This document shows positions 1 through 64,000 of a stretch of 64,000 bases of DNA, piece after piece (the first letter of the stretch is position 1; every line of letters begins with the position of its first letter). Position numbers and translations under genes: made by a program. Under the pieces are notes generated by a model, which was given only the letters and a program-made list of their open reading frames with translations, was not told the origin of the DNA and did no database searches. This DNA comes from Rhizomicrobium sp. (lineage in GTDB: Bacteria; Pseudomonadota; Alphaproteobacteria; Micropepsales; Micropepsaceae), in assembly GCA_037200385.1 (NCBI GenBank), contig JBBCGL010000001.1:4541418-4605417 (forward strand). The letters run 5' to 3'.

Positions 1-951
1 ATGCTGCGGCCGGGCGCCGAGCGCGTCGCACGCCTCGGCGGTCTGCATGCGTTCATGGATTGGGAGCGCCCCATCCTCACCGATTCCGGCGGCTTCCAGG
101 TGATGTCGCTGGCCAAGCTGCGGAAGATCACCGAAGCCGGCGTCACGTTCCGCTCGCATATCGACGGCTCGGAGCAGTTCCTTTCGCCCGAGCGCGCGAT
201 GGAAATCCAGCGCCTGTTGGGCTCCGACATCCAGATGGTGCTGGACGAGTGTCCCGCCTATCCCGCCACCCGCGGCGACATCGAGGCATCGCTGGCGCTT
301 TCGATGCGCTGGGCGGCGCGCTCGAAGACGGCGTTCGGCGAGCAGCCGGGACACGCCTGTTTCGGCATCGTGCAGGGCGGCGTCTTCGCCGACCTGCGCG
401 TCCGCTCGGCGCAGGCATTGCGCGATATCGGCTTCGATGGTTACGCCATCGGCGGGCTCGCGGTGGGCGAATCGCAGGCCGCGATGTTCGAGACCATCGA
501 GGCGACGGAACCCCATCTGCCGCCGGACCGGCCGCGCTATCTCATGGGGGTCGGCAAGCCCGACGATCTGGTGGGCGCGGTGCTGCGCGGGGTCGACATG
601 TTCGATTGCGTTCTTCCGACCCGCTCGGGCCGCAACGGCCAGGCCTTCACCCGCGGCGGCACGGCGAATCTGCGCAATGCCCGCTTCGCCGACGATTCGG
701 GGCCGCTCGATCCCGGGTGCGGCTGTCCCGCCTGCCGCCAGTTCAGCCGCGCCTATCTCCACCACCTCGTCAAATCCCAGGAGATCATGGCCTCGATGCT
801 GCTGAGCTGGCACAACGTCCAATATTACCAGGACGTGATGGCCGAGCTGCGGGCGGGGATCGCCGCCGGCCGGGCGGCCGAGGTCGCCGCGCGGGTGATC
901 GCCGCCTATCCCCGCGATTCGACGCCAAAAACCGACGAAAACCTCGATTGA
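1..951 (+). CDS. tgt: Queuine/preQ1 tRNA-guanine transglycosylase, 3' part (5' end off window)
   Basis: Exchanges guanine-34 for a queuine precursor in tRNAs with GUN anticodons. The visible 316 residues begin at the family's LRPG segment. By comparison with the usual ~375 residues, roughly 60 N-terminal residues lie before the window, so the ATG at position 1 is internal. The nucleophile region DSGGFQV, the GGLAVGE loop, MGVGKPDDL, the second catalytic DMFDCV and the zinc site (CGCPAC, then an AYLHH histidine) are all present. The reading frame ends cleanly with TGA. The tRNA-Lys gene follows 42 bases downstream on the same strand. The family call is secure. Confidence 0.95.
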
Positions 952-993
952 CCCTGACCCAACCCCCACATATGGTCCGCGCCCGCGCTGGAC

Positions 994-1068
994 GGGCCCA
1001 TAGCTCAGCGGCAGAGCATCTGACTTTTAATCAGAGGGTCGATGGTTCGATCCCATCTGGGCTCACCA
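994..1068 (+). tRNA. tRNA-Lys (anticodon TTT)
   Basis: A 75-base cloverleaf. The acceptor arm GGGCCCA pairs with TGGGCTC (one G-U), followed by discriminator A and an encoded CCA. The D arm contains AGCTCAGCGGCAGAGCA. The anticodon stem TCTGA/TCAGA encloses the loop CTTTTAA, giving anticodon TTT. The T arm contains GGTTCGATCCC. No terminator is obvious directly after it. Confidence 0.96.
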
Positions 1069-1180
1069 GCGCAGGAAACCTCTCCTTGCACCACGCGTTC
1101 CCGATAGCGAATGCAGGGCTTTTCTTCCCCATTGGCGCCTATATTGTTGCCGCCAAGCAACAGATAAATGGGCCATTTGG

Positions 1181-1209
1181 TTGACAAAACTTGGCTCGTC
1201 GCGTTAAGT
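1181..1209 (+). promoter_or_regulatory. Candidate sigma70-type promoter for the small exported protein gene
   Basis: A perfect -35 box TTGACA (1181-1186) is followed, after 17 bases, by TTAAGT (1204-1209) as a weak -10. A strong Shine-Dalgarno AGGAGG sits at 1226-1231, six bases before the ATG at 1238. The -35 and spacing are good; the -10 matches only half of the consensus. Confidence 0.5.
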
Positions 1210-1237
1210 GAACTCTAGTTTGGTCAGGAGGATTTTC

Positions 1238-1486
1238 ATGGTGCGGAAATTTGGTGCGGCCGTTATCGCGGCGGCTCTGTTGGTCTCGTCGGGTACGGCA
1301 GCGTTCGCGGCGGATCAGGCTGCGCTTGCTCCTGGCAAAGCCGCTGGCGTACGTGAAGCCGCGCTGCGCGCTCCGCTGTGGGTTTGGGTTGCCGGCGTCG
1401 GCTTCGTCGCGCTGGGCGTTGGCCTCGTCGCGTCGGGCAATGGCAATGGCCATTCGGGCGGATCGAGCACGACGACTCGCCTCTAA
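1238..1486 (+). CDS. Small exported or inner-membrane protein, function unknown
   Basis: An 82-residue product. The start was chosen at the ATG preceded by AGGAGG; an upstream ATG-type start at 1208 would lack a ribosome site. The N-terminus is a classic signal peptide: basic MVRK, an Ala/Leu/Val core, then AFAA-D. After a short Ala/Lys/Arg linker there is one hydrophobic span (about residues 47-67, LWVWVAGVGFVALGVGLVA). The tail is Gly/Ser/Thr-rich (SGNGNGHSGG). I do not recognise a family. It has its own promoter and a strong intrinsic terminator, so it is probably an abundant monocistronic transcript. It may be an envelope or surface-associated small protein; function is not inferable. Confidence 0.7.
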   Translation: MVRKFGAAVIAAALLVSSGTAAFAADQAALAPGKAAGVREAALRAPLWVWVAGVGFVALGVGLVASGNGNGHSGGSSTTTRL

Positions 1487-1512
1487 GCGAGACCGTTTCT
1501 TTCGAATCTACG

Positions 1513-1545
1513 AAAAGCGTTGACCTTCGCGGGTCAGCGCTTTTT
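1513..1545 (+). terminator. Intrinsic terminator after the small exported protein gene
   Basis: A 13-bp stem (AAAAGCGTTGACC with GGTCAGCGCTTTT, one G-T wobble) closes a TTCGCG loop and runs into TTTTT. It lies 26 bases after the stop codon at 1486. Confidence 0.85.
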
Positions 1546-1633
1546 GGTTTTGGTCGGGGAAGCGGCTGTTCGCGGAACAATCGCCGTCGAGCATGACGGT
1601 ATGACGGTATCATGCGATTTTACCGCAGACGGC

Positions 1634-2305
1634 TCAGCCTTCACTGAGCGGCGGCCGTAGCAGTTCGATCTCCAGCGTCAGCCCATTGGGGTGGACGTTC
1701 TGGATCGACCGCCAGACCCGGCCGGTCGCGGCGCTCACCCAGTAGGAATTGGCAAAGCTCCAGTCCAGCCGCTCGGCCCGGCAGCTCTCATCCACCCGGA
1801 TGGTATCGAGCTGCTTGCCGAGAATTGTGATCGGGTCGGGACCGGCCGGCACCATCCGGCAGACCACCGGAACGGAATAGATGCCGCGATCTGCGAAATC
1901 GGCGTTCCAGGTGAAGCTGTGCGGCCGGGTCCAGCCCGACGGATCGCCGGCGGCGGCCTGATAGCCCGTCAGGTCTGTCCCGAAGCCGGCCGTCCGGACG
2001 ATCCGGCCGTTGCGTGTGGTGATCGCGACATGTGCGCCGGACGCCCACAGGCGCTCGCCATTGGTGTCGGTGGCCAGGAGGAGAACCTGCTCTCGCCCGC
2101 CATTGATGCGGATGCCCATCGTGGCATAGGGGATCGCGGCCGCCTGCTCGAGGCTGACCGGCGCATCGCGCGCGTCCCACGCCTCGCGCGCGGCCTTCAG
2201 CATGGAAAACCAGTCGCTTCCTTCCGAGCTGCATCCCGCCAGCAGGCCGGCGCAGGCGCAGCCCGCGGCGAAGCGATAGAGGCGCTTAAGGTGCGACGAT
2301 GTCAT
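1634..2305 (-). CDS. yjbF: YjbF/GfcB-family outer-membrane lipoprotein of a capsule/EPS locus
   Basis: A 223-residue lipoprotein. A short basic N-terminus leads to the lipobox LLAGC with the lipidated Cys at residue 25. The remainder resembles the YjbF/GfcB family (group 4 capsule and yjbEFGH loci), including ITTRNGRIVRTAGFGTDL and the closing Tyr/Trp/Val-rich segment. It is the second gene of a leftward operon: its start overlaps the end of the YjbH gene by 20 bases, implying coupled translation. Family members are periplasm-facing lipoproteins needed for assembly or secretion of an exopolysaccharide; the exact biochemical role is unknown. It points away from the divergent SLBB export gene, so the two operons probably serve one pathway. 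Confidence 0.82.
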   Translation of the reverse strand: MTSSHLKRLYRFAAGCACAGLLAGCSSEGSDWFSMLKAAREAWDARDAPVSLEQAAAIPYATMGIRINGGREQVLLLATDTNGERLWASGAHVAITTRNGRIVRTAGFGTDLTGYQAAAGDPSGWTRPHSFTWNADFADRGIYSVPVVCRMVPAGPDPITILGKQLDTIRVDESCRAERLDWSFANSYWVSAATGRVWRSIQNVHPNGLTLEIELLRPPLSEG

Positions 2306-4790
2306 CGATATGCTCCAGCACCACGCCGTAACTTTGCGGGCGCGTCTCCTGATACAGCGAATCGTCGTCGTCGAGCCGCTGGCCGCCGTCGCGGATCAGC
2401 GAGCGCAGGCGCAGATCGTAGGTCGACTGGCTGAAGAAGGGCAGGGCCCATTCCAATGGGATGTGGACGAGAATGCCCTTGTCGAAGCTGCCTTCGCCGA
2501 ACTTCGAGAACGGCACATTGGTGAAGGTCGCGAAGGCGCCGATCTCGACACCCGTTTCGAAGCGTCGCGTGACTTCGATCGTGGCCCCGTAATCGCCGGC
2601 GAGATAGCGTCCGGCATGCACCGCGAAGTTCAGGCCGTACCACGGCGATTCGTAGTACATCGACGCGTGCCCCGTCAGCACGTGATAGTCCTGCAGCCCG
2701 AACAGCCGGTTGAAATCGCGCTGCCACACCTCATAGGCGTCGAGGCTGAACGCGACCCGCTCGCCTTCCGGACGCCACAGGATCTGCGCTCCGCCGCCCG
2801 CGAACATGTCCTCGAGGTAGCCCGCCTTGGCCTCGAAATAGACGTCGCGCGTCAGCCTGGTGCGGTACAGTGCATCGAGATTCGCGATGCCGTTGATGCC
2901 GTCCCGGAAATAGAGGTTCAGGTCGCTGCGCACATGCGGCAGCAAGCTGTTGGAATTCCGGCTCGTGTCGTAATTGTTGTAGATATTGCCCTCGAGCCGG
3001 GTCTCCAGCGTCAGCTTCGGCGTGATGTCGACGCTGGCGTTGACCGAACCGAGGACCTGGATCTGGATCGGCTGGTCCGGATCGAAGAACCCTTCGCGCA
3101 AGCCGGGACCGAAACTCCAATGGAAGCGTGGATAGGTCCCGTCCTGGGCTTGCTCCAGAACCGGATTGCTCAGCGGCGACAGGCTCGTGGAGACGGCGTC
3201 GCCGAGTTCGCGCGACGATCCGGAAGCCAGGGTGGCGCGTTCCAGCGCACTGCGCGCGATCTCGAAGTCGCGCAGCTCCACGCCGTTTCTGACGGTTATG
3301 ATGTGGAAGACTTCGACGCCGGGCGGCGCGTCCGCCATCAGGACACGCGCCACCCGGCCCACAGCCTCGGTGTCCGTATTGTAGTGCGTGTTCGTGAAAT
3401 ACAGCCAGACCATCGCCGGCTCGACCGAGAGAGCCTCGACCTCGAGCGACTGTGCCGTGACGTCTTCGCGGATCTTCCGCGCGGTCGCGGCGGGATCGGT
3501 GGGCGGCGGCGCGGCGTCGGTCGCTGTCGGCTGCGTATCGTTTTCGGCGACCTGGACGCCCGTATGGGCGATCTTGCAGAACGCGATCCGGCCCGAGGGA
3601 TCGTCGAGGTCGGATAGCGCGATCGTTTCGAGGTGCGGTGCCAGGCCCGCCACGATGCCGGCGTAGCGGTCGCACTGCCTGCTCGCGACGCGCTGGCTGA
3701 AATGCGCATCGACCACCAGCGTACGGCCCATGACGTCGACGGCGTGCACGCCGGTCGTCTCCGCCATCAGCGCCGACTCGATGACCAGGGCGTCGGCGTC
3801 CTGTGCGGGTCGCGGCAACTGCACCCAGGCATGCGCCGGAAGGGCGACCTGCTGCGGACGGTTGCGCATGATCAGCTGCGACAGCGCGGCCATCTGCTGC
3901 TCCACCGGGCGGATGACCGGCGCCGGAATGTCCGGCCCGAAGCGTTGCGGCGACAAAGGGATCGTCGGATCGACGCTGAAGCTGGCCGTGACGCCATAGG
4001 TCGAACCATAATACCAGCCGGCCGAAATCGAGGCGATGTCGTAGAGACGGTATGCGAGACCGACATTGACCGGCATGCGCACCTTGAAGCCGCCATTCAC
4101 TTCGTTGACATAGGCGTCGCTGCTGTACTCCGCGAGCAGGTCGAGATTGTCGATCGGAGAATGCCAGATGACGCCGCCGAACAGGCCCATGGCCGGGCCG
4201 TGGAAGAACTGCCCGAAATTGACGGTGCCGCCGGTGGCGAGCGGCGACGATCGCGTCTTGAACGAATCCGAGATCAGCCCGAACGGATTGGGGAACGTAT
4301 CGACCGAGGCGAGGCGTCCCCAGCCGAGGCCGGCGCTGACGTCGAAGTCGCTGATCCGCTTTGTGGCGACGAGATATTCGGCGCCATAGACGCCCGTGCC
4401 GAGCAGATCGCGGATGCCGAGGGAGATTTCAGGCCAGATTTCGTCCTCGCGCGACAGGCGCAATTTCAGGCCGAAGCTGCGGTCGTAGAGCGCCGGCGTG
4501 TTGAAGATGTGACCGACGCGGCTATAGCGGAACGAGCCTTCGAGCCAGGGCAGTATCTGGAACGCGATATTGTATCGCTGGCTTGTGTCGAGCAGCCCGA
4601 TCGTCGCGGCGATCTGCCCGTCCGGTGCCATGCGCGCGCTCGGCATGTCCAGGATGCCGAGCTCGCCATAGGTGTCGCGCGGCGTGTAGGTGAGGTCTTC
4701 GGCGGACGCCGCACCGCAGCTGCCGGCACAGAACACCAGGACTGCCGCACTGACCCGGCCGCGCAGCTTTGGGCGCGCACGGCTTCGCAT
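2286..4790 (-). CDS. yjbH: YjbH/GfcD-family outer-membrane protein for exopolysaccharide secretion
   Basis: An 834-residue protein when started at the ATG at 4790, which places a signal peptide (MRSRARPKLRGR, then an Ala/Val core ending GAASA-E) at the very N-terminus. An in-frame start at 4934 would put 48 odd residues ahead of it and would lie upstream of the candidate promoter (4848-4878). A GTG at 4820 is an alternative. The body carries DUF940/YjbH signatures: GELGILDMPSARMAPDGQ, ILPWLEGSFRYS, YDRSFGLKLRL, GTGVYGAEYLVATK and DVSAGLGWGRL. The C-terminal half is rich in alternating beta strands, as in an outer-membrane barrel. GfcD/YjbH proteins are thought to act in polysaccharide export. 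The gene leads the yjbH-yjbF operon. Confidence 0.88.
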   Translation of the reverse strand: MRSRARPKLRGRVSAAVLVFCAGSCGAASAEDLTYTPRDTYGELGILDMPSARMAPDGQIAATIGLLDTSQRYNIAFQILPWLEGSFRYSRVGHIFNTPALYDRSFGLKLRLSREDEIWPEISLGIRDLLGTGVYGAEYLVATKRISDFDVSAGLGWGRLASVDTFPNPFGLISDSFKTRSSPLATGGTVNFGQFFHGPAMGLFGGVIWHSPIDNLDLLAEYSSDAYVNEVNGGFKVRMPVNVGLAYRLYDIASISAGWYYGSTYGVTASFSVDPTIPLSPQRFGPDIPAPVIRPVEQQMAALSQLIMRNRPQQVALPAHAWVQLPRPAQDADALVIESALMAETTGVHAVDVMGRTLVVDAHFSQRVASRQCDRYAGIVAGLAPHLETIALSDLDDPSGRIAFCKIAHTGVQVAENDTQPTATDAAPPPTDPAATARKIREDVTAQSLEVEALSVEPAMVWLYFTNTHYNTDTEAVGRVARVLMADAPPGVEVFHIITVRNGVELRDFEIARSALERATLASGSSRELGDAVSTSLSPLSNPVLEQAQDGTYPRFHWSFGPGLREGFFDPDQPIQIQVLGSVNASVDITPKLTLETRLEGNIYNNYDTSRNSNSLLPHVRSDLNLYFRDGINGIANLDALYRTRLTRDVYFEAKAGYLEDMFAGGGAQILWRPEGERVAFSLDAYEVWQRDFNRLFGLQDYHVLTGHASMYYESPWYGLNFAVHAGRYLAGDYGATIEVTRRFETGVEIGAFATFTNVPFSKFGEGSFDKGILVHIPLEWALPFFSQSTYDLRLRSLIRDGGQRLDDDDSLYQETRPQSYGVVLEHIDDIVAP

Positions 4791-5098
4791 CCGTATCCGA
4801 CGCGCGGTGCTCTGCTTCACTGCCTTGAATTTCTCTAGCCCAGCCGCATTGTATGGCCGCTGAGCAAAAATCTGACAAGGCAGTTGATGCGATTTGCCCG
4901 CGCTATCAAGGAGATAACGCCATGCTATCGGCATGGCCCGGCGCTCGCCTCACATTTGACCGCTCCGGTTCGCTGGTTCGCAGATTTGCGGCCGCGACGA
5001 CCGGAGGATTGCCAAAAGGAAATCCGCGCTTTGGCGCAAGCGGTTATTTTGATTGAAGAATTGGGCCTTGCGCGTTTGCGCCCCGCCCAGTAAGAACC
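4791..5098. other. Divergent intergenic region between yjbH and the SLBB export gene
   Basis: About 308 bases without a convincing gene; the in-frame extension of yjbH through here is judged non-coding. It holds the leftward promoter candidate at 4848-4878 and must also hold a rightward promoter for the SLBB gene, for which I see no good -35/-10 pair. No strong inverted repeat was found. Confidence 0.5.
4848..4878 (-). promoter_or_regulatory. Candidate promoter for yjbH-yjbF
   Basis: Read on the minus strand, TTGTCA (4878-4873) is followed after 19 bases by TACAAT (4853-4848), a close -10 match. Transcription would begin near 4841, downstream of the longest possible reading-frame start (4934), which supports the shorter yjbH start. 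The 19-base spacer is longer than ideal. Confidence 0.4.
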
Positions 5099-7969
5099 AT
5101 GCGGCATAATCGAATTGGAATGCGGGCGGCGATGAAGCCTTTGTCTTGGGACCGGCTAATGTGTGTCGCTCGCCGGTTCGCGCGACAGTTTGCTTTCGGC
5201 GCGGGAGCCTTGGGATTGCTGGCGCTGCTTGTGCTGCCGGCGCTTCCCGGCGCCGAGGCGCAATCGCTTCCCAGCGCCGCCGATGCTTTGCGCATGTTGC
5301 AGGAGCGTCAGGGCGGCGGGAACACGGACGAGGTTCCGGACCTCGATCCGACCGCCAGGCCGAGCGTCCAGACCTTCACCCCTGCGGCGCTGCCGGCCGG
5401 CAGCGCGCCGTCATCGCATCTCGAAGAGGCATATTCGCGCCGCGCCAGCGATACGCTCCAGCAATTCGGCTATGACGCGCTGGGCGTTCCGTCCGCCGTG
5501 TCGATCACCCAATCCGGCGCCATTCCCGACGGCTATGTGCTGGGACGGGACGACGAACTCGTGATTTCGCTCCGCGGACAGGAGAACTCCAGCTATCGCG
5601 TGCGCGTGGATCGTGACGGCCGTGTAACCTTGCCCAGGCTCGCGCCCATTCTGGCGGCCGGCCGGCGCTTCGGCGATTTCCGTGCCGATGTCGAGTCGCA
5701 GGTCGGGCGCGCTTATCTTTCTACCCAGGTCTTCGTCACGATCGGCAATATCCATCAGCTCTCGATCCTGGTGGCCGGCGAAGTCCGTGCGCCGGGCGTG
5801 CGCACGCTGAGTGCGCTGGCAAGTCCGCTCGATGCGATCCTGCTGTCGGGCGGCGTCAAGAAGACGGGCAGCTTGCGGAACGTGAAGGTGATCAGCGCCG
5901 GGACGACGCGGACGATCGATCTCTATTCCATCGTTGCGGAGGGCCGTTCCGGCAGCCTCGGCTCGCTGCGCGACGGCGACAGGATCTACATCCCTCCGCT
6001 CGGCCCGACCGCCGCCGTGTCCGGGTCGGTGGCGCGGCCCGCCATCTACGAACTTCCGCCGGGCGTCATCGGAATGCGGGTTTCCGAGCTGCTTCGTCTT
6101 GCCGGCGGACCGGCCATCGCCGCGGCCTATACGCTTTCCAAGATCGATGTGCGCCGCGACGGAACCCTGTCGCTCGATCCGACGACGAGGAACGGCCTTG
6201 TGCGCGACGGCGAAGTGCTTGTCGTCAGCGAGACCCGCGGCGGAATGTCGGGCCGGGTCTGGATGCGCGGTGAAATCGTCGCGCCCGGCGTGCGGCCCTT
6301 GTCGACCATTCCGACCATCGGCGCCGCCTTTCGCTCGGCGCGCGATTTGACGCCGTTTGCGTATACACCGCTCGCGTTGGTGCGGCGCCGCGATCCGGTG
6401 ACCAATTCGATCACCTTGATCCCGGTGTCGCTCACGGCCGTGATCCGTCATGCCGTCGACCTGCCGCTTCAGGATGACGATACGGTCTTCATTCTCAGCC
6501 GGCGCCAGATGTCCGCCCTGGCCAGCCTTGTCACCAAGGACGTGAATTCCGCTTATGAGCCGCCGGGGGTCAAGGATGCCAAGAAGCCCGGCACGCGCGA
6601 TGTCGCCGGCCAGGCGGATGATCTGACCCTCCCATCGGAGTCGGGCGCGGCGCCGTCCGCGCTGTCTTCGGCGGCAGCGGCCTTGGCGGCATCGAACCCG
6701 GCGGTCGCCGCGGGCGGTCTGCGCCGGCGCCAGGAGGGTGGCTTTGGCGACGATCTGCGGTTCCGCAGTGCCGGGCAGGCCGACAATACCGAAGCGGCCG
6801 CGTTGGCGAGCGCCCAAGCCTTGGGCGCCAGCAACGGCATCAACAATGCGCCGGCCACGCAGCGTTCCGATGACGACATCGTCGATGAGGTCGCCGGCCT
6901 CGTCGGCGTGACGCCGGATGCGCTGCAGCGGCTGGCGGTCGACAACCTCGTCTGGGTCATGAACGAAGTGCGCGAGCCCGGGCCCTATCTCGCCGGCAGC
7001 GGCACGTCCATCGACGACATGGTCCAGGCGGCGGGCGGTCCGCAGCAGCGTGCCGATCTTTCCAGCATCGAAGTCACCTCGACCTTGGTGGATCAGCGGA
7101 CGGGCGCGACCCATACGACGCGCCAGAACTTCGCCCAGGCCGACGGGCAGATGGCGCTTGCGTCGATCCGTCCGATGGATGTCATCCGCCTGCGCTCGGT
7201 CTACACCGACCGCGACGAGGGCACGGTCTCGGTCGCGGGCGAAGTCCGGTTCCCGGGCGTGTTCGACATCACGCGTGACGAACGCCTGTCCTCGCTTCTC
7301 CAGCGTGCGGGCGGCGTGTCCGAAGTGGCCTATCCCTACGGCGCGATCTTCACGCGGAAGAATGCGGCGCTCGCCGAAAAGGAAGGCTATGAGCGCACCG
7401 CGCGCCAGCTCGAAAGCCAGATTCCGACCCTGCTCGCCAAACAGGGCGAAGGTGAGCCCGGCCAGACCGCGACGAGCCAGTATCTGAGCACCCTGGCGCG
7501 CAATCTGCGCGACACGCCGGCGCTTGGCCGCATCGTCATCACCGCCGATCCGACGGTACTTGCGACGCGGCCGGAACTCGATTTCGTGCTGCAGCCGGGC
7601 GACACGCTGTACATTCCCAAGCGTCCGTCCGACGTCACCGTTTCCGGCGAAGTTCTCAATACCGGCTCCTTCCAGTACCGCGCGGGGCTGCGCTATTCGG
7701 ACTACATCCGGCTGGCCGGCGGCGAAACCCAGCAGGCCGACGATTCGCGCATTTTCATCGTGCTACCGGACGGCAGCGCGACGCCGATCGGAAGCGACTG
7801 GCTGTCCTTCGGCGGCGGCAGCAATATCCCGCCCGGCTCTACGATCGTGATTCCGCGCGATATCGCGCCCTTCAGCTGGTCGCAATTCGTGAAGGATGCG
7901 GCGCAGATCGTGAGTCAGCTCGCCATCAGCGCAGCGTCGCTGGCGGTCCTGAATCGGAACAGCAATTAG
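5099..7969 (+). CDS. Large polysaccharide export protein with six SLBB-like repeats
   Basis: A 956-residue member of the Wza/KpsD outer-membrane export superfamily. A signal peptide ends near PGAEA-QS (about residue 54). There is no lipobox Cys, unlike Wza. The polysaccharide-export domain follows (about residues 140-215: GRDDELVISLRG, VDRDGRVTLPRL). Six copies of an SLBB-like (V)-x-GEV-x-x-PG motif begin near residues 224, 305, 387, 618, 710 and 845. An Ala-rich linker (about 490-600) separates repeats three and four. The C-terminus has a hydrophobic stretch that could be an outer-membrane helix. Role: periplasm-spanning or outer-membrane channel for polysaccharide secretion, divergent from yjbH-yjbF. 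ATGs at 5120 and 5132 are alternative starts; no clear ribosome site decides between them. Its stop codon overlaps that of the convergent fcl. Confidence 0.88.
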   Translation: MRHNRIGMRAAMKPLSWDRLMCVARRFARQFAFGAGALGLLALLVLPALPGAEAQSLPSAADALRMLQERQGGGNTDEVPDLDPTARPSVQTFTPAALPAGSAPSSHLEEAYSRRASDTLQQFGYDALGVPSAVSITQSGAIPDGYVLGRDDELVISLRGQENSSYRVRVDRDGRVTLPRLAPILAAGRRFGDFRADVESQVGRAYLSTQVFVTIGNIHQLSILVAGEVRAPGVRTLSALASPLDAILLSGGVKKTGSLRNVKVISAGTTRTIDLYSIVAEGRSGSLGSLRDGDRIYIPPLGPTAAVSGSVARPAIYELPPGVIGMRVSELLRLAGGPAIAAAYTLSKIDVRRDGTLSLDPTTRNGLVRDGEVLVVSETRGGMSGRVWMRGEIVAPGVRPLSTIPTIGAAFRSARDLTPFAYTPLALVRRRDPVTNSITLIPVSLTAVIRHAVDLPLQDDDTVFILSRRQMSALASLVTKDVNSAYEPPGVKDAKKPGTRDVAGQADDLTLPSESGAAPSALSSAAAALAASNPAVAAGGLRRRQEGGFGDDLRFRSAGQADNTEAAALASAQALGASNGINNAPATQRSDDDIVDEVAGLVGVTPDALQRLAVDNLVWVMNEVREPGPYLAGSGTSIDDMVQAAGGPQQRADLSSIEVTSTLVDQRTGATHTTRQNFAQADGQMALASIRPMDVIRLRSVYTDRDEGTVSVAGEVRFPGVFDITRDERLSSLLQRAGGVSEVAYPYGAIFTRKNAALAEKEGYERTARQLESQIPTLLAKQGEGEPGQTATSQYLSTLARNLRDTPALGRIVITADPTVLATRPELDFVLQPGDTLYIPKRPSDVTVSGEVLNTGSFQYRAGLRYSDYIRLAGGETQQADDSRIFIVLPDGSATPIGSDWLSFGGGSNIPPGSTIVIPRDIAPFSWSQFVKDAAQIVSQLAISAASLAVLNRNSN

Positions 7970-8928
7970 GCGGTGGTGCCGAGCCTGGCCTGCGCATAGT
8001 GATCGCGGAACCAGCCATAGGTGCTCCGCAGCCCATCCGCGAGCGGAATGTGCGCGCGCCAGCCTTGCTCCGTCAGCCGGCTGACGTCCAGCAATTTGCG
8101 CGGAGTGCCATCCGGGCGTGAGGCGTCGAACGCCAGCGCACCCTCATAGCCGACGACGGCTTTGACGGTTTCCGCGAGTTCGCGGATCGATACGTCTTCG
8201 CCCGTTCCGATGTTGATATGCCGTTCGTCCGAATAGTGCCGCATGAGGTGCACGCAGGCGTCGGCCATGTCGTCCACGTGCAACAATTCGCGCCGCGGCG
8301 TGCCGGTGCCCCAGACCACGATCTCCGGCAGGCCGCGGTTCTTGGCGTCGTGCATCCGGCGCATCAGGCCCGGCACGACGTGGCTTCCTTCCGGATCGAA
8401 ATTGTCGCCCGGCCCGTAGAGATTGGTCGGCATGACCGAGACGAAGTCGCAACCATACTGCCTGCGATACGCCGCGCAGAGCTTGATGCCGGCGATCTTC
8501 GCGATGGCGTACCATTCATTGGTCGGCTCGAGCGGGCCGGTCAGCAGGGCGTCTTCCGGGATGGGCTGCGGCGCGAGCCGCGGATAGATGCACGAAGACC
8601 CCAGCAGCATGAGCTTGGGCGTGCGCACGCGCCGTGCGGCCTCGATGACGTTCACCTCGATTGCGAGATTGTCGTGGAGGAATTCGGCGGGCCGCGTGTT
8701 GTTCGCGTGGATGCCGCCTACCAGGGCCGCAGCCAGGAAGATCGCGTCGGGCTTGTGGGCCGAGAGCCAGTCCTCGGCCTCGCTCTGGCGTCGCAGATCG
8801 ACCTCCGGGCGGGCAGCGGTCACGATTTCGCAGCCTTCCGATGCGAGGCGCCGGACGATGGCCGAGCCGACCATGCCGTTATGCCCGGCAACCCAGATGC
8901 GTTTGCCGCGAAGGGAGAATTCGGTCAT
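7966..8928 (-). CDS. fcl: GDP-L-fucose synthase
   Basis: A 320-residue extended SDR that epimerises and reduces GDP-4-keto-6-deoxymannose to GDP-L-fucose with NADPH. The N-terminal Rossmann motif is GHNGMVGSA. The family-typical SSCIYP and the catalytic Tyr140/Lys144 (WYAIAKIAG) are present, as are LYGPGDNFD and HVDDMADAC. Length matches E. coli Fcl (321). It follows gmd by 7 bases on the same strand, so the two are co-transcribed and complete the GDP-mannose to GDP-fucose pathway. The gene ends tail-to-tail with the SLBB gene, sharing the 4-base TTAG/CTAA stop overlap. Confidence 0.95.
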   Translation of the reverse strand: MTEFSLRGKRIWVAGHNGMVGSAIVRRLASEGCEIVTAARPEVDLRRQSEAEDWLSAHKPDAIFLAAALVGGIHANNTRPAEFLHDNLAIEVNVIEAARRVRTPKLMLLGSSCIYPRLAPQPIPEDALLTGPLEPTNEWYAIAKIAGIKLCAAYRRQYGCDFVSVMPTNLYGPGDNFDPEGSHVVPGLMRRMHDAKNRGLPEIVVWGTGTPRRELLHVDDMADACVHLMRHYSDERHINIGTGEDVSIRELAETVKAVVGYEGALAFDASRPDGTPRKLLDVSRLTEQGWRAHIPLADGLRSTYGWFRDHYAQARLGTTA

Positions 8929-8935
8929 GCGGCAC

Positions 8936-10015
8936 CTAATCGTCGTGTCGTTGCCGGCGCTGCCGCTCGATGGGCAGCAGCTTGATGTCGGCCTGTACCA
9001 TTTCCTTCACGAGATCGCCAAATTTCGTCGTCGGCCGCCAGCCCAGCTTCGCCATCGCCTTGGCGGGATTGCCGAGCAGGAGATCGACTTCCGCCGGCCG
9101 GAAATAGCGCGGGTCGACCTCGACCAGCAATTCACCGCTCGCGGCGTCCCGGCCCTTCTCGTCGACGCCGTTGTTCGACCACACGATCTGCCGGCCGATC
9201 TCGCGGAAGGCCGCTTCGACGAATTCGCGCACGCTGTGCGTCTCGCCGGTCGCGAGCACATAGTCGTCGGGCGTGTCCTGCTGCAGCATGCGCCACATCC
9301 CGTCGACATAGTCGCGCGCCAGCCCCCAATCGCGCTGCGAATCGAGCGAGCCCAGATAGAGCTTCTCCTGATATCCCAGATGGATCGCGGCCACCGCGCG
9401 GCTGATCTTGCGGGTGACGAACGTCTCGCCGCGCGTCGGGCCTTCGTGATTGAACAGAATGCCGTTCGAGGCATGGAAGCCATAAGCCTCCCGGTAATTC
9501 ACCGTGATCCAATAGGCGTAGAGCTTGGCGACGGCATAAGGGCTGCGCGGGTGGAACGGCGTGGTCTCGGTCTGCGGCGTCTCGCGGACCTTGCCGTACA
9601 ATTCCGAGGTCGAGGCCTGGTAGAACCGCGTCTCGTCCTTCAGGCCGAGGATGCGTATGGCCTCCAGCAGGCGGAGCGTGCCGACGGCGTCGGCGTTGGC
9701 GGTATATTCCGGCGTTTCGAAACTGACCCCGACATGGCTCTGCGCCGCAAGATTGTAGACCTCGGTCGGACGGATTTCCTGCATCAGGCGGATCAGGTTG
9801 GTCGGATCCGTCATGTCGGCATAGTGCAGGAACAGCCGGACGCCCTCCTCGTGAGGATCTTGGTAAAGATGGTCGATCCGGTCGGTGTTGAAGGACGACG
9901 AGCGCCGTTTGGTTCCATGCACCGTATAGCCCTTGGCGAGCAGCAATTCCGCCAGAAGCGCTCCGTCCTGCCCCGTCGCGCCGGTGATCAGTGCAACTCT
10001 ACGACCTTCTGCCAC
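8936..10015 (-). CDS. gmd: GDP-mannose 4,6-dehydratase
   Basis: A 359-residue SDR converting GDP-D-mannose to GDP-4-keto-6-deoxy-D-mannose, the first step to GDP-fucose (or GDP-rhamnose/perosamine). Seen: NAD(P)-binding [14 protein letters not shown] at the N-terminus, [30 protein letters not shown], the catalytic STSELYG segment, and Tyr160/Lys164 ([12 protein letters not shown]). Length and motifs are those of the family. It is the first gene of the gmd-fcl pair and is divergent from the WbpB-like gene across a 177-base gap. Its substrate could come from the manC product encoded at 27.8 kb. Confidence 0.96.
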
Positions 10016-10192
10016 GTTCGTGTTCCCGCCCGGATATCGGCCGGACTATCGGCGGTTGCCCGGGCAATGTCCATAAGTTCATTTGGATCAATTGCTTACG
10101 AGATTGATAAAGGTGTGCCGTCCGGTTATAGACAGACGGCTATAGCCTGCCGAAATGCCCATGGCGGCAGGGGCGATAAGGTCGAGGTCAAG

Positions 10193-11284
10193 ATGCTGAA
10201 GTTCGGGCTGCTGGGATGCGGCCGCATTGCCAAGCGTCACGCCGATCTCCTTGGGCACGGCCAGATCGCGGGCGCCAGGCTGGCTGCGGTTTGCGATCTC
10301 GATCTCGATCGCGCCAGGAAGGTCGGCGAACAGTTCGGCGTTCCGTATTTCTCCGATCTCCACGAGATGATGCGCAGCGCCGAGCTCGACGTCGTATCGG
10401 TGCTCACGCCGAGCGGCGCGCACGCCGGGCACGTCCTGGCGCTCGCGCCCTACGGCAAGCATATCGTCGTCGAAAAGCCGATGGCGCTGACGCTGGACGA
10501 CGCCGACGCGATGATCGCGGAATGCGCGGCCCGCAATGTCCGGCTCTTCGTGGTCAAGCAGAACCGCTTCAACGTTCCGGTGACCAAGCTGCGCGAGGCG
10601 CTCGATGAAGGACGCTTCGGCAAGATATTCCTCGGCACCGTCCGCGTGCGCTGGTGCCGGCGGCAGGACTATTACGACCACGATGCGTGGCGCGGCACCT
10701 GGGCGATGGACGGCGGCGTGCTGACCAACCAGGCCAGTCATCATATCGACCTGCTCGAATGGATGATGGGCGACGTCCAGAGCGTCTTTGCGAAGGGCAT
10801 CACGGCGCTGGCGAAGGTCGAGACGGAAGACACCGCCGTCGCGACGATCAAGTTCAAGAGCGGGGCGCTCGGCCTGATCGAGGCCACGACGGCGGCGCGG
10901 CCGAAGGACCTCGAAGGCTCGATTTCCATCCTCGGCGAATCCGGGACGGTCGAGATCGGCGGCTTCGCGGTCAACGAGATGAAGGTGTGGAATTTCGCCG
11001 AGAAGCAGCCCGAGGACACGGATATGCTGACGAAATACTCAGTCAATCCGCCGAACGTCTACGGCTTCGGCCATCAGGCCTATTACGAACATGTCGTCGA
11101 CTGCATCGCCAACAACCGCAGCATCCTGGTCGACGGCGCGGAAGGCCGGCGCAGCCTGGAGCTGATCACAGCGATCTACGAATCCATCGAATCGAACGCC
11201 GAAGTGCAGCTGCCGGCGCGCCAGCGCTTCGGCAAGCTCGGGCGGACGCCGGCCGGACTCGCCGCGGTCGGCGGAAAGCCCTGA
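10193..11284 (+). CDS. wbpB: Gfo/Idh/MocA-family nucleotide-sugar 3-dehydrogenase, WbpB-like
   Basis: A 363-residue oxidoreductase. The start is the ATG at 10193; the open frame continues far upstream but that part is antisense to gmd. Features: Rossmann GLLGCGRIAKRH, the family EKP motif with Lys95, then a C-terminal domain (VKQNRFN, YYDHDAWRGTW, GGVLTNQASHHIDLLEWMMG) that reads closely like WbpB/WlbA. Those enzymes oxidise UDP-GlcNAc-uronate at C3 on the way to 2,3-diamino-uronic acids. An aminotransferase starts 2 bases downstream, as wbpE pairs with wbpB. No WbpA-type UDP-GlcNAc 6-dehydrogenase is in the window, so the substrate is inferred. A different UDP-sugar is possible. Confidence 0.78.
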   Translation: MLKFGLLGCGRIAKRHADLLGHGQIAGARLAAVCDLDLDRARKVGEQFGVPYFSDLHEMMRSAELDVVSVLTPSGAHAGHVLALAPYGKHIVVEKPMALTLDDADAMIAECAARNVRLFVVKQNRFNVPVTKLREALDEGRFGKIFLGTVRVRWCRRQDYYDHDAWRGTWAMDGGVLTNQASHHIDLLEWMMGDVQSVFAKGITALAKVETEDTAVATIKFKSGALGLIEATTAARPKDLEGSISILGESGTVEIGGFAVNEMKVWNFAEKQPEDTDMLTKYSVNPPNVYGFGHQAYYEHVVDCIANNRSILVDGAEGRRSLELITAIYESIESNAEVQLPARQRFGKLGRTPAGLAAVGGKP

Positions 11285-11286
11285 GC

Positions 11287-12402
11287 ATGGTTCTCAAATT
11301 CCTCGATTTGCAGAAGCAATACGAAGAGATCAAGCCGGAGATCGACAAGGCCATCGCGGACGTCGTCCGCGATGCCGCGTTCATCTCCGGTCCCTATGCG
11401 GCCCGCTTCGAGGCCGCGTTCGCTGCTTTCCAGGGGGCGGAATTCTGCATCGGATGCGGCAACGGCACGGATGCCATCGAAATCGCGATCGAGGCGCTGG
11501 CGCTTCCGCCCGGCTCGGAGATCATCGTTCAGGCCAACAGCTTCATCGCGACCTCGGAAGCCGTGACGCGCGCGGGTCATCGCGTCGTGTTCTGCGACTG
11601 CGATCCTGACGATTATACGATCTCGCTCGAGAGCCTGCGCGCCAAGGTGACGGAGCGCACGAAGGCGGCGATCGTCGTGCATATCTACGGTCAACCCTGC
11701 CGCATGGATGCCGTCCTGGCCGTGGCGCGGGAGTTCGGCCTGAAGGTGATCGAGGACTGTGCCCAGGCGCATGGCGCCGACGTCATGGGACAGCCGGTCG
11801 GTGCGATCGGCGATGTGGGGACATTCAGCTTCTATCCGGGCAAGAATCTCGGCGCCTATGGCGATGCCGGCGCGATGACCACCAACGATCCGGCACTCGC
11901 AAAACGCATGCGGATGATCGCCAATCACGGCCGGATCGCCAAATACGATCATGAATTCGAAGGGCGCAATTCGCGCCTGGACGGTCTGCAGGCTGCGATT
12001 CTTTCCGCCAAGCTCAAGCATTTGCCCGCATGGATCGCCCGCCGCGAGGCGGTCGCGGCCCAGTATCGCGCCGGGCTCGCCGATCTCGGGGACCTGGTCC
12101 TGCCGGCCCACCGCAATTGGGGCCGTCATGTCTATCATTTGTTCGTTGTGCGGACGAAGCGCCGCGACGCGCTCAAGGAATTCCTGGCCGAACGCGGCGT
12201 CGAAACGGGAATCCACTATCCTATCGCGTTGCCCAAACTTGCGGCTTATGCATATCTGGGTCAGCAGAACGAGGCTCTGGTCGCCAACCGGCTGGACGGC
12301 GAGGTGCTGAGCCTGCCCATCGGCGATCACATGTCTGTCGAGGATGCCAAGGATGTCGTTGCCGCCGTCAAGGACTTTTTCGATGCGCCGTCGCGGTCCT
12401 GA
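11287..12402 (+). CDS. DegT/DnrJ/EryC1/StrS-family PLP-dependent sugar aminotransferase
   Basis: A 371-residue fold-type I aminotransferase acting on keto-sugar nucleotides. The N-terminal FLDLQKQYEEIKPEI, the cofactor-binding CGNGTDAIEIA, the EDCAQAHGA aspartate motif, the PLP Schiff-base Lys186 (SFYPGKNLGAYGDAG) and the substrate-side NSRLDGLQAAIL are all visible. Placed 2 bases after the WbpB-like dehydrogenase, it most likely aminates that enzyme's 3-keto product, as WbpE does. Sequence alone does not fix whether it makes a 3-amino or a 4-amino sugar. It is followed in the same operon by the PCP and polymerase genes. Confidence 0.85.
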   Translation: MVLKFLDLQKQYEEIKPEIDKAIADVVRDAAFISGPYAARFEAAFAAFQGAEFCIGCGNGTDAIEIAIEALALPPGSEIIVQANSFIATSEAVTRAGHRVVFCDCDPDDYTISLESLRAKVTERTKAAIVVHIYGQPCRMDAVLAVAREFGLKVIEDCAQAHGADVMGQPVGAIGDVGTFSFYPGKNLGAYGDAGAMTTNDPALAKRMRMIANHGRIAKYDHEFEGRNSRLDGLQAAILSAKLKHLPAWIARREAVAAQYRAGLADLGDLVLPAHRNWGRHVYHLFVVRTKRRDALKEFLAERGVETGIHYPIALPKLAAYAYLGQQNEALVANRLDGEVLSLPIGDHMSVEDAKDVVAAVKDFFDAPSRS

Positions 12403-12426
12403 GCCGCGTTGCGGTTGGGAGCAGCC

Positions 12427-13416
12427 GTGAGCGACGTCGACAAGAGCCTGTTGCAACCCGTCTACGACTTCGCGCGCATCCTGTCGGGGCTGGTGAGCGC
12501 CGCGGTGCGCCGCTGGCCCATCGTGCTGTTCACCATCGTCCTGGCGCTGCTGGGCGCGATCGCCGTGGGACGCTTCAGCAAGCCGCAATATGCCAGCGAA
12601 ATGTTGGTGATGGCGGCTCCGGCGCAGCAATTCGGCTCGCCGAATCCGCTCGGCGCGCTGACATCGGCCCGTTCGTCGTTCGCGGCGCTGGGGCTCGGCA
12701 GTTTCGGCGGCTCGTCGCAGTTCAAGTCTTTCGTCCAGCTCGTGCAGTCGCCCGCGGTTGCCGAGACCCTGATGGGCAAGCCTGACGACATGCTCTGGCT
12801 GATGGGGCCGAGCGTCGACGTGCGAACGGGCCTTTACAAGACGGGCGCAGGCCCGCTGCGGCGGACCCTCTACGGACTGTTCAATCTGTCGCCACCCGTG
12901 CGGGCGAGCGTCCAGGACGTCCAGGTCGCACTCAATCACACCGTCGTCATCTCGCTCAGCACCGACAATCCCGATATCGCGACGATAAGCTGTACCTCGA
13001 CCTATGCCGAAGCCTGTCCCAAGCTGCTTTTGGACGTCCACGCCGCGACCGAGGCGCATCTCAGCGCCATCACCGCATCGGATGCGCGCCGTCTCGCGAA
13101 CTACATCATCAAGGTCTTGCCGACGGTCCAGGAACAGGTCGTTCGCGACTCTCTGGTGGACTTGCTTGCGAGCGCGACCAAGCAGATTGCGATGAGCGAC
13201 CTCCACCAATCGGTGGGCGCCGTGATCATCAGCCCGCCCTTTCCGCCGGGCCGCCCGGCCTTTCCGCGGCCCGGCCTGCTGTTGGCGATCGGGGTCGCCG
13301 CCGGCTTGTTCCTCGGCACCATGCTCGCCTGGATCCTGCCCGTGATGCGCTTCGAGGGTCGCGTGAGCCAGACCGTGCGCTCGCTGAGGACGCGCTTTGC
13401 GGGCCTGTTTGCGTGA
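12427..13416 (+). CDS. Wzz/PCP-type polysaccharide co-polymerase (chain-length control), no kinase domain
   Basis: A 329-residue inner-membrane protein. The GTG at 12427 is preferred because GGGAG lies at 12417-12421; a TTG at 12409 is the alternative. Topology is that of a polysaccharide co-polymerase: one N-terminal span (WPIVLFTIVLALLGAIAVG), a periplasmic domain, then a Pro-rich segment (PPFPPGRPAFPRP) running into a second span (LLLAIGVAAGLFLGTMLAW). There is no cytoplasmic BY-kinase. Two cysteines eight residues apart (189 and 197) in the periplasmic part could form a disulfide. The downstream polymerase gene starts inside its stop codon (GTGA), supporting a functional pair. Confidence 0.78.
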   Translation: MSDVDKSLLQPVYDFARILSGLVSAAVRRWPIVLFTIVLALLGAIAVGRFSKPQYASEMLVMAAPAQQFGSPNPLGALTSARSSFAALGLGSFGGSSQFKSFVQLVQSPAVAETLMGKPDDMLWLMGPSVDVRTGLYKTGAGPLRRTLYGLFNLSPPVRASVQDVQVALNHTVVISLSTDNPDIATISCTSTYAEACPKLLLDVHAATEAHLSAITASDARRLANYIIKVLPTVQEQVVRDSLVDLLASATKQIAMSDLHQSVGAVIISPPFPPGRPAFPRPGLLLAIGVAAGLFLGTMLAWILPVMRFEGRVSQTVRSLRTRFAGLFA

Positions 13417-14735
13417 AGGCGCTTCTGATCGTCTTGGCCGTTGCGTATTTCGCATACAGCGCTTTCAACATCTGGCGCCGCCCCGGAGTCTTCGCCGGTC
13501 TGCTGTTTTGCGGCTTCGGCGTCGGCGCGATACTGGGTCCGCTGGGCACGGCCATTTCGATCGTCGCGGTGCTCGCCTGTGCCGCGATGTTCGTCCTCAA
13601 GCCGCCCAGCGGGGTCAGTTTGGCACCCAGCGAAGTCGCTCTGGTTCTCTGGTTCGCCCAGACCACGCTCTTTGGCCTGTGGTCGCCGCAGATGGACCTG
13701 ACGACGTTCTATTTGCTGAGTCTCTATGGTTTGGGGTTGTCGTCCTATCTCTTCGCCAGGACGTTCGCGACCACTCCGAATTTCGTGCCGCAGGCCTATT
13801 GGAGTACGGCGTTCGGGATGGCGATTTGTTACATGTCCCTGGTGACGAGTGCGAAAACCATCGGGCGTTTGGGCATGACGTCGGGATCGACCGGAGATGC
13901 GCTCAATTCGGTGGGCCTTTCGACCCTCCCGGAAGCGGGCATGATTTTGAGCTTTGCGATCCTGCTGTTCGACAGGGAAATGCGCATGCCGCTCAAGGTC
14001 GTTGTTCTTCTCGTGATGGCGTTCGTCATGGTGCCCTTCATGATCAGCACCGGCACGCGCGGCGTCATGGTATCGGTGGCTCTCGTGCTCGGGATCTACC
14101 TGGTGATGTATGCCTATCAAAACGGCCTGCGCTCGATCAGTCGTGCGATCGCGATTGCGGCGGTCGGCATACCTGCCGGTGTCGTTCTCTTTATCGCGGC
14201 GGCACCGACCAGGCTGAAGCTGACCATGGCGGGCGGTCTCTACCGCATCATGGGACCGCATCAGGCCGGCGCGTCGTCCGTCAAGGAACGCTGGGACATA
14301 TTCGATCAGGCGATCGGACTGATCAAGGAATCCCCTTTTCTCGGCTATGGACCGGGCTCTTACTCCTACATGAACGATGGGATCGACGCCGGCAGCAACT
14401 ATCCCCACAACCTCGAGCTTGAACTTCTGATGACGGGCGGGCTCGTCGGCTTGACCCTGTTCGCCTGGTTCGTCCTGCCCCTGGTCTGGCATCTGATCGT
14501 CGATGCGTTCCGGAAGCCCATTTCGCTTGAGGCGGCGGCGATCCTCGGCCTTCTCGTAAGCCAGTTGTTCCGTCTCCAGCTCAGCTTCGCGCTGGCGAGC
14601 GCGAAGCTGTTTTTTTTCGCGCTCGGCGCTGCGGCGGCGCTTTGGGCTGCCCGTCGGGCGGCGCAGCGGCCCGACATATCGGCGGCGCCCGCCGCACTGG
14701 CGCCTCCCGAGGTCATGCCGCACCCCGGCTCGTGA
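13413..14735 (+). CDS. Wzy/O-antigen-ligase-family polysaccharide polymerase
   Basis: A 440-residue polytopic membrane protein with about ten to twelve hydrophobic spans. A periplasmic loop near residues 300-335 carries the Wzy_C/O-antigen-ligase signature: FLGYGPGSY, then NYPHNLELELL with the conserved His, then GLVGLTLFAW. Members polymerise lipid-linked repeat units or ligate them to an acceptor. In this setting, directly coupled (GTGA overlap) to a PCP protein and near a flippase, polymerase is the more likely role. The C-terminus is Ala/Arg-rich and cytoplasmic. The next gene is convergent 37 bases away. Confidence 0.82.
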   Translation: MKALLIVLAVAYFAYSAFNIWRRPGVFAGLLFCGFGVGAILGPLGTAISIVAVLACAAMFVLKPPSGVSLAPSEVALVLWFAQTTLFGLWSPQMDLTTFYLLSLYGLGLSSYLFARTFATTPNFVPQAYWSTAFGMAICYMSLVTSAKTIGRLGMTSGSTGDALNSVGLSTLPEAGMILSFAILLFDREMRMPLKVVVLLVMAFVMVPFMISTGTRGVMVSVALVLGIYLVMYAYQNGLRSISRAIAIAAVGIPAGVVLFIAAAPTRLKLTMAGGLYRIMGPHQAGASSVKERWDIFDQAIGLIKESPFLGYGPGSYSYMNDGIDAGSNYPHNLELELLMTGGLVGLTLFAWFVLPLVWHLIVDAFRKPISLEAAAILGLLVSQLFRLQLSFALASAKLFFFALGAAAALWAARRAAQRPDISAAPAALAPPEVMPHPGS

Positions 14736-14767
14736 GCGCACCCCTGCTCGTCTGGATGGTTGCGCTC
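14734..14767. other. Small hairpin between convergent polymerase and glycosyltransferase genes
   Basis: GAGCGCA (14734-14740) pairs perfectly with TGCGCTC (14761-14767) across a 20-base loop. It sits between two converging genes but has no T tract on either side, so a terminator role is only a guess. Confidence 0.25.
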
Positions 14768-14772
14768 CGCCC

Positions 14773-16041
14773 TTATGCCTTGCCGGGCGTGCTCTGCCGT
14801 GAGATCGCCGCGCGAAATACCGCCAGATAGGCCTGGGCGATCTTGCTGGCGTCGAACAAGGCCTCCGCGCTATGCCTCGCGGCGTCCCGGAATGCCGGGC
14901 CGGAGCGGCTGGCCTCGATGCAGGCGCCGATCGCCCGGGCAAGATCGGCGGCATCGAACGGCTCCGCCAGGAAGCCGGTCACGCCCTCGCGCACCATGTC
15001 CGGGACGCCGCCGATGCGGAAGGCGCAGACCGGCGTGCCGCAGCTCAACGACTCGGCGATCGTATTGGGCAGGTTGTCCTGCGACGACGGCAGGACGAAG
15101 ACGTCTGCGGCGCGGTAGGCGTCGGCGATATCGGCCTCCGAATGGAGAAGGCCGAGGAGGTGCACAGGCATGTCCAGCCCGACAAGCGGCCGTGCCTCTT
15201 CTCCGGAACCGAATATGACCAGATGCGGCGTCGGTCCCGCCGCCTTGCGCTGCGTCAGCCGCAAGGCGGCTTGCAGATGCGCAAAGCCTTTGAGGCGATT
15301 CTGCACCGCATGGTATCCGCCGAAAAGGATGATCGGCGCGTCGGCCGGCAAGCCGAACTTCCGGCGTGCCGCGGCGCGGTCGCCCGGTGCGAACCGGGCG
15401 ATGTCGATGGGGTTGGCGATCACGGAGATCGGCATGCGCGAGAACAGGCCGCCCTCGGCCCGCGCGCAATCCGCCAGCCAGTTGCTCGGCGAAACGATCG
15501 AATAGCGCTTGTCGCGCCAGGCTTCAGCCTTGCGGCGCCACAGCCTCGACGACAGGTCGTCCGGGCGGTCACTCCGCAATACGGGGCAGGTGCCGCAACC
15601 GCTGCGATAGCGGGTGCAGTCGCCGGCATAGTGACATCCGCCGGTGAACGGCCACATGTCGTGCATCGTCCACACGACGGGCGCCCCGAGCGAGGCGACA
15701 CCTTCGGGGCTGAGCAGCCCGTAATTGACCCAGTGCAGGTTGATCACGTCGGCGTCCAGCGTGTTCAGGAACGGCGCGGCATCGCCCTTGCGCCACCCGG
15801 GCGAGAAATTCAGCGAGCGGAACAGGGCTGGACCGTTGCGGTATCCGAGCACGGGGAGACGGTCCAGGGCGCCCTCGACGCGCGACGGCAGGCTCGGCAC
15901 GCGCAGGGCGCCGTCGTCCTGCACCTCCATGGCGGCAAGCTGCACCTGCGCCCCCGCATCGCGCAACGCGCCCGCGATCCGCTGCATGGCGCGCGCCGCG
16001 CCACCGCGCGATTGCGCCATATTGGCGATGAGAATCTTCAT
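14773..16041 (-). CDS. GT4-family glycosyltransferase
   Basis: A 422-residue retaining GT-B enzyme. The N-terminal acceptor domain opens MKILIANMAQSRGGAARAM. VWTMHDMWPFTGGCHY and the Cys-rich CTRYRSGCGTCP are typical of colanic-acid WcaC-like and related transferases. The C-terminal donor domain carries GGYHAVQNRLKG, LPSSQDNLPNTIAESLSCG with the E-x7-E-type region, and GFLAEPFDAADLA. It would add one sugar to the growing repeat unit on the cytoplasmic face; the donor is not predictable. It lies 15 bases downstream of another glycosyltransferase in a two-gene leftward operon. Confidence 0.85.
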   Translation of the reverse strand: MKILIANMAQSRGGAARAMQRIAGALRDAGAQVQLAAMEVQDDGALRVPSLPSRVEGALDRLPVLGYRNGPALFRSLNFSPGWRKGDAAPFLNTLDADVINLHWVNYGLLSPEGVASLGAPVVWTMHDMWPFTGGCHYAGDCTRYRSGCGTCPVLRSDRPDDLSSRLWRRKAEAWRDKRYSIVSPSNWLADCARAEGGLFSRMPISVIANPIDIARFAPGDRAAARRKFGLPADAPIILFGGYHAVQNRLKGFAHLQAALRLTQRKAAGPTPHLVIFGSGEEARPLVGLDMPVHLLGLLHSEADIADAYRAADVFVLPSSQDNLPNTIAESLSCGTPVCAFRIGGVPDMVREGVTGFLAEPFDAADLARAIGACIEASRSGPAFRDAARHSAEALFDASKIAQAYLAVFRAAISRQSTPGKA

Positions 16042-16056
16042 CGGGGCGCGGCGTCG

Positions 16057-17244
16057 CTAGCGGCCATGACGTCCAACATAACTCAGGATCTGCTCCACGC
16101 GTTGGCGATAGGTGTGCGACGCCAGCGTGCGCCTCTGCCCTTGGAGCGCGATGTCCTGGCGTGCACCGTCGTTTTCCAGCAAGCGGCCGATCTGCGCCAG
16201 GCAGTCCTCGACCGAGGTATAGGTCGCCACCTCGCGTCCCGGCGCGAACAACGTGTCGAGATTGCTCTTCGCGTCGGTGAGCAGGCAGGCGCCGACGCCC
16301 GTCGCCTCATAGAGCCGCATGTTTCCGGCGAATTCGCGGACCGCATCGATATGCGAATTGAGCGTGAGCTGGGAGCGTTGCAGGACACGATACATGTCGG
16401 CGCCCCACACCTCGCCGCGCTGCCGCTTGTTGATCGGCGACGAGGCCGGCAGGCCGGCGGTGCCCGAAAGATAGAGCTGCACGGGATAACGTTCGCAGAT
16501 GGCCTCGAGCATCCGGATCCGGTCGTTGTACTGCGCCTCGATGCCCCCGACGAAGGTCAGCTCGATATCCTTTTCGGCGGGCGGCGGCAGCCTTTCCAGC
16601 ACGCTGGGCTCGAATGCCAGGTGCACGAGCTCGGCCGGCAGTCCCGCGGCGCGGAAATGGTCGGCGACATAGGGCAGCAGCGTTATCGCGAAATCATAGA
16701 CGCCATAGTCGATGCCGGTCGGCGGCGCCACGCCGTGCTGGCCGATGATCACGCGTCCGGGCTTGCGCAGGCTGCGCAGCAAATCGCTGTCCACCAGAAC
16801 GATGTTTTGCACAAGCAGGATGTCGGGCGCGAAATCCTCGATCTGCGCGCGCAGGATCTCGCGCGCCGGCTGTGCCAGCCGTGCACTCAGCCCGATTTGC
16901 CGTGCGACCGGCAGCAGCCAGGAGCGATAGGGCTGCAAGGCGCGGCGGACCCGCGCGCCGATCGCCGACCGCGCGGCGCCGCCGGCTTGCGGGACGACGG
17001 GCGCGACGTTCATCCCGTGCTCGCGCGCCCAGGCGCCGAGCATCCAGGGATTGTTCACATAGACTTCCCGCGCCTCATGCCCCAGGGCGTGAAAGTTCCG
17101 CGAATAGAAATCCGCCATCCCGACCAGACTGTCGGCGCGGGCCGCGACCTGTGCGGCATAGGAGGCCTGCTGCCGCTCGGGGACGGTCCGATAGAATGAT
17201 TCCAGGAAACGGGGCGCGTCGCTGTTGAGCATCATGACGCGCAT
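16057..17244 (-). CDS. CgeB-like glycosyltransferase (GT1-type C-terminal domain)
   Basis: A 395-residue predicted glycosyltransferase. The N-terminal half (MRVMMLNSDAPRFLESFY, then DILLVQNIVLVDSDLLRSL) resembles the DUF3880/CgeB-type acceptor domain. The C-terminal half carries the PF13524-like donor segment RLYEATGVGACLLTDAKSNL followed by FAPGREVATYTSVEDCLAQI. FVGGIEAQYNDRIRMLEAI is a typical start of the second Rossmann domain. It is the first gene of a leftward pair and is divergent from the flippase gene. It probably builds the same repeat unit; donor and linkage are unknown. Confidence 0.75.
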   Translation of the reverse strand: MRVMMLNSDAPRFLESFYRTVPERQQASYAAQVAARADSLVGMADFYSRNFHALGHEAREVYVNNPWMLGAWAREHGMNVAPVVPQAGGAARSAIGARVRRALQPYRSWLLPVARQIGLSARLAQPAREILRAQIEDFAPDILLVQNIVLVDSDLLRSLRKPGRVIIGQHGVAPPTGIDYGVYDFAITLLPYVADHFRAAGLPAELVHLAFEPSVLERLPPPAEKDIELTFVGGIEAQYNDRIRMLEAICERYPVQLYLSGTAGLPASSPINKRQRGEVWGADMYRVLQRSQLTLNSHIDAVREFAGNMRLYEATGVGACLLTDAKSNLDTLFAPGREVATYTSVEDCLAQIGRLLENDGARQDIALQGQRRTLASHTYRQRVEQILSYVGRHGR

Positions 17245-17449
17245 TTTGAGGTGTCCGGACTGTTCGCTTGCCTGCCGCCGCCACTACAGACGCCGGGCCG
17301 CCCCGTCAATGCCGGTTGTCGCGCCCGCAAAACTCAGCACACGGTCCCGGCAAACGCAATCTCGCGATGTCGCCGGCATGACGCGCGTGTTGCGTGCCCA
17401 CCCGGCGCGTGCCAACACTAGCCAACATTGCGGCGGCCCGACCGGACCC

Positions 17450-18937
17450 ATGCCTTTTCCGAAATCGCTCTCGCGCAGCACCTCGTTCTTTACCAACACG
17501 CTGCTTCTGGTCGGTGGTTCCGGCTTCTCGCAGTTCGTCCTTGCCGCGACGGCGCCCCTGCTGACGCGTCTCTATGCGCCCGCCGATTTCGGCGTTTATG
17601 CCGTGCTGCAATCCCTGGCGAACTTCGCCGCGGCCGTCGCGAGCCTGCGTTACGAGACTGCGATCATGCTGCCCAGGACCGACCGGGCCGCCGCGAATGT
17701 GGCGGTCCTGTCGTTCGCGGCGGTCGGCCTTCTTTCGCTGCTGACGGTTCCCGTCACCATCGTCGCTTGGCGCGTGCTCGGCGGCGTGCGCGGGGTGCGG
17801 ATTCCGTTCGAGCTTGCGATGCTGGTGCCGCTGTCGATCGCCGCGCTGGGCGTGCAGCAGGTCCTGAGAAGCTGGTTCCTGCGCTCGCATATGTTCGCCG
17901 CCGTGACCGTCCTGCTTGTCGTCCAGGCGGTGGTGATGGTCGGGCTGCAGATCGCCGCCGGCTTCGCCTGGGGCAGTCAGGCGTTCTATCTGGCCGCGGC
18001 CTCGCTATTGGGGACCGTCGTCTCGACCTTCGTCGTGCTGCCCGCGCTGCGCCGCGAGGGCCTGGGCCGCTTGCGGCAGGCGATTTCGCGGCGGCGGCTC
18101 GCGGCGGTGGCGCGTCGCTATCGCCGGTTTCCGCTCTACACCGCGCCATTCAGCTTCATCGCGCAGATCACCCAGCGCGGACCGATCCTGCTCCTGGCGC
18201 TCTTGGCAGGTCCCGCGGCGACCGGCGCCTTTGCGCTGGCGCAGCGCACGATCTACCTGCCCATCACGGTGGTCATCACCTCGCTCAGCCAGGCGTTCTA
18301 CCGCCGGGCTGCGGGCAAGCTCCACGATCCCGTGGTGCATGGGCTCGTGCGCCGCGTGCTGCTGGCCCTCGTGCTGCTGGCGGGTCCGCTCTTCATCCTC
18401 ACGGCGTTCGACATGCCGGGAATATTCGCCTTCGTGTTCGGCGCGGCCTGGCGCGAGGCCGGCCGCTACGGCGCCTGGCTGGCGCTTGCCGCCTTTGCGA
18501 TGTCTCTCACCTTCTGGCTCGACCGGGTGTTCGAAATGCAGGGGCGTCAGCGCCTCGCGCTGGTCCTGGAGACCGCCTTCAACCTCGTCTGCCTGCCGCT
18601 GCTCGCGCTGGTCCTCTACGGCACGAGAAGCGTGGAGTACACCGTCATCGCCTTCAGCATGCTTTCGATCCTGTACAACCTGCTGTACCTGGGCGTCAGC
18701 CTGGACATCGCGCGCATCGAGCGGCGTCTGCTGTTCGAAACCGTCGCTGCCGCGCTTGCGGTGGTGCTGTACAGCATGGCCATTCACTACGGCCTGCGGG
18801 CGTTGACGGACGATGACATGTTGTACGCCGCACTGGCGGCGGCGCTTGCCATGCCGCCTGTCGTCCTCGGCATCCTGATCGCGCTGGGCAGGATCGTGCC
18901 GCCGCGCCTCGCTGCCGCTAGAGCGACCTCTGCTTGA
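17450..18937 (+). CDS. Wzx-like oligosaccharide flippase (MOP superfamily)
   Basis: A 495-residue polytopic protein with about twelve to fourteen hydrophobic spans. The start is the ATG at 17450; an open extension back to 17225 is basic and Cys-rich, overlaps the divergent glycosyltransferase start, and looks non-coding. The N-terminal FSQFVLAATAPLLTRLYAPADFGVYAVLQSL is characteristic of polysaccharide flippases. It would translocate the undecaprenyl-linked repeat across the inner membrane before the Wzy-like enzyme acts. Its last 20 bases overlap the convergent galU gene. Confidence 0.85.
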   Translation: MPFPKSLSRSTSFFTNTLLLVGGSGFSQFVLAATAPLLTRLYAPADFGVYAVLQSLANFAAAVASLRYETAIMLPRTDRAAANVAVLSFAAVGLLSLLTVPVTIVAWRVLGGVRGVRIPFELAMLVPLSIAALGVQQVLRSWFLRSHMFAAVTVLLVVQAVVMVGLQIAAGFAWGSQAFYLAAASLLGTVVSTFVVLPALRREGLGRLRQAISRRRLAAVARRYRRFPLYTAPFSFIAQITQRGPILLLALLAGPAATGAFALAQRTIYLPITVVITSLSQAFYRRAAGKLHDPVVHGLVRRVLLALVLLAGPLFILTAFDMPGIFAFVFGAAWREAGRYGAWLALAAFAMSLTFWLDRVFEMQGRQRLALVLETAFNLVCLPLLALVLYGTRSVEYTVIAFSMLSILYNLLYLGVSLDIARIERRLLFETVAAALAVVLYSMAIHYGLRALTDDDMLYAALAAALAMPPVVLGILIALGRIVPPRLAAARATSA

Positions 18938-19799
18938 GCCATTCCCTGAGGCCGGGCCCAATGTCCTCACGCTGCAGGCCCATCGCGATATTGGCCTGCA
19001 GGAAGCCGGCCTTGTCGCCGCAGTCGTAGCGCTGGCAGTCGGTGATCACGGCGTGGAACGGCACGCGCCCGATGAGGCGCGCCAGCGAGTCGGTGAGCTG
19101 GATCTCGCCGCCGGCGCCTTTTTCCTTGCGGTCGAGTTCGGCGAAAATCTCGGGCTGGATGATATAGCGCCCGATGGCGGTAAGCCGCGATGGCGCGGCT
19201 GCGGGCTTGGGCTTCTCCACCATGCCCGTGACCTCGACCGCATTGCCCTTGGTCGCGCCGATCGCGAACACGCCATAGCGGTGCAGTTCTTCCTTCGGCT
19301 TTTCCTCCGCCGCGACCACGACGCCGCCGCCGACCTGGTTGTAGACGTCGATCATCTGCGCCAGCGCGCCGCGCTTTCCGGCCATCAGGTCGTCGGGCAG
19401 CAGCACGGCAAAGGGCTCGTCGCCGACCATGTGCCGCGCACACCACACGGCATGGCCGAGCCCGAGCGGCTTCTGCTGCCGGGTGAACCAGACCGAACCG
19501 CTGGCCGGCAGGCCTTCGAGCAGGCTGTCGAGCTCCTTGGTCTTCTCGCGCGCCGAGAGCAGCGATTCGAGCTCATAGGCGTGATCGAAATGGTCCTCGA
19601 TGATGTGCTTGCCGCGGCCCGTGACGAAGATGAACTGCTCGATGCCCGCTTCCTTGGCCTCCTCCACCGCATATTGGACGACCGGCTTGTCGACCACGGT
19701 CAGCATTTCCTTGGGCACCGCCTTGGTGGCGGGAAGGAATCGCGTCCCCATGCCGGCGACCGGGAAAACAGCTTTGCGGACGGGCTTGAGAGCGGCCAT
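18918..19799 (-). CDS. galU: UTP-glucose-1-phosphate uridylyltransferase
   Basis: A 293-residue nucleotidyltransferase forming UDP-glucose from UTP and Glc-1-P. The activating loop FPVAGMGTRFLPATKAVPKE, EFIFVTGRGK-like IEQFIFVTGRGKHIIEDHF, GLGHAVWCA, the metal-binding LLPDDLM and GMVEKPKP are all present. Length is the usual one for bacterial GalU. Its product feeds ugd (34.6 kb), galE (29.3 kb) and thus the glucuronate epimerase at 19.9 kb, which starts divergently 86 bases away. The 3' end overlaps the flippase gene by 20 bases. Confidence 0.95.
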   Translation of the reverse strand: MAALKPVRKAVFPVAGMGTRFLPATKAVPKEMLTVVDKPVVQYAVEEAKEAGIEQFIFVTGRGKHIIEDHFDHAYELESLLSAREKTKELDSLLEGLPASGSVWFTRQQKPLGLGHAVWCARHMVGDEPFAVLLPDDLMAGKRGALAQMIDVYNQVGGGVVVAAEEKPKEELHRYGVFAIGATKGNAVEVTGMVEKPKPAAAPSRLTAIGRYIIQPEIFAELDRKEKGAGGEIQLTDSLARLIGRVPFHAVITDCQRYDCGDKAGFLQANIAMGLQREDIGPGLREWLKQRSL

Positions 19800-19885
19800 G
19801 GGACACCGGGTTTATAAGCGGACTTTATTGGCATAGAGAACGGGGTAGCGTCCACTTGGGCGCGGCTGGGAACCTGGGACTGGCG

Positions 19886-20863
19886 ATGCGGATTTTGCTG
19901 ACGGGCGGGGCCGGCTTCATCGGGTTTCACGCGACACTGGCGTTGCTGGCGCGGGGCCATGCGGTCACCGCGATCGACGAGATCAACGCCTATTACGATC
20001 CCGCCCTCAAGCATGCGCGGCTCGGCGAAATCGGCGACAGGTCCAACTATCGGTTCGTGAAGGGCGACATGGCCGTGCCCGGCACGCTGGAGGCCGCGAC
20101 GCAAGGCGAGCGATACGACGCGATCCTGCATCTCGCGGCGCAGGCGGGCGTGCGCTACGCGGTGACCAATCCAGCCGCCTATACGCACTCCAACCTCGTG
20201 GGCCATGCCAACATCATCGAATTCGCGCGCCATCACGACGGTCTGGGCCATCTCGTCTACGCGTCGTCGAGCTCGGTCTATGGCAACGATACCGTGGCGC
20301 CGTTCCGCGAGGACGCGCGCGCCGACCGGCCGGTCTCGTTCTATGGCGCGACCAAGCGGTCTTGCGAGCTGCTCTCCCATTCCTACGCGGAACTCTACGG
20401 CCTGCGGCAGACCGGGCTTCGCTTCTTCACGGTCTACGGCCCCTGGGGCCGGCCAGACATGGCGTATTGGTCGTTTACCGACGCGATCCTCAGGGACCGC
20501 AGCATCCCGGTGTTCGGCGCGGGCAAGCTGTTGCGCGACTTCACCTATGTGGACGACATCGTCGCCGCGCTGGTGCGTCTGATCGAGACCGCGTTCGAGC
20601 CGCCGCAGGATGCGGCGCCGCATCGCGTCTACAATCTCGGCAACAGCCACCCCGAAAGCGTGCTGGACCTGATCGGCCATATCGAGCGGTGCACGAACCG
20701 CCCGGCCCGCCTCGACTTCCAGGACGGCCCGCCTGGCGACGTCCGCGAGACCTATGCCGATATCTCCCGCGCCGCCCGCGATTTCGGTTTTGCACCGGAG
20801 ATTTCGCTGGGCGAGGGGATTTCCCGTTTCGTCGACTGGTTCCGGCGCTATCATCGCATCTAG
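19886..20863 (+). CDS. NAD-dependent epimerase, UDP-glucuronate 4-epimerase type
   Basis: A 325-residue extended SDR, started at the ATG of MRILLTGGAGFIGFH; an in-frame TTG 30 bases earlier is possible. Catalytic Tyr153/Lys157 lie in FYGATKRSCELL. The segment TGLRFFTVYGPWGRPDMAYW is the hallmark of CapI/LpsL-type UDP-glucuronate 4-epimerases, which make UDP-galacturonate. The ugd gene at 34.6 kb would supply UDP-glucuronate. A TPR/SPOR protein gene begins 2 bases after its stop, and the HMGS-like gene follows, so the three form one operon. Related 4-epimerases acting on other UDP-sugars cannot be excluded. Confidence 0.85.
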   Translation: MRILLTGGAGFIGFHATLALLARGHAVTAIDEINAYYDPALKHARLGEIGDRSNYRFVKGDMAVPGTLEAATQGERYDAILHLAAQAGVRYAVTNPAAYTHSNLVGHANIIEFARHHDGLGHLVYASSSSVYGNDTVAPFREDARADRPVSFYGATKRSCELLSHSYAELYGLRQTGLRFFTVYGPWGRPDMAYWSFTDAILRDRSIPVFGAGKLLRDFTYVDDIVAALVRLIETAFEPPQDAAPHRVYNLGNSHPESVLDLIGHIERCTNRPARLDFQDGPPGDVRETYADISRAARDFGFAPEISLGEGISRFVDWFRRYHRI

Positions 20864-20865
20864 CG

Positions 20866-22026
20866 ATGAAGACAGGCATGCACCGGCACACCCGGACCCT
20901 CTTGGCGATTTCGGCAATGCTCGCGATCCTTGCGCCCGCGAGCGCCAGTCCGCCGGAGGCGGACGCGGTCGCCGCCGCATTGCGCGGCGGCAACGCCTCC
21001 AGCGCGGTCGCACGCGCGACCCAGGCGCTCGAGGATCCCGCTCTGACGGCGACCGATCGCGCACGCGTGTTGATGGATCGCGGACTGGCGCATGAGATGC
21101 TCGGCGAGCATGACGCGGCGCTCGTCGATTTCACCGTCGCGATCAACGGTCACGACCTGCCGCATCCCGAGCAGGCCCGCGCGCTGTATAATCGCGGCGT
21201 TGCATTGGACGAGTTGGGCCGCACCGAGGACGCGGCGGGTGACTATACCGCCGCGATCGGGCTCGATCCGCACTTTGCCGCCGCGCTCAACAATCGCGGC
21301 AATGCCTGGCGCCGGCTGGGCAAGCTTGCCGAGGCGCGCGCCGACTACCAGGCGTCGATCGCGGCCGGCAATCCGCACCCCGAATATCCCGATTACGGTC
21401 TCGGACAGATGGCGGAGGCGGCCGGCGATGGCGCGGCGGCCCGCACCTATTATCGCGCCGCGCTCGCCGCCAATCCGCAATTCGCGCTGGCGCGCCAGCG
21501 CCTGGCCGCGCTGGCGGCCGCGCCGGCGATCCCATCCAAGCCGGTGGCGGACCATTCCGCCGCCGACGCACCCGTGGTCTTGAAACCGCCGCCCGACGGT
21601 CCGGCAGACGCCGCGCCGGCGCCGGACGGCGATGCCCCCATCCACCTCAGGCCGCCGCGAGGCATGCGGCCCGACGACGCACCGATCCAGCTCAAGCCGC
21701 CGGAAACGATCCAATTGAAGCCGCCGCCGCACCGGCGCCCCGGCGCGACCGTCGATCTCAAGCCGGCAATCAGCGACGGCGGCCCGGCGGGCGCCAGACA
21801 GATCGTCCAGCTCGGCGCTTGGCGCAGCCAGGCCGACGCCGCCATCGCCTGGAGCCGCATCGCGCGCGCCACGGGCGAAGCTTTGGCCGGCCTGACGCCG
21901 CAGATCGTGGCGGTCGATCTCCCCGGCAAAGGCCGCTATTACCGCCTGCGCACCGGCCCGGCCGATCCGGGCCTCTGTGCCGTGCTGCGCGCCAGGGGCG
22001 CTGCGTGCGTGCCGGTGAAGGACTAA
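20866..22026 (+). CDS. Exported TPR protein with LKPP repeats and a C-terminal SPOR domain
   Basis: A 386-residue periplasmic protein. Signal peptide: MHRHTRTLLAISAMLAILAPASA. Tetratricopeptide repeats cover about residues 60-215 (ALYNRGVALDELGRTEDAAGDY and AALNNRGNAWRRLGKLAEA). A Pro-rich linker with recurring hydrophobic-K/R-PP units (VVLKPP, IHLRPP, IQLKPP, IQLKPP, VDLKPA) spans about 236-305. The last ~75 residues (QIVQLGAWRSQADAAIAW to YYRLRTGP) look like a SPOR domain, which binds denuded peptidoglycan glycan strands. A scaffold linking the cell wall to the polysaccharide apparatus is plausible but inferred. It sits between the epimerase (2-base gap) and the HMGS-like gene (18-base gap). 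Confidence 0.8.
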   Translation: MKTGMHRHTRTLLAISAMLAILAPASASPPEADAVAAALRGGNASSAVARATQALEDPALTATDRARVLMDRGLAHEMLGEHDAALVDFTVAINGHDLPHPEQARALYNRGVALDELGRTEDAAGDYTAAIGLDPHFAAALNNRGNAWRRLGKLAEARADYQASIAAGNPHPEYPDYGLGQMAEAAGDGAAARTYYRAALAANPQFALARQRLAALAAAPAIPSKPVADHSAADAPVVLKPPPDGPADAAPAPDGDAPIHLRPPRGMRPDDAPIQLKPPETIQLKPPPHRRPGATVDLKPAISDGGPAGARQIVQLGAWRSQADAAIAWSRIARATGEALAGLTPQIVAVDLPGKGRYYRLRTGPADPGLCAVLRARGAACVPVKD

Positions 22027-22044
22027 GAAACGAACGGGGACGAT

Positions 22045-23502
22045 ATGTCGGGAATCACCGCCTACGGCGCTTATATCCCGCGCCGGCGCCTGCAGCGCAA
22101 AGCCGTCGCCGCCGCCAATGCCTGGTTCGCCCCGAACCTCGTCGGCGGCGCCAAGGGCGAGCGCGCCATGGCCAATTGGGACGAGGACGCCGTGACCATG
22201 GCCTTCGAGGCCGGGCGCGATTGCCTGCCGGCCGGCGATCCCGCAAAGGACCGTGCGCATGTCGATGCGATCTATTTCGCCTCGACCACCCTGCCTTTTG
22301 CCGAGCGCCAGAATGCCGGAATCGTGGCGGCCGCGCTCAACCTGCGCGAAGAGATCGCCTCGGTCGACATCGCCGCGTCGCAGCGCGCCGGCACCACAGC
22401 GCTGATCGCGGCGCTGGATGCGGTGCAGGGCGGACGGCTGTCGTCGCCGCTGCTGGTCGCCGCCGACAAGCGCAAGACCCGCGCTGCCTCGGCGCAGGAG
22501 CTGGCCTATGGCGACGCGGCCGCCGCGTTCACCTTGGGACGCGACGGCGTCATCGCCGAATTCCTCGGCGCACATACGCTGACTCTTGATTTCGTCGACC
22601 GCTTCCGCGGTGAAGGCGAGGATTTCGACTATGGCTGGGAGGAGCGCTGGATCCGCGACGAGGGCTACAGCAAGATCGTTCCGGCCGTCGTCAAAGGGCT
22701 GCTCGAGAAGCTCGGGCGCGCGCCCGGCGATGTCGCGCATCTGATCCTGCCATGCCCCTTCGCCAAGCTCGACCAGGCCCTGGCCCGGCAATGCGGCATC
22801 GATCCCTCCAAGGTGCGCGACAATCTCGCCGCGACGGTCGGGGACACGGGCGCCGCGCATGCCTTGCTGATGCTCGCGCATGTGCTGGAGACCGCGAAGC
22901 CCGGCGAGAAAATTCTCGTCGTGCAGTTCGCCCAGGGCGCCGATGCGCTCCTCTTCGAAGTCACGCCGCGCATCGCCGATCTTCCGGCGCGTGGCGGCGT
23001 CGGCGGCAGCCTGGCGCGCCGCAAGGAAGAAACCAACTACATGAAGTTCCTCGGCTTCAACGGCCTGATCGAACTCGAGAAAGGCATGCGCGCGGAGGTC
23101 GACAAGCGCACCGCCCTCACCGTGCTCTATCGCAAGAGCGACATGCTGCTGAGCCTCTCGGGCGGCAAATGCCGGGTCTGCGGCACGGCGCAATTTCCCA
23201 AGAGCCGCATCTGCGTCAACCCGAACTGCAAGGCGGTCGACAGCCAGGACGATCACGGCTTCTCCGAACAGCAGGGCTCGGTGCTGTCCTGGTCGGCCGA
23301 CTTCCTGACTTACTCGATGGATCCGCCGAGCCATTACGGCATGATCACCTTCGCGGAAGGCGGGCGGCTGATGGCCGACATCACCGATGTGGAGCAGGGC
23401 CAGATCGACACCGGCGCCAAGGTCCGGATGGCCTTCCGGATCAAGGATTTCGACCCTAAGCGCGGGTTCGTCCGCTATTTCTGGAAGGCGGTGCCCGTCT
23501 GA
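22045..23502 (+). CDS. HMG-CoA-synthase/KAS III-like protein fused to a zinc-ribbon/OB-fold DUF35 domain; catalytic residues apparently lost
   Basis: A 485-residue fusion. Residues 1 to about 340 follow the KAS III/HMG-CoA synthase pattern (GITAYGAYIPRRRL, VDAIYFASTTLPF, YGDAAAAFTLG, DTGAAHALLMLAHVLE). Where the family has D-x4-C with the nucleophilic Cys, this protein reads DIAASQRAGTTAL, putting Gln113 at the Cys position. The later HxPxxK motif reads PCPFAK, with Pro236 in place of His. From about residue 370 a DUF35 module follows: zinc ribbon Cys376/379/390/395, then an OB-fold (GSVLSWSADF, FAEGGRLMADITDV). DUF35 proteins normally organise thiolase complexes, and a thiolase lies at 26.6 kb. 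A non-catalytic scaffold or altered chemistry is the likely reading. Confidence 0.75.
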   Translation: MSGITAYGAYIPRRRLQRKAVAAANAWFAPNLVGGAKGERAMANWDEDAVTMAFEAGRDCLPAGDPAKDRAHVDAIYFASTTLPFAERQNAGIVAAALNLREEIASVDIAASQRAGTTALIAALDAVQGGRLSSPLLVAADKRKTRAASAQELAYGDAAAAFTLGRDGVIAEFLGAHTLTLDFVDRFRGEGEDFDYGWEERWIRDEGYSKIVPAVVKGLLEKLGRAPGDVAHLILPCPFAKLDQALARQCGIDPSKVRDNLAATVGDTGAAHALLMLAHVLETAKPGEKILVVQFAQGADALLFEVTPRIADLPARGGVGGSLARRKEETNYMKFLGFNGLIELEKGMRAEVDKRTALTVLYRKSDMLLSLSGGKCRVCGTAQFPKSRICVNPNCKAVDSQDDHGFSEQQGSVLSWSADFLTYSMDPPSHYGMITFAEGGRLMADITDVEQGQIDTGAKVRMAFRIKDFDPKRGFVRYFWKAVPV

Positions 23503-23506
23503 CGGA

Positions 23507-23550
23507 GCGCAATTCGGAAAAGTGGACGCCGGTTTTCCGTAAAATTGCGC
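23507..23550. repeat. Palindromic element, first hairpin of a compound repeat
   Basis: Nested inverted repeat: GCGCAATT pairs with AATTGCGC on the outside and CGGAAAA with TTTTCCG inside (3-base bulge). It begins 5 bases after the HMGS-like stop codon. The GGAAAAGTGG...GGTTTTCC core resembles dispersed palindromes I recall from alphaproteobacterial genomes. It could form a 3' stem-loop on the upstream transcript. Confidence 0.6.
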
Positions 23551-23564
23551 GACAATCAAAGAAT

Positions 23565-23606
23565 CCAGGGCGTGATCCGATGCGGTTGAATCGAATCACG
23601 CCCTGG
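23565..23606. repeat. Palindromic element, second hairpin of a compound repeat
   Basis: A 17-base arm CCAGGGCGTGATCCGAT pairs with ATCGAATCACGCCCTGG (one mismatch) across an 8-base loop, only 14 bases after the preceding hairpin. It is followed by GGCTTTTCC, so it might terminate the upstream operon. It more likely belongs to the same dispersed compound repeat. Confidence 0.6.
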
Positions 23607-23664
23607 GGCTTTTCCGCCAGCGGATACCGGTGCATCTTCGACCGAAAATATCCGGGAGAGCGCC

Positions 23665-24855
23665 ATGCCCTATGTCGAAAACCGCATCGTCCACGACGCC
23701 GACTCGCATCTGATGGAGCTGCCGGACAGCCTCGATGCCTATTTCGACCCCAAATACCGCGCCGCCTATGACGCCCTGCCCAAGCTGCAGAAGAATCCGC
23801 GCGATGCCGGCTGGGTGAAGAAAGCGCACGCCCAGCACGACGATGCCGATTTTCGCGCCGGCGCCGATACCAACGTCCTGCTGCGCAAGAATTACGAGGC
23901 GCATGGCTCCTTCCGGCGCGCGGATCGTCCGCGCACGCTGGACAATCTCGGCTTCGCGAGCCAGCTCATCTTCACCACCTGGTGTCTCGGCAATTTCGGG
24001 CTCGACGAGAGCGGTCCCGTCGATCTCGCCTATGCCGCCGCGCAGGCCCACAACCGGATGATGGTCGATTTCTGCGCCGTCGACCGCCGCTTCCTCGGCA
24101 CCGGCTATGTCCCGCTGGTCGATTTCGCTCTGGCGAAGGCTTGCGCGCGCGACGCGATCGACCTCGGCTGCAAGGCGCTGCTCGTTCCCTCCAAGCCGCC
24201 GCACGGCCATTCGCCGAGCCATGTCGCGCACGATCCGATCTGGGCGATGGCGCAGGAAGCGGGCCTGCCCATCGTCTTCCACGTCGGCGGCGAAGAGAAG
24301 CTTAAGCCCGACTATTTCGAGAACGGCCTGCCGCGAGTGAAGGATTTCCATGGCGGCGAGGAGAATTTCACCTCGGTCAGCTACATGCCGATCCCGCATT
24401 CGGTCGAGCTCACGCTGGCGGCGATGATCTTCGACGGCGTGCTGGATCGTTTCCCGAAGCTAAAATTCGGCGCCATCGAGCTGGGCGCCTCGTGGGTGCC
24501 CGGCTGGATGCGCAACATGGATTCCGCGGCGCTGGCCTTCGCCAAGAACGAGGAGCGCCTTCGGAAGCTTTCGATGAAGCCGAGCGAGTTCGTGACGCGC
24601 CAAGTCCGCGTCACGCCTTATCCACATGAGGACACCGGCTGGATCATCCGCAATTCCGGCGACGAGGTCTGCCTGTTCTCATCCGACTTCCCGCATGTCG
24701 AAGGCGGCCGCAATCCGTTGAAGCGCTTCGGCGAATCCCTGACGGGCTGCACGGACCGCCAGGTCGACCGCTTCTACTGCGAAAACTTCATCGACCTGAT
24801 GGGCGAGGGCCTCGCGGCCGACCTGCGGCGGCCGCGACCTCGGCAGGCCGCCTGA
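23665..24855 (+). CDS. Amidohydrolase-2-family metal-dependent hydrolase or decarboxylase
   Basis: A 396-residue TIM-barrel protein of the amidohydrolase-2 type (relatives include ACMSD-like decarboxylases). The N-terminal metal motif is D-A-D-S-H rather than HxH. A His appears in VFHVGGEE, a second region in FGAIELGASWVPGWMRNMD, and the C-terminal metal Asp in SSDFPHVEGG. There is no signal peptide, so it is cytoplasmic. Substrate is unknown. It stands alone between the compound palindrome and the Wzi-like gene. Members of this subfamily often occur with acyl-CoA, thiolase or DUF35 genes, which fits the genes at 22 and 26.6 kb, but the link is inferred. Confidence 0.8.
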   Translation: MPYVENRIVHDADSHLMELPDSLDAYFDPKYRAAYDALPKLQKNPRDAGWVKKAHAQHDDADFRAGADTNVLLRKNYEAHGSFRRADRPRTLDNLGFASQLIFTTWCLGNFGLDESGPVDLAYAAAQAHNRMMVDFCAVDRRFLGTGYVPLVDFALAKACARDAIDLGCKALLVPSKPPHGHSPSHVAHDPIWAMAQEAGLPIVFHVGGEEKLKPDYFENGLPRVKDFHGGEENFTSVSYMPIPHSVELTLAAMIFDGVLDRFPKLKFGAIELGASWVPGWMRNMDSAALAFAKNEERLRKLSMKPSEFVTRQVRVTPYPHEDTGWIIRNSGDEVCLFSSDFPHVEGGRNPLKRFGESLTGCTDRQVDRFYCENFIDLMGEGLAADLRRPRPRQAA

Positions 24856-24976
24856 TCCCGACAAAAGCGATAACACCCCGCAACGAACCGCCCGCTCAAT
24901 CGTTCTGCGTAAAGCGTATTTGCGTCACGATCTTCGGCTATCTGACGCGAAACCGGGCGCAACGTGAGGGGCGATA

Positions 24977-26440
24977 ATGAACAAAGCGGGCTGGCTTGCG
25001 CAGGCGTCCCTGGCCGCGGCGCTGTGCCTGGCGGAGCCTGCTTCGGCGTCCCCTTGGGCGGAGGTCGGTGACGCACAGCTGCGCTCGGACATCGAAATCC
25101 TCGCCGCGGCCGGCGCCATCGACGGCATCACCACCCACTGGCCGCTGCCCTGGGCGAGCATCGCCGCGCGCCTGCGCAAGCCCGATGCGCTCGCGGGCCA
25201 ACCGGCCTATGTGCGGGCTGCCGCCGACCGCGTGATGAGCGTGGCCGAGTTCCAAACGCGGACCGGGGACCTGCGCGCGACTCTCACCGCCGACGCGGCC
25301 AGCACGCCCAGCGTGGTCCGGGGCTTCGATGGTCTCGGGCGCGAGACGGCACAGGGCCAGCTTTCTCTCGAATATATGACGCCGGACACGGCGGTACGCC
25401 TGTCGGCGGGTGCCGAACTGCACGACCACACCGGCCGCGTGGCCTTCGTGCCGGACGGCAGCTATGTCGCGCAAAAGATCGGCGGCGCGGTGATCTATGG
25501 CGGCTACGTCACGCATTGGTGGGGACCGGGCTGGATTTCGGCGCTGTCGCTCTCCAACAATGCGCGGCCGATGCCGCAGATCGGCATCGCGCGCGGCGAC
25601 ACCGATGCGTTCGAGACGCCATGGCTTTCCTGGATCGGACCTTGGCAGCTGGAATTCCTGGTGGGGTTGCTCGACGACAGCCGTGCCGCGAACAACACGG
25701 TCTATGATGGCCTGCGCTTCACCTTCAATCCGCTGCCGGGCCTCGAGATCGGCCTCGCGCGCACACAGGAACTGTGCGGCAGCGGCCATCCCTGCGTGCC
25801 GTTGAAATACTATTTCGAGTTCGCCAATGACAGCGGCCACGCCAACCATACCAATGACGAGGGCCTGATCGACGTCAAATACAGCACGATCCTCGGCGGC
25901 GTGCCGTTCGAAGTCTATACCCAAGCGATGAACGAGGATTCCGATCCGATCAGCCATTCCGTCACGAGCCATCTGTTCGGCGCCAGCCTGTGGCTGCCGC
26001 TGCGCGGCAATCCCCTGCGCCTGACCGCCGAATACACCGACAGCGTGCCGACCATCGACATTTTCAGCTTCGGGGACGTGCTCCACGGCGCCGCTTACAA
26101 CAATGCGGGTTATGTGGACGGCATGCGCTATCGCGGTCGCACCCTCGGCTTCAGCCTCGACAGCGATTCGACGCTCCTGACCTTGCAGGGCGCCTGGCGG
26201 GACTCCGACGGCTGGTCCTATCAGCTGACCTTCCATCACGCCGCGGTGTCCGATCCCGACAACACGCTCGGCAATGCGGTCACGGCCGCGCCCGTCCACA
26301 TCAACATGGGAGAGGCGCGGGTCGCCTTTCCGCTGCGCGGCATGCGGATCGAACTGGCCGGCCGGCTGCAGGACGACCAGCCGCGGCCGGACCGCGGCTT
26401 CCAGGCCTCGATCGAAGCGGCGCTGACCTTCACTTTGTGA
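24977..26440 (+). CDS. Wzi-like capsule assembly outer-membrane protein
   Basis: A 487-residue exported protein. The ATG follows GAGGGG at a good distance. Signal peptide: MNKAGWLAQASLAAALCLAEPASA. The mature N-terminus (WAEVGDAQLRSDIEILAAAG, then WPLPWASIAARL) matches the start of Wzi-family proteins. The remainder alternates aromatic and polar residues (VIYGGYVTHWWGPGWISALSLS, LEFLVGLLD) and ends in LTFTL, as in an outer-membrane beta-barrel. Wzi proteins anchor or organise surface polysaccharide. It is monocistronic as far as I can see. A CGCCGGCG-based stem-loop potential lies just downstream. Confidence 0.82.
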   Translation: MNKAGWLAQASLAAALCLAEPASASPWAEVGDAQLRSDIEILAAAGAIDGITTHWPLPWASIAARLRKPDALAGQPAYVRAAADRVMSVAEFQTRTGDLRATLTADAASTPSVVRGFDGLGRETAQGQLSLEYMTPDTAVRLSAGAELHDHTGRVAFVPDGSYVAQKIGGAVIYGGYVTHWWGPGWISALSLSNNARPMPQIGIARGDTDAFETPWLSWIGPWQLEFLVGLLDDSRAANNTVYDGLRFTFNPLPGLEIGLARTQELCGSGHPCVPLKYYFEFANDSGHANHTNDEGLIDVKYSTILGGVPFEVYTQAMNEDSDPISHSVTSHLFGASLWLPLRGNPLRLTAEYTDSVPTIDIFSFGDVLHGAAYNNAGYVDGMRYRGRTLGFSLDSDSTLLTLQGAWRDSDGWSYQLTFHHAAVSDPDNTLGNAVTAAPVHINMGEARVAFPLRGMRIELAGRLQDDQPRPDRGFQASIEAALTFTL

Positions 26441-26626
26441 TCCCCGGAATTTGACTTATCCAACAGCGCGCCGGCGGGGTTATACTGCGCCGGCGCAGGG
26501 CCTCGGTCGGCTTGTCGCGGGCAGGGAGATCTCTGTCGCGCGCCAAGCCAAAACAATACGATGTATTGGAGGCGGCGAGCGGCCCGCTATATGTGGTGGG
26601 TTGCAACCTGAAGGGACGACGCAGGT

Positions 26627-27829
26627 ATGGCTAGCGGCATCAAGGACAAGGTCGCCATTCTGGGCATGGGCTGCTCCAAATTCGGCGAGCGCTGGGAGTC
26701 GGGCGCCGAGGAGCTGATGGTCGAGGCCTATCTCGAGGCGCTCCAGGATGCCGGCGTCGAGACCAGCCAGATTCAGGCTGCCTGGTTCGGCACCGCCATC
26801 GAGGAGCAGCATGTCGGCAAGGGCGGCACCCCGCTCTCCATTGCCCTGCGCCTGCCCAACATCCCCGTCACCCGGGTCGAGAATTTCTGCGCCAGCGGCT
26901 CCGAAGCCTTCCGCGGCGCGGTCTATGCCGTGGCGGCCGGCGCCTGCGACATCGCGCTGGCGCTGGGCGTGGAGAAGTTGAAGGACACCGGCTATGGCGG
27001 CTTGCCGCAGCGCGAGGGCGCGACGCTGGCGCCGCTCTGGGCTGCCAATGGCTCGGCGCCGGGCAATTTCGCCCAGCTCGCCTCCGCCTATCGCGCCAAG
27101 CACGGCGTCTCGAAGGAAGATCTCAAGCGCGCCATCGCACATGTCTCGGTCAAGAGCCATGCCAACGGCGCCAAGAATCCCAAGGCCCATCTCCAGAAGC
27201 CGATCACCGAGGAGCAATGCCTCAACGCCCCGATGATCGCCGAGCCGTTGGGTCTGTTCGATTGCTGTGGCGTGTCGGACGGCGCGGCCTGCGCCATCGT
27301 GACCACGCCGGAGATCGCGCGCGCGATGGGCAAGAAGAACGTCGTGACCGTGAAGGCGCTGCAGCTCTCGCTCTCGAACGGGCTGGAGAGCCAGCACAAT
27401 TCCTGGGACGGCAGCTATTTCCACACCGCGCGCATCGCCGCCAAGCGCGCCTATGACGAGGCCGGGATCCGTGACCCGCGCGACGAGATATCGATGATGG
27501 AAGTGCACGATTGCTTCTCCGTCACCGAACTCGTGACGATGGAAGACTTGCATATCAGCCGGGAAGGCGAAGGCTGGAAGGACGTGCTGAACGGTTTCTA
27601 CGACGCCGACGGCCAGGTGCCGTGCCAGATCGACGGTGGCCTCAAATGCTTCGGTCATCCCATCGGCGCCAGCGGCCTGCGCATGCTCTATGAGATGTAC
27701 CTGCAGCTCCAGGGCCGCGCCGGCGCCCGCCAGCTCAAGGATCCGAGGATCGGTATGACGCACAATCTCGGTGGCGCGCCGGCGTCCAATGTCTGTTCGG
27801 TGGCGATCATCGGGGCACAGGGCGCCTGA
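26627..27829 (+). CDS. Thiolase-family protein (SCP-x/acetyl-CoA acetyltransferase-like, DUF35-partner type)
   Basis: A 400-residue thiolase. Catalytic Cys88 lies in ENFCASGSEAF and His344 in CFGHPIGASG. The C-terminal motif is THNLGGAPASNVC rather than the CIGGGQG of biosynthetic thiolases, which groups it with the SCP-x/ACAT-like thiolases that work with DUF35 proteins. It therefore probably partners the HMGS-like/DUF35 fusion at 22.0 kb. It is the first gene of a tightly packed run: manC starts 4 bases after its stop, then galE, a DUF2914 protein, cysD and cysNC. Thiolytic or Claisen chemistry on an acyl-CoA is expected; substrate is unknown. Confidence 0.85.
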   Translation: MASGIKDKVAILGMGCSKFGERWESGAEELMVEAYLEALQDAGVETSQIQAAWFGTAIEEQHVGKGGTPLSIALRLPNIPVTRVENFCASGSEAFRGAVYAVAAGACDIALALGVEKLKDTGYGGLPQREGATLAPLWAANGSAPGNFAQLASAYRAKHGVSKEDLKRAIAHVSVKSHANGAKNPKAHLQKPITEEQCLNAPMIAEPLGLFDCCGVSDGAACAIVTTPEIARAMGKKNVVTVKALQLSLSNGLESQHNSWDGSYFHTARIAAKRAYDEAGIRDPRDEISMMEVHDCFSVTELVTMEDLHISREGEGWKDVLNGFYDADGQVPCQIDGGLKCFGHPIGASGLRMLYEMYLQLQGRAGARQLKDPRIGMTHNLGGAPASNVCSVAIIGAQGA

Positions 27830-27833
27830 CGCG

Positions 27834-29291
27834 ATGGCGACGCACATCTATCCGGTCATCCTCTCCGGCGGCAGCGGGACGCGGCTATGGCCGTTGTCGC
27901 GCGCGGCCCTGCCCAAGCAGCTTCTCGCCTTGAACGGTGCGCGTACGATGATCCAGGACACGGTTCTGCGCGCCGCGGTGCCGGGCGCCGAGCCGCCGCT
28001 CCTGCTGTGCAGCGAAGGCCATCGCTTCCTCGTCGCCGACCAGATGCAGGCGATCGACGTGACGCCGAAGGCCATCGTGCTAGAGCCCTTCGGGCGCAAC
28101 ACCGCGCCGGCCGCAGCGGTGGCAGCGCTTCTCGTCGCGGCGGAGGATCCGGCCGGCGTGATATTGCTGCTCGCTTCCGACCATGTCGTGACCGACGAGG
28201 ATGCGTTCCGAATTGCCGTCGCGCGCGCCGTCGTGGCCGCGCAGGCCGGGCGCATCGTGACCTTCGGCATCGCGCCTGATGCGCCGGAGACGGGCTACGG
28301 CTACATCCAGCGCGGCGCACCGCTGGCCGAGGCGCATGGCGTCGATGCTGTGAAACGCTTCGCCGAAAAGCCGGATCGCGAGACGGCGCAGGCCTATCTC
28401 GCATCCGGCGACTATCTCTGGAACAGCGGCATGTTCGTATTCCGCGCCGACGTCCTGCTGGACGAGCTGGCGCGCTTCGAGCCGGGCGTGGTCGAGGCCT
28501 GCAAGGCCGCCCTCGCCGGCGCGGCACACGATCTCGATTTCGTGCGTCTCGCCGCCGATGCTTTCGCGGCGGCGAAGAACATCTCCATCGACTACGCGGT
28601 CATGGAAAGGACGGATCGTGCGGCTGTGGTTCCCTGCGACATGGGCTGGAGCGATGTCGGTGCCTGGTCGTCGCTCTGGGCGCTGCGCACCCGCGACGCG
28701 AACGGCAACGTCATCCAGGGCGACGTCCTGATCCACGACTCGAAGGATTCTTTCGTCCGGAACGAGAAGGGCCTGACCGCGCTGGTCGGGGTGAAGGACC
28801 TCGTCGTCGTCGTGACCGAGGACGCGGTGCTGGTCGCCGACAAGCATCGCGCGCAGGACGTGAAGGCGATCGTCGACCAGATGAAGCTCGCCGAACGCCC
28901 CGAGCTCACCGAGCACAAGGTCGTGTTCCGTCCCTGGGGCAGCTATCAGGGCATCGACGAGGGCGACCGCTACCAGGTGAAGCAGATCATCGTGAAGCCC
29001 GGCGGGCGGCTTTCCCTTCAGAGCCACACCAAGCGGGCCGAGCACTGGATCGTGGTCCAGGGCACGGCGCAGGTCACGTGCGACGAGAAGGTCTTCCTGC
29101 TCCAAGAGAACCAGTCGACTTTCATTCCGCTGGGTGCCAAGCACCGGCTGGAAAATCCGGGCAAGGTGCCGCTGCGCTTGATCGAAGTGCAGTCCGGCTC
29201 CTATCTCGGCGAGGATGACATCATGCGGTATGACGACGCCTATGGACGGGCGCCCGAGCAGACGGCGGCCAAGACGGCGGCGAACTCGTGA
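27834..29291 (+). CDS. manC: Mannose-1-phosphate guanylyltransferase / mannose-6-phosphate isomerase (bifunctional)
   Basis: A 485-residue two-domain enzyme. The N-terminal nucleotidyltransferase (LSGGSGTRLWPLSR, LLASDHVV, RFAEKPDRETA) makes GDP-mannose from GTP and Man-1-P. A C-terminal type II PMI cupin (RPWGSYQGIDEGDRYQVKQI, SLQSHTKRAEHWIVVQG) isomerises fructose-6-P to Man-6-P. The start at 27834 follows the thiolase stop by 4 bases; an upstream in-frame start overlapping the thiolase is less likely. A phosphomannomutase is not in the window. The GDP-mannose feeds gmd-fcl. galE overlaps its stop codon. Confidence 0.93.
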   Translation: MATHIYPVILSGGSGTRLWPLSRAALPKQLLALNGARTMIQDTVLRAAVPGAEPPLLLCSEGHRFLVADQMQAIDVTPKAIVLEPFGRNTAPAAAVAALLVAAEDPAGVILLLASDHVVTDEDAFRIAVARAVVAAQAGRIVTFGIAPDAPETGYGYIQRGAPLAEAHGVDAVKRFAEKPDRETAQAYLASGDYLWNSGMFVFRADVLLDELARFEPGVVEACKAALAGAAHDLDFVRLAADAFAAAKNISIDYAVMERTDRAAVVPCDMGWSDVGAWSSLWALRTRDANGNVIQGDVLIHDSKDSFVRNEKGLTALVGVKDLVVVVTEDAVLVADKHRAQDVKAIVDQMKLAERPELTEHKVVFRPWGSYQGIDEGDRYQVKQIIVKPGGRLSLQSHTKRAEHWIVVQGTAQVTCDEKVFLLQENQSTFIPLGAKHRLENPGKVPLRLIEVQSGSYLGEDDIMRYDDAYGRAPEQTAAKTAANS

Positions 29292-30265
29292 CGATCCTGG
29301 TCACCGGCGGGGCCGGCTATATCGGCAGCCATACCGTCTTCGCCCTGCTGGATCGCGGCGACGACGTCGTCGTGCTCGACAATCTGTCGACCGGCCTGCG
29401 CGGCCATGTCGGCGAGAAGGCCGTCTTCGTCGAGGGTGAGGCGTCGGACCAGATGCTGGTGCGCGAGCTGATCGCGAAGCACGGCATCGACGCCGTCATC
29501 CATTTTGCCGGCTCCATCGTCGTGCCCGAGTCGGTGGCCGAGCCGCTGCGCTATTACGACAACAATGTCGTCACTTCGCGGGCCCTGCTCGAAGCCTGCG
29601 TCGAAGGCGGCGTAAAGCAGTTCATCTTCTCGTCCACGGCGACGGTCTATGCCGAGGACGCGCCGCAGCCTCTGGCCGAGGGCGCGCGCAAGGCGCCGAT
29701 CAGTCCCTATGCCCGTTCCAAGCTGATGACCGAGTGGATGCTGGAGGACGTCTCCCGCGCCACCGATCTGCGCCATATCGTGTTGCGCTATTTCAACGTC
29801 TGCGGTGCCGACCCGCAAGGCCGGACCGGGCAAGTCTCCCGGATTCCGACGCATCTCATAAAACGCGCCTCGCTGGTCGCGTTGGGCCGTATTCCGCATC
29901 TCGACATCTTCGGGACGGACTACCCCACGCCGGACGGCACCGGGGTGCGCGACTATATCCACGTCACCGACCTCGCGAATGCGCATCTGCTCGCGCTCGA
30001 CGCCCTTCGCGGCGGCTCGCTGTCCACCTCATACAATTGCGGCTACGGCCGCGGCCTGAGCGTGCGTCAGGTCATTGCCGCGATGGAGGGCGTGCTGGGG
30101 CGGGCTTTGCCGGTCCGGGAAGGCCCGCGCCGCGCCGGCGATCCGCCGACGCTGATTGCCGACCCTTCGCGCATCAAGACCACGCTCGGCTGGACGCCCA
30201 AGCACGACGACATCGCGGAGATCGTCCGCTCGGCGCTCGCCTGGGAGCGCCGCTTCAACGCCTGA
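29288..30265 (+). CDS. galE: UDP-glucose 4-epimerase
   Basis: A 325-residue extended SDR interconverting UDP-Glc and UDP-Gal (or the GlcNAc forms). It starts with GTG overlapping the manC TGA. N-terminal TGGAGYIGSHTVFALL, HFAGSIVVPESV, the catalytic Tyr141/Lys145 (SPYARSKLM), RYFNVCGADPQGRTGQ and the C-terminal GWTPKHDD segment are typical of GalE. The DUF2914 membrane protein gene follows after 12 bases, continuing the operon. Confidence 0.93.
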   Translation: MTILVTGGAGYIGSHTVFALLDRGDDVVVLDNLSTGLRGHVGEKAVFVEGEASDQMLVRELIAKHGIDAVIHFAGSIVVPESVAEPLRYYDNNVVTSRALLEACVEGGVKQFIFSSTATVYAEDAPQPLAEGARKAPISPYARSKLMTEWMLEDVSRATDLRHIVLRYFNVCGADPQGRTGQVSRIPTHLIKRASLVALGRIPHLDIFGTDYPTPDGTGVRDYIHVTDLANAHLLALDALRGGSLSTSYNCGYGRGLSVRQVIAAMEGVLGRALPVREGPRRAGDPPTLIADPSRIKTTLGWTPKHDDIAEIVRSALAWERRFNA

Positions 30266-30277
30266 GCGCGATGGGCC

Positions 30278-31756
30278 ATGAGTGAGAACAGCACGATCGC
30301 CGACTTCGCCGCGCCCGGAAAAGCACCAGACGAATGGCGCATGGTCCTTGTGGAGCAGGGACCGTGGAAAGGCGCCGTGACGGAGGGGCTTCGGCAACTT
30401 CAGACCCGCTTATATGCCAGTGTCGATGCCGTCCTGGACGGGCAACTGGCCGAGGAATTCCCGGAATCGGAAGGCAAGAAAGTCGTCATCCAGCTCGATT
30501 GCCGCGGCCTGCCGGCCAAGGACGTCATGGACTTCTTCGCGAAGTTCTCCGACGGCATCTTCCAGATCCCGCGCTATAGAGCCGCTCTGGCCGAAACGCC
30601 GTTTGCGGCGGACATAACGTTCGAGCTGAAGACGGATCGCGCGGCGCGGCGCCTGGCCTATCTTCCGACCCGGCCCATCAAGAGCGTGATGGCGTTCGCG
30701 CACCAGTATGAGCGCCATCTCTCGGTGGCGTCGATGGTGGGCGGCTATGCCTTCGACTCCTATTCCTTCGGCCGGATCGATCACGCGACGACGCATCTGG
30801 TGTTCGTCGGCTATCTGGCGGTCGCCGCGATCGCCATCGCGATCTCGCACCGGCTCGAATCGCGCCCCCCGGAAAGGCAGCCGTCGGAGCGTACGCGCAC
30901 CATCCTGACCGCCGTGACGCAGTTTGCGCTCGGTTGCCTGCTGAGTGCGTTCTGCGTCTTCTACCTGCGAAGCGCCTCGCTGTGGGCGTCGTGGCCCTAT
31001 CTGCTGGTGCTCGCGGGAATCTTCGTCGGCAACGAATTTTTCCGGAAATACACAACGCGCTTCACGCTTTCGCTGGTGCTCTATTTCTTCGCCATCCTGT
31101 CCTACGCCATCCTGGTCGTGCCGGTGCTGATCGCGATGATGGGGCCGGTTCCCTTTCTCGGCAGCGGCGTCGTAGCGTTGATCGTCTTCTGGTTCTACGC
31201 CGACGTGCTCACCTGGCTGGGACGCGAGCGGTTCCGCCAGGTTCGGATCTATGTTTTCGGCGGCGTGCTGGCGATTTTCGCCGCGGTGAACGCCTTCTAT
31301 TTCCTGAAGATACTTCCGCCGCTGCCGCTCGCCTTGAGCGAAGCCGGCATTTACCACTCCGTCAAAAAGGTCGGAAACGCCTATCAGGTGGTGGAGGAGA
31401 CGCAGCCCTGGACCACGTTCTGGGGACAGCCGCCGATGTTGCATCTCGCACCCGGCGACAAGCTCTATCTCTACGCCGCGGTTTTCGCGCCGGGCCGGCT
31501 GGCGACCGTCATCGTGCACCATTGGGAATGGTTCGATCCCGCGACGCGCAAATGGCTTCCGCAGTCCCGTGTGGTCTTTCCGATCCATGGCGGGCGCGAT
31601 GCCGGCTACCGGGCCTATTCGGTCAAATCCAAGCCCAGGGCGGGCGACTGGCGGGTGAACATCACCACCGGCGATGAACGGCCGCTGGGCCGTGTTCGTT
31701 TCGCCGTGACCTTTGCCCCGCCGCCGCAGCCCTTGCAGACCAAGCTCCTCAACTAG
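30278..31756 (+). CDS. Polytopic membrane protein with a C-terminal DUF2914 domain, function unknown
   Basis: A 492-residue protein in three parts. A soluble N-terminal ~165 residues (GKKVVIQLDCRGLPAKDVMD, ITFELKTDRAARRLAYL) matches nothing I recognise. Six to eight hydrophobic spans follow (about residues 170-350), among them HLVFVGYLAVAAIAIAI and FTLSLVLYFFAILSYAILVV. The C-terminal ~110 residues (LYLYAAVFAPGRLATVIVHH, EWFDPATRKWLPQSRV, GDWRVNITTGDERPLGRVRF) read as a DUF2914 beta-sandwich, probably periplasmic. It lies between galE and cysD in one operon. A role in modifying or exporting the polysaccharide is possible but not shown. Confidence 0.7.
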   Translation: MSENSTIADFAAPGKAPDEWRMVLVEQGPWKGAVTEGLRQLQTRLYASVDAVLDGQLAEEFPESEGKKVVIQLDCRGLPAKDVMDFFAKFSDGIFQIPRYRAALAETPFAADITFELKTDRAARRLAYLPTRPIKSVMAFAHQYERHLSVASMVGGYAFDSYSFGRIDHATTHLVFVGYLAVAAIAIAISHRLESRPPERQPSERTRTILTAVTQFALGCLLSAFCVFYLRSASLWASWPYLLVLAGIFVGNEFFRKYTTRFTLSLVLYFFAILSYAILVVPVLIAMMGPVPFLGSGVVALIVFWFYADVLTWLGRERFRQVRIYVFGGVLAIFAAVNAFYFLKILPPLPLALSEAGIYHSVKKVGNAYQVVEETQPWTTFWGQPPMLHLAPGDKLYLYAAVFAPGRLATVIVHHWEWFDPATRKWLPQSRVVFPIHGGRDAGYRAYSVKSKPRAGDWRVNITTGDERPLGRVRFAVTFAPPPQPLQTKLLN

Positions 31757-31816
31757 CTCCCTTGCAACGCGCCGCGGCCCGGCCTATTTCACAGTATCTT
31801 CTTGGGGTCCGCAATT

Positions 31817-32731
31817 TTGTCCACCGAATTGCCTGTTATTTCTCACCTGCGGCGCCTGGAAGCCGAGAGCATCCACATCATCCGCGAAGTGGCCGCCGAG
31901 TTCGCCAATCCGGTGATGCTCTATTCCATCGGCAAGGATTCGTCGGTGATGCTGCATCTGGCGATGAAGGCGTTTTTCCCCGCCAAGCCGCCCTTTCCGC
32001 TCCTCCATGTCGACACGACATGGAAATTCCGCGAGATGATCAAGTTTCGCGACGAGACCGTGCAGCGTCTCGGTCTCAAACTGCTGGTCCATGTCAACGA
32101 AGACGGCGTGAAGCGCGGCATCAATCCGTTCGCTTCCGGCTCCGCACTGCACACGCAGGTGATGAAGACCGAAGGATTGAAGCAGGCGCTCGACCAATAC
32201 GGCTTCGATGCCGCTTTCGGCGGCGCGCGCCGCGATGAAGAGAAATCGCGGGCCAAGGAACGCGTCTTCTCGTTCCGCAGCGCCAATCACGCCTGGGATC
32301 CGAAGAACCAGCGGCCGGAGCTCTGGCGCGTCTACAACACGCGCATCAACAAGGGCGAGAGCATCCGCGTCTTTCCGCTGTCGAACTGGACCGAGCTCGA
32401 CATCTGGCAATACATCCTGGCCGAGAACATCCCGATCGTGCCGCTCTACTTCGCCAAGACGCGCCCGGTCGTGGAGCGTGACGGCACGCTCATCATGGTC
32501 GACGACGACCGGATGAAGTTGAAGCCGGGCGAGGCGATCGAAGACCGTCTGGTGCGGTTTCGCACCCTGGGCTGCTATCCGCTGACCGGGGCCATCGACT
32601 CCGATGCCGACAGCCTCGAAGGCATCGTCAGCGAGATGTTCACTGCGCGCACCTCGGAGCGCCAGGGCCGCCTGATCGACGCCGACGAGAAGTCGTCGAT
32701 GGAGAAGAAGAAGAAAGAGGGCTACTTCTGA
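31817..32731 (+). CDS. cysD: Sulfate adenylyltransferase subunit 2
   Basis: A 304-residue PP-loop ATP sulfurylase subunit that makes APS from sulfate and ATP with CysN. The TTG at 31817 is preferred: a G-rich GGGG lies 10 bases upstream and the length then matches the 302-residue E. coli protein. A TTG at 31802 lacks a ribosome site. Motifs: [61 protein letters not shown] and the C-terminal [12 protein letters not shown]. The cysNC ATG overlaps its TGA by one base. Confidence 0.95.
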
Positions 32732-34635
32732 TGAACGCGCCCACAGACCTGCACGCGTTCCTCGCGGCGCAGGAGAAGAAATCGCTCCTGCGCTTCCTGA
32801 CCTGCGGCAGCGTCGACGACGGCAAGTCCACGCTGATCGGCCGTCTGCTTTACGATTCCAAGCTGCTGTTCGAGGACCATCTGGCGACGCTCGAAAAGGA
32901 TTCGAAGAAGCACGGCACCACCGGCGACGATATCGACTTTGCGCTGCTGGTCGACGGGCTGGAGGCCGAGCGCGAACAGGGCATCACCATCGACGTCGCC
33001 TACCGCTTCTTCGCGACCGACAAGCGGAAGTTCATCGTCGCCGACACGCCGGGACACGAACAGTATACCCGCAACATGGCGACCGGCGCATCGAACTCCG
33101 AGCTGGCGGTCATCTTGATCGATGCGCGCAAGGGCGTGCTGGTGCAGACGCGGCGCCACGCCTATATCGCGTCGCTGCTGGGCATCCGTCACGTCGTGCT
33201 GGCGGTCAACAAGATCGATCTGGTCGGCTTCTCGCAGGCCACGTTCGACGCCATCGTGCACGAGTTCTCGACATTCTCCGAGAGGCTCGGATTCCTCACC
33301 GTCGCGGCGATTCCGATCTCGGCGCGCTTCGGCGACAACGTCATTGCCAGGAGCGACAGCACGCCGTGGTACACGGGTCCGGCGCTGCTCGAGCATCTGG
33401 AGACGGTCGACGTCGACACGGCGCTGGCTGAGCGTCCGTTCCGGTTTCCGGTGCAGTGGGTGAACCGTCCAAACCTCGATTTCCGAGGCTTTTCCGGCAC
33501 GATCGCAAGTGGACTGATCAAGGTCGGCGATGCTGTGGCCGTCGCGAAATCCGGCCGCACCAGCACCGTGCGACGCATCGTGACGATGGACGGCGACCTT
33601 GCGGAGGCGGCGGCCGGCGCCGCCGTGACGCTGATGCTGTCGGACGAGGTGGACGTTTCGCGCGGCGACGTACTGACCGCGCCGACCTCGCGGCCCGACG
33701 TGACCGATCAATTCGCCGCGCACCTGCTGTGGATGGCCGAGGACGAATTGCTGCCGGGACGGCAATATCTCCTCAAGCTCGCCACCTCGACCGTGCCGGT
33801 CCAGATCACGGCGCTCAAGCATAAGATCGACGTCAACACGCTGGACCAGCACGCCGCCAAGACGCTGCAGCTCAACGAAGTCGGGTATGGAAACTTCTCG
33901 ACCTCGCAGCCGATCGCCGTCGATCCCTACCGCGAGAACCGCGACATGGGCGGCTTCATCCTGATCGATCGCTTCACCAACGCGACGGTCGGCGCGGGCA
34001 TGGTCGATTTCGGCCTCAGGCGCGCGACCAATGTCCACTGGCAGGCGCTCGACGTCGACAAGCGGTCGCGCGGCGCGCAGAAGAACCAGAAGCCGGCGGT
34101 CCTGTGGTTCACGGGCCTCTCAGGCTCCGGCAAGTCGACGATCGCAAATCTCGTGGAGCGCGCGCTCTATGCCGAAGGGCGCCACACCTACCTGCTGGAC
34201 GGCGACAATGTCCGTCATGGCCTCAATCGCGACCTCGGCTTCACCGATGCGGACCGCGTGGAGAACATCCGCCGCGTCGGCGAGGCGGCGAGGTTGTTCG
34301 TCGATGCCGGCCTGATCGTCCTGGTCTCGTTCATCTCGCCCTTCCGTTCGGAGCGGCGGATGGCGCGCGAACTGGTCGGCGGCGGCGAGTTCATCGAGGT
34401 TTTCGTCGACACGCCGATCGAGGTCTGCATGCAGCGCGATCCGAAAGGACTTTACCTGAAGGCCCAGGCCGGCGAGATCAAGAACTTCACGGGCATCAGC
34501 AGCCCCTATGAAGTGCCGGAGGATCCCGAATTGCGGATCGAAACCGTGAATGCCGACGCGGCGACCCATGCGGCGAACATCGTCGCCTATCTGCGTGAGC
34601 GCGGCTTCCTTTCGCCCGAAGGCGGAGCGGCTTAG
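32731..34635 (+). CDS. cysNC: Bifunctional sulfate adenylyltransferase subunit 1 / adenylylsulfate kinase
   Basis: A 634-residue fusion. The N-terminal CysN GTPase shows [27 protein letters not shown] and [10 protein letters not shown], then EF-Tu-like beta-barrel domains. From about residue 450 an APS kinase (CysC) follows: [15 protein letters not shown] near 460, [15 protein letters not shown] and [13 protein letters not shown]. Together with CysD it converts sulfate to PAPS, the donor for sulfotransferases as well as for assimilation. The fused form is common in alphaproteobacteria. Its place at the end of a manC-galE operon suggests PAPS may be used on the polysaccharide. The stop overlaps that of convergent ugd. 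Confidence 0.95.
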
Positions 34636-35966
34636 CCGGCGGGGGGCGCTGCAGCCTGGGGCCGGACCGTCGCGCGCCCGACGCTCACATAGGTGAAACC
34701 CGCCGCCGCCATCTGCTGCGGGTTGTAGATGTTGCGCAGATCGACCATCAAAGGCTGCTTCAGAAGCGCCTTCACGCGCGCGATGTCCAGGGCGCGGAAT
34801 TCGTTCCACTCCGTCAGGATCGCGACGCCGTCCGCGCCCTCCAGCGCGTCATAGGAGTCCTTGCAGAGCTCGATGTTGAGCAGCTTGCGGGTCTCCTTGG
34901 CGCCCTGCGGATCGAACGCGCGGATGATCGCGCCCTTCTCCTGGAGGTGCGGCACGATCACCAGGCTGGGTGCGTCGCGCATGTCGTCGGTGTTGGGTTT
35001 GAAGGTCAGGCCGAGGATCGCGATGGTCTTGCCCGCCACGCCGCCGAAAGCCTCCTCGATCTTCTCGGCCATCGCGATCTTGCGCGCATCGTTCACCGCG
35101 ACGACCGCTTCGACCAGCCGGGTCGGTGCACCGGCGTCCTGCGCGGTCTTGCGCAGGGCGAGCGTGTCCTTCGGGAAGCAGGAACCGCCGAAGCCGGGGC
35201 CGGCATGCAGGAATTTGCCGCCGATGCGGCCGTCGAGACCGATGCCGCGCGCCACGTCCTGGACATCGGCGCCGACCTTTTCGCACAGGCTCGCCATTTC
35301 GTTGATGAAGGTGATCTTGGTGGCGAGGAAGGCGTTGGCGGCGTATTTGATCAGCTCGGAGCTCTCGCGGCTGGTGAAGACGATCGGCGTCTCGTGCAGG
35401 TAGAGCGGACGGTAGATTTCCCGCATGACCTGCCGGGCGCGGTCGGTGTCACAGCCGACGACGACACGATCGGGCCGCCGGAAATCCTCGATCGCCGATC
35501 CTTCGCGAAGGAATTCGGGGTTCGATGCCATGTCGAACGCCGCCCCCGGATTCGCGCGGCGGATGATCTCCTCGACCCTCCGGCTCGTTCCGACCGGAAC
35601 CGTGGATTTCGTCACGACGACCGTATAGCCGTCCAGCGCGGCACCGATCTCCTCGGCCGCGGCATAGACATATTGCAAGTCCGCGTCGCCATCGCCGCGC
35701 CGGCTCGGCGTGCCGACGGCGATGAATACCGCATCCGCGCCGCGCGTCGCCGCCGCGATATCGGTCTCGAAGGTCAGCCGCCCCGCTTTGACGTTGGTGT
35801 CGACAACCTGATCGAGCCCGGGCTCGAAGATCGGAATTACCCCGCGGCGCAGCGCCGCGATCTTCTCGGCGATCTTGTCGACGCAGACGACGTCGTGGCC
35901 GAATTCGGAGAGGCAGGCCCCGGAGACGAGGCCGACATAGCCCGTGCCGATCATCGCAATGCGCAT
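34632..35966 (-). CDS. ugd: UDP-glucose 6-dehydrogenase
   Basis: A 444-residue NAD-dependent enzyme oxidising UDP-glucose to UDP-glucuronate. N-terminal Rossmann [19 protein letters not shown], the [12 protein letters not shown] segment, STVPVGT and the catalytic Cys263 in [14 protein letters not shown] are present, with the C-terminal domain [17 protein letters not shown]. The product feeds the UDP-glucuronate 4-epimerase at 19.9 kb. The gene converges on cysNC with a 4-base stop overlap and is divergent from pseB. Confidence 0.96.
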
Positions 35967-36113
35967 GATTTACCTTTTGCTAACCGCAGGAATCTCGGGA
36001 CCAACCGCTATCACAGTTGTCTCCCGGACTGAATGACAACAATTCGAATGGTCCTGGAACCAGTTGTTAAGGACGTTCGGAGAAGACTGGCACGGTCGAA
36101 AGGACCCCTTGCC

Positions 36114-37220
36114 ATGAGCAAACCCGCCGTCGCCCTGGCGCGCATCCCGGCTCCGCTGCCGGATGAGCCCGCGACACCTGCCTTGCCGCCCGCCTCGTTC
36201 CGGGACTTCAGCCAACCTTGGCTCGATCTCAACGACAAGTCGATCCTGGTGACCGGCGGGACAGGCTCTTTCGGCAAGCATTTCCTCAAGACCGTCGTCG
36301 CCCGCTACAAGCCGCGCCGCGTCATCATCTATTCCCGCGACGAGCTCAAGCAGTCCGACATGCAGCTCGAATTCCCCATGACGCAATACCCGTTCATCCG
36401 CTACTTCATCGGCGATGTCCGCGACCGCGACCGCCTCGATCTGGCCCTTCGCGACGTCGACTACATCATCCACGCCGCTGCGCTGAAGCAGGTTCCGGCC
36501 GCGGAATACAATCCCTTCGAGTGCATTCGAACCAACGTATTCGGGGCGGAGAATATCGTCTATGCCGCGCTCCGCCGCAATGTGAAGAAGGTCATCGCGC
36601 TCTCCACCGACAAGGCCGCCAATCCCGTCAACCTCTATGGCGCGTCGAAGCTCGCCTCGGACAAGATATTCGTCGCCGCCAACAACCTGTCGGGCCATGA
36701 CGGCACCAAGTTCTCCGTCGTGCGCTACGGCAATGTGTTCGGATCGCGCGGCTCGGTCGTGCCGTTCTTCCGCAAGCTCATGGCGGACGGGGCTGACAGC
36801 CTGCCGATCACCGACCCGCGCATGACGCGCTTCTGGATCACCCTGACGCAGGGTGTGAATTTCGTGCTCTCCAGCATGGAACTGATGCGCGGCGGTGAAA
36901 TCTATGTGCCGAAGATCGCCTCGACCACGATCACCGATCTCGCGACCTTGATCAGCCCGAAGCTGGCGCAGCATATCGTCGGCATCCGTCCGGGCGAAAA
37001 GCTGCACGAGACGATGATCCCGGCGGACGACGCGCACTGGACTGTCGACATGAACGACCGCTATGTCATCCTGGCGAGCTTCGCCACGGCCGCGCGCGAG
37101 GCCTATCTGGCGCGGGGCGCCGTACCGGTGCCTGAAGGCTTCTCCTATTCGAGCGATACCAATCCCGAAGCGCTCGACGCCCGCGGTCTCCAGACCCTTC
37201 TGCAGATGGCCTATGCCTGA
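36114..37220 (+). CDS. pseB: UDP-N-acetylglucosamine 4,6-dehydratase (inverting), PseB type
   Basis: A 368-residue SDR started at the ATG at 36114, which has AAGGA about 10 bases upstream; an upstream frame to 36033 is weaker. About 40 residues of extra Pro/Ala-rich N-terminus precede the core DLNDKSILVTGGTGSFGKHF. The family motifs IIHAAALKQVPAAEYNPFE and ALSTDKAANPVNLYGASKL (Tyr175/Lys179) are present, as are RYGNVFGSRGSVVPFF and GGEIYVPKI. It dehydrates and epimerises UDP-GlcNAc to the 4-keto-6-deoxy-L-arabino sugar. pseC overlaps its end by 8 bases. Confidence 0.9.
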   Translation: MSKPAVALARIPAPLPDEPATPALPPASFRDFSQPWLDLNDKSILVTGGTGSFGKHFLKTVVARYKPRRVIIYSRDELKQSDMQLEFPMTQYPFIRYFIGDVRDRDRLDLALRDVDYIIHAAALKQVPAAEYNPFECIRTNVFGAENIVYAALRRNVKKVIALSTDKAANPVNLYGASKLASDKIFVAANNLSGHDGTKFSVVRYGNVFGSRGSVVPFFRKLMADGADSLPITDPRMTRFWITLTQGVNFVLSSMELMRGGEIYVPKIASTTITDLATLISPKLAQHIVGIRPGEKLHETMIPADDAHWTVDMNDRYVILASFATAAREAYLARGAVPVPEGFSYSSDTNPEALDARGLQTLLQMAYA

Positions 37221-38382
37221 TCGCGACGCTCCGGTTCAGGCACGGAATTTCCTGCCCTACGGGCGGCAGGAGATCGGCGATGCCGACATAAAGGCCGTCG
37301 TCGAAGCCCTTGCGTCGGACTGGCTGACGACCGGTCCGCGAGTCGGGCAATTCGAAAGGGCATTCGCGGGCTTCTGCGGCGCCGCCGAAGGCGTCGCCGT
37401 GAACAGCGGCACGGCCGCCCTGCATGCCGCGATGCGCGCGCTCAAGGTTGGTCCGGGCGACGAGGTCATCGTGCCGGCGATCACCTTTGCCGCATCGGCC
37501 AATGCTGCCGTCTACGAAGGCGCCACGCCCGTCTTCTGCGACGTGGAAGCCGACACGCTTCTGATCGATCCTGCACGTGTGGCCGCGCTCATCACGCCCC
37601 GGACCAAAGCCATCGTTGCGGTCGACTATGGCGGACAGCCGGCGGACTACGACGCCTTGCGGACGCTGACGAAAGGCAGGAACATCGCGCTGGTTGCCGA
37701 TGCCTGTCATGCGCCCGGCGCGACCTACAAGGGGCGCCCAGTCGGGACGCTCGCAGACGTAAGCTGTTTTTCCTTCCATCCCGTCAAGCACCTGACCACC
37801 TGCGAAGGCGGCATGACGCTGACGGACGATCCGTCGTTGGCCGCTCATATGCGCCGCTTCCGCAACCATGGGATCGACAGCGATCATCGCAAGCGCGAGA
37901 GCGAGGGGACCTTCGCCTATGACATGGTCGAGCTGGGCTACAACTACCGGCTGCCCGACGTGCAATGCGCCTTGGGCTTGGCGCAGCTGAGCCGCTTGCC
38001 GCAATGGGTCGCGCGGCGCCGCGCCGTTGCGGGATGGTACGCCGAGATGCTGGCGGACCTGGATCATGTCGGGCCACTAGGCGTCCACTCGGACCGAAAG
38101 CATGCCTATCACCTTTACGTCGTGCGCCTGGATTTGACGAAATTGCCGATCGACCGGGCGAAGGCGTTTGCGCATTTGCGGTCGCGCGGCATCGGCGCGA
38201 ACGTGCATTACGCACCGGTCTACCTCCACAGCTTCTATCGTGCGCGGGGCTATGAACCGGGCTTGTGTCCCGTGGCCGAAGCGACATACCGCGAAATCCT
38301 CACGCTTCCGATGTTTCCTGCGATGGAGCGATCCGACGTGGCGCGCGTGGCCGATGTGCTGCGCGAGTTGAGAAGCCTCTAG
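37213..38382 (+). CDS. pseC: UDP-4-amino-4,6-dideoxy-L-AltNAc transaminase, PseC type
   Basis: A 389-residue PLP-dependent aminotransferase. FLPYGRQEIGDADIKAVVEAL, SDWLTTGPRVGQFE, VNSGTAALHAAM, the ADACHAPGA Asp motif, the Schiff-base Lys192 (SFHPVKHLTTCEGG) and YNYRLPDVQCALGLAQL match PseC. It aminates the PseB product at C4. No PseH, PseG, PseI or PseF is seen here, so pseudaminic acid itself is not completed in this window. An aldo/keto reductase gene converges 2 bases beyond its stop. Confidence 0.88.
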   Translation: MPDRDAPVQARNFLPYGRQEIGDADIKAVVEALASDWLTTGPRVGQFERAFAGFCGAAEGVAVNSGTAALHAAMRALKVGPGDEVIVPAITFAASANAAVYEGATPVFCDVEADTLLIDPARVAALITPRTKAIVAVDYGGQPADYDALRTLTKGRNIALVADACHAPGATYKGRPVGTLADVSCFSFHPVKHLTTCEGGMTLTDDPSLAAHMRRFRNHGIDSDHRKRESEGTFAYDMVELGYNYRLPDVQCALGLAQLSRLPQWVARRRAVAGWYAEMLADLDHVGPLGVHSDRKHAYHLYVVRLDLTKLPIDRAKAFAHLRSRGIGANVHYAPVYLHSFYRARGYEPGLCPVAEATYREILTLPMFPAMERSDVARVADVLRELRSL

Positions 38383-38384
38383 CC

Positions 38385-39260
38385 TTACCAAGCCGACGGC
38401 GTCAGCACGACGTCGTCGGCGAGCGCGCATGCCGGCCAGTCCAGTTGCGGCGCGGGTGCCGCGGCGGCCTCGAGGATTTCATCGAGCTCGGCAGGCGTGG
38501 TGACGCCGACAATGGCGATATCGACCTCCGGCCGATCGAGCACGAACGCCAAGGCCGCGGCCAGCGGAGTCGTTCCGGCTTCCCGCATCGTCTCTCGCAG
38601 TCGATGCAGATGCGGCGCGGCCGGGCGCAGCCTGGGCGGAAGCTTGTCCTCGGGAAGAAACAACAGCCCCTGCAGGAACAGCGAACGGGCGTGGACGTCG
38701 ACGCCCAAATCCTTGATCTCGGCCAGTGCGCCGGTCTGCACGAGCCGCTGGTCGAGCAGGCTTAGCGGTATTTGCATGGCGTCGGGCCGAAAGCGGCGTG
38801 CCAGTGCCGCCGGGTCGTCGGCGGCATAGGCGGAAATCCCGATCCTCCCGAACAGCCCCTCCTCGCGCAAATCCAGAAGAGCGCGCCACAGGCCATCGCC
38901 ATCATCGCCCAGCAGGTCGCGCGCCGAATGCACCAGCAGGAAATCGACAGGCCGCCGTTTCAACGTCGTGGCGGACCGGCGGGCACGGGCGACGACGCCG
39001 TCGAGGCCATTCGCAAGGCCGATCGTCTTGGTGACGATACGGAACGGCGCGGTCAACGCTGCCAAGTCGCCCAACACGGCCTCGGCCGCGCCATATCCTG
39101 CCGCCGTGTCCAGCGTCCGCATGCCCGCTGCTGCCGCGCGGGTGAGGATCGCCGCCACCTCTCCCGGCGGCACCCGGCCGCGCGCGTTGGAAACGCCGTA
39201 AGCTTGCCCGAACTGGACGGTCCCCAGCCCCAGCCGTGCGACGCTGTTCTTTCGAGTCAT
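38385..39260 (-). CDS. Aldo/keto reductase family protein
   Basis: A 291-residue TIM-barrel oxidoreductase. The N-terminal RLGLGTVQFGQAYG, TLDTAAGYGAAEAVLG (active-site Asp and Tyr), IVTKTIGL (Lys) and FLLVHSARDLL (His) give the AKR tetrad. A NADPH-binding IAIVGVTTPAELDEIL lies near the C-terminus. Members of this subgroup often sit in polysaccharide or sialic/pseudaminic-acid loci. Here it is convergent with pseC and divergent from the ABC transporter, so it is not obviously in either operon. The substrate is unknown. Confidence 0.82.
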   Translation of the reverse strand: MTRKNSVARLGLGTVQFGQAYGVSNARGRVPPGEVAAILTRAAAAGMRTLDTAAGYGAAEAVLGDLAALTAPFRIVTKTIGLANGLDGVVARARRSATTLKRRPVDFLLVHSARDLLGDDGDGLWRALLDLREEGLFGRIGISAYAADDPAALARRFRPDAMQIPLSLLDQRLVQTGALAEIKDLGVDVHARSLFLQGLLFLPEDKLPPRLRPAAPHLHRLRETMREAGTTPLAAALAFVLDRPEVDIAIVGVTTPAELDEILEAAAAPAPQLDWPACALADDVVLTPSAW

Positions 39261-39321
39261 GCCGCTATTCCGTCACATCGGAGGCCGATATGATAGCTGC
39301 GTCGCGTCCCAATCCCGGCAG

Positions 39322-40227
39322 ATGATCGAAGTCGAAGACCTTGTCTATGAGTATCCCGCCACGCGGGCCCTGAAGGGTGTGTCGCTCACCGTTTCGGAGC
39401 AAACCATCACGGCCTTGGTCGGGCCAAACGGAGCCGGCAAGACGACCTTGCTGCGTTGCCTGGCCGCGCTCGACGACCCCTATTCGGGACGGGTGCGAAT
39501 CGACGGCCTCGATACGGTCGAGAGCCCCCGCGAAATCCACGCCAAGCTCGGCTATCTGCCGGATTTCTACGGTCTCTATGACGATCTGACCGTCCGCCGC
39601 TGCCTGACCTATGCCGCGCGTTCGCACGGCATCGCGTCGGCGCTGACGTCCGCGGCGGTGCAGACGGCCGCCGGCCGGGTCGGCTTGCTGGACCGGCTCG
39701 AGTCCCGGGCGGGAGAGCTGTCGCGTGGCCTGCGCCAGCGCCTCGCGATCGGCCAAGCCATCGTGCATGAACCCAAAGTGCTGCTGCTGGACGAGCCGGC
39801 CGCAGGCCTCGATCCGCAAGCGCGGCGCGACTTGTCGACGCTTTTGATCGCGTTGCGCGATCGGGGCATGACGCTGGTCGTCTCGTCCCACATCCTTGCC
39901 GAGCTGGAGGATTATTGCTCGGAGATGATCATCATCGAGAACGGACGGATCGCTGGCGGCAAGGCGATCAAGGTGCGCGACGACGCCCGGCCCCGCTACC
40001 TGATCGAGCTGGCGACGGCGCGCGCCGACTTGCGGGATTTTCTCGCCGCCAAGGGTGCGGACGTCGTCGAGGCCGACCAGACCAGGGCCGTCTTCATCTT
40101 TACACGCAATGCTGGAGCGCGAGCGAAGCTGCTGCGGGATCTGATCGGTGCCGGCTTCGACGTGGCGAGCTTCGCCGAGACCGGCAAGGCGTTGGAAGAT
40201 GCCTATTTCGCGCGGGTGGGTGCATGA
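39322..40227 (+). CDS. ABC transporter ATP-binding protein
   Basis: A 301-residue ATPase, started at the ATG of MIEVEDLVYEYPATRALKGV; a further upstream frame from 39259 overlaps the divergent reductase start and is less likely. Walker A GPNGAGKTT begins at residue 34, the Q-loop region is LGYLPDFYGLYDDLTV, the signature is LSRGLRQRLA (Arg replacing the second Gly of LSGGQ), Walker B is VLLLDEPAAGLD and the switch is SSHI. The C-terminal ~90 residues are those of CcmA/DrrA-like exporters. The permease gene overlaps by 4 bases. The cargo is unknown. Confidence 0.87.
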   Translation: MIEVEDLVYEYPATRALKGVSLTVSEQTITALVGPNGAGKTTLLRCLAALDDPYSGRVRIDGLDTVESPREIHAKLGYLPDFYGLYDDLTVRRCLTYAARSHGIASALTSAAVQTAAGRVGLLDRLESRAGELSRGLRQRLAIGQAIVHEPKVLLLDEPAAGLDPQARRDLSTLLIALRDRGMTLVVSSHILAELEDYCSEMIIIENGRIAGGKAIKVRDDARPRYLIELATARADLRDFLAAKGADVVEADQTRAVFIFTRNAGARAKLLRDLIGAGFDVASFAETGKALEDAYFARVGA

Positions 40228-41594
40228 ATCCCGAATTTACGCGCAATCTCTGGCTTGAAATGACGACGCGCCGCGTCGCGCTGATGGTCGTCCTGCTTGC
40301 GTTGCTTTTCTTTGCCGCGGCCTTGACGGGTGGAGAATGGGCTCCGTCGGAGGTCGCACTCGTGCTCTATTACGTCATCGTCGTGGTCTGGGGTACGCGG
40401 AGCGCGGCACTGGCCGTCGTGGGGGAGATTCGCGACCGGACCTGGGACGGCCAGCGCCTGTCGTCGCTCGGCGCGGGCATGATGATGTGGGGCAAGCTGT
40501 TCGGCGCCACGGTCTACAATTGGTTCGGCGGCGTGATCTGTCTTGTTTTCGTCCTCGCCGCTGTCTTGGAGCGCCATGGCGCGGTGACGGCGGTGATCGA
40601 GCTCTGCTATTTCATCGGCATCGGCGTCATCGCCCAGGCGGCGGCGCTTCTGGCAAGCCTGGTTGCGGTCGCGCGGCGGCACAACCATTCCCGGTTCGGG
40701 ATGTTCGTTTACCAGCTGGCAGGCCTCGCGGCGGCATTGGCTGTGTTCCGCGTGTGGGAGGTGGCGGATCCCGTCACGTCCGTCCTCGAACACGTGGCCG
40801 TCATCGATACCATTCCCTGGTGGGGCACGGCCGTTGATGCGCGCGTCTTCCTGCTGGTTTCGCTCGCCATCTTCTCGGCCTGGACTCTGGCGGGTTGCTA
40901 TCGCGAGATGCGGCGAGAGCTCAAGCTGCGCAACGGGCCGCTGGTTTGGTTGGCGTTCCTGCTGTTCATGGGCGTCTACGTCGCCGGCTTCGACGCATGG
41001 CTGTCGCCCAAAATGACCGCATGGGACGCCGTGGGGCTTCGGCTGCTGCTGGCGGGAACGGCCTTCGGCATCTTGACCTATCTTATGGTGCTTCTCGAAC
41101 CGAAGGACCGCGTGCACTACCGGTGGATGCTGGCGCAGTTGCGCGGCGGCAGGATCGGCGGCCTGCTTGCGGGTGCGCAAGCCTGGATGATGAGCTATGG
41201 CGCGACCTTCGCGGTCGCGGCGGCGCTGTCGCTCTGGTTGTTGCGCGATCCCCTGGCGGCGCGGGAAGGGCAGCCGCTGATCGTTGCCGCCATGGGCTTT
41301 GTCACGCGCGACGTTGCCTTGTTCGTCCTGCTGCAAACCGCATCGACCCGGCGACGCGGCGACGTGGCGGCGCTGACCGTCTTGTTCGCGCTATACGTGC
41401 TGGTGCCATACATCCTGGCGGCGTTGAAGGCCGACAGCGTGTTGTTTCTATTCTATCCGCAGCGGCAGGCGCCGGGCTGGATCGGCGCGGGCGCGGCCTG
41501 GGCCGAAGCCCTGGTCGTCCTGGCCGTGACGCTGACCCGGCTTGGGCTGCCCATGCGGGAGGCGGAAGCGCCGATCGTTCAATCGGCCAGATAG
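40224..41594 (+). CDS. Predicted ABC-2-type transporter permease
   Basis: A 456-residue protein with roughly ten to twelve hydrophobic spans, for instance VALMVVLLALLFFAAAL, LVWLAFLLFMGVYVAGF and DVALFVLLQTA. The early motif IRDRTWDGQRLSSLGAGMM resembles the coupling region of ABC-2 membrane subunits. It is twice the size of a minimal six-span permease, so one chain may supply both halves. Its ATG overlaps the ATPase stop (ATGA), so the two form a dedicated transporter. Substrate is unknown; export of an envelope component is a reasonable guess. It ends convergent with, and overlapping by 16 bases, the DUF6285 gene. Confidence 0.72.
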   Translation: MNPEFTRNLWLEMTTRRVALMVVLLALLFFAAALTGGEWAPSEVALVLYYVIVVVWGTRSAALAVVGEIRDRTWDGQRLSSLGAGMMMWGKLFGATVYNWFGGVICLVFVLAAVLERHGAVTAVIELCYFIGIGVIAQAAALLASLVAVARRHNHSRFGMFVYQLAGLAAALAVFRVWEVADPVTSVLEHVAVIDTIPWWGTAVDARVFLLVSLAIFSAWTLAGCYREMRRELKLRNGPLVWLAFLLFMGVYVAGFDAWLSPKMTAWDAVGLRLLLAGTAFGILTYLMVLLEPKDRVHYRWMLAQLRGGRIGGLLAGAQAWMMSYGATFAVAAALSLWLLRDPLAAREGQPLIVAAMGFVTRDVALFVLLQTASTRRRGDVAALTVLFALYVLVPYILAALKADSVLFLFYPQRQAPGWIGAGAAWAEALVVLAVTLTRLGLPMREAEAPIVQSAR

Positions 41595-41950
41595 CGTCTC
41601 AACCCGCCATAGCCGGGCTGATCGATCGCGACCTTGTCGCGGGTCGTGAGCGCAAGATGGTCGGCGAGGCCCGGCGTTTCGAGGTCGAGGCGCCCTTCCC
41701 GGATCGCGGCGCACAATTCGCGGTTCAGCGCCTCCAGCCGGCCGTCATGGCCGAGCAGTCCGACAAGGCGGGCGCGCTCCGCCTCGCCGGCGCCGCCGCC
41801 ATATTCCAATTCCCGAGCCACGATGCCGAGCGCATTGGCGGCGACGCGGGCATGGAAAGCCGTGTGGCCCTTCAGTTCGGGCATGGCACGCTGCTCCAGG
41901 AAGTCGCGCACCGCCGTGACGAGTTCGAGGATGGAAGGTTGATCCATCAT
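41579..41950 (-). CDS. DUF6285-like small protein
   Basis: A 123-residue cytoplasmic protein: PSILELVTAVRDFLEQR, FHARVAANALGIVARELE, LTTRDKVAIDQPGY. This pattern is that of a small helical family (DUF6285) routinely encoded next to acyl-CoA-dehydrogenase-associated phosphotransferases. Its start (ATGATG) lies 2 bases after the stop of just such a phosphotransferase gene, so they are one operon. No function is established. It may be an accessory factor of the phosphotransferase. Confidence 0.75.
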   Translation of the reverse strand: MMDQPSILELVTAVRDFLEQRAMPELKGHTAFHARVAANALGIVARELEYGGGAGEAERARLVGLLGHDGRLEALNRELCAAIREGRLDLETPGLADHLALTTRDKVAIDQPGYGGLRRYLAD

Positions 41951-41952
41951 GC

Positions 41953-42951
41953 TCAGAGCTTTCCCCGGATGATCAGGTTGACCAGGTCGATCTCGTTCTC
42001 CGAAGAGCGCCGGCCGATGGCGGCACGCTCCACCGAGCGGTCGCGCACGAAGCCCTGGTACATGCTCATGCACATCACGCCCCATTTGAGCGAGCCGTAG
42101 ACGATCCAGGTGCGCGCGTCTTCCTCGCTGACATGTCCGCCGCCCGCGGCTTCGTAGCCTGCAAGAAGATCGGCGAGATCGCCGAAGCCGCCCACGACTT
42201 TCTCCTGAACGCCGAAACGCCAGGAGTTGGTGCAGATCCATCCGATATCTTCCAGCGGGTCGCCGATATGCGTCAGTTCCCAGTCGAGCGCCGCTTCCAC
42301 GCCCTGGGGTGAGATCAACAGGTTTCCGTGCCGGAAATCGCCATGCACCAGCGTCTGGCGCTGGGCGCCGGCCATGCGCGGCTCCAGCCATTTGAACGCC
42401 ATCTCGAAGACGGGATGGGGATAGTCATAAAGATCGTAGGTATCGCGGTAGCGACGCAGCTGTGTCGGGCCGTCGACCGCAGGGAGTGCAGCGCGCAGCG
42501 CCGGCGTCAGCTCTACGGCATGGATGCGCGCCAGCACTTCGCCGCATTGCCGCGCGAGGTCGCCGCGCACCGCGTCGAATTCCTTGTCGCGGAGTATCTT
42601 GCGCGCGATGGTCTCGCCGGAAAGACGGTCCATCACATAGCCCTGGCCGATGGCGTCCTGCTCCCGAAGGACATAGCGCACGCGCGGCGCGCGCACGCCG
42701 GCAGCGCGCGAGGCTTCGATGGCGACGGCTTCGGTCTCCAGTGGAACGGCGGTCGATGTTTCGCTCGCGACGCGCGGCGCGCCGCCCGGCGTGCGGCGGA
42801 GGATCAGCGGAATCGTGCCGGCGTCCGTCACGGCGTCGAACGACCAGGTCTCCTGGCTCGCGCCGCCCGAGAGCCGCGTCATTGCTTGGAGGCGCGCGCC
42901 GGGAAGGGCCCCCTGGAGGGCGCTTTGCAAAGCGGGAACAAAATCTGTCAT
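41953..42951 (-). CDS. Phosphotransferase (APH/ACAD10-like kinase) family protein
   Basis: A 332-residue aminoglycoside-phosphotransferase-fold protein. N-terminal lobe: LSGGASQETWSFDAV, ILRRTPGGAPR with the ATP-site basic residues. Catalytic loop: LVHGDFRHGNLLI (HGD). Metal-binding motif: ALDWELTHIGDPLEDIGW. These are the hallmarks of the ACAD10/11-associated kinases thought to phosphorylate 4-hydroxyacyl-CoA during fatty-acid or hydroxyacid breakdown. A partner acyl-CoA dehydrogenase is not adjacent; the nearest is at 56.4 kb. It is divergent from the PagL-like gene. Confidence 0.85.
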   Translation of the reverse strand: MTDFVPALQSALQGALPGARLQAMTRLSGGASQETWSFDAVTDAGTIPLILRRTPGGAPRVASETSTAVPLETEAVAIEASRAAGVRAPRVRYVLREQDAIGQGYVMDRLSGETIARKILRDKEFDAVRGDLARQCGEVLARIHAVELTPALRAALPAVDGPTQLRRYRDTYDLYDYPHPVFEMAFKWLEPRMAGAQRQTLVHGDFRHGNLLISPQGVEAALDWELTHIGDPLEDIGWICTNSWRFGVQEKVVGGFGDLADLLAGYEAAGGGHVSEEDARTWIVYGSLKWGVMCMSMYQGFVRDRSVERAAIGRRSSENEIDLVNLIIRGKL

Positions 42952-43040
42952 GGCCGAATCCTACACGATACCGTTGCGGAACCTGCAACCGCCGCCGGCA
43001 CCGTGCTATAGTTTCCCTGCACCGCAGGGTGGTCATCTCT

Positions 43041-43649
43041 ATGGTTCAGGTTCGCCGTGACGGCGCGTTTGCGCGCCGGTTGCTGTTCCTTGTGCTGGCG
43101 GTCTCCTGGCCGGCGGCGGCCGCCGCCGCGCCCTATAAGCCGTGGTCCGTCACGGTCTATTTCGGGCCTTCGACCACCAAGTTCTTCGGTGCGGTATTCA
43201 CCTCGGGCCGGTTCGAGGCGACCGGCGCGATGCTGGGGGTCGCGGGCGACGCCCGGCTCACCTATCTGGGCGCAGGCATCTCGCTCGCGGCGGAAGCGCA
43301 AGTCACGCAGTACTGGTTCGGCCATCGCAACACGAGTGTCGCACTCGGCCTCGGCTTCCAGGCCAACGCGCCGTTTGGGATCAAGGGCACGCGCTTTTCG
43401 GTCTATGACGGTCCGTCCTATGCGTTCGATCCGCCCCACACGTCCATAGGCTATCACTCCGTCGTCTATCCGGCCGCGCGGGTGAGGTTCCTGAATTATA
43501 TCGGCATGGAATATGCGGTGGCGTTGTCGCGGACATCGTCCTGGGACGGCGTGATCCGACTTTATCATCGCTCCGGTGCGTGGGGCGTTTACAGCGATCA
43601 CGACGACGACGGCCTGGCGGTCGGCTTGGGGCTCAAATACCGGTTCTAG
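43041..43649 (+). CDS. Outer-membrane beta-barrel protein, possible PagL-like lipid A deacylase
   Basis: A 202-residue exported protein. Signal peptide: MVQVRRDGAFARRLLFLVLA... ending PAAAAAA-PYKPW. The mature part is a run of amphipathic strands (TYLGAGISLAAEAQVTQYWF, TSVALGLGFQAN) ending in LGLKYRF; a C-terminal Phe is the barrel-insertion signal. The penultimate strand reads RLYHRSGAWG: His176 and Ser178 with Asp190 twelve residues on. That spacing matches the His-Ser-Glu triad known in Pseudomonas PagL, with Asp for Glu. A hairpin (CCCTGC/GCAGGG) and a TATAGT box precede the ATG. The barrel call is solid; the enzyme call is tentative. Confidence 0.65.
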   Translation: MVQVRRDGAFARRLLFLVLAVSWPAAAAAAPYKPWSVTVYFGPSTTKFFGAVFTSGRFEATGAMLGVAGDARLTYLGAGISLAAEAQVTQYWFGHRNTSVALGLGFQANAPFGIKGTRFSVYDGPSYAFDPPHTSIGYHSVVYPAARVRFLNYIGMEYAVALSRTSSWDGVIRLYHRSGAWGVYSDHDDDGLAVGLGLKYRF

Positions 43650-45730
43650 CCGGCGCGCAGGTAGCGGACCGCCTCGTCGCGGCCGAACAGATAGAGCAGG
43701 GTGCGCAGGTGCTGGCCGCGCTCGCTCTGCAGATCGGGGTCGCGGGCCAGGACGAGCTGCGCATCGTCCCGTGCCACGGCGAGCAGGTCGGCGTGCACCG
43801 TAAGATCGGCCAGGCGGAATTCCGGCATCCCGCTCTGGCGCGTGCCGAGCAGTTCGCCGGCGCCGCGCAGGCGCAAATCCTCCTCCGCGATCACGAAGCC
43901 GTCATCGGTCTCGCGCATCGTCTTGAGGCGCGCCTTGGCCGTTTCGCCCAGCGGACCGTGATAGATCAGCAGACAGCTCGAACGGCCGGCACCGCGCCCG
44001 ACCCGGCCGCGCAATTGATGGAGCTGGGCGAGCCCGAAACGCTCGGCATGCTCCACGACCATGATGGTCGCCTCGGGCACATCTACGCCGACCTCGATCA
44101 CGGTCGTAGCGACGAGGATCGAGGTCTCCCCAGCCTTGAACTTCGCCATCGCCGCGTCGCGCTCGACGCCTTTCATCTTGCCGTGCACAAGGCCGATCTT
44201 CGTGCCGAGCACACGCTTGAGCATCGCGGCACGCTCTTCGGCGGCGGCAAGATCCAGCTTCTCGGACTCCTCGACCAGCGGGCACACCCAATAGGCGCGT
44301 GCGCCATTCGCGGTGGCCTTGCGCAGATGCTCGATCACCTCGTCGAGACGTTCGGCGGAGATCGTCCTGGTCTCGACAGGTTTGCGTCCGGGCGGGCGGC
44401 CGGTCAGACGCGAGACGTCCATGTCGCCATAGGCGGTCAACGCCAAGGTCCGTGGAATGGGCGTCGCGGTCATCACCAGCACGTCGGCCGGCCGGCCCCC
44501 CTTGCCCTGCAACAGCATGCGCTGGTGCACGCCGAAGCGGTGCTGCTCGTCGATCACCGCGAGGCCGAGATCGGCGAAGGCAACGTCCTCCGAGAACAGC
44601 GCATGCGTGCCCACCAGGATGTCGATCTCGCCTCTTGCGAGCGCGGCCAGCGTCGTCTCGCGGCTCGAACGCTCGCGGCCGGTGAGAAGGCCGAGGCGTA
44701 CGCCGGTCGCCTTGGCATAGGGTTCGAGCGACGCCATGTGCTGGCGCGCGAGAAGCTCCGTCGGTGCCATCAACGCGCCCTGCGCCCCTGCCTCGACGGC
44801 ATTGAGCAGCGCCAGGAAGGCGACGATGGTCTTGCCGGCACCGACGTCGCCTTGCAGCAGGCGCAGCATGCGGGTGGGCGCGGCGATATCGGCCTCGATC
44901 TCGGCCAGCGCCGCGAGCTGAGGCTCGGTGAGCGCGAAGGGCAGGGCGGCGATGGCTCTGGCCTTCAGCCGGCCATCGCCTTGCAGCGCACGGCCCTTCT
45001 TCGCCTGGCGCATCTGGCGGCGGATCAGGAGAAGCGCGAGCTGGTTGGCCAGCAACTCGTCATAGGCGAGGCGCAGGCGGGCCGGCGTCTCGAGACCGAG
45101 TTCGGCTTGGCCTTGCGGCGCGTGCAGGGCTGCGAGGCTGTCATGGAACGGGCGCCATCCACGCTGCTTGAGGAAGGCGGGGTCGTCCCACTCGGGCAGC
45201 GCCGGAACTTTCTCGATGGCGCCGCGGATCGCCTTGGTGAGCGGCTTGAGCGTCAGGCCTTCGGTCAGCGCATAGACCGGCTCGTGCAGCGGCAGGCCGC
45301 CTTCGTCCTCGGGCGCGACGATATGGTCGGGATGCGTCATCTGCAACGTGTCGCGGAAGCGCTCGATCTTGCCGCTGACGATGCGGCGGCTGCCCACCGG
45401 CAGCTGCTTGTTCAGATAGTCGGCATGGGCATGGAAGAAGGTGAGTTCGAGCAGCGAGGTATCGTCGGAGCAGATCACGCGATAGGGCTGGCGCCGGTCG
45501 CGGGCCGGCTGGTGGCTCAGGACGTTCACGGCAACGGTGGCGATGCGGCCCAGTTCCGCCTGCGCGAGTTTCGGACGATAGGAGCGGTCGATCAGGCCGA
45601 CCGGCGGAAAGAAGACCAGATCGACCAGGCGCGGCCCCGCGAGGCCCGAGATGAGCTTTTCCAGCTTGGGCCCGACCCCGCCAAGGGTGCGGATTTCGGC
45701 GAAGAGGGGAAAGAGAATCGCGGGGCGCAT
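43646..45730 (-). CDS. recG: ATP-dependent DNA helicase RecG
   Basis: A 694-residue helicase that regresses stalled replication forks and processes branched DNA. The start is the ATG of MRPAILFPLFAEIRTLGGVG. Wedge/OB domain up to about residue 230, then motif I GDVGAGKT near 294, motif II IDEQHRFG near 390, TATPIPRTL, and the C-terminal motifs TTVIEVGVDVPEAT and QLRGRVGRG, ending with the RecG-specific MRETDDGFVIAEEDL segment. The length is standard. It is divergent from sdhE and shares a palindromic CTAG stop with the convergent barrel gene. Confidence 0.97.
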   Translation of the reverse strand: MRPAILFPLFAEIRTLGGVGPKLEKLISGLAGPRLVDLVFFPPVGLIDRSYRPKLAQAELGRIATVAVNVLSHQPARDRRQPYRVICSDDTSLLELTFFHAHADYLNKQLPVGSRRIVSGKIERFRDTLQMTHPDHIVAPEDEGGLPLHEPVYALTEGLTLKPLTKAIRGAIEKVPALPEWDDPAFLKQRGWRPFHDSLAALHAPQGQAELGLETPARLRLAYDELLANQLALLLIRRQMRQAKKGRALQGDGRLKARAIAALPFALTEPQLAALAEIEADIAAPTRMLRLLQGDVGAGKTIVAFLALLNAVEAGAQGALMAPTELLARQHMASLEPYAKATGVRLGLLTGRERSSRETTLAALARGEIDILVGTHALFSEDVAFADLGLAVIDEQHRFGVHQRMLLQGKGGRPADVLVMTATPIPRTLALTAYGDMDVSRLTGRPPGRKPVETRTISAERLDEVIEHLRKATANGARAYWVCPLVEESEKLDLAAAEERAAMLKRVLGTKIGLVHGKMKGVERDAAMAKFKAGETSILVATTVIEVGVDVPEATIMVVEHAERFGLAQLHQLRGRVGRGAGRSSCLLIYHGPLGETAKARLKTMRETDDGFVIAEEDLRLRGAGELLGTRQSGMPEFRLADLTVHADLLAVARDDAQLVLARDPDLQSERGQHLRTLLYLFGRDEAVRYLRAG

Positions 45731-45759
45731 GGTGCGGAAAACAATATGGTCGCGGGCGG

Positions 45760-45787
45760 TTGTTCTCAACGGAACGCATGCTATATC
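45760..45787 (+). promoter_or_regulatory. Candidate promoter giving a leaderless or near-leaderless sdhE-mfd transcript
   Basis: TTGTTC (45760-45765) and TATATC (45782-45787) are separated by 16 bases. A transcript starting about 7 bases later would begin at or next to the sdhE ATG (45794), which has no Shine-Dalgarno sequence. Both boxes are imperfect. Confidence 0.35.
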
Positions 45788-45793
45788 GGCCCC

Positions 45794-46090
45794 ATGACGG
45801 ATGCGGAAAACGGTGGGTCTTTCGGGGCCCGCCGCAAACGGCTTTTGTTCCGGGCTCAGCGCCGGGGCTTCAAGGAGGTCGACCTGATCTTCGGCGTCTT
45901 CGCGGCCGAGGAGCTGGCCGGCATGTCCGAAGCCGAACTCGATCAGTTCGAGGCGTTGCTGATCGCGCCCGACCAGGAAGTCTATGCCTGGCTGCGCGGT
46001 CATATCGAGCCTCCGCCGGAATTCGACACGCCGCTGTTCGGCCGGCTGAAAGCCGTCTGCAGCCGCAAAGAGCCCAAATGGAACGTGTAG
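45794..46090 (+). CDS. sdhE: FAD assembly factor SdhE (succinate dehydrogenase flavinylation)
   Basis: A 98-residue soluble helical protein promoting covalent FAD attachment to the SdhA flavoprotein. The family RGxxE motif is present in RAQRRGFKEVDLIFG, followed by the conserved DQFEALL...PDQEVYAWL segment. Length and charge pattern agree with the family. The mfd ATG lies 13 bases before its stop, so translation is coupled. The recG/sdhE/mfd arrangement is a familiar alphaproteobacterial one. Confidence 0.93.
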   Translation: MTDAENGGSFGARRKRLLFRAQRRGFKEVDLIFGVFAAEELAGMSEAELDQFEALLIAPDQEVYAWLRGHIEPPPEFDTPLFGRLKAVCSRKEPKWNV

Positions 46091-49000
46091 ACTACATCGC
46101 CAAACAGCCGGGGCGGTTCGCCGTCACCGGCGCGCCATCGGGATACGATGCGTGGCTGGCCGTCGAGGCGGCACAGCGGATGCAGAGCGTGGTCGTGTTC
46201 GTCGCGTCGGACGACGTGCATGCCGCCGCGGTGGTCGAGGCGGCGACGTTCTTCGCGCCGGCGCTCAGCGTGCTGTCCTTCCCCGCCTGGGACTGCCTGC
46301 CTTACGACCGCGTCTCGCCCAAGCCGGACATCGAGAGCACGCGGCTGGCGACGCTGGCGGCGCTGGCGCGCGACGACGGGCCGCGCACCGCGCTGGTGGT
46401 CACCACGGTGAACGCCGTGCTGCAGCGCGTCCCGCCCAGGGACTGGATCGCGCAGGCGAGCTTCTTCGCGCGCGCCGGGCATGCGGTCGACCGCGAGCGC
46501 ATGGTCGCGTTCCTGTCGGGCAACGGCTATGTGCGCGCCAGCACGGTGCGCGAGCCGGGCGACTTCGCCTTGCGCGGCGGGATCGTCGATCTGTGGCCGC
46601 CGGGGATCGCGCAGCCCCTGCGGCTCGACTTCTTCGGCGAAGAGCTCGAAGCGATCCGCCGCTTCGACGCCGAGACGCAGCTCTCGTCGGACCAGATCGG
46701 CGAGATCGAATTGCTGCCGGCCAGCGAAGTGCCGCTCGGCAAGGACGAGATCAGCCGGTTCCGCGCCGGCTATGTCGCAGCGTTCGGCCCGGCGCACGAC
46801 GACGATCCGCTCTACGAAAGCGTCAGTGCCGGACGCAAGCATCCCGGCATGGAGCATTGGCTGCCGCTGTTCTATGAGCGGCTCGACACGTTCTTCGACT
46901 TCGTGCCGCGCGCCCTCATCCTGCTCGGACACGAAACGGAAGAGAGCAAGACCGCGCGTCTCGAGCTGGTGAAGGACTATTTCGAGACCCGCGAGCAGTT
47001 CCGCCGGCCCAAGCCGGACGAGAAGCAGACCATCAAGGCGCCGCCCTACAAGCCGCTGAAACCCGCGACGCTCTATCTCATCGATGCCGAGTGGACGGCC
47101 GCGCTGGCCAGGCACAATGTGCGCGACCTGTCGCCCTTCCAGGCGCCGGAGTCGACCAGGTCGGTCGATGCCGGCGGCCGCCAGGGACGCGACTTTCAGC
47201 CCGAGCGCGCGGCCGGCAAGGTCAATGTCTTCGAAGCGGCGGCGGAGCACATCGCGGCGCTGCAGAAGGCCGGCAAGCGCGTCGTCGTCGCGTCGTGGAG
47301 CGCCGGATCGTCGGAGCGCATGGGCGGCGTGCTGTCGGATCACGGCGTGCCGGCGATCCGCGCGGTGGCGAACTGGCCGGATGCGCGCAAGCTGCATGGC
47401 GATGCGGTCGGCATCGCGGTGCTGGGCGCGGAGCGCGGCTTCGAGGCGCCGGATTTCGCGATCCTCTCCGAACAGGACATCCTGGGCGACCGCATGGTGC
47501 GGGCGCAGACGCGGGCGCGGCGGGCGCAGAACTTCCTGCAGGAAGCATCGAGCCTGGCGCCGGGCGACCTGGTCACGCATATCGAGCATGGCGTGGCGCG
47601 CTATCTGGGCCTCAAGACCATCGACGCGCTGGGCGCGCCGCATGATTGCCTGGAACTGCAATACGACGGCGGCAAGCTCTTCCTGCCGGTCGAGAACATC
47701 GAGCTGCTGACGCGCTATGGCGCGGAGGAAGGCAATGCCCAGCTCGACCGGCTGGGCGGCGCCGGCTGGCAGCAGCGCAAGGCGCGCGCCAAGGAGCGGG
47801 TGCGCGAGATCGCCGCCGAGTTGATGCGCATCGCGGCGGCGCGCGAGCTCAAGACGCTGGAGCCGGTCGATCCGCCGTCCGGGCTCTATGACGAGTTCTG
47901 CGCCCGCTTTCCCTGGCAGGAGACCGAGGACCAGGAGAAGGCCATCGCCGACACGATGGAGGACTTCGCCAAGGGCCGGCCGATGGACCGGCTGGTGTGC
48001 GGCGATGTCGGCTTCGGCAAGACCGAGGTCGCGCTGCGCGCCGCCTTCGCGATCGCGATGAGCGGGCAGCAGGTTGCGGTCGTAGTGCCGACCACGCTGC
48101 TGGCACGGCAGCATTTCCGCAACTTCTTCGAGCGCTTCAAGGGCTTCCCGGTCATGGTGCGACAGCTCTCGCGCTTCGTCGACGCCAAGGAGGCCAAACA
48201 GACCAAGGCCGAGCTGGCGGACGGCAAGGTCGACATCGTCGTGGGCACCCATGCGCTGCTCGCCAAGACCATCCAGTTCCACAACCTCGGTCTCGTCATC
48301 GTCGACGAGGAGCAGCATTTCGGCGTGACGCACAAGGAACAGCTCAAATCGCTGAAGGCCGACGTGCATGTGCTGACGCTGACCGCGACGCCGATCCCGC
48401 GCACCTTGCAGCTGGCGCTGTCCGGCGTGCGCGACCTGTCGCTGATCACCACGCCGCCGATCGACCGGCTCGCGGTGCGCACCTTCGTGACGCCGTTCGA
48501 TCCGCTGGTGATCCGCGAGGCTCTGCTGCGCGAGCATTATCGCGGCGGGCAGAGCTTCTATGTCGCGCCGCGCATCGCCGACCTGCGCGAGGCGGAGGAG
48601 TTCCTCAAGGCGACGGTGCCGGAGGTCAAGGTCGCGGTCGGGCACGGCCAGATGTCCGCCCATGTCCTCGAAGAGGTGATGACGGCGTTCTACGAGCGCA
48701 AGGTCGACGTGCTGATCTCCACCAATATCGTCGAAAGCGGCCTCGACATCCCGACCGCCAACACGATGATCGTGCACCGCGCCGACATGTTCGGCCTGTC
48801 GCAGCTCTATCAGCTGCGCGGCCGCATCGGGCGGGCCAAGCAGCGCGCCTATGCCTATCTGACGACGCCGGCGGACCGGAAATTGACCGACACCGCGGCG
48901 CGGCGGCTCGAAGTGCTGCAGTCGCTCGACCAGCTCGGCGCCGGATTCTCGGTCGCGAGCCACGACATGGATATCCGCGGCGCCGGCAACCTGCTCGGCG

Positions 49001-49566
49001 AGGAGCAGTCGGGCCATGTCCGCGAGGTCGGCATCGAGCTCTACCAGGAGATGCTGGAAGATGCCGTGGCGCAGATGCGCATCGGTGACGGTGCGGCGGA
49101 GATCGCCGACCAGTGGTCGCCGACGATCAATATCGGCGCCGCGGTGCTGATCCCGGAAACCTATGTCGCCGACCTCAATGTCCGCATGGCGCTCTATCGC
49201 CGCCTGGCGGGGATCGAGAGCCGCGAGGACATCGACCGCTTCGCCGCCGAGCTGATCGACCGCTTCGGAGCGCTGCCGGACGAGGTCAAGCACCTGCTCG
49301 ACATCGTGGCGATCAAGCAGCTTTGCCGCATCGCGCTGGTCGAGAAGATCGATGCGGGGCCGAAGGGCGGCACGATCGCCTTCCGCGGCGGCCAGTTCCC
49401 CAACCCACTGGCGCTGGTGAAGCTGATCAGCGCGCATGCCGGCACCATGAAGGTGCGGCCGGACCAGAAGGTCGTGGTGACGCGCGACTGGCCGTCGCCG
49501 GAATCGCGGATGAACGGCATCAAGAACCTGATGGGCCAGCTCGCGAAGCTGGCGGTCGCGGCGTGA
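46078..49566 (+). CDS. mfd: Transcription-repair coupling factor
   Basis: An 1162-residue SF2 translocase that removes stalled RNA polymerase and recruits UvrA. Started at the ATG of MERVDYIAKQPGRF, overlapping sdhE; the frame extends upstream but only antisense to other genes. UvrB-like N-terminal modules (FPAWDCLPYDRVSPKPDI, FFGEELEAIRRFD), the RNA-polymerase interaction domain (GDLVTHIEHGVARYLGL), Walker A GDVGFGKTEVAL near 642, DEEQHFG near 743, TNIVESGLDIPTANT, QLRGRIGRAKQRAYAYL and the C-terminal TRCF domain are all visible. The next gene overlaps its stop by 4 bases. Confidence 0.97.
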   Translation: MERVDYIAKQPGRFAVTGAPSGYDAWLAVEAAQRMQSVVVFVASDDVHAAAVVEAATFFAPALSVLSFPAWDCLPYDRVSPKPDIESTRLATLAALARDDGPRTALVVTTVNAVLQRVPPRDWIAQASFFARAGHAVDRERMVAFLSGNGYVRASTVREPGDFALRGGIVDLWPPGIAQPLRLDFFGEELEAIRRFDAETQLSSDQIGEIELLPASEVPLGKDEISRFRAGYVAAFGPAHDDDPLYESVSAGRKHPGMEHWLPLFYERLDTFFDFVPRALILLGHETEESKTARLELVKDYFETREQFRRPKPDEKQTIKAPPYKPLKPATLYLIDAEWTAALARHNVRDLSPFQAPESTRSVDAGGRQGRDFQPERAAGKVNVFEAAAEHIAALQKAGKRVVVASWSAGSSERMGGVLSDHGVPAIRAVANWPDARKLHGDAVGIAVLGAERGFEAPDFAILSEQDILGDRMVRAQTRARRAQNFLQEASSLAPGDLVTHIEHGVARYLGLKTIDALGAPHDCLELQYDGGKLFLPVENIELLTRYGAEEGNAQLDRLGGAGWQQRKARAKERVREIAAELMRIAAARELKTLEPVDPPSGLYDEFCARFPWQETEDQEKAIADTMEDFAKGRPMDRLVCGDVGFGKTEVALRAAFAIAMSGQQVAVVVPTTLLARQHFRNFFERFKGFPVMVRQLSRFVDAKEAKQTKAELADGKVDIVVGTHALLAKTIQFHNLGLVIVDEEQHFGVTHKEQLKSLKADVHVLTLTATPIPRTLQLALSGVRDLSLITTPPIDRLAVRTFVTPFDPLVIREALLREHYRGGQSFYVAPRIADLREAEEFLKATVPEVKVAVGHGQMSAHVLEEVMTAFYERKVDVLISTNIVESGLDIPTANTMIVHRADMFGLSQLYQLRGRIGRAKQRAYAYLTTPADRKLTDTAARRLEVLQSLDQLGAGFSVASHDMDIRGAGNLLGEEQSGHVREVGIELYQEMLEDAVAQMRIGDGAAEIADQWSPTINIGAAVLIPETYVADLNVRMALYRRLAGIESREDIDRFAAELIDRFGALPDEVKHLLDIVAIKQLCRIALVEKIDAGPKGGTIAFRGGQFPNPLALVKLISAHAGTMKVRPDQKVVVTRDWPSPESRMNGIKNLMGQLAKLAVAA

Positions 49567-50501
49567 GCGCGTTCACGGACGCGCTCGAAGCCGGCGATCT
49601 CGCCGCGATCCGCGCATGTCCTAAAGCCGACCTGCACATGCACTGCGCCGGCGGCGGCAACCGCGCCTTCATCCGCAGCCGCACCGGACGCGACATCGCG
49701 CCGGTCGCTGTGCCGCTGGACTCGATGGGCGCGATGCATGCGTGGTTCGCCGCGCATATCGGCGATCTCTTCAAGGGCGCCGACGGCATGCTGTTCAGCA
49801 TGGAAGCGGCGCTGGAGCAGGCAAAGGCCGACGGCATCCGCCGTATCGAACTGGGCATCGATGTCTGGGCGATCACGCAAGGCTTCGCGTCGGCCGCCGA
49901 CATCAGAGACCGGCAGATCGCCTGCCATCGCGCGACCGCGCCGGAGGTGGCGTGGCTGCCGCAGCTTTCGATGTCTCGCCATTGCAGCATCGCCGCGCTC
50001 GACCGCTGGCTCTCGCCGTTCCTGGAACTCGGGTTCTACCAGACCTTCGACCTGTCGGGCGACGAGCTGGTCCAGCCGATCGAGCGCTTCGTACCGCTCT
50101 ACGCCAAGGCGAAGGCCGCTGGCCTGCGGCTGAAGGCGCATGTCGGCGAGTGGGGCACGGCACGCGACGTGCAACACGCGGTCGAACGGCTCGACCTCGA
50201 CGAGGTGCAGCACGGCATCGCGGCGGCGGACGATCCGGCCGTCATGCGGTTTCTCGCCGACAATGGCATCCGGCTGAACATCTGTCCGACCTCCAACTTG
50301 CTCCTGGGACGGGTCGAGAATCTTGGGAGGCATCCGATCCGCAAGCTGTTCGACGCCGGCGTGATCGTCACCGTCGCCTCCGACGATGCGCTGATCTTCG
50401 GCAACGGCGTGTCGGAGGAATTCCTCGCGCTCCGCCGCTGCGGTTTGTTCAGCGCGGCGGAACTGGACCAGATCCGGCACAACGGTCTTTCGGACGTCTG
50501 A
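49563..50501 (+). CDS. Adenosine deaminase family protein
   Basis: A 312-residue TIM-barrel deaminase beginning with GTG overlapping the mfd TGA. Zinc ligands and catalytic residues are in family positions: HxH in ADLHMHCAGG, HVGE (catalytic Glu), VQHGIA, NICPTSNL, and VASDDALIF in place of the common SDDP. It probably deaminates adenosine or a related aminopurine nucleoside. The variant DDAL and the shortened N-terminus leave the precise substrate open. It is co-transcribed with mfd and converges on the phosphodiesterase gene. Confidence 0.82.
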   Translation: MSAFTDALEAGDLAAIRACPKADLHMHCAGGGNRAFIRSRTGRDIAPVAVPLDSMGAMHAWFAAHIGDLFKGADGMLFSMEAALEQAKADGIRRIELGIDVWAITQGFASAADIRDRQIACHRATAPEVAWLPQLSMSRHCSIAALDRWLSPFLELGFYQTFDLSGDELVQPIERFVPLYAKAKAAGLRLKAHVGEWGTARDVQHAVERLDLDEVQHGIAAADDPAVMRFLADNGIRLNICPTSNLLLGRVENLGRHPIRKLFDAGVIVTVASDDALIFGNGVSEEFLALRRCGLFSAAELDQIRHNGLSDV

Positions 50502-50521
50502 GTCCCCTTGCGTGCCGCTTC

Positions 50522-51850
50522 TCAGAACAGCGGCCTGCCCGTCGCCTGCGGCAGGGCGACGCCCAGAATCTTCGCCAGGGTCGGCGCGATGTCGCGCATG
50601 TCGATCTCGCCCAGAGCGCCTGTCTTCGCGAGCCCCGGACCGTCGATCAGGAAGGTCGCGCGCATCTCGGGATGGGCCGGGAAATAGCCATGCGTGCCCT
50701 TGTTGCTGCCGGGCAGCAGTAGCGCGGCGCCCGGCCTGTTCGCGGCCTCCCAGCCGGGATGGAAATCGACCCAGAAGCTCGGCTCCGTGCCGCCGCCCAG
50801 CGCGGCGATGGCCGGCGCGTCGATCACCGCGGCGATGCCGTTGGCGGGATCGGCCGCGAGCCTGGCGAGCAGCGCGGCGACCTTGGCCTTCAGCGCCGCA
50901 TCGTCGGGGCGCGCCAGCACCACGGCCGCCGAGCCGCCCGCGGTCCAGGGCGACGCCTCCCAGCCCGCGACCTTGTGCGTCGCGGGGTCGAGGGTCACGA
51001 GGCCGGCGTCGATGAAGGCGGCGATCAGGTTCACGTCATGCTGCACCGGCGCGAAGCCGTGGTCGGAGACGATCGCGACGACCAGATCCGGCTCGGCCTT
51101 GCGCGCGGCGGCGACCAGGCTGCCGACCGTCGCGTCGGTCTCCTCCAGGATCGCATTCGCCTCGGGCGAGCCGGGGCCGAATTTGTGCTCGTAATGATCG
51201 AGCGCGGCGAGATGCAGCGTCGTGAATTGCGGGCGTTCGCGCGCAAGGAGCGCGGCGGTATAGGCGGCGCGGGTCGCGTCGTTCTCCGGCTCGGTGCCGG
51301 GCAATTGCGCCGCGGGCAGGCCGCTGTCGCGCGCCAGCGCATCCAGCAAGCCGTCGGTCGAGAGTGCGCGGATCAGCTTGAGGTCCTCCGGCGTCCAGGC
51401 CCGCCAATATTCCGGGATGTCGAAGTCGATGGATCGCGTGCCGACGCTGACCGGCCAGCCCAGACTCGCCGTCTTGCCGCCCGCCTTGTGCACGGCGTCC
51501 CACAGCGTGCCGACCTTGATGTCGGCGGCGTACCAGTACCAGCCCTCCAGGTTCTTCTGCAGCGGATCGAAGACGACGTTGTTCGAGATACCGTGCACGG
51601 CCGGCGCGGCTCCGGTGATCAGCGTCGTGTGGTTGGGATAGGTCACGGTGGGCAACATGTTGCGCACGCCGCTCGCCCAGGCGCCGCCGGCCATGACGGC
51701 GCGCAAATTTGGCAGCTTGAGGCCGCGCTTGTCCGCATCCGTCACGTCGCCCGGACGCAGGCCGTCGATCGAGATCATCAGGACCGGCTGGGCCGCGGCG
51801 GGCGCGGTCGGCGCCAGAAGCAGGGCGGCGGATAGAAGCAAGCGGCGCAT
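50522..51850 (-). CDS. Exported NPP-type phosphodiesterase / alkaline-phosphatase-fold protein
   Basis: A 442-residue periplasmic protein with signal peptide MRRLLLSAALLLAPTAPAAA. Metal and nucleophile motifs follow the nucleotide pyrophosphatase/phosphodiesterase family: MISIDGLRPGDV, MLPTVTYPNHTTLITG (Thr nucleophile), LDHYEHKFG, VSDHGFAPV and GTHGYFPAHPEM. It would hydrolyse phosphodiester or pyrophosphate bonds of an unknown extracytoplasmic substrate. It appears monocistronic and is divergent from the FAD monooxygenase across ~250 bases in which I see no further gene or clear promoter. Confidence 0.87.
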   Translation of the reverse strand: MRRLLLSAALLLAPTAPAAAQPVLMISIDGLRPGDVTDADKRGLKLPNLRAVMAGGAWASGVRNMLPTVTYPNHTTLITGAAPAVHGISNNVVFDPLQKNLEGWYWYAADIKVGTLWDAVHKAGGKTASLGWPVSVGTRSIDFDIPEYWRAWTPEDLKLIRALSTDGLLDALARDSGLPAAQLPGTEPENDATRAAYTAALLARERPQFTTLHLAALDHYEHKFGPGSPEANAILEETDATVGSLVAAARKAEPDLVVAIVSDHGFAPVQHDVNLIAAFIDAGLVTLDPATHKVAGWEASPWTAGGSAAVVLARPDDAALKAKVAALLARLAADPANGIAAVIDAPAIAALGGGTEPSFWVDFHPGWEAANRPGAALLLPGSNKGTHGYFPAHPEMRATFLIDGPGLAKTGALGEIDMRDIAPTLAKILGVALPQATGRPLF

Positions 51851-52103
51851 GCGGGGACTCCGGTCCGGATGGAGGTCGATCAATGACCGGGAGATGTGAC
51901 GGTGCTGTGTCGAAGGCGAGGACGCGGTGGGCGCGCCGCGCCGCGGAGGTGAGGGCGATTCGCCCGTCGCGGCGACGGAGAGGCGGGGGGATAAGTGGCG
52001 CGAAATAAATTCGGCGGGGCCCCTTGTTTCAGAAGGCCTGCGCCAAAGGTCAGTATGGCGGCGTCGGCTTCGCGCCGGCGCGGTTTTGGCTTGGGGAACA
52101 CGC

Positions 52104-53201
52104 ATGATCACGATTGTCGGCGCAGGGATGGGTGGCCTTACTCTGGCGCGGGTGCTGCACCGGGGCGGCGTCGACGCCGTGGTCTATGATGCCGATCCCT
52201 CGCCGACCGCGCGGCACCAAGGCGGGATGCTGGATATCCATGAGGATACCGGGCAGGCGGCGCTGCGGGCGGCCGGCCTGTCCGAGGGCTTCGAGAGGCT
52301 GGTGCTGGAGCAGGGCGACGCCCTGCGCATCCTGGACAAGACCGGCGCGGTGCGGCTGAGCCATCCCGGCAACGGGGCGCGGCCGGAGGTCGAGCGCGGC
52401 GCGTTGCGCGACCTGTTCCTGGCGTCGCTGCCGCCGGGCATGGTGCGCTGGAACGCGCGGGTAACCGGCGTGGCGCGGACGGACGAAGGCGGATTCCGCC
52501 TGTCCTTCGCGGACGGCAGCGCGGCGGAGACGGATGTGCTGGTCGGCGCCGACGGCGCGTGGTCGAAGGTCCGGTCGCTCGTATCGGACGCGGCCCCGAT
52601 CTATGCGGGGCTGAGCGCGGTCGAACTGCGCTATCGCGATGCCGACGCCAAGCATCCCGTCGCGGCGGCGCTGGTTGGTAGCGGGATGATGATGGCGCTG
52701 TCCGACGGGCGCGGAATCCTCGGGCATCGCGAGCCCGGCAACGAGCTCTGCATCTATGCCGCGCTGCAGGTGCCGGCCGAATGGTGTGAGCAGACGATCA
52801 CGCGCGAGATGCTGCGGGCGCATTTCGCCGACTGGCATCCCGACTTCCGCGCGCTGCTGGCGCAGAGCGACGGCGCGCTGCAGCCGCGGCCGGTCTGGGT
52901 GCTGGCCGTCGGGCATCGCTGGCCGCGCGTGCCGGGCGTCACGCTGGTGGGCGACGCGGCGCATCTGATGTCGCCCTTCGCGGGCGAGGGCGTCAACCTC
53001 GCGATGATCGACGGCGCGGACCTGGCGCGGGAGATCCTGGCGCGGCCCGGCGACATCGAAAGCGCCTTCGCGGCGTATGAGGCGGCGATGTTCCCGCGGG
53101 CGGAGGAGAAGGCGGTGGAGTCCGCCGCCGGGCTCGAGATGGCGTTCGCGCCGGATGCGCCGCGCGGGATGCTCGATTTCTTTGCGGGGCATGGGGACTG
53201 A
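52104..53201 (+). CDS. FAD-dependent monooxygenase (TetX/PHBH-like)
   Basis: A 365-residue group A flavoprotein hydroxylase. The ATG has GGGGA about 7 bases upstream. FAD-binding GxGxxG at the very N-terminus (TIVGAGMGGLTLARVL), the DG motif GADGAWSKVR, and the GD motif LVGDAAHLMSPFAGEGVN. ADPSPTARHQGGMLDIH resembles the TetX group. It would hydroxylate a small aromatic or polyketide-like substrate using NAD(P)H and oxygen. Resistance or catabolic roles both occur in the family; nothing nearby decides. The first cruciform repeat follows 84 bases downstream. Confidence 0.85.
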   Translation: MITIVGAGMGGLTLARVLHRGGVDAVVYDADPSPTARHQGGMLDIHEDTGQAALRAAGLSEGFERLVLEQGDALRILDKTGAVRLSHPGNGARPEVERGALRDLFLASLPPGMVRWNARVTGVARTDEGGFRLSFADGSAAETDVLVGADGAWSKVRSLVSDAAPIYAGLSAVELRYRDADAKHPVAAALVGSGMMMALSDGRGILGHREPGNELCIYAALQVPAEWCEQTITREMLRAHFADWHPDFRALLAQSDGALQPRPVWVLAVGHRWPRVPGVTLVGDAAHLMSPFAGEGVNLAMIDGADLAREILARPGDIESAFAAYEAAMFPRAEEKAVESAAGLEMAFAPDAPRGMLDFFAGHGD

Positions 53202-53285
53202 CAACCTCTCCCGCTCCGTTTCGCGCATACGCTGTCGCCATGCGCCTGCTCGAACCGGCACAAAGCAAAACATGAAGCTCCCACT

Positions 53286-53416
53286 GTCATCCCCGGCCGA
53301 GCACGAGTAAAGCGAGTGCGAGGGGAAGGGGACCCAGGTGCCAACCGCCGTGACGGCGTTTCCGACCTGGGTCCCCTTCCCCTCACGCTGCTGCGCGGCG
53401 TTCGGCCGGGGATGAC
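53286..53416. repeat. Cruciform-type intergenic repeat, copy 1
   Basis: About 131 bases with matching ends (GTCATCCCCGGCCGA against CGGCCGGGGATGAC) and a long inner inverted repeat, GGGGAAGGGGACCCAGGT against ACCTGGGTCCCCTTCCCC. Smaller hairpin potential lies in each shoulder, and a short centre contains GTGACGG. Two diverged copies occur at 56259 and 58305 in the same orientation. Confidence 0.85.
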
Positions 53417-53454
53417 AGCGGTGGTTTGAACCGTCGCGAGATGCTGGTCGGTCC

Positions 53455-53483
53455 TTGACTTTCCGCCTCCGGCATCCGATATT
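53455..53483 (+). promoter_or_regulatory. Candidate promoter of the gbsR-like operon
   Basis: TTGACT (53455-53460) and GATATT (53478-53483) are separated by exactly 17 bases. Transcription would begin near 53490, at or beside the first possible ATG, and the -10 overlaps the palindrome at 53481-53500. Confidence 0.5.
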
Positions 53484-53500
53484 TCTGTCATGACAGAAAT
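53481..53500. promoter_or_regulatory. 20-bp perfect palindrome on the regulator start codon (probable operator)
   Basis: ATTTCTGTCATGACAGAAAT is a perfect inverted repeat whose central ATG is the first possible start of the GbsR/MarR-type gene. It overlaps the candidate -10 box and the predicted transcription start, the usual place for an autorepression site. Confidence 0.6.
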
Positions 53501-54050
53501 TACCGATATGAACGCCCTGCCTGCCGCGGTCCGGCGCTTCGTCCTGCAATGGGGCGACATGGGCGGGCAGTGGGGGGTCAACCGCTCGGTCAGCCAGATC
53601 CATGCGCTGCTCTATCTTTCGGACAGGCCGCTGACTGCGGAAGCGATCGCGGAGACGCTGGGGATGGCGCGGTCCAACGTGTCGAACTCGATCCGCGAGC
53701 TGCAGGGCTGGGGGCTGATCCGGCGGGTGCCGGTGCTGGGCGACCGGCGCGATCATTTCGAGGCCGATGCCGACGTCTGGTCGATCGCCGCCAAGATCGC
53801 GCAGGGGCGCAAGGAGCGCGAGCTCGATCCCGCCGTCGCGGCACTGGAAGCCTGCGTCGCCGACGCCAAATCCGACCCCAAGCTTGATCGCGTCGCCGCC
53901 GAGCGGCTGGCCGCGATGCTCGATTTCACCCGCACGATGACCGGCTGGTACGACCAGATGACCAAAGTGCCCCGCCCGACGCTGATGATGCTGATCCGCA
54001 TGGGCGCGAAGATCGTCAGCTTACTGCCCATGCGAAAACGGGTCATTTAA
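53490..54050 (+). CDS. GbsR/MarR-family winged-helix transcriptional regulator
   Basis: A 186-residue regulator. The helix-turn-helix region SQIHALLYLSDRPLTAEAIA, ETLGMARSNVSNSIRELQGW and LGDRRDHFEADADVW is typical of GbsR-like proteins, which repress choline/betaine or efflux genes in other bacteria. Start uncertain: the ATG at 53490 is the centre of a 20-bp palindrome and lacks a ribosome site, while the ATG at 53508 (MNALPAAVRR) would leave a short leader. The next gene begins 11 bases after its stop, followed by another overlapping gene, so it probably controls its own three-gene operon. Confidence 0.85.
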   Translation: MTEITDMNALPAAVRRFVLQWGDMGGQWGVNRSVSQIHALLYLSDRPLTAEAIAETLGMARSNVSNSIRELQGWGLIRRVPVLGDRRDHFEADADVWSIAAKIAQGRKERELDPAVAALEACVADAKSDPKLDRVAAERLAAMLDFTRTMTGWYDQMTKVPRPTLMMLIRMGAKIVSLLPMRKRVI

Positions 54051-54061
54051 GGGAGAGCGGC

Positions 54062-54727
54062 ATGCTGCGGTCGGTCCGGCTCGACGACGCGTTCGATGTG
54101 GTGGCGCCGCAGCCCGTTCTCGAAGACCTGCGCTTCCGGACGCTGCTGCCGCGCGCCGACTGGGACGCGCTGCCGGCGCCGGTGCGGCGGCGGTTCTCCA
54201 AGCGCCTGAGCGCGGGCGACAGCGTCGTCTATGTCGGCGAAGTGGTCCGTACAAGGATCACACGCATGGGGCGGGTGTTCGCGCAAGCCGCGCGGCTGAT
54301 CGGCGGGCCGCTGCCACTGGGGGCGGATATCGGCGTGCCGGCGGTCGTCACCGTGACCGAGGACCGCGCGAGCGGCGGCCAGGTGTGGACGCGGCTGTAT
54401 GCGCGGCGCGGCGGCTTTCCCCAAGTGATCCATTCCGCCAAGCGCTTCGCCGGGCCGACCGGCCTCGAAGAGCATGTCGGGCGCGGTATCGGCATGGCGC
54501 TGCGCGTCGCGGTAGAGGACGGCGTGCTCAAATTCCGCAGCGCCGGGTATTTCCTGGCGCTTGGGCGTATGCGCCTGACGCTGCCGCGCTGGGCGGTGCC
54601 CGGCGATCTCACCGTCACCCATGCCGAACTGGGCGAAGGGCGCTTCCTGTTCGCGCTCGACATCGTCCATCCGCTGTTCGGCGCCATCATCCATCAGGCC
54701 GCCATTTTCAACGAGGCAACGCCATGA
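54062..54727 (+). CDS. DUF4166 domain protein
   Basis: A 221-residue protein with the DUF4166 pattern: LLPRADWDALPAPVRRRFSK, GPLPLGADIGVPAVVTVTED, GQVWTRLYARRGGFPQVIHS, LEEHVGRGIGMALRV. The domain has no established biochemistry and is often encoded with, or fused to, SDR-type oxidoreductases. That is the case here: the epimerase-like gene starts inside its stop codon (ATGA). No signal peptide is seen. A preceding GGGAGAG gives a good ribosome site. Confidence 0.78.
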   Translation: MLRSVRLDDAFDVVAPQPVLEDLRFRTLLPRADWDALPAPVRRRFSKRLSAGDSVVYVGEVVRTRITRMGRVFAQAARLIGGPLPLGADIGVPAVVTVTEDRASGGQVWTRLYARRGGFPQVIHSAKRFAGPTGLEEHVGRGIGMALRVAVEDGVLKFRSAGYFLALGRMRLTLPRWAVPGDLTVTHAELGEGRFLFALDIVHPLFGAIIHQAAIFNEATP

Positions 54728-56226
54728 TCACCAATCTCCTCTGGAGCCTGATCGCCATGCAGATCGCGCTGGGCGCGTTCGACACGCTTTATCATCACGA
54801 GATGACGGAGCGGCTGGCGTGGCGGCCGTCGCAGCGGCGCGAGCTCAAGCTGCATGGCGTGCGCAACCTTTTGTACGCGGCGCTGTTCGTGGCGCTGGGT
54901 TGGGCGGAGGTGCATGGCGCGGTGGCGGCGGCGGCGATCGCGGTGCTGGGCGTCGAGCTCGTCATCACGCTGTGGGATTTCGTCGAGGAGGATTTGACGC
55001 GCAAGCTGCCGGCGACGGAGCGGGTGACGCATACGCTGCTGGCGCTCAATTACGGAGCGATCCTGATGCTGCTCGTTCCGGTGCTGCTTGGCTGGGCGGC
55101 GGCAGACACCGAGGTCGTGGCGGCCTATCACGGATGGTGGAGCTGGCTCGCGGCGGGCGCGGCGCTGGGCGTGGCGCTGTTCGGGATGCGCGACCTGTTC
55201 GCGTCGGCACGCGTGGCGCGGCTGGCGCCCAAGCCGGCGGGCGCGCTGGTGATGGCACTGCCGCGGCACCGCACAATTCTGGTTACGGGAGCGACGGGCT
55301 TCGTCGGCTCGCGGCTGGTGGAAGGATTGAGTGCGGCGGGGCATGACGTGATCGTGCTGACGCGCGATGCGGCCAAGGCGACAGCGCTGCGCCCGCCCTT
55401 CCGCCTGATCACCGATCTCGAGCAGATCGACGGCGGCACGCGGATCGACGCGATCGTCAACCTCGCGGGCGAGGCGGTGAGCGGCGGGCTTTGGACGGCG
55501 CGCCGGCGGCACGCGATCATCGAGTCGCGGACGGCGATGACAGGCGCGCTCGCCAGGCTGATCGCGCGGCTGGAGACGCGACCGGAGGTGTTCGTCGCGG
55601 CCTCGGCGGTGGGCTGGTATGGCCTCCGCGGCGACGAGATGTTGGGCGAGGACGCCGCGCCGGCGGACTGCTTCAGCCATGCGAGCTGCGCCGCGGTGGA
55701 GCGCGAGGCGGCGCGCATCGGCGCGCTGGGCGTGCGGGTGGTGGCTTTGCGCATCGGGCTGGTGCTGGGGACCGAGGGCGGCTTGCTGGCGCGGCTGCTG
55801 CTGCCGTTCGAATTCGGGGCGGGCGGGCCGGTGGGCTCGGGGGCGCAATGGATGAGCTGGATCGCGCGCGACGATCTGGTGCGGCTGATCGCGCACGCCG
55901 TGGCGACGCCCGGGCTCGCGGGTCCGGTGAACGCGACGGCGCCGGAGCCGGTGCGCAACCGCGACTTCGGCCGCGCCCTGGGCGCCGCGCTGGGCCGGCC
56001 CGCCGTGATGCCGCTGCCCGCCTGGCCGCTGCGGATGGTCGGCGGGGATTTTGCGAAAGAACTGTTATTGGGTGGCCAGCGCGTGCTGCCGGTGGCGGCG
56101 CTGGCGAGCGGTTTCGCGTTTCAGCACCCCCGGCTGGAGGGCGCCCTGGCCTCGATGCTGGGCGCGCGAGTGGGCGAGGCGCATGTCGCGCGGGCGGAGG
56201 CGGCGCATCGCTGGGGGATGGGGTGA
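54724..56226 (+). CDS. Membrane-anchored TIGR01777/DUF1731 epimerase-like oxidoreductase
   Basis: A 500-residue fusion. The first ~165 residues hold four hydrophobic spans (LIAMQIALGAFDTLYHHE, LYAALFVALGWAEV, LLVPVLLGWAAADTEVV, WLAAGAALGVALFGM). A TIGR01777-type SDR follows: ILVTGATGFVGSRLVEGL near 180, NLAGEAVSGGLWTARRR, SAVGWYGLRGDE, then the C-terminal DUF1731 part (LPAWPLRMVGGDFAKELLLGGQ). The soluble family alone is ~300 residues; the membrane portion is an addition. It is the third gene of the gbsR-DUF4166 operon. Substrate unknown. Cruciform repeat copy 2 lies 32 bases downstream. Confidence 0.82.
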   Translation: MITNLLWSLIAMQIALGAFDTLYHHEMTERLAWRPSQRRELKLHGVRNLLYAALFVALGWAEVHGAVAAAAIAVLGVELVITLWDFVEEDLTRKLPATERVTHTLLALNYGAILMLLVPVLLGWAAADTEVVAAYHGWWSWLAAGAALGVALFGMRDLFASARVARLAPKPAGALVMALPRHRTILVTGATGFVGSRLVEGLSAAGHDVIVLTRDAAKATALRPPFRLITDLEQIDGGTRIDAIVNLAGEAVSGGLWTARRRHAIIESRTAMTGALARLIARLETRPEVFVAASAVGWYGLRGDEMLGEDAAPADCFSHASCAAVEREAARIGALGVRVVALRIGLVLGTEGGLLARLLLPFEFGAGGPVGSGAQWMSWIARDDLVRLIAHAVATPGLAGPVNATAPEPVRNRDFGRALGAALGRPAVMPLPAWPLRMVGGDFAKELLLGGQRVLPVAALASGFAFQHPRLEGALASMLGARVGEAHVARAEAAHRWGMG

Positions 56227-56258
56227 GGACATTTCCGCTGTCGAAATCAAAACCCGTT

Positions 56259-56383
56259 GTCGTCCCCGGCGAGCACCGCGTGGCGGTGCGCGGGAAGGGG
56301 ATACAGGCGGCAAATATTGTGACGGTGGTGGGCGCCTGGGTCCCCTTCCCTCGCCGCGCTGCGCACGGCTCGCCGGGGATGAC
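56259..56383. repeat. Cruciform-type intergenic repeat, copy 2
   Basis: About 125 bases. The ends GTCGTCCCCGGCGAGC and GCTCGCCGGGGATGAC pair, with a perfect GCACCGC/GCGGTGC mini-hairpin in the left shoulder. GGGAAGGGGA faces TCCCCTTCCC, and the centre again contains GTGACGG. It is the most diverged of the three copies. It lies between the epimerase-like gene and the end of the acyl-CoA dehydrogenase gene. Confidence 0.8.
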
Positions 56384-56415
56384 AACGGTGTTTGCGGTGC
56401 GGACGCTTTTCGGCG

Positions 56416-58236
56416 TTACTCGAACTCCATCACCGTCTCTGCCCCCGCCTGGATGCGCTCCAGCAGCATCGGGCATTCCGGGATGAGCCGTTCCATCCAG
56501 TATTTCGCGCTCGTGAGCTTGGCCTTGTAGAACGCGGCGTCGCCCTGGCCGCCCGCCAGCTTGGCTTGCGCGACCTTCGCCATCCGCCCCCACATCCAGC
56601 CGGTCACCACGATGCCCATCATGCGAAGATAGTCGGCGGCGCCCGCGCCGGCGTTGTTGGGGTTGGCTAGGCCGTTCTGCGCCAGCCATAGCGTGGCGTT
56701 CTGCAGATTCTCGAGGCCGCGCTTGATGGCTTTGACGTATTGCGCCATCGCGGCGTCGGCTTCGTTCTCGGTGAGCCAGGCATTGATCTGACCAAACAGC
56801 GCGAAAGGCGCGGCGCCGCCCTTGCGGCCGAGCTTGCGGCCCACCAGGTCCATCGCTTGGACGCCGTTGGCGCCTTCATAGGTCTGATTGATGCGGCCAT
56901 CGCGCACGAACTGCTCGACGCCGTTGTCGCGGATATAGCCGTGACCGCCATAGACCTGCATGCCGAGATTCGCGGCCTCGAAGCCCATGTCGGTGCAGAA
57001 GGCCTTGAGGACCGGCGTCATCAGATCGGCGAGGAGGCCGGCCTGTTCGGCGTCGGGCCGGCTGGAGCGTGCCACCGCCATGTTGAGAGTGGTCCACATC
57101 GCGAGCGCGCGGGCGCCTTCGACGAAGGAACGACTGTGCAGCAGCATGCGCTTGACGTCGGGATGGACGATCTCCAGATCGGCGGACTTGTCGGGCTCCT
57201 TCGGGCCGGTCAGCGCGTGGCCGACGCGGCGCTCATGGGCGTATTGGTAGCCGTTCTGGTAGGCGATCTCGCCGATCGCGATGCCCTGGATGCCGACGCC
57301 GAGGCGCGCGCCGTTCATCATGCCGAACATGCCGGCCATGCCGGCGGACGCCGAGCGCTTTTCACCGGGCTTGGTGGGCAGGGGCTTGGGACCGAGGCGC
57401 CAGGCCGTCGCTTCGTCGAAATTGAGCACGCAGGTCGCCTGCGCCTTGATGCCCATCTTCTTTTCGATGCCGCCGGTGGTGACGCCGTTGCGCGCGCCGA
57501 CCGTGCCGTCCTCGGCGACGATGAACTTCGGCACCATGAAGAAATTGACGGTCGAGAGGTCGTCGTGGATCTGGCCGTTCTCGTCCGGAATCTTGGCGAT
57601 CACCATGTGGATGATGTTGTCGGTCAGGTCGTGGTCGCCGCCGGAGATGAAGATCTTGGTGCCGGTGAGCTTGTAGGTGCCGTCGGGCTGCTCGACCGCC
57701 CTGGTCTTCATCAGGCGCAAATCGGTGCCGCAGTTCGGCTCGGTCAGGCACATCGTGCCGCACCATTCGCCGCTGATCATGCGTTTGGCGACATGCTCCT
57801 TCTGCCAGGGCAGGCCGGTCGCGAGCAGCGCGCCATAGGCGGCGCCGGTGAGGCCGGGATACATCGCGAAGGACTGGTTGGCGCTCATCGCCATCTCGGC
57901 GACCGCCATGGTGATGGTGGTCGGCATGCCGGCGCCGCCATATTCGGCCGGTGCCATCAGCCCGCCCCAGCCGGCCTCGCTATAGGCCTTGTAGGCTTCC
58001 TTGAAGCCTTTGGGCGTGCGCACCACGCCGTTCTCGAAATGCGCGCCCTCTTCGTCGCCGGATTGGTTGAGGGGGTGGAGCACCTCCTCGCAGAACTTGC
58101 CGGCGTTGGTCAGGATGTCCTCGACCAAATCGGGGGAAAGGTCGGCGAAGCCGGGCAGGTCGCGCTGCTTGTCGATCTCGAGCAGGTCGTTGAGGACGAA
58201 GCGGTAGTCGTCGAGCGGCGCGCGGTAGACGGGCAT
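56416..58236 (-). CDS. Acyl-CoA dehydrogenase (large, DmdC/FadE-like with extra C-terminal domain)
   Basis: A 606-residue FAD enzyme forming trans-2-enoyl-CoA. MPVYRAPLDDYRFVLNDLLE is a recurrent N-terminus of this class. FAD and substrate motifs: CLTEPNCGTDL, TKIFISGGDHDL, QVYGGHGYIRDNGVEQFVRD. The catalytic base is Glu454 (QTYEGANGVQAMD). The last ~120 residues form the additional helical domain seen in ~600-residue members, including methylmercaptopropionyl-CoA dehydrogenases. It is a single-gene unit flanked on both sides by cruciform repeat copies. Chain-length preference is unknown. Confidence 0.92.
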   Translation of the reverse strand: MPVYRAPLDDYRFVLNDLLEIDKQRDLPGFADLSPDLVEDILTNAGKFCEEVLHPLNQSGDEEGAHFENGVVRTPKGFKEAYKAYSEAGWGGLMAPAEYGGAGMPTTITMAVAEMAMSANQSFAMYPGLTGAAYGALLATGLPWQKEHVAKRMISGEWCGTMCLTEPNCGTDLRLMKTRAVEQPDGTYKLTGTKIFISGGDHDLTDNIIHMVIAKIPDENGQIHDDLSTVNFFMVPKFIVAEDGTVGARNGVTTGGIEKKMGIKAQATCVLNFDEATAWRLGPKPLPTKPGEKRSASAGMAGMFGMMNGARLGVGIQGIAIGEIAYQNGYQYAHERRVGHALTGPKEPDKSADLEIVHPDVKRMLLHSRSFVEGARALAMWTTLNMAVARSSRPDAEQAGLLADLMTPVLKAFCTDMGFEAANLGMQVYGGHGYIRDNGVEQFVRDGRINQTYEGANGVQAMDLVGRKLGRKGGAAPFALFGQINAWLTENEADAAMAQYVKAIKRGLENLQNATLWLAQNGLANPNNAGAGAADYLRMMGIVVTGWMWGRMAKVAQAKLAGGQGDAAFYKAKLTSAKYWMERLIPECPMLLERIQAGAETVMEFE

Positions 58237-58304
58237 GGGGTGTCCTTGGAGGCTGGTTCTGAGCGGGTTGTACGACGGCGGAAGGGGGAGGGCAAAGCAC
58301 CGTT

Positions 58305-58434
58305 GTCATCCCCGGCTGAGCATTGCGTCAGCAATGCGAAGGGAAGGGGACCCAGGCGCCAACCACCGTCACGGTTTCTTCCACCGGGGTCCCCTTCCCC
58401 TCACGCCGCTTCGCGGCGTTCGGCCGGGGATGAC
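58305..58434. repeat. Cruciform-type intergenic repeat, copy 3
   Basis: About 130 bases with ends GTCATCCCCGGCTGAGC and GGCCGGGGATGAC. Both shoulder hairpins are clear (GCATTGC/GCAATGC and CGCCGC/GCGGCG), and a long inner stem GGGAAGGGGACCC faces GGGGTCCCCTTCCCC. Same orientation as copies 1 and 2. It lies upstream of the acyl-CoA dehydrogenase start and downstream of the protease-like gene. Confidence 0.85.
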
Positions 58435-58444
58435 AAGTGTGGTG

Positions 58445-59599
58445 TTAAATCTGATCTCTTAGCGTCACATCGACCCTCTTGCCGCTCGCCAGCGTCAGAT
58501 GCAGCACCGTGCCGGGCGGGTCGCTGCGTTGGCGTTGATGGATGGCGGAGAGGGTGATGGCGGTGGCGGGGACGCCGTCGACGGCGGTGATGATGTCGCC
58601 CTTCACGATGCCCGCGGCCTCGGCGGGGCCGCCGGAGGTGACGGCATAGATTTCGAAGCCGGCGGGGTTGGGGATGATCGCCATGCCGGCGCGGTCGTAG
58701 GAGTCGAGGTCGCCGACCGGGTCGGCGCGCGGCTCCAAGTAGAGCGTGCCGTGGACGTAGTCGAGCGTCATCGCGAAACGCCTGACCACCTCGATGCCGA
58801 TATTGCCGCTGAAGGCGCCGGCACCGAACACGCCGCCGGCGTTGGCGGACAGGTCGGTCACCGGATGGCCGGCCGGCACGGTTCCGAGCACCAATTCGCC
58901 GCCGCGCACGATCCGCGCATAGGTCTCGCCGCCGACGCCATAGCCGGCGACCACGTCGACATGCTTGCCCGGGCGGTCCCTCAAGCCATGCGTCGTCACG
59001 AAGGGCGTGGTGAGGGTGAGGCCGCCATTGTCGCCGGTATCGATGTCGAAGGTCGCGGGGATGCCGTCATAGGAGCCAGCGATCTCCGGCGTGTTGTGGG
59101 TGGAGGTCATGGGAATCGCGGTGCCGGCGCCGTCGGGCTTGAACGCGCCCGGATCGGTCAGCGTGATCGTGTGGGCCGCGAAGTCGAAGCGCGTGACGTA
59201 ACGGCGGAAGAATTCGTAGCCCAGTATGCCGTCGACATGGACGCCGCCCAGCGCCTCGATCGGGTCGAGAGACAGCACATAGAACCTCTCGCCGGTCAGG
59301 ATGGCGCCGCCGACATCCACCGACGGCACGGTCACTACGGCGCCCTGCACCGCACTGTCGCCGGCGCCGTGCACGGGGAGGGCACCGCCCAAGGCGAGGC
59401 CGAGCTGTACGGTCAGCCGCTGGGCGACGACGTCGACCGCGCCGGTGTCGAGCAGAAAGCGGAACGGGCCTTTGCCATCGACAGTGGCGGCGACGAAAAG
59501 CTGGTTGCCGATCATGTCGAACGGCACGGTGATCGGCGCCGCCGCGGAGGCGGGCGCCGACAGGAGAAGGACGAAAAGTCCGGCCAGCGGTGCCCGCAT
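58445..59599 (-). CDS. Exported two-lobed aspartic-protease-like protein with C-terminal PDZ
   Basis: A 384-residue periplasmic protein (signal peptide MRAPLAGLFVLLLSAPASA). Two retropepsin-like lobes sit in one chain. Lobe 1 has FLLDTGAVDVV (Asp51) and the partner hydrophobic-Gly motif GILGYEFFRRY. Lobe 2 has FDIDTGDNGGL (Asp187) and GNIGIEVVRRF. A PDZ domain (IYAVTSGGPAEAAGIVKGD, ITAVDGVPATAI) ends the protein. Two DTG sites 136 residues apart could form an intramolecular active site. It lies 10 bases downstream of a paralogue with the same core, so the two are an operon from tandem duplication. Substrate unknown. Confidence 0.8.
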   Translation of the reverse strand: MRAPLAGLFVLLLSAPASAAAPITVPFDMIGNQLFVAATVDGKGPFRFLLDTGAVDVVAQRLTVQLGLALGGALPVHGAGDSAVQGAVVTVPSVDVGGAILTGERFYVLSLDPIEALGGVHVDGILGYEFFRRYVTRFDFAAHTITLTDPGAFKPDGAGTAIPMTSTHNTPEIAGSYDGIPATFDIDTGDNGGLTLTTPFVTTHGLRDRPGKHVDVVAGYGVGGETYARIVRGGELVLGTVPAGHPVTDLSANAGGVFGAGAFSGNIGIEVVRRFAMTLDYVHGTLYLEPRADPVGDLDSYDRAGMAIIPNPAGFEIYAVTSGGPAEAAGIVKGDIITAVDGVPATAITLSAIHQRQRSDPPGTVLHLTLASGKRVDVTLRDQI

Positions 59600-59609
59600 G
59601 ATGCTCCGT

Positions 59610-61454
59610 TCAGATCAGGTCGCGCAACGTAACCACGAGACGGGTCGGCTTGCCATCGCGCAGGACCGTCAGTGTCACTGCCGTGCCGGGCGCATCGTCG
59701 CGGAAGCGCTGGCGGACCTCGGGCAGGACGAGGCCCGAGACCGACTTGCCGTCGATGGCGGTGATCACATCGCCTTCCTTCAGACCCGCCACGTCGGCCG
59801 GGCCCCCTTTGGTGACGTCGATGACCTTGTAGTTCGCGCCATCGATGTTGAACCAGGCGCCGGCGCGGTCATAGGTGTCGAGGTCGTCGACCGGCGCGGC
59901 GGTGGGCTTCAGGTACATCGTGTTATGGCCGTAGTCGAAGGTCACGACGAAGCGCTTGAGCACCCCGCCGCCGATATTGCCGGAGATCGACGGATCGGCG
60001 AAGGCACCGCCGGTGTCGGTGCCCAGGCCGACGACGATGCGGTCGACGGTCGCCGCGTCGCCGATCTTCAGCACACCGCCGCGGACGACATGGCTGCGTG
60101 ACGGGCCGCCGACGCCCCAGCCGTCGACCGCGTCGACGCTGCGCGCGACATTGGCGCCGATATGGTTGGCGGCGGCGAAGGGCGCATCGAGCGTCAGCGC
60201 GCTGCGCGCGCCGGTGTCGATCTGGAACTTGCCCGGGATGCCGTCATAGGAGCCGTCGACGATCGCGGCATTGCCGTTGAAGGCGATACGGACCGGCGTG
60301 CCGGCGTCCTTCGGGTCGAAGAATTTCGGATCGGTGAGGGTGATGGTGCGGGCGCCATAGTCGATCGTGGTGATGAAGCGGCGGAACACTTCGTAGCCTA
60401 CCATGCCGGCCATGTGCGTGCCGTTGGCCGGATACATCGCGTCGAGGTCGAAGGCGATGAAGAGCTGGTTGTCCACCACCGCGCCGCCGACGTCGAGCCG
60501 GTCGACATGGGTCAGGCTCATGTCGACCGTGGCGTTGCCGGCGCCGCGACCCTCGGTGTGGCCGACGACGGTGAGGCCGAGCGATTTGGCGAGGTCGGGC
60601 GTCACGATGTTCACCCCGCCAGTGTCGAAGATGAAGAGATAGGGGCCCTTGCCGTTGACCATCACATTGGCGTGGATGTGGTTGGCGATGAGCTGGAATG
60701 GGAAGGTCACTTTGTGGACGCCGCCGGCGATGGCGAAGTCCGCCGCGGCGGAAGCCGGCGGGACGTAGACGGCAGGGTCGGATTTGGCCAGGAAGGTCAC
60801 CTTGGTCAGCGTCAGGTGCTGGTCGTATTTGCCGTCGCCGCCGGTGCTGACCAGCGTGTCGACCGGCTCCTGCACGCCGTCGAAGGCGCGGTAGCCGGTC
60901 GTGGTGGTGGTAAAGGTCACATTGGCCTGCGCCTCCACGATGCGGAAGAGCAGATGGGATCTGGCGTCGAACCAGGCGTCGAACGGCTTGCCGCCCTTCG
61001 GCGTGACGGTCAGCACATCGTAGGCGGCGCCGCCCTCGCTCTTTTGGCCGTCATCGGCGATGGTCGCGCCGCCATGGTCGGGGCGCCACCACAGATTGGC
61101 ATTGCGATAGGCGCTGTTTATCGCGAGGGGCACGGTGTCACCGCCTTCCTGCAGGGTGACGATGCCCGCATTGTCCTTGGACCAGACATGCGTGCCGTCG
61201 TAGCCATTGGCGCCCTTCTGCGGCCCGATGACGAAATCCTGCTCGAAGCGGCCATCGGTCAGGTCGGTGATGCCGGCGGCGGTGCCGGTCAGGCCATTGC
61301 CGACATAGCCGAATTCCAACACCACGGCCGCCTTGCCCGCCGGCGCGTTGCCACCGCTGGCGGCGCGGTTGGCGGCGAGAATCTCGTCGGGTGTCGCGGC
61401 GAGCGCCGGGCTGCCGAGCAGGGCGAGCGTGAAGGCGGCAAGAGCGGTACGCAT
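59610..61454 (-). CDS. Exported two-lobed aspartic-protease-like PDZ protein with N-terminal LolA-like domain
   Basis: A 614-residue periplasmic protein; the ATG at 61454 gives signal peptide MRTALAAFTLALLGSPALA. Residues about 22-240 (DEILAANRAASGG, AGITDLTDGRFEQDF, AWFDARSHLLFRIVEAQ) resemble a LolA-like lipid-binding fold. Two lobes follow: FIFDTGGVNIV (Asp277) with GMVGYEVFRRF, and FQIDTGARSAL (Asp413) with GNIGGGVLKRF. A PDZ (VIDVTKGGPADVAGLKEGD) closes it. The DTG spacing of 136 residues equals that in the downstream paralogue. An open frame continues upstream to 61685 but lacks a signal peptide and is ignored. Confidence 0.8.
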   Translation of the reverse strand: MRTALAAFTLALLGSPALAATPDEILAANRAASGGNAPAGKAAVVLEFGYVGNGLTGTAAGITDLTDGRFEQDFVIGPQKGANGYDGTHVWSKDNAGIVTLQEGGDTVPLAINSAYRNANLWWRPDHGGATIADDGQKSEGGAAYDVLTVTPKGGKPFDAWFDARSHLLFRIVEAQANVTFTTTTTGYRAFDGVQEPVDTLVSTGGDGKYDQHLTLTKVTFLAKSDPAVYVPPASAAADFAIAGGVHKVTFPFQLIANHIHANVMVNGKGPYLFIFDTGGVNIVTPDLAKSLGLTVVGHTEGRGAGNATVDMSLTHVDRLDVGGAVVDNQLFIAFDLDAMYPANGTHMAGMVGYEVFRRFITTIDYGARTITLTDPKFFDPKDAGTPVRIAFNGNAAIVDGSYDGIPGKFQIDTGARSALTLDAPFAAANHIGANVARSVDAVDGWGVGGPSRSHVVRGGVLKIGDAATVDRIVVGLGTDTGGAFADPSISGNIGGGVLKRFVVTFDYGHNTMYLKPTAAPVDDLDTYDRAGAWFNIDGANYKVIDVTKGGPADVAGLKEGDVITAIDGKSVSGLVLPEVRQRFRDDAPGTAVTLTVLRDGKPTRLVVTLRDLI

Positions 61455-61618
61455 GGCGGATCCCTCGAAGACTGGACGGCAGATAGGGCGGCGCGCCCGC
61501 CTCCGCAATAGCGGGGTTGCGTGATCGGCGCAGTTCACGTTCGCTTGCGCGCTATTATTTTTTTCCAGTAGCGCCGCCGCACTGCAGTGCATCGTACCGA
61601 CCTTTCTCTGCACGGACG

Positions 61619-61653
61619 AATATGTCCTTCGCCCGGCAGGGCGCGGACATATT
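61619..61653 (+). other. Hairpin upstream of ppk2
   Basis: AATATGTCC (61619-61627) pairs perfectly with GGACATATT (61645-61653). Inside, GCCC and GGGC close a GGCA tetraloop. It lies about 90 bases before the PPK2 ATG in an otherwise featureless 290-base gap and has no T tract after it, so it may be a 5'-leader structure or an operator. Confidence 0.4.
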
Positions 61654-61744
61654 GCTGCGCTGTCCTTCGAGCCGGCAGCGGCCATCGGTGGTCTCGACCA
61701 TCGCGGGCATGGCGGCGCCGGCCCGGATGCGTCAATATCGCCCC

Positions 61745-62518
61745 ATGGACAAGGAAGAGATCGACAAGCGCGACTACAAGCGCGAGCTGCACAAGCTGCA
61801 GATGGAGCTCGTCAAGCTGCAGCGGCATCTGCTGAAGAGGAACAGCCGCGTACTGATCATCGTCGAGGGCCGCGACGGCGCGGGCAAGGACGGCACGATC
61901 AAGCGGCTGATCGAGCATATGAGCCCGCGCGACACCCGCGTGCACGCGCCGGGCAAGCCGTCGAACCGCGAAGAATCGCAATGGTATTTCGAGCGCTTCG
62001 TGCGCTACCTGCCGAGCGCCGAGGAGTTCGTGGTCTTCAACCGCTCCTGGTACAACCGCGCCGGCGTCGAGCGGGTGATGGGCTTCGCGACCGAGAAGCA
62101 GGTCGAGGCGTTCTTCGAGGACGTGGTGCCGTTCGAGCAGATGCTGGCGCGCGACGGCATCCTCTTCCGCAAATACTATCTCGACATCTCGCGCGGCGAG
62201 CAGAAGAAGCGGCTGGCCGCGCGGCAGAAGGATCCTCTCAAGCGCTGGAAGATCTCGCCGATCGACGCGGTGGCGAGCAAGAAATGGCACGACTATTCGA
62301 AGGCGCGCGACGCGATGTTCGCACGGACCAGCCACCCGGCCGCGCCGTGGCGGATCGTGGGCAGCGACGTGAAGAAGATCGCGCGGCTGGAGCTGATCCG
62401 CGACCTGCTCGGCAGCTTCGACTATCCGCACAAGGACAAGGCGCTGACCCGCGCCGACCGCGACGTGCTGTTCGAATGGAGCGTCGAAGCAAGCGAAGCG
62501 GGGCGGATCGCGAAATGA
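61745..62518 (+). CDS. ppk2: Polyphosphate kinase 2 (PPK2 family)
   Basis: A 257-residue P-loop kinase transferring phosphate between polyphosphate and nucleotides. Start at MDKEEIDKRDYKREL, the usual beginning of class I PPK2; in-frame ATGs upstream (for example 61727) are possible. Walker A GRDGAGKD occupies residues 42-49. VHAPGKPSNREESQWYFERF, the Walker B region FNRSWYNRAGVERVMGF and the lid segment KDPLKRWKISPIDA follow. The length is typical of single-domain PPK2. It converges on the small secreted peptide gene, whose terminator overlaps the PPK2 stop codon. Confidence 0.93.
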   Translation: MDKEEIDKRDYKRELHKLQMELVKLQRHLLKRNSRVLIIVEGRDGAGKDGTIKRLIEHMSPRDTRVHAPGKPSNREESQWYFERFVRYLPSAEEFVVFNRSWYNRAGVERVMGFATEKQVEAFFEDVVPFEQMLARDGILFRKYYLDISRGEQKKRLAARQKDPLKRWKISPIDAVASKKWHDYSKARDAMFARTSHPAAPWRIVGSDVKKIARLELIRDLLGSFDYPHKDKALTRADRDVLFEWSVEASEAGRIAK

Positions 62519-62546
62519 AAACGGCCGGCGCGGTCGCGCCGGCCGT
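62518..62546 (-). terminator. Intrinsic terminator of the small secreted peptide gene
   Basis: On the minus strand a perfect 12-bp stem (ACGGCCGGCGCG with CGCGCCGGCCGT, two-base apex) is followed by TTTT (62521-62518). It lies 15 bases beyond the stop of the 70-residue gene and ends at the PPK2 stop codon. Confidence 0.65.
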
Positions 62547-62560
62547 CCCCTTGCCCGCCT

Positions 62561-62773
62561 TTAGTGGCCGGTCGAGGAGTTGCCGCCCGATGGCGCGGTC
62601 TGGTCGCCCGAGGCCGGCTTGCCGTCCTTGTCGGTCGGGGCCGGCGTGGGCGCCGGGGCCGGCGTGGTGGTCGGCTGCGCCGGCGTGCTGGCATCGTCGG
62701 CGAAGGCCGGCGTGGCGATCGCGATGCCGCCGCACAGCAGGGCGGAAGCGAGGGTCACTCGAAGAATACGCAT
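62561..62773 (-). CDS. Small secreted Pro/Thr/Ala-rich peptide, function unknown
   Basis: A 70-residue product. The ATG at 62773 has AAAGGA eight bases upstream; another ATG nine bases earlier overlaps that site. A signal peptide (MRILRVTLASALLCGGIAIATPAFA-DD) is followed by a ~45-residue low-complexity tail (PAQPTTTPAPAPTPAPT, then GGNSSTGH). No domain is recognisable. The tail is disordered and could be glycosylated or act as a spacer. It has its own intrinsic terminator. cysA ends 254 bases upstream; that gap contains no further gene that I can see. Confidence 0.65.
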   Translation of the reverse strand: MRILRVTLASALLCGGIAIATPAFADDASTPAQPTTTPAPAPTPAPTDKDGKPASGDQTAPSGGNSSTGH

Positions 62774-63027
62774 GAAGGTCATCCTTTGGCTTGTTGCAAG
62801 TTGTGCGCTCCTTCCGGCGAAGAACGGCGCGCTTCTGCATCCCAAGCGCCGGCTTCGACCCGCCGCGATTGTGCACGGCATGCGCCCGATGCCAAAAGTT
62901 TTTTAATGTTCCGGCCAGGAAATCGGCTGACAGAGCTTACTTATTTGTCAGTCTACGGAGAAACTCGCGCAAATCCGTCGCGAGATTTCGCGACGTGGTG
63001 CGCCCGACAGACGATGCGACGGCGCTG

Positions 63028-63795
63028 TCAGTGGAGCTTGACGACGTTGAGCGGGCGGGGCGGGCTCGGCGGCGCCGCCGCCTCGAGGAATTCGGCGACG
63101 AAGGGCGTCGCCGGCGCGGCGCGCAGCACGGCGGGCGCGCCGATCTGCTCGATGCGGCCCTCGTTCATCACCGCGACGAGGTCGCCGAGCTCCAGCGCCT
63201 CCTCCTGATCGTGGGTCACGAACACCGTGGTGAGGCCGAGGCGGGTGTGCAGGCCCTTGAGCCAGCCGCGCAGGTCCTTGCGCACCTTGGCGTCGAGCGC
63301 GCCGAAGGGCTCATCGAGCAGCAGCATGCGCGGCTCGATCGCGAGGGCGCGGGCGAGCGCAACACGCTGGCGCTGGCCGCCGGAAAGCTGGCTGGGATAG
63401 CGGCCGCCGAGAGTCTCCAGCTGCACCAGCGCCAGGAGCTCCTCGACGCGGCGCTTGATCTCGGCGCGGGTGGGACGGTTCTTCGCGGGACGCACTTCGA
63501 GGCCGAAGGCGATGTTCTTAGCAACGGTCATGTGCTTGAAGAGCGCGTATTGCTGGAAGACGAAGCCGGCGCGGCGCTCGCGCGCGGGGAGCGTGAGCCA
63601 GTCGAGGCCGGCGAAGCTCACATGGCCGAGATCGGCATGCTCCAGCCCGCCCAGGATGCGCAGCAGCGTCGTCTTGCCCGAGCCGGAGGGGCCGAGCAGC
63701 GCGAGGAAGGCGCCGTCGGGCGCGGTGAGGCTCACGCCGCGCAGCGCTTCGAAGCTGCCGAACCGCTTCTGGATCTTTTCGACGACGAGCGACAT
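63028..63795 (-). CDS. cysA: Sulfate/thiosulfate ABC transporter ATP-binding protein (short form)
   Basis: A 255-residue ATPase energising sulfate import. Walker [15 protein letters not shown] at residues 35-42, Q-loop [14 protein letters not shown], signature [15 protein letters not shown], Walker [13 protein letters not shown], then [34 protein letters not shown] is typical of CysA. The usual C-terminal TOBE/regulatory region (CysA is commonly 340-365 residues) is missing; the protein ends in a Pro-rich tail about 20 residues after the ATPase core. It starts 10 bases after the cysW stop, so it is the last gene of the operon as far as visible. Confidence 0.87.
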
Positions 63796-63805
63796 GGGGA
63801 CTCCG

Positions 63806-64000
63806 TCAGTGATGGTGGGTCGCGGCGATCTCGTCCGCGAAGCGCCATTCGAGAAGGGATTTCAGCGTCAGCGTGACCAGCGCCAGGAGCGCCAGCAGGG
63901 CGGCGACCGCGAAAGCCGCGGAATATTGGTAGTCGTTGTAGAGCGCCTCGATCTGCAGCGGCATGGTGTCGGTGAGGCCGCGGATATGGCCGGAGACGAC
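63806..64000 (-). CDS. cysW: Sulfate ABC transporter permease CysW, C-terminal fragment (5' part off window)
   Basis: The last 64 codons of a permease gene entering from beyond the window end. The fragment reads [20 protein letters not shown], then [19 protein letters not shown], a final transmembrane span, and ends ATHHH. This matches the C-terminus of CysW rather than CysT. It would form the membrane channel with CysT and use the CysA encoded directly downstream. Imported sulfate could supply CysD/CysNC. Confidence 0.85.

Follow-up and report, generated by a model that had tools for sequence, protein, structure and literature searches.

A fused HMG-CoA-synthase-like/DUF35 protein that has lost its catalytic residues is probably the non-catalytic partner of an SCP2-type thiolase

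What is the role of a protein built like an HMG-CoA synthase (HMGS) in which the residues of catalysis have been replaced? The question is raised by a gene at positions 22045-23502 (+ strand) of a 64,000-nucleotide stretch of Rhizomicrobium sp. DNA, analysed as a whole and referred to here as the window. The gene is a single open reading frame, running from ATG to stop and encoding 485 aa, in a genome of 5.0 Mb assembled as a single contig. The N-terminal two thirds of the product match models of HMG-CoA synthase and KAS III and the C-terminal third matches DUF35 (Table 1), bearing out a preliminary description of the gene as an HMGS-like/DUF35 fusion. The OB fold of the DUF35 half scores above its cut-off (OB_ChsH2_C, PF01796, 35.4 bits against 27.1) and the zinc ribbon scores below (zf-ChsH2, PF12172, 19.1 bits against 23.2); Cys376, Cys379, Cys390 and Cys395 of the ribbon are all present, as first described.

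Table 1. Features of the fused gene and its surroundings, in window coordinates.
Feature	Position	Strand	Evidence or detail
HMG-CoA-synthase-like domain, ~residues 1-325	22045..23019	+	Family models, alignment, predicted fold
Thr81 replacing catalytic Glu	22285-22287	+	Alignment to archaeal HMGS
Gln113 replacing catalytic Cys	22381-22383	+	Alignment to archaeal HMGS
Pro236 replacing catalytic His	22750-22752	+	Alignment to archaeal HMGS
Linker, ~residues 326-365, with conserved KGMRAExDKxTALT	23020..23139	+	Alignment, pN/pS, model
DUF35 domain, ~residues 366-485 and stop: zinc ribbon, OB fold	23140..23502	+	Pfam, profile search
Amidohydrolase family protein (PF04909), between fusion and thiolase	23665..24855	+	Pfam
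Wzi-like capsule/outer-membrane protein (PF14052)	24977..26440	+	Pfam
Thiolase partner, PRK06157/NF004810	26627..27829	+	717 bits, cut-off 403; Cys88, His294/Cys296 (HDCF), His344 (GHP)
DUF6285-like frame adjoining APH-family kinase, then recG	41579-42951	-	

The active site was aligned to that of an archaeal HMGS (6ESQ chain I). D108-x4-Q113 of the fusion falls opposite D-x4-C, and PCPFAK (residues 236-241) opposite HQPNGK with Pro236 at the His, confirming the two substitutions that had been read from the sequence, Gln for the nucleophilic Cys and Pro for the His. Thr81 lies opposite the Glu (SES) of HMGS and constitutes a third catalytic loss. To see this in the wider family, 133 sequences were compared, comprising the window protein, fetched loci, six annotated plasmid proteins, split forms and a few fragments; these are distinct, yet related to one another. 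The Cys site holds Gln in 95, Leu in 22, Arg in 6, Met in 3, Pro in 2, Ile, His, Ala and Thr in one each and a gap in one, so that, the gap aside, Cys occurs in 0/132. In the reference chains the same column is Gly in PhlA and Glu in 9VBO_A. A Cys, had any family member kept one, would have been detectable, since the true HMGS in the alignment (a single reference) shows Cys in this column. The Glu site is Thr in 131 sequences, Cys in one and a gap in one; the His site is Pro in 122, His in 4, Ala in 3, other residues in 3 and a gap in one; and where HMGS and FabH carry an Asn (as does 6ESQ_I), 122 of 132 sequences have Asp or Glu. As the nucleophilic Cys is absent from all 132, the catalytic loss is a family trait and not an accident of one gene.

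An alternative conserved active-site Cys was also sought in 55 aligned sequences, and no Cys column beyond the zinc ribbon exceeded 64%. Among the His columns, 186 and 272 rank highest in conservation, at 95% and 93%, but the window protein has Arg at 186. Judging from its place after the GDTGAA motif, His272 could line the pocket. The loss of active-site residues thus survives the search for a different conserved Cys or His, with His272 as a residual lead and no refutation. The zinc ribbon is more changeable. All four Cys are kept in 83 of the 133 sequences, a total in which a few fragments and split forms lacking the DUF35 half are counted. In 41/133 three Cys have been lost jointly, which suggests that some members of the family can do without the ribbon, and the pattern C-T-S-x is seen in 18 of the 55 aligned sequences. 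Losses of zinc Cys occur, among others, at loci L058, L061, L062, L070, L073, L086, L099, L111, L115 and L123. At a further locus (L136:6040-8574, + strand) the fused gene lies inside an open frame of 845 aa.

A thiolase is encoded downstream of the fusion, and its Cys88, HDCF and GHP motifs are what we take to be the mark of SCP2-type thiolases. Among 82 aligned thiolases Cys88 is present in 82/82, the His and Cys of HDCF in 80/80 and the His of GHP in 78/78, where each denominator is the number of sequences with a residue at that position and the gaps are genes cut at locus ends. The thiolase is found downstream and on the same strand in all 55 fused genes compared, at a distance of 200 bp or less in 47; the 3127 bp separating the two genes in the window is the largest gap among the 55. 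One scan of the genome collection found at least 568 stretches encoding relatives of the fusion, of which the best 80 were kept. These 80 loci, together with 12 fetched, gave 92 loci that were inspected for a thiolase, and one related to that of the window (>150 bits) was found in 77 of the 81 with at least 1.3 kb downstream. Two of these 77 are the split operons described below, in which the thiolase is upstream. In the four loci with none nearby, a PRK06157 thiolase was found elsewhere in the genome (4/4).

The pairing was then examined in whole genomes. A sample of 289 genomes from the class contains 59 with a match to the fused gene at E<=0.001, of which 51 are strong (E<1e-70); the eight weaker genomes, which have partial or distant matches and include two split operons (G140, G245), were omitted from the pairing test. 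A strong fused gene and an above-cut-off PRK06157 thiolase occur in the identical 51 genomes, with 0 discordant (hypergeometric log10 p ~ -57, a value that ignores kinship and the co-inheritance of linked genes). A draw of 349 genomes from the phylum gave the same result, both genes being found in the identical 7 genomes (two of these, G000 and G102, were already in the class draw). In G451 and G584 of the phylum draw the thiolase is on a different contig from the fused gene, so that pairing may outlive adjacency, contig breaks being possible in these two. The thiolase match in G542, from the same draw, holds a TAG. Among the control genomes, that of Caulobacter vibrioides has an above-cut-off NF004810 match. 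The split operons of G140 and G245 (L132, L133) consist of three genes, thiolase, HMGS-like and DUF35, with Pro at the Cys site; their more distant thiolase is upstream (178 and 183 bits) and has no NF004810 match. The PRK06157 pairing therefore holds for the fused form, and the split operons use a different thiolase. On a plasmid of the haloarchaeon Haladaptatus (L152) a thiolase gene is followed by a fused HMGS-like/zinc-ribbon protein with Thr at the Cys site. From the sequence alone the fusion had been proposed to serve the thiolase at 26.6 kb as a one-chain scaffold. This co-occurrence, the frequent adjacency and the precedent of PhlACB lend strong support to such a role as scaffold or partner.

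Two genes separate the fusion from the thiolase in the window. A relative of the first, the amidohydrolase, lies downstream of the fused gene in 7/7 of the loci L044-L050 and in 0/73 of the other scan loci (best 80 of at least 568). The Wzi-like gene is probably an unrelated insertion, and it and the adjoining polysaccharide genes are taken as local insertions. More can be learned from 12 annotated plasmid paralogues, 11 of which share 29-52% identity with the fusion and one of which, from Haladaptatus, shares 27%. These are found near acyl-CoA dehydrogenases, enoyl-CoA hydratases, MaoC hydratases, short-chain dehydrogenases (SDRs) and CoA ligases or transferases, in varying sets. The thiolase is annotated adjacent in 11 of the 12, and in the twelfth (Paraburkholderia) there is an unannotated gap of 1.27 kb. 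In Reyranella soli the fusion and the thiolase are followed by HadA-like, HadB-like and SDR genes, in that order, the HadA/B scores being below cut-off. A library of 24 proteins from the plasmid neighbourhoods was searched against the 42 loci longer than 18 kb, with matches for SDR in 11, ECH in 6, ACAD in 5, CaiB in 2, MMCM in 1 and AMP-binding in 1. A beta-oxidation operon around the window gene was rejected on account of these few matches. When the plasmid library was compared with the seven closest relatives among the matches listed (L044-L050), the sole catabolic neighbours were an acyl-CoA dehydrogenase match in L049 and another in L050. With so little of a beta-oxidation operon near the closest relatives of the window gene, a catabolic direction rests mostly on the paralogues.

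A different set of neighbours was found among the 51 scan loci (from the best 80 of at least 568) with at least 9 kb downstream. A PRK07791-like SDR is present in 13 of these and an APH-family kinase in 29; in 25/51 the kinase is accompanied by a DUF6285-like frame, both of them no more than 10 kb from the fused gene. The levulinate route contains a kinase, LvaA, acting on 4-hydroxyacyl-CoA (PMC11342911, in the part available, where the name LvaB was not found). By this analogy it is possible that the APH/DUF6285-like pair is linked to 4-hydroxyacyl-CoA catabolism. No LvaC-type acyl-CoA dehydrogenase was seen next to the pair, and we regard such a route only as a lead.

Taken together, the loss of the catalytic parts, the retention of a docking domain and the co-occurrence with the thiolase point to the fusion being, with good probability, the subunit without catalytic function in an SCP2-type thiolase encoded by two genes. 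By analogy, the pair is best read as a two-gene HMGS/DUF35/thiolase complex on the plan of PhlACB in which the thiolase alone is catalytic. In the window pair A and B of that plan would form a single chain and PRK06157 would take the place of C, and joining A and B in this way would fix their ratio at 1:1. Docking on the thiolase dimer would fall to the DUF35 half; the degenerate HMGS half would complete the assembly and line an acyl-CoA cavity beside the thiolase active site, having no covalent chemistry of its own. Cys88 of the thiolase would make or, more likely, cleave beta-ketoacyl-CoAs, cleavage being favoured over synthesis by the catabolic neighbours of the thiolase paralogues. A broader and rather doubtful extension is that a thiolase widespread in bacteria functions only together with a pseudo-synthase dedicated to it, where the dead HMGS half, welded to DUF35, keeps its pocket as an acyl-CoA chamber that receives or holds the acyl chain or the CoA arm and so sets the accepted chain length or bulk. 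In part of the family such an enzyme might act beside the APH kinase and DUF6285 in an unusual acyl-CoA route.

Uncorrected pN/pS against four close relatives is 0.21-0.36 for the HMGS part, where synonymous differences have already reached ~0.5-0.6 per site, 0.08-0.14 for the linker and 0.18-0.31 for DUF35; for the thiolase it is 0.10-0.13 against three close relatives. The HMGS part is under purifying selection, yet it is the least constrained part of the fusion. An AlphaFold2 monomer model (55 sequences) has a pLDDT of 87.9 and a pTM of 0.91, with low pLDDT at linker residues 341-360. Blocks with pLDDT below 75 (181-210, 341-360 and 421-430) contain 20 invariant positions out of 60, as against 52 of 425 elsewhere (Fisher p 1e-4). 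That the low-pLDDT segments of the monomer are the most conserved is as expected for subunit contacts; however, the link could alternatively reflect a mobile substrate loop. The PhlB N-terminal tail packs on PhlA and PhlC (PMC6392133, in the part available), and from this comparison the linker of the fusion appears to occupy the place of that tail.

The alternative that fares best is that the HMGS-like half has acquired a new activity from Thr81, Asp/Glu267 and His272, making the pair a true two-enzyme complex. These residues are well conserved (Thr81 in 131/132, His272 and Asp/Glu267 each in 122/132) and by alignment to HMGS would be at or near the pocket. However, the half that would carry this activity is less constrained than the thiolase, and PhlA is likewise without the Cys and Glu, having Gly115 and Cys83 instead, in a complex that uses the residues of PhlC alone (available part of PMC6392133). 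We therefore consider a new activity improbable.

A second alternative concerns the reaction of the pair. The model of the fusion has the HMGS/KAS III fold (Foldseek to 6ESQ_I, E 2.1e-27, TMt 0.88), and its top ten structural matches are PhlA (9SKH, 5MG5, 5M3K), archaeal HMGS (6ESQ, 6ET9) and chains A/B of MucABC (9VBT, 9VBO), all of them HMGS-like chains of complexes that also contain a thiolase-like chain. A single-sequence search with the fusion placed 6ESQ_I first (4.6e-30) and PhlA slightly behind (2.9e-29), an order that was reversed in the family profile search, where PhlA (1.1e-45, 2.1e-44) came ahead of archaeal HMGS (5.4e-39). With PhlA proteins as the nearest structural neighbours, and with 3 of the 12 plasmid paralogues located beside ring-hydroxylating dioxygenases, the pair might be a C-acyltransferase of phenols like PhlACB and not a thiolase. 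However, the thiolase is far closer to 7YVY (8.5e-64), 6ESQ_A (1.2e-53) and SCP2-thiolases (5.6e-44) than to the PhlC chains (6.6e-21, 2.3e-20), and there is no annotated polyketide synthase gene in the 12 plasmid neighbourhoods. Acylation of phenols by the pair thus seems quite unlikely.

Ketosynthases with a Cys-to-Gln change are known decarboxylases, which retain the active-site His and Asn. The preliminary description had accordingly offered decarboxylating chemistry as an option. In such a reading the HMGS-like half would be a KSQ-like decarboxylase that feeds the thiolase, for example from a malonyl-CoA-type ester. Gln is indeed the commonest residue at the Cys site (95/132), and Foldseek also matched the model to 9KA5, a structure of FabH C112Q. 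However, 37 of the 132 sequences have Leu, Arg, Met, Pro, Ile, His, Ala or Thr instead, the His site is Pro in 122 and His in just 4, and the Asn position is likewise acidic in 122. Since Gln is not fixed, a Cys-to-Gln change as a functional one fails for the family, and the variable Cys site combined with Pro at the His site argues against decarboxylation. The proposal is unsupported and was rejected as very unlikely. The least probable reading is that of an HMG-CoA synthase whose active site has been rearranged and which, like its archaeal counterpart, produces HMG-CoA together with the thiolase. This reading has in its favour building blocks identical to those of the archaeal acetoacetyl-CoA thiolase/HMGS complex and the first place of 6ESQ_I in the single-sequence search, but was rejected because three of three catalytic residues are lost, the family profile prefers PhlA and all HMGS equivalog scores are below the curated cut-offs (NF003274 200.7/244, TIGR00748 145.1/353.35, TIGR01835 37.6/360.35).

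If the fusion and the thiolase are one enzyme, these thiolases are annotated, and would be assayed, minus a needed subunit. In plasmid records the fusion is named 'OB-fold domain-containing protein', 'KAS III C-terminal domain' or hypothetical protein, and its partner plain acetyl-CoA acetyltransferase. The pair also offers a clean two-gene system for asking what an inert HMGS-like subunit does, a question that PhlA raises equally. The DUF35 family was already known in 2010 to be fused to thiolase-superfamily domains, and phlABC is cited as combining an active and an inactive member of that superfamily (both from the available part of PMC2954200). In the literature searched, by titles and the starts of abstracts and with subscription papers mostly outside reach, no paper on the fused protein was recognised and no mention of PRK06157 was found; nor was a functional study of the two-gene fused version found in the searchable literature. 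What is new is the HMGS/DUF35/thiolase plan in two genes with A and B fused, the plan itself being known from PhlACB and the archaeal complex.

PhlACB (Pseudomonas protegens, Chromobacterium sphagni) is the best fold and profile match of the fusion. Like the window pair, it has an HMGS-like subunit without the catalytic Cys and Glu, a DUF35 component and a thiolase-superfamily subunit with the sole catalytic Cys, and a C88S variant of PhlC is inactive (PMC12955522, in the part available). Four B subunits act as bridges, PhlB mediating the binding of the PhlA and PhlC dimers, and cavities run through A, B and C (available part of PMC6392133). In contrast to the window, where A and B are in one chain, the PhlACB subunits are encoded separately, by three genes; the window thiolase (PRK06157) is no more than a distant relative of PhlC, and PhlACB acylates phenols. 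The archaeal acetoacetyl-CoA thiolase/DUF35/HMG-CoA synthase complex (6ESQ, Methanothermococcus) has the same three parts as the window pair. Its HMGS chain shares 26% identity with the fusion over 354 columns in the fold search, and its DUF35 chain was also matched. However, the archaeal chains are separate, the complex makes HMG-CoA, and its HMGS retains Glu82 and Cys114 (PMC6392133, same part), both of which are missing from the fusion. The MucABC acyltransferase (Streptococcus macacae, 9VBO/9VBT) resembles the fusion in having an HMGS-like chain of matching fold without the Cys (Glu instead), and another of its chains matches the window thiolase; it differs in its separate chains, and identity to the fusion is ~20%. 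Finally, in the hydratase-aldolases Shy-Sal and ChsH1-ChsH2-Ltp2 a fused DUF35 docks a thiolase-fold enzyme (PMC11321319, PMC12329534, in the parts available), as is proposed here for the fusion, although in these enzymes it is a MaoC hydratase that carries the DUF35 and an aldolase that has the thiolase fold.
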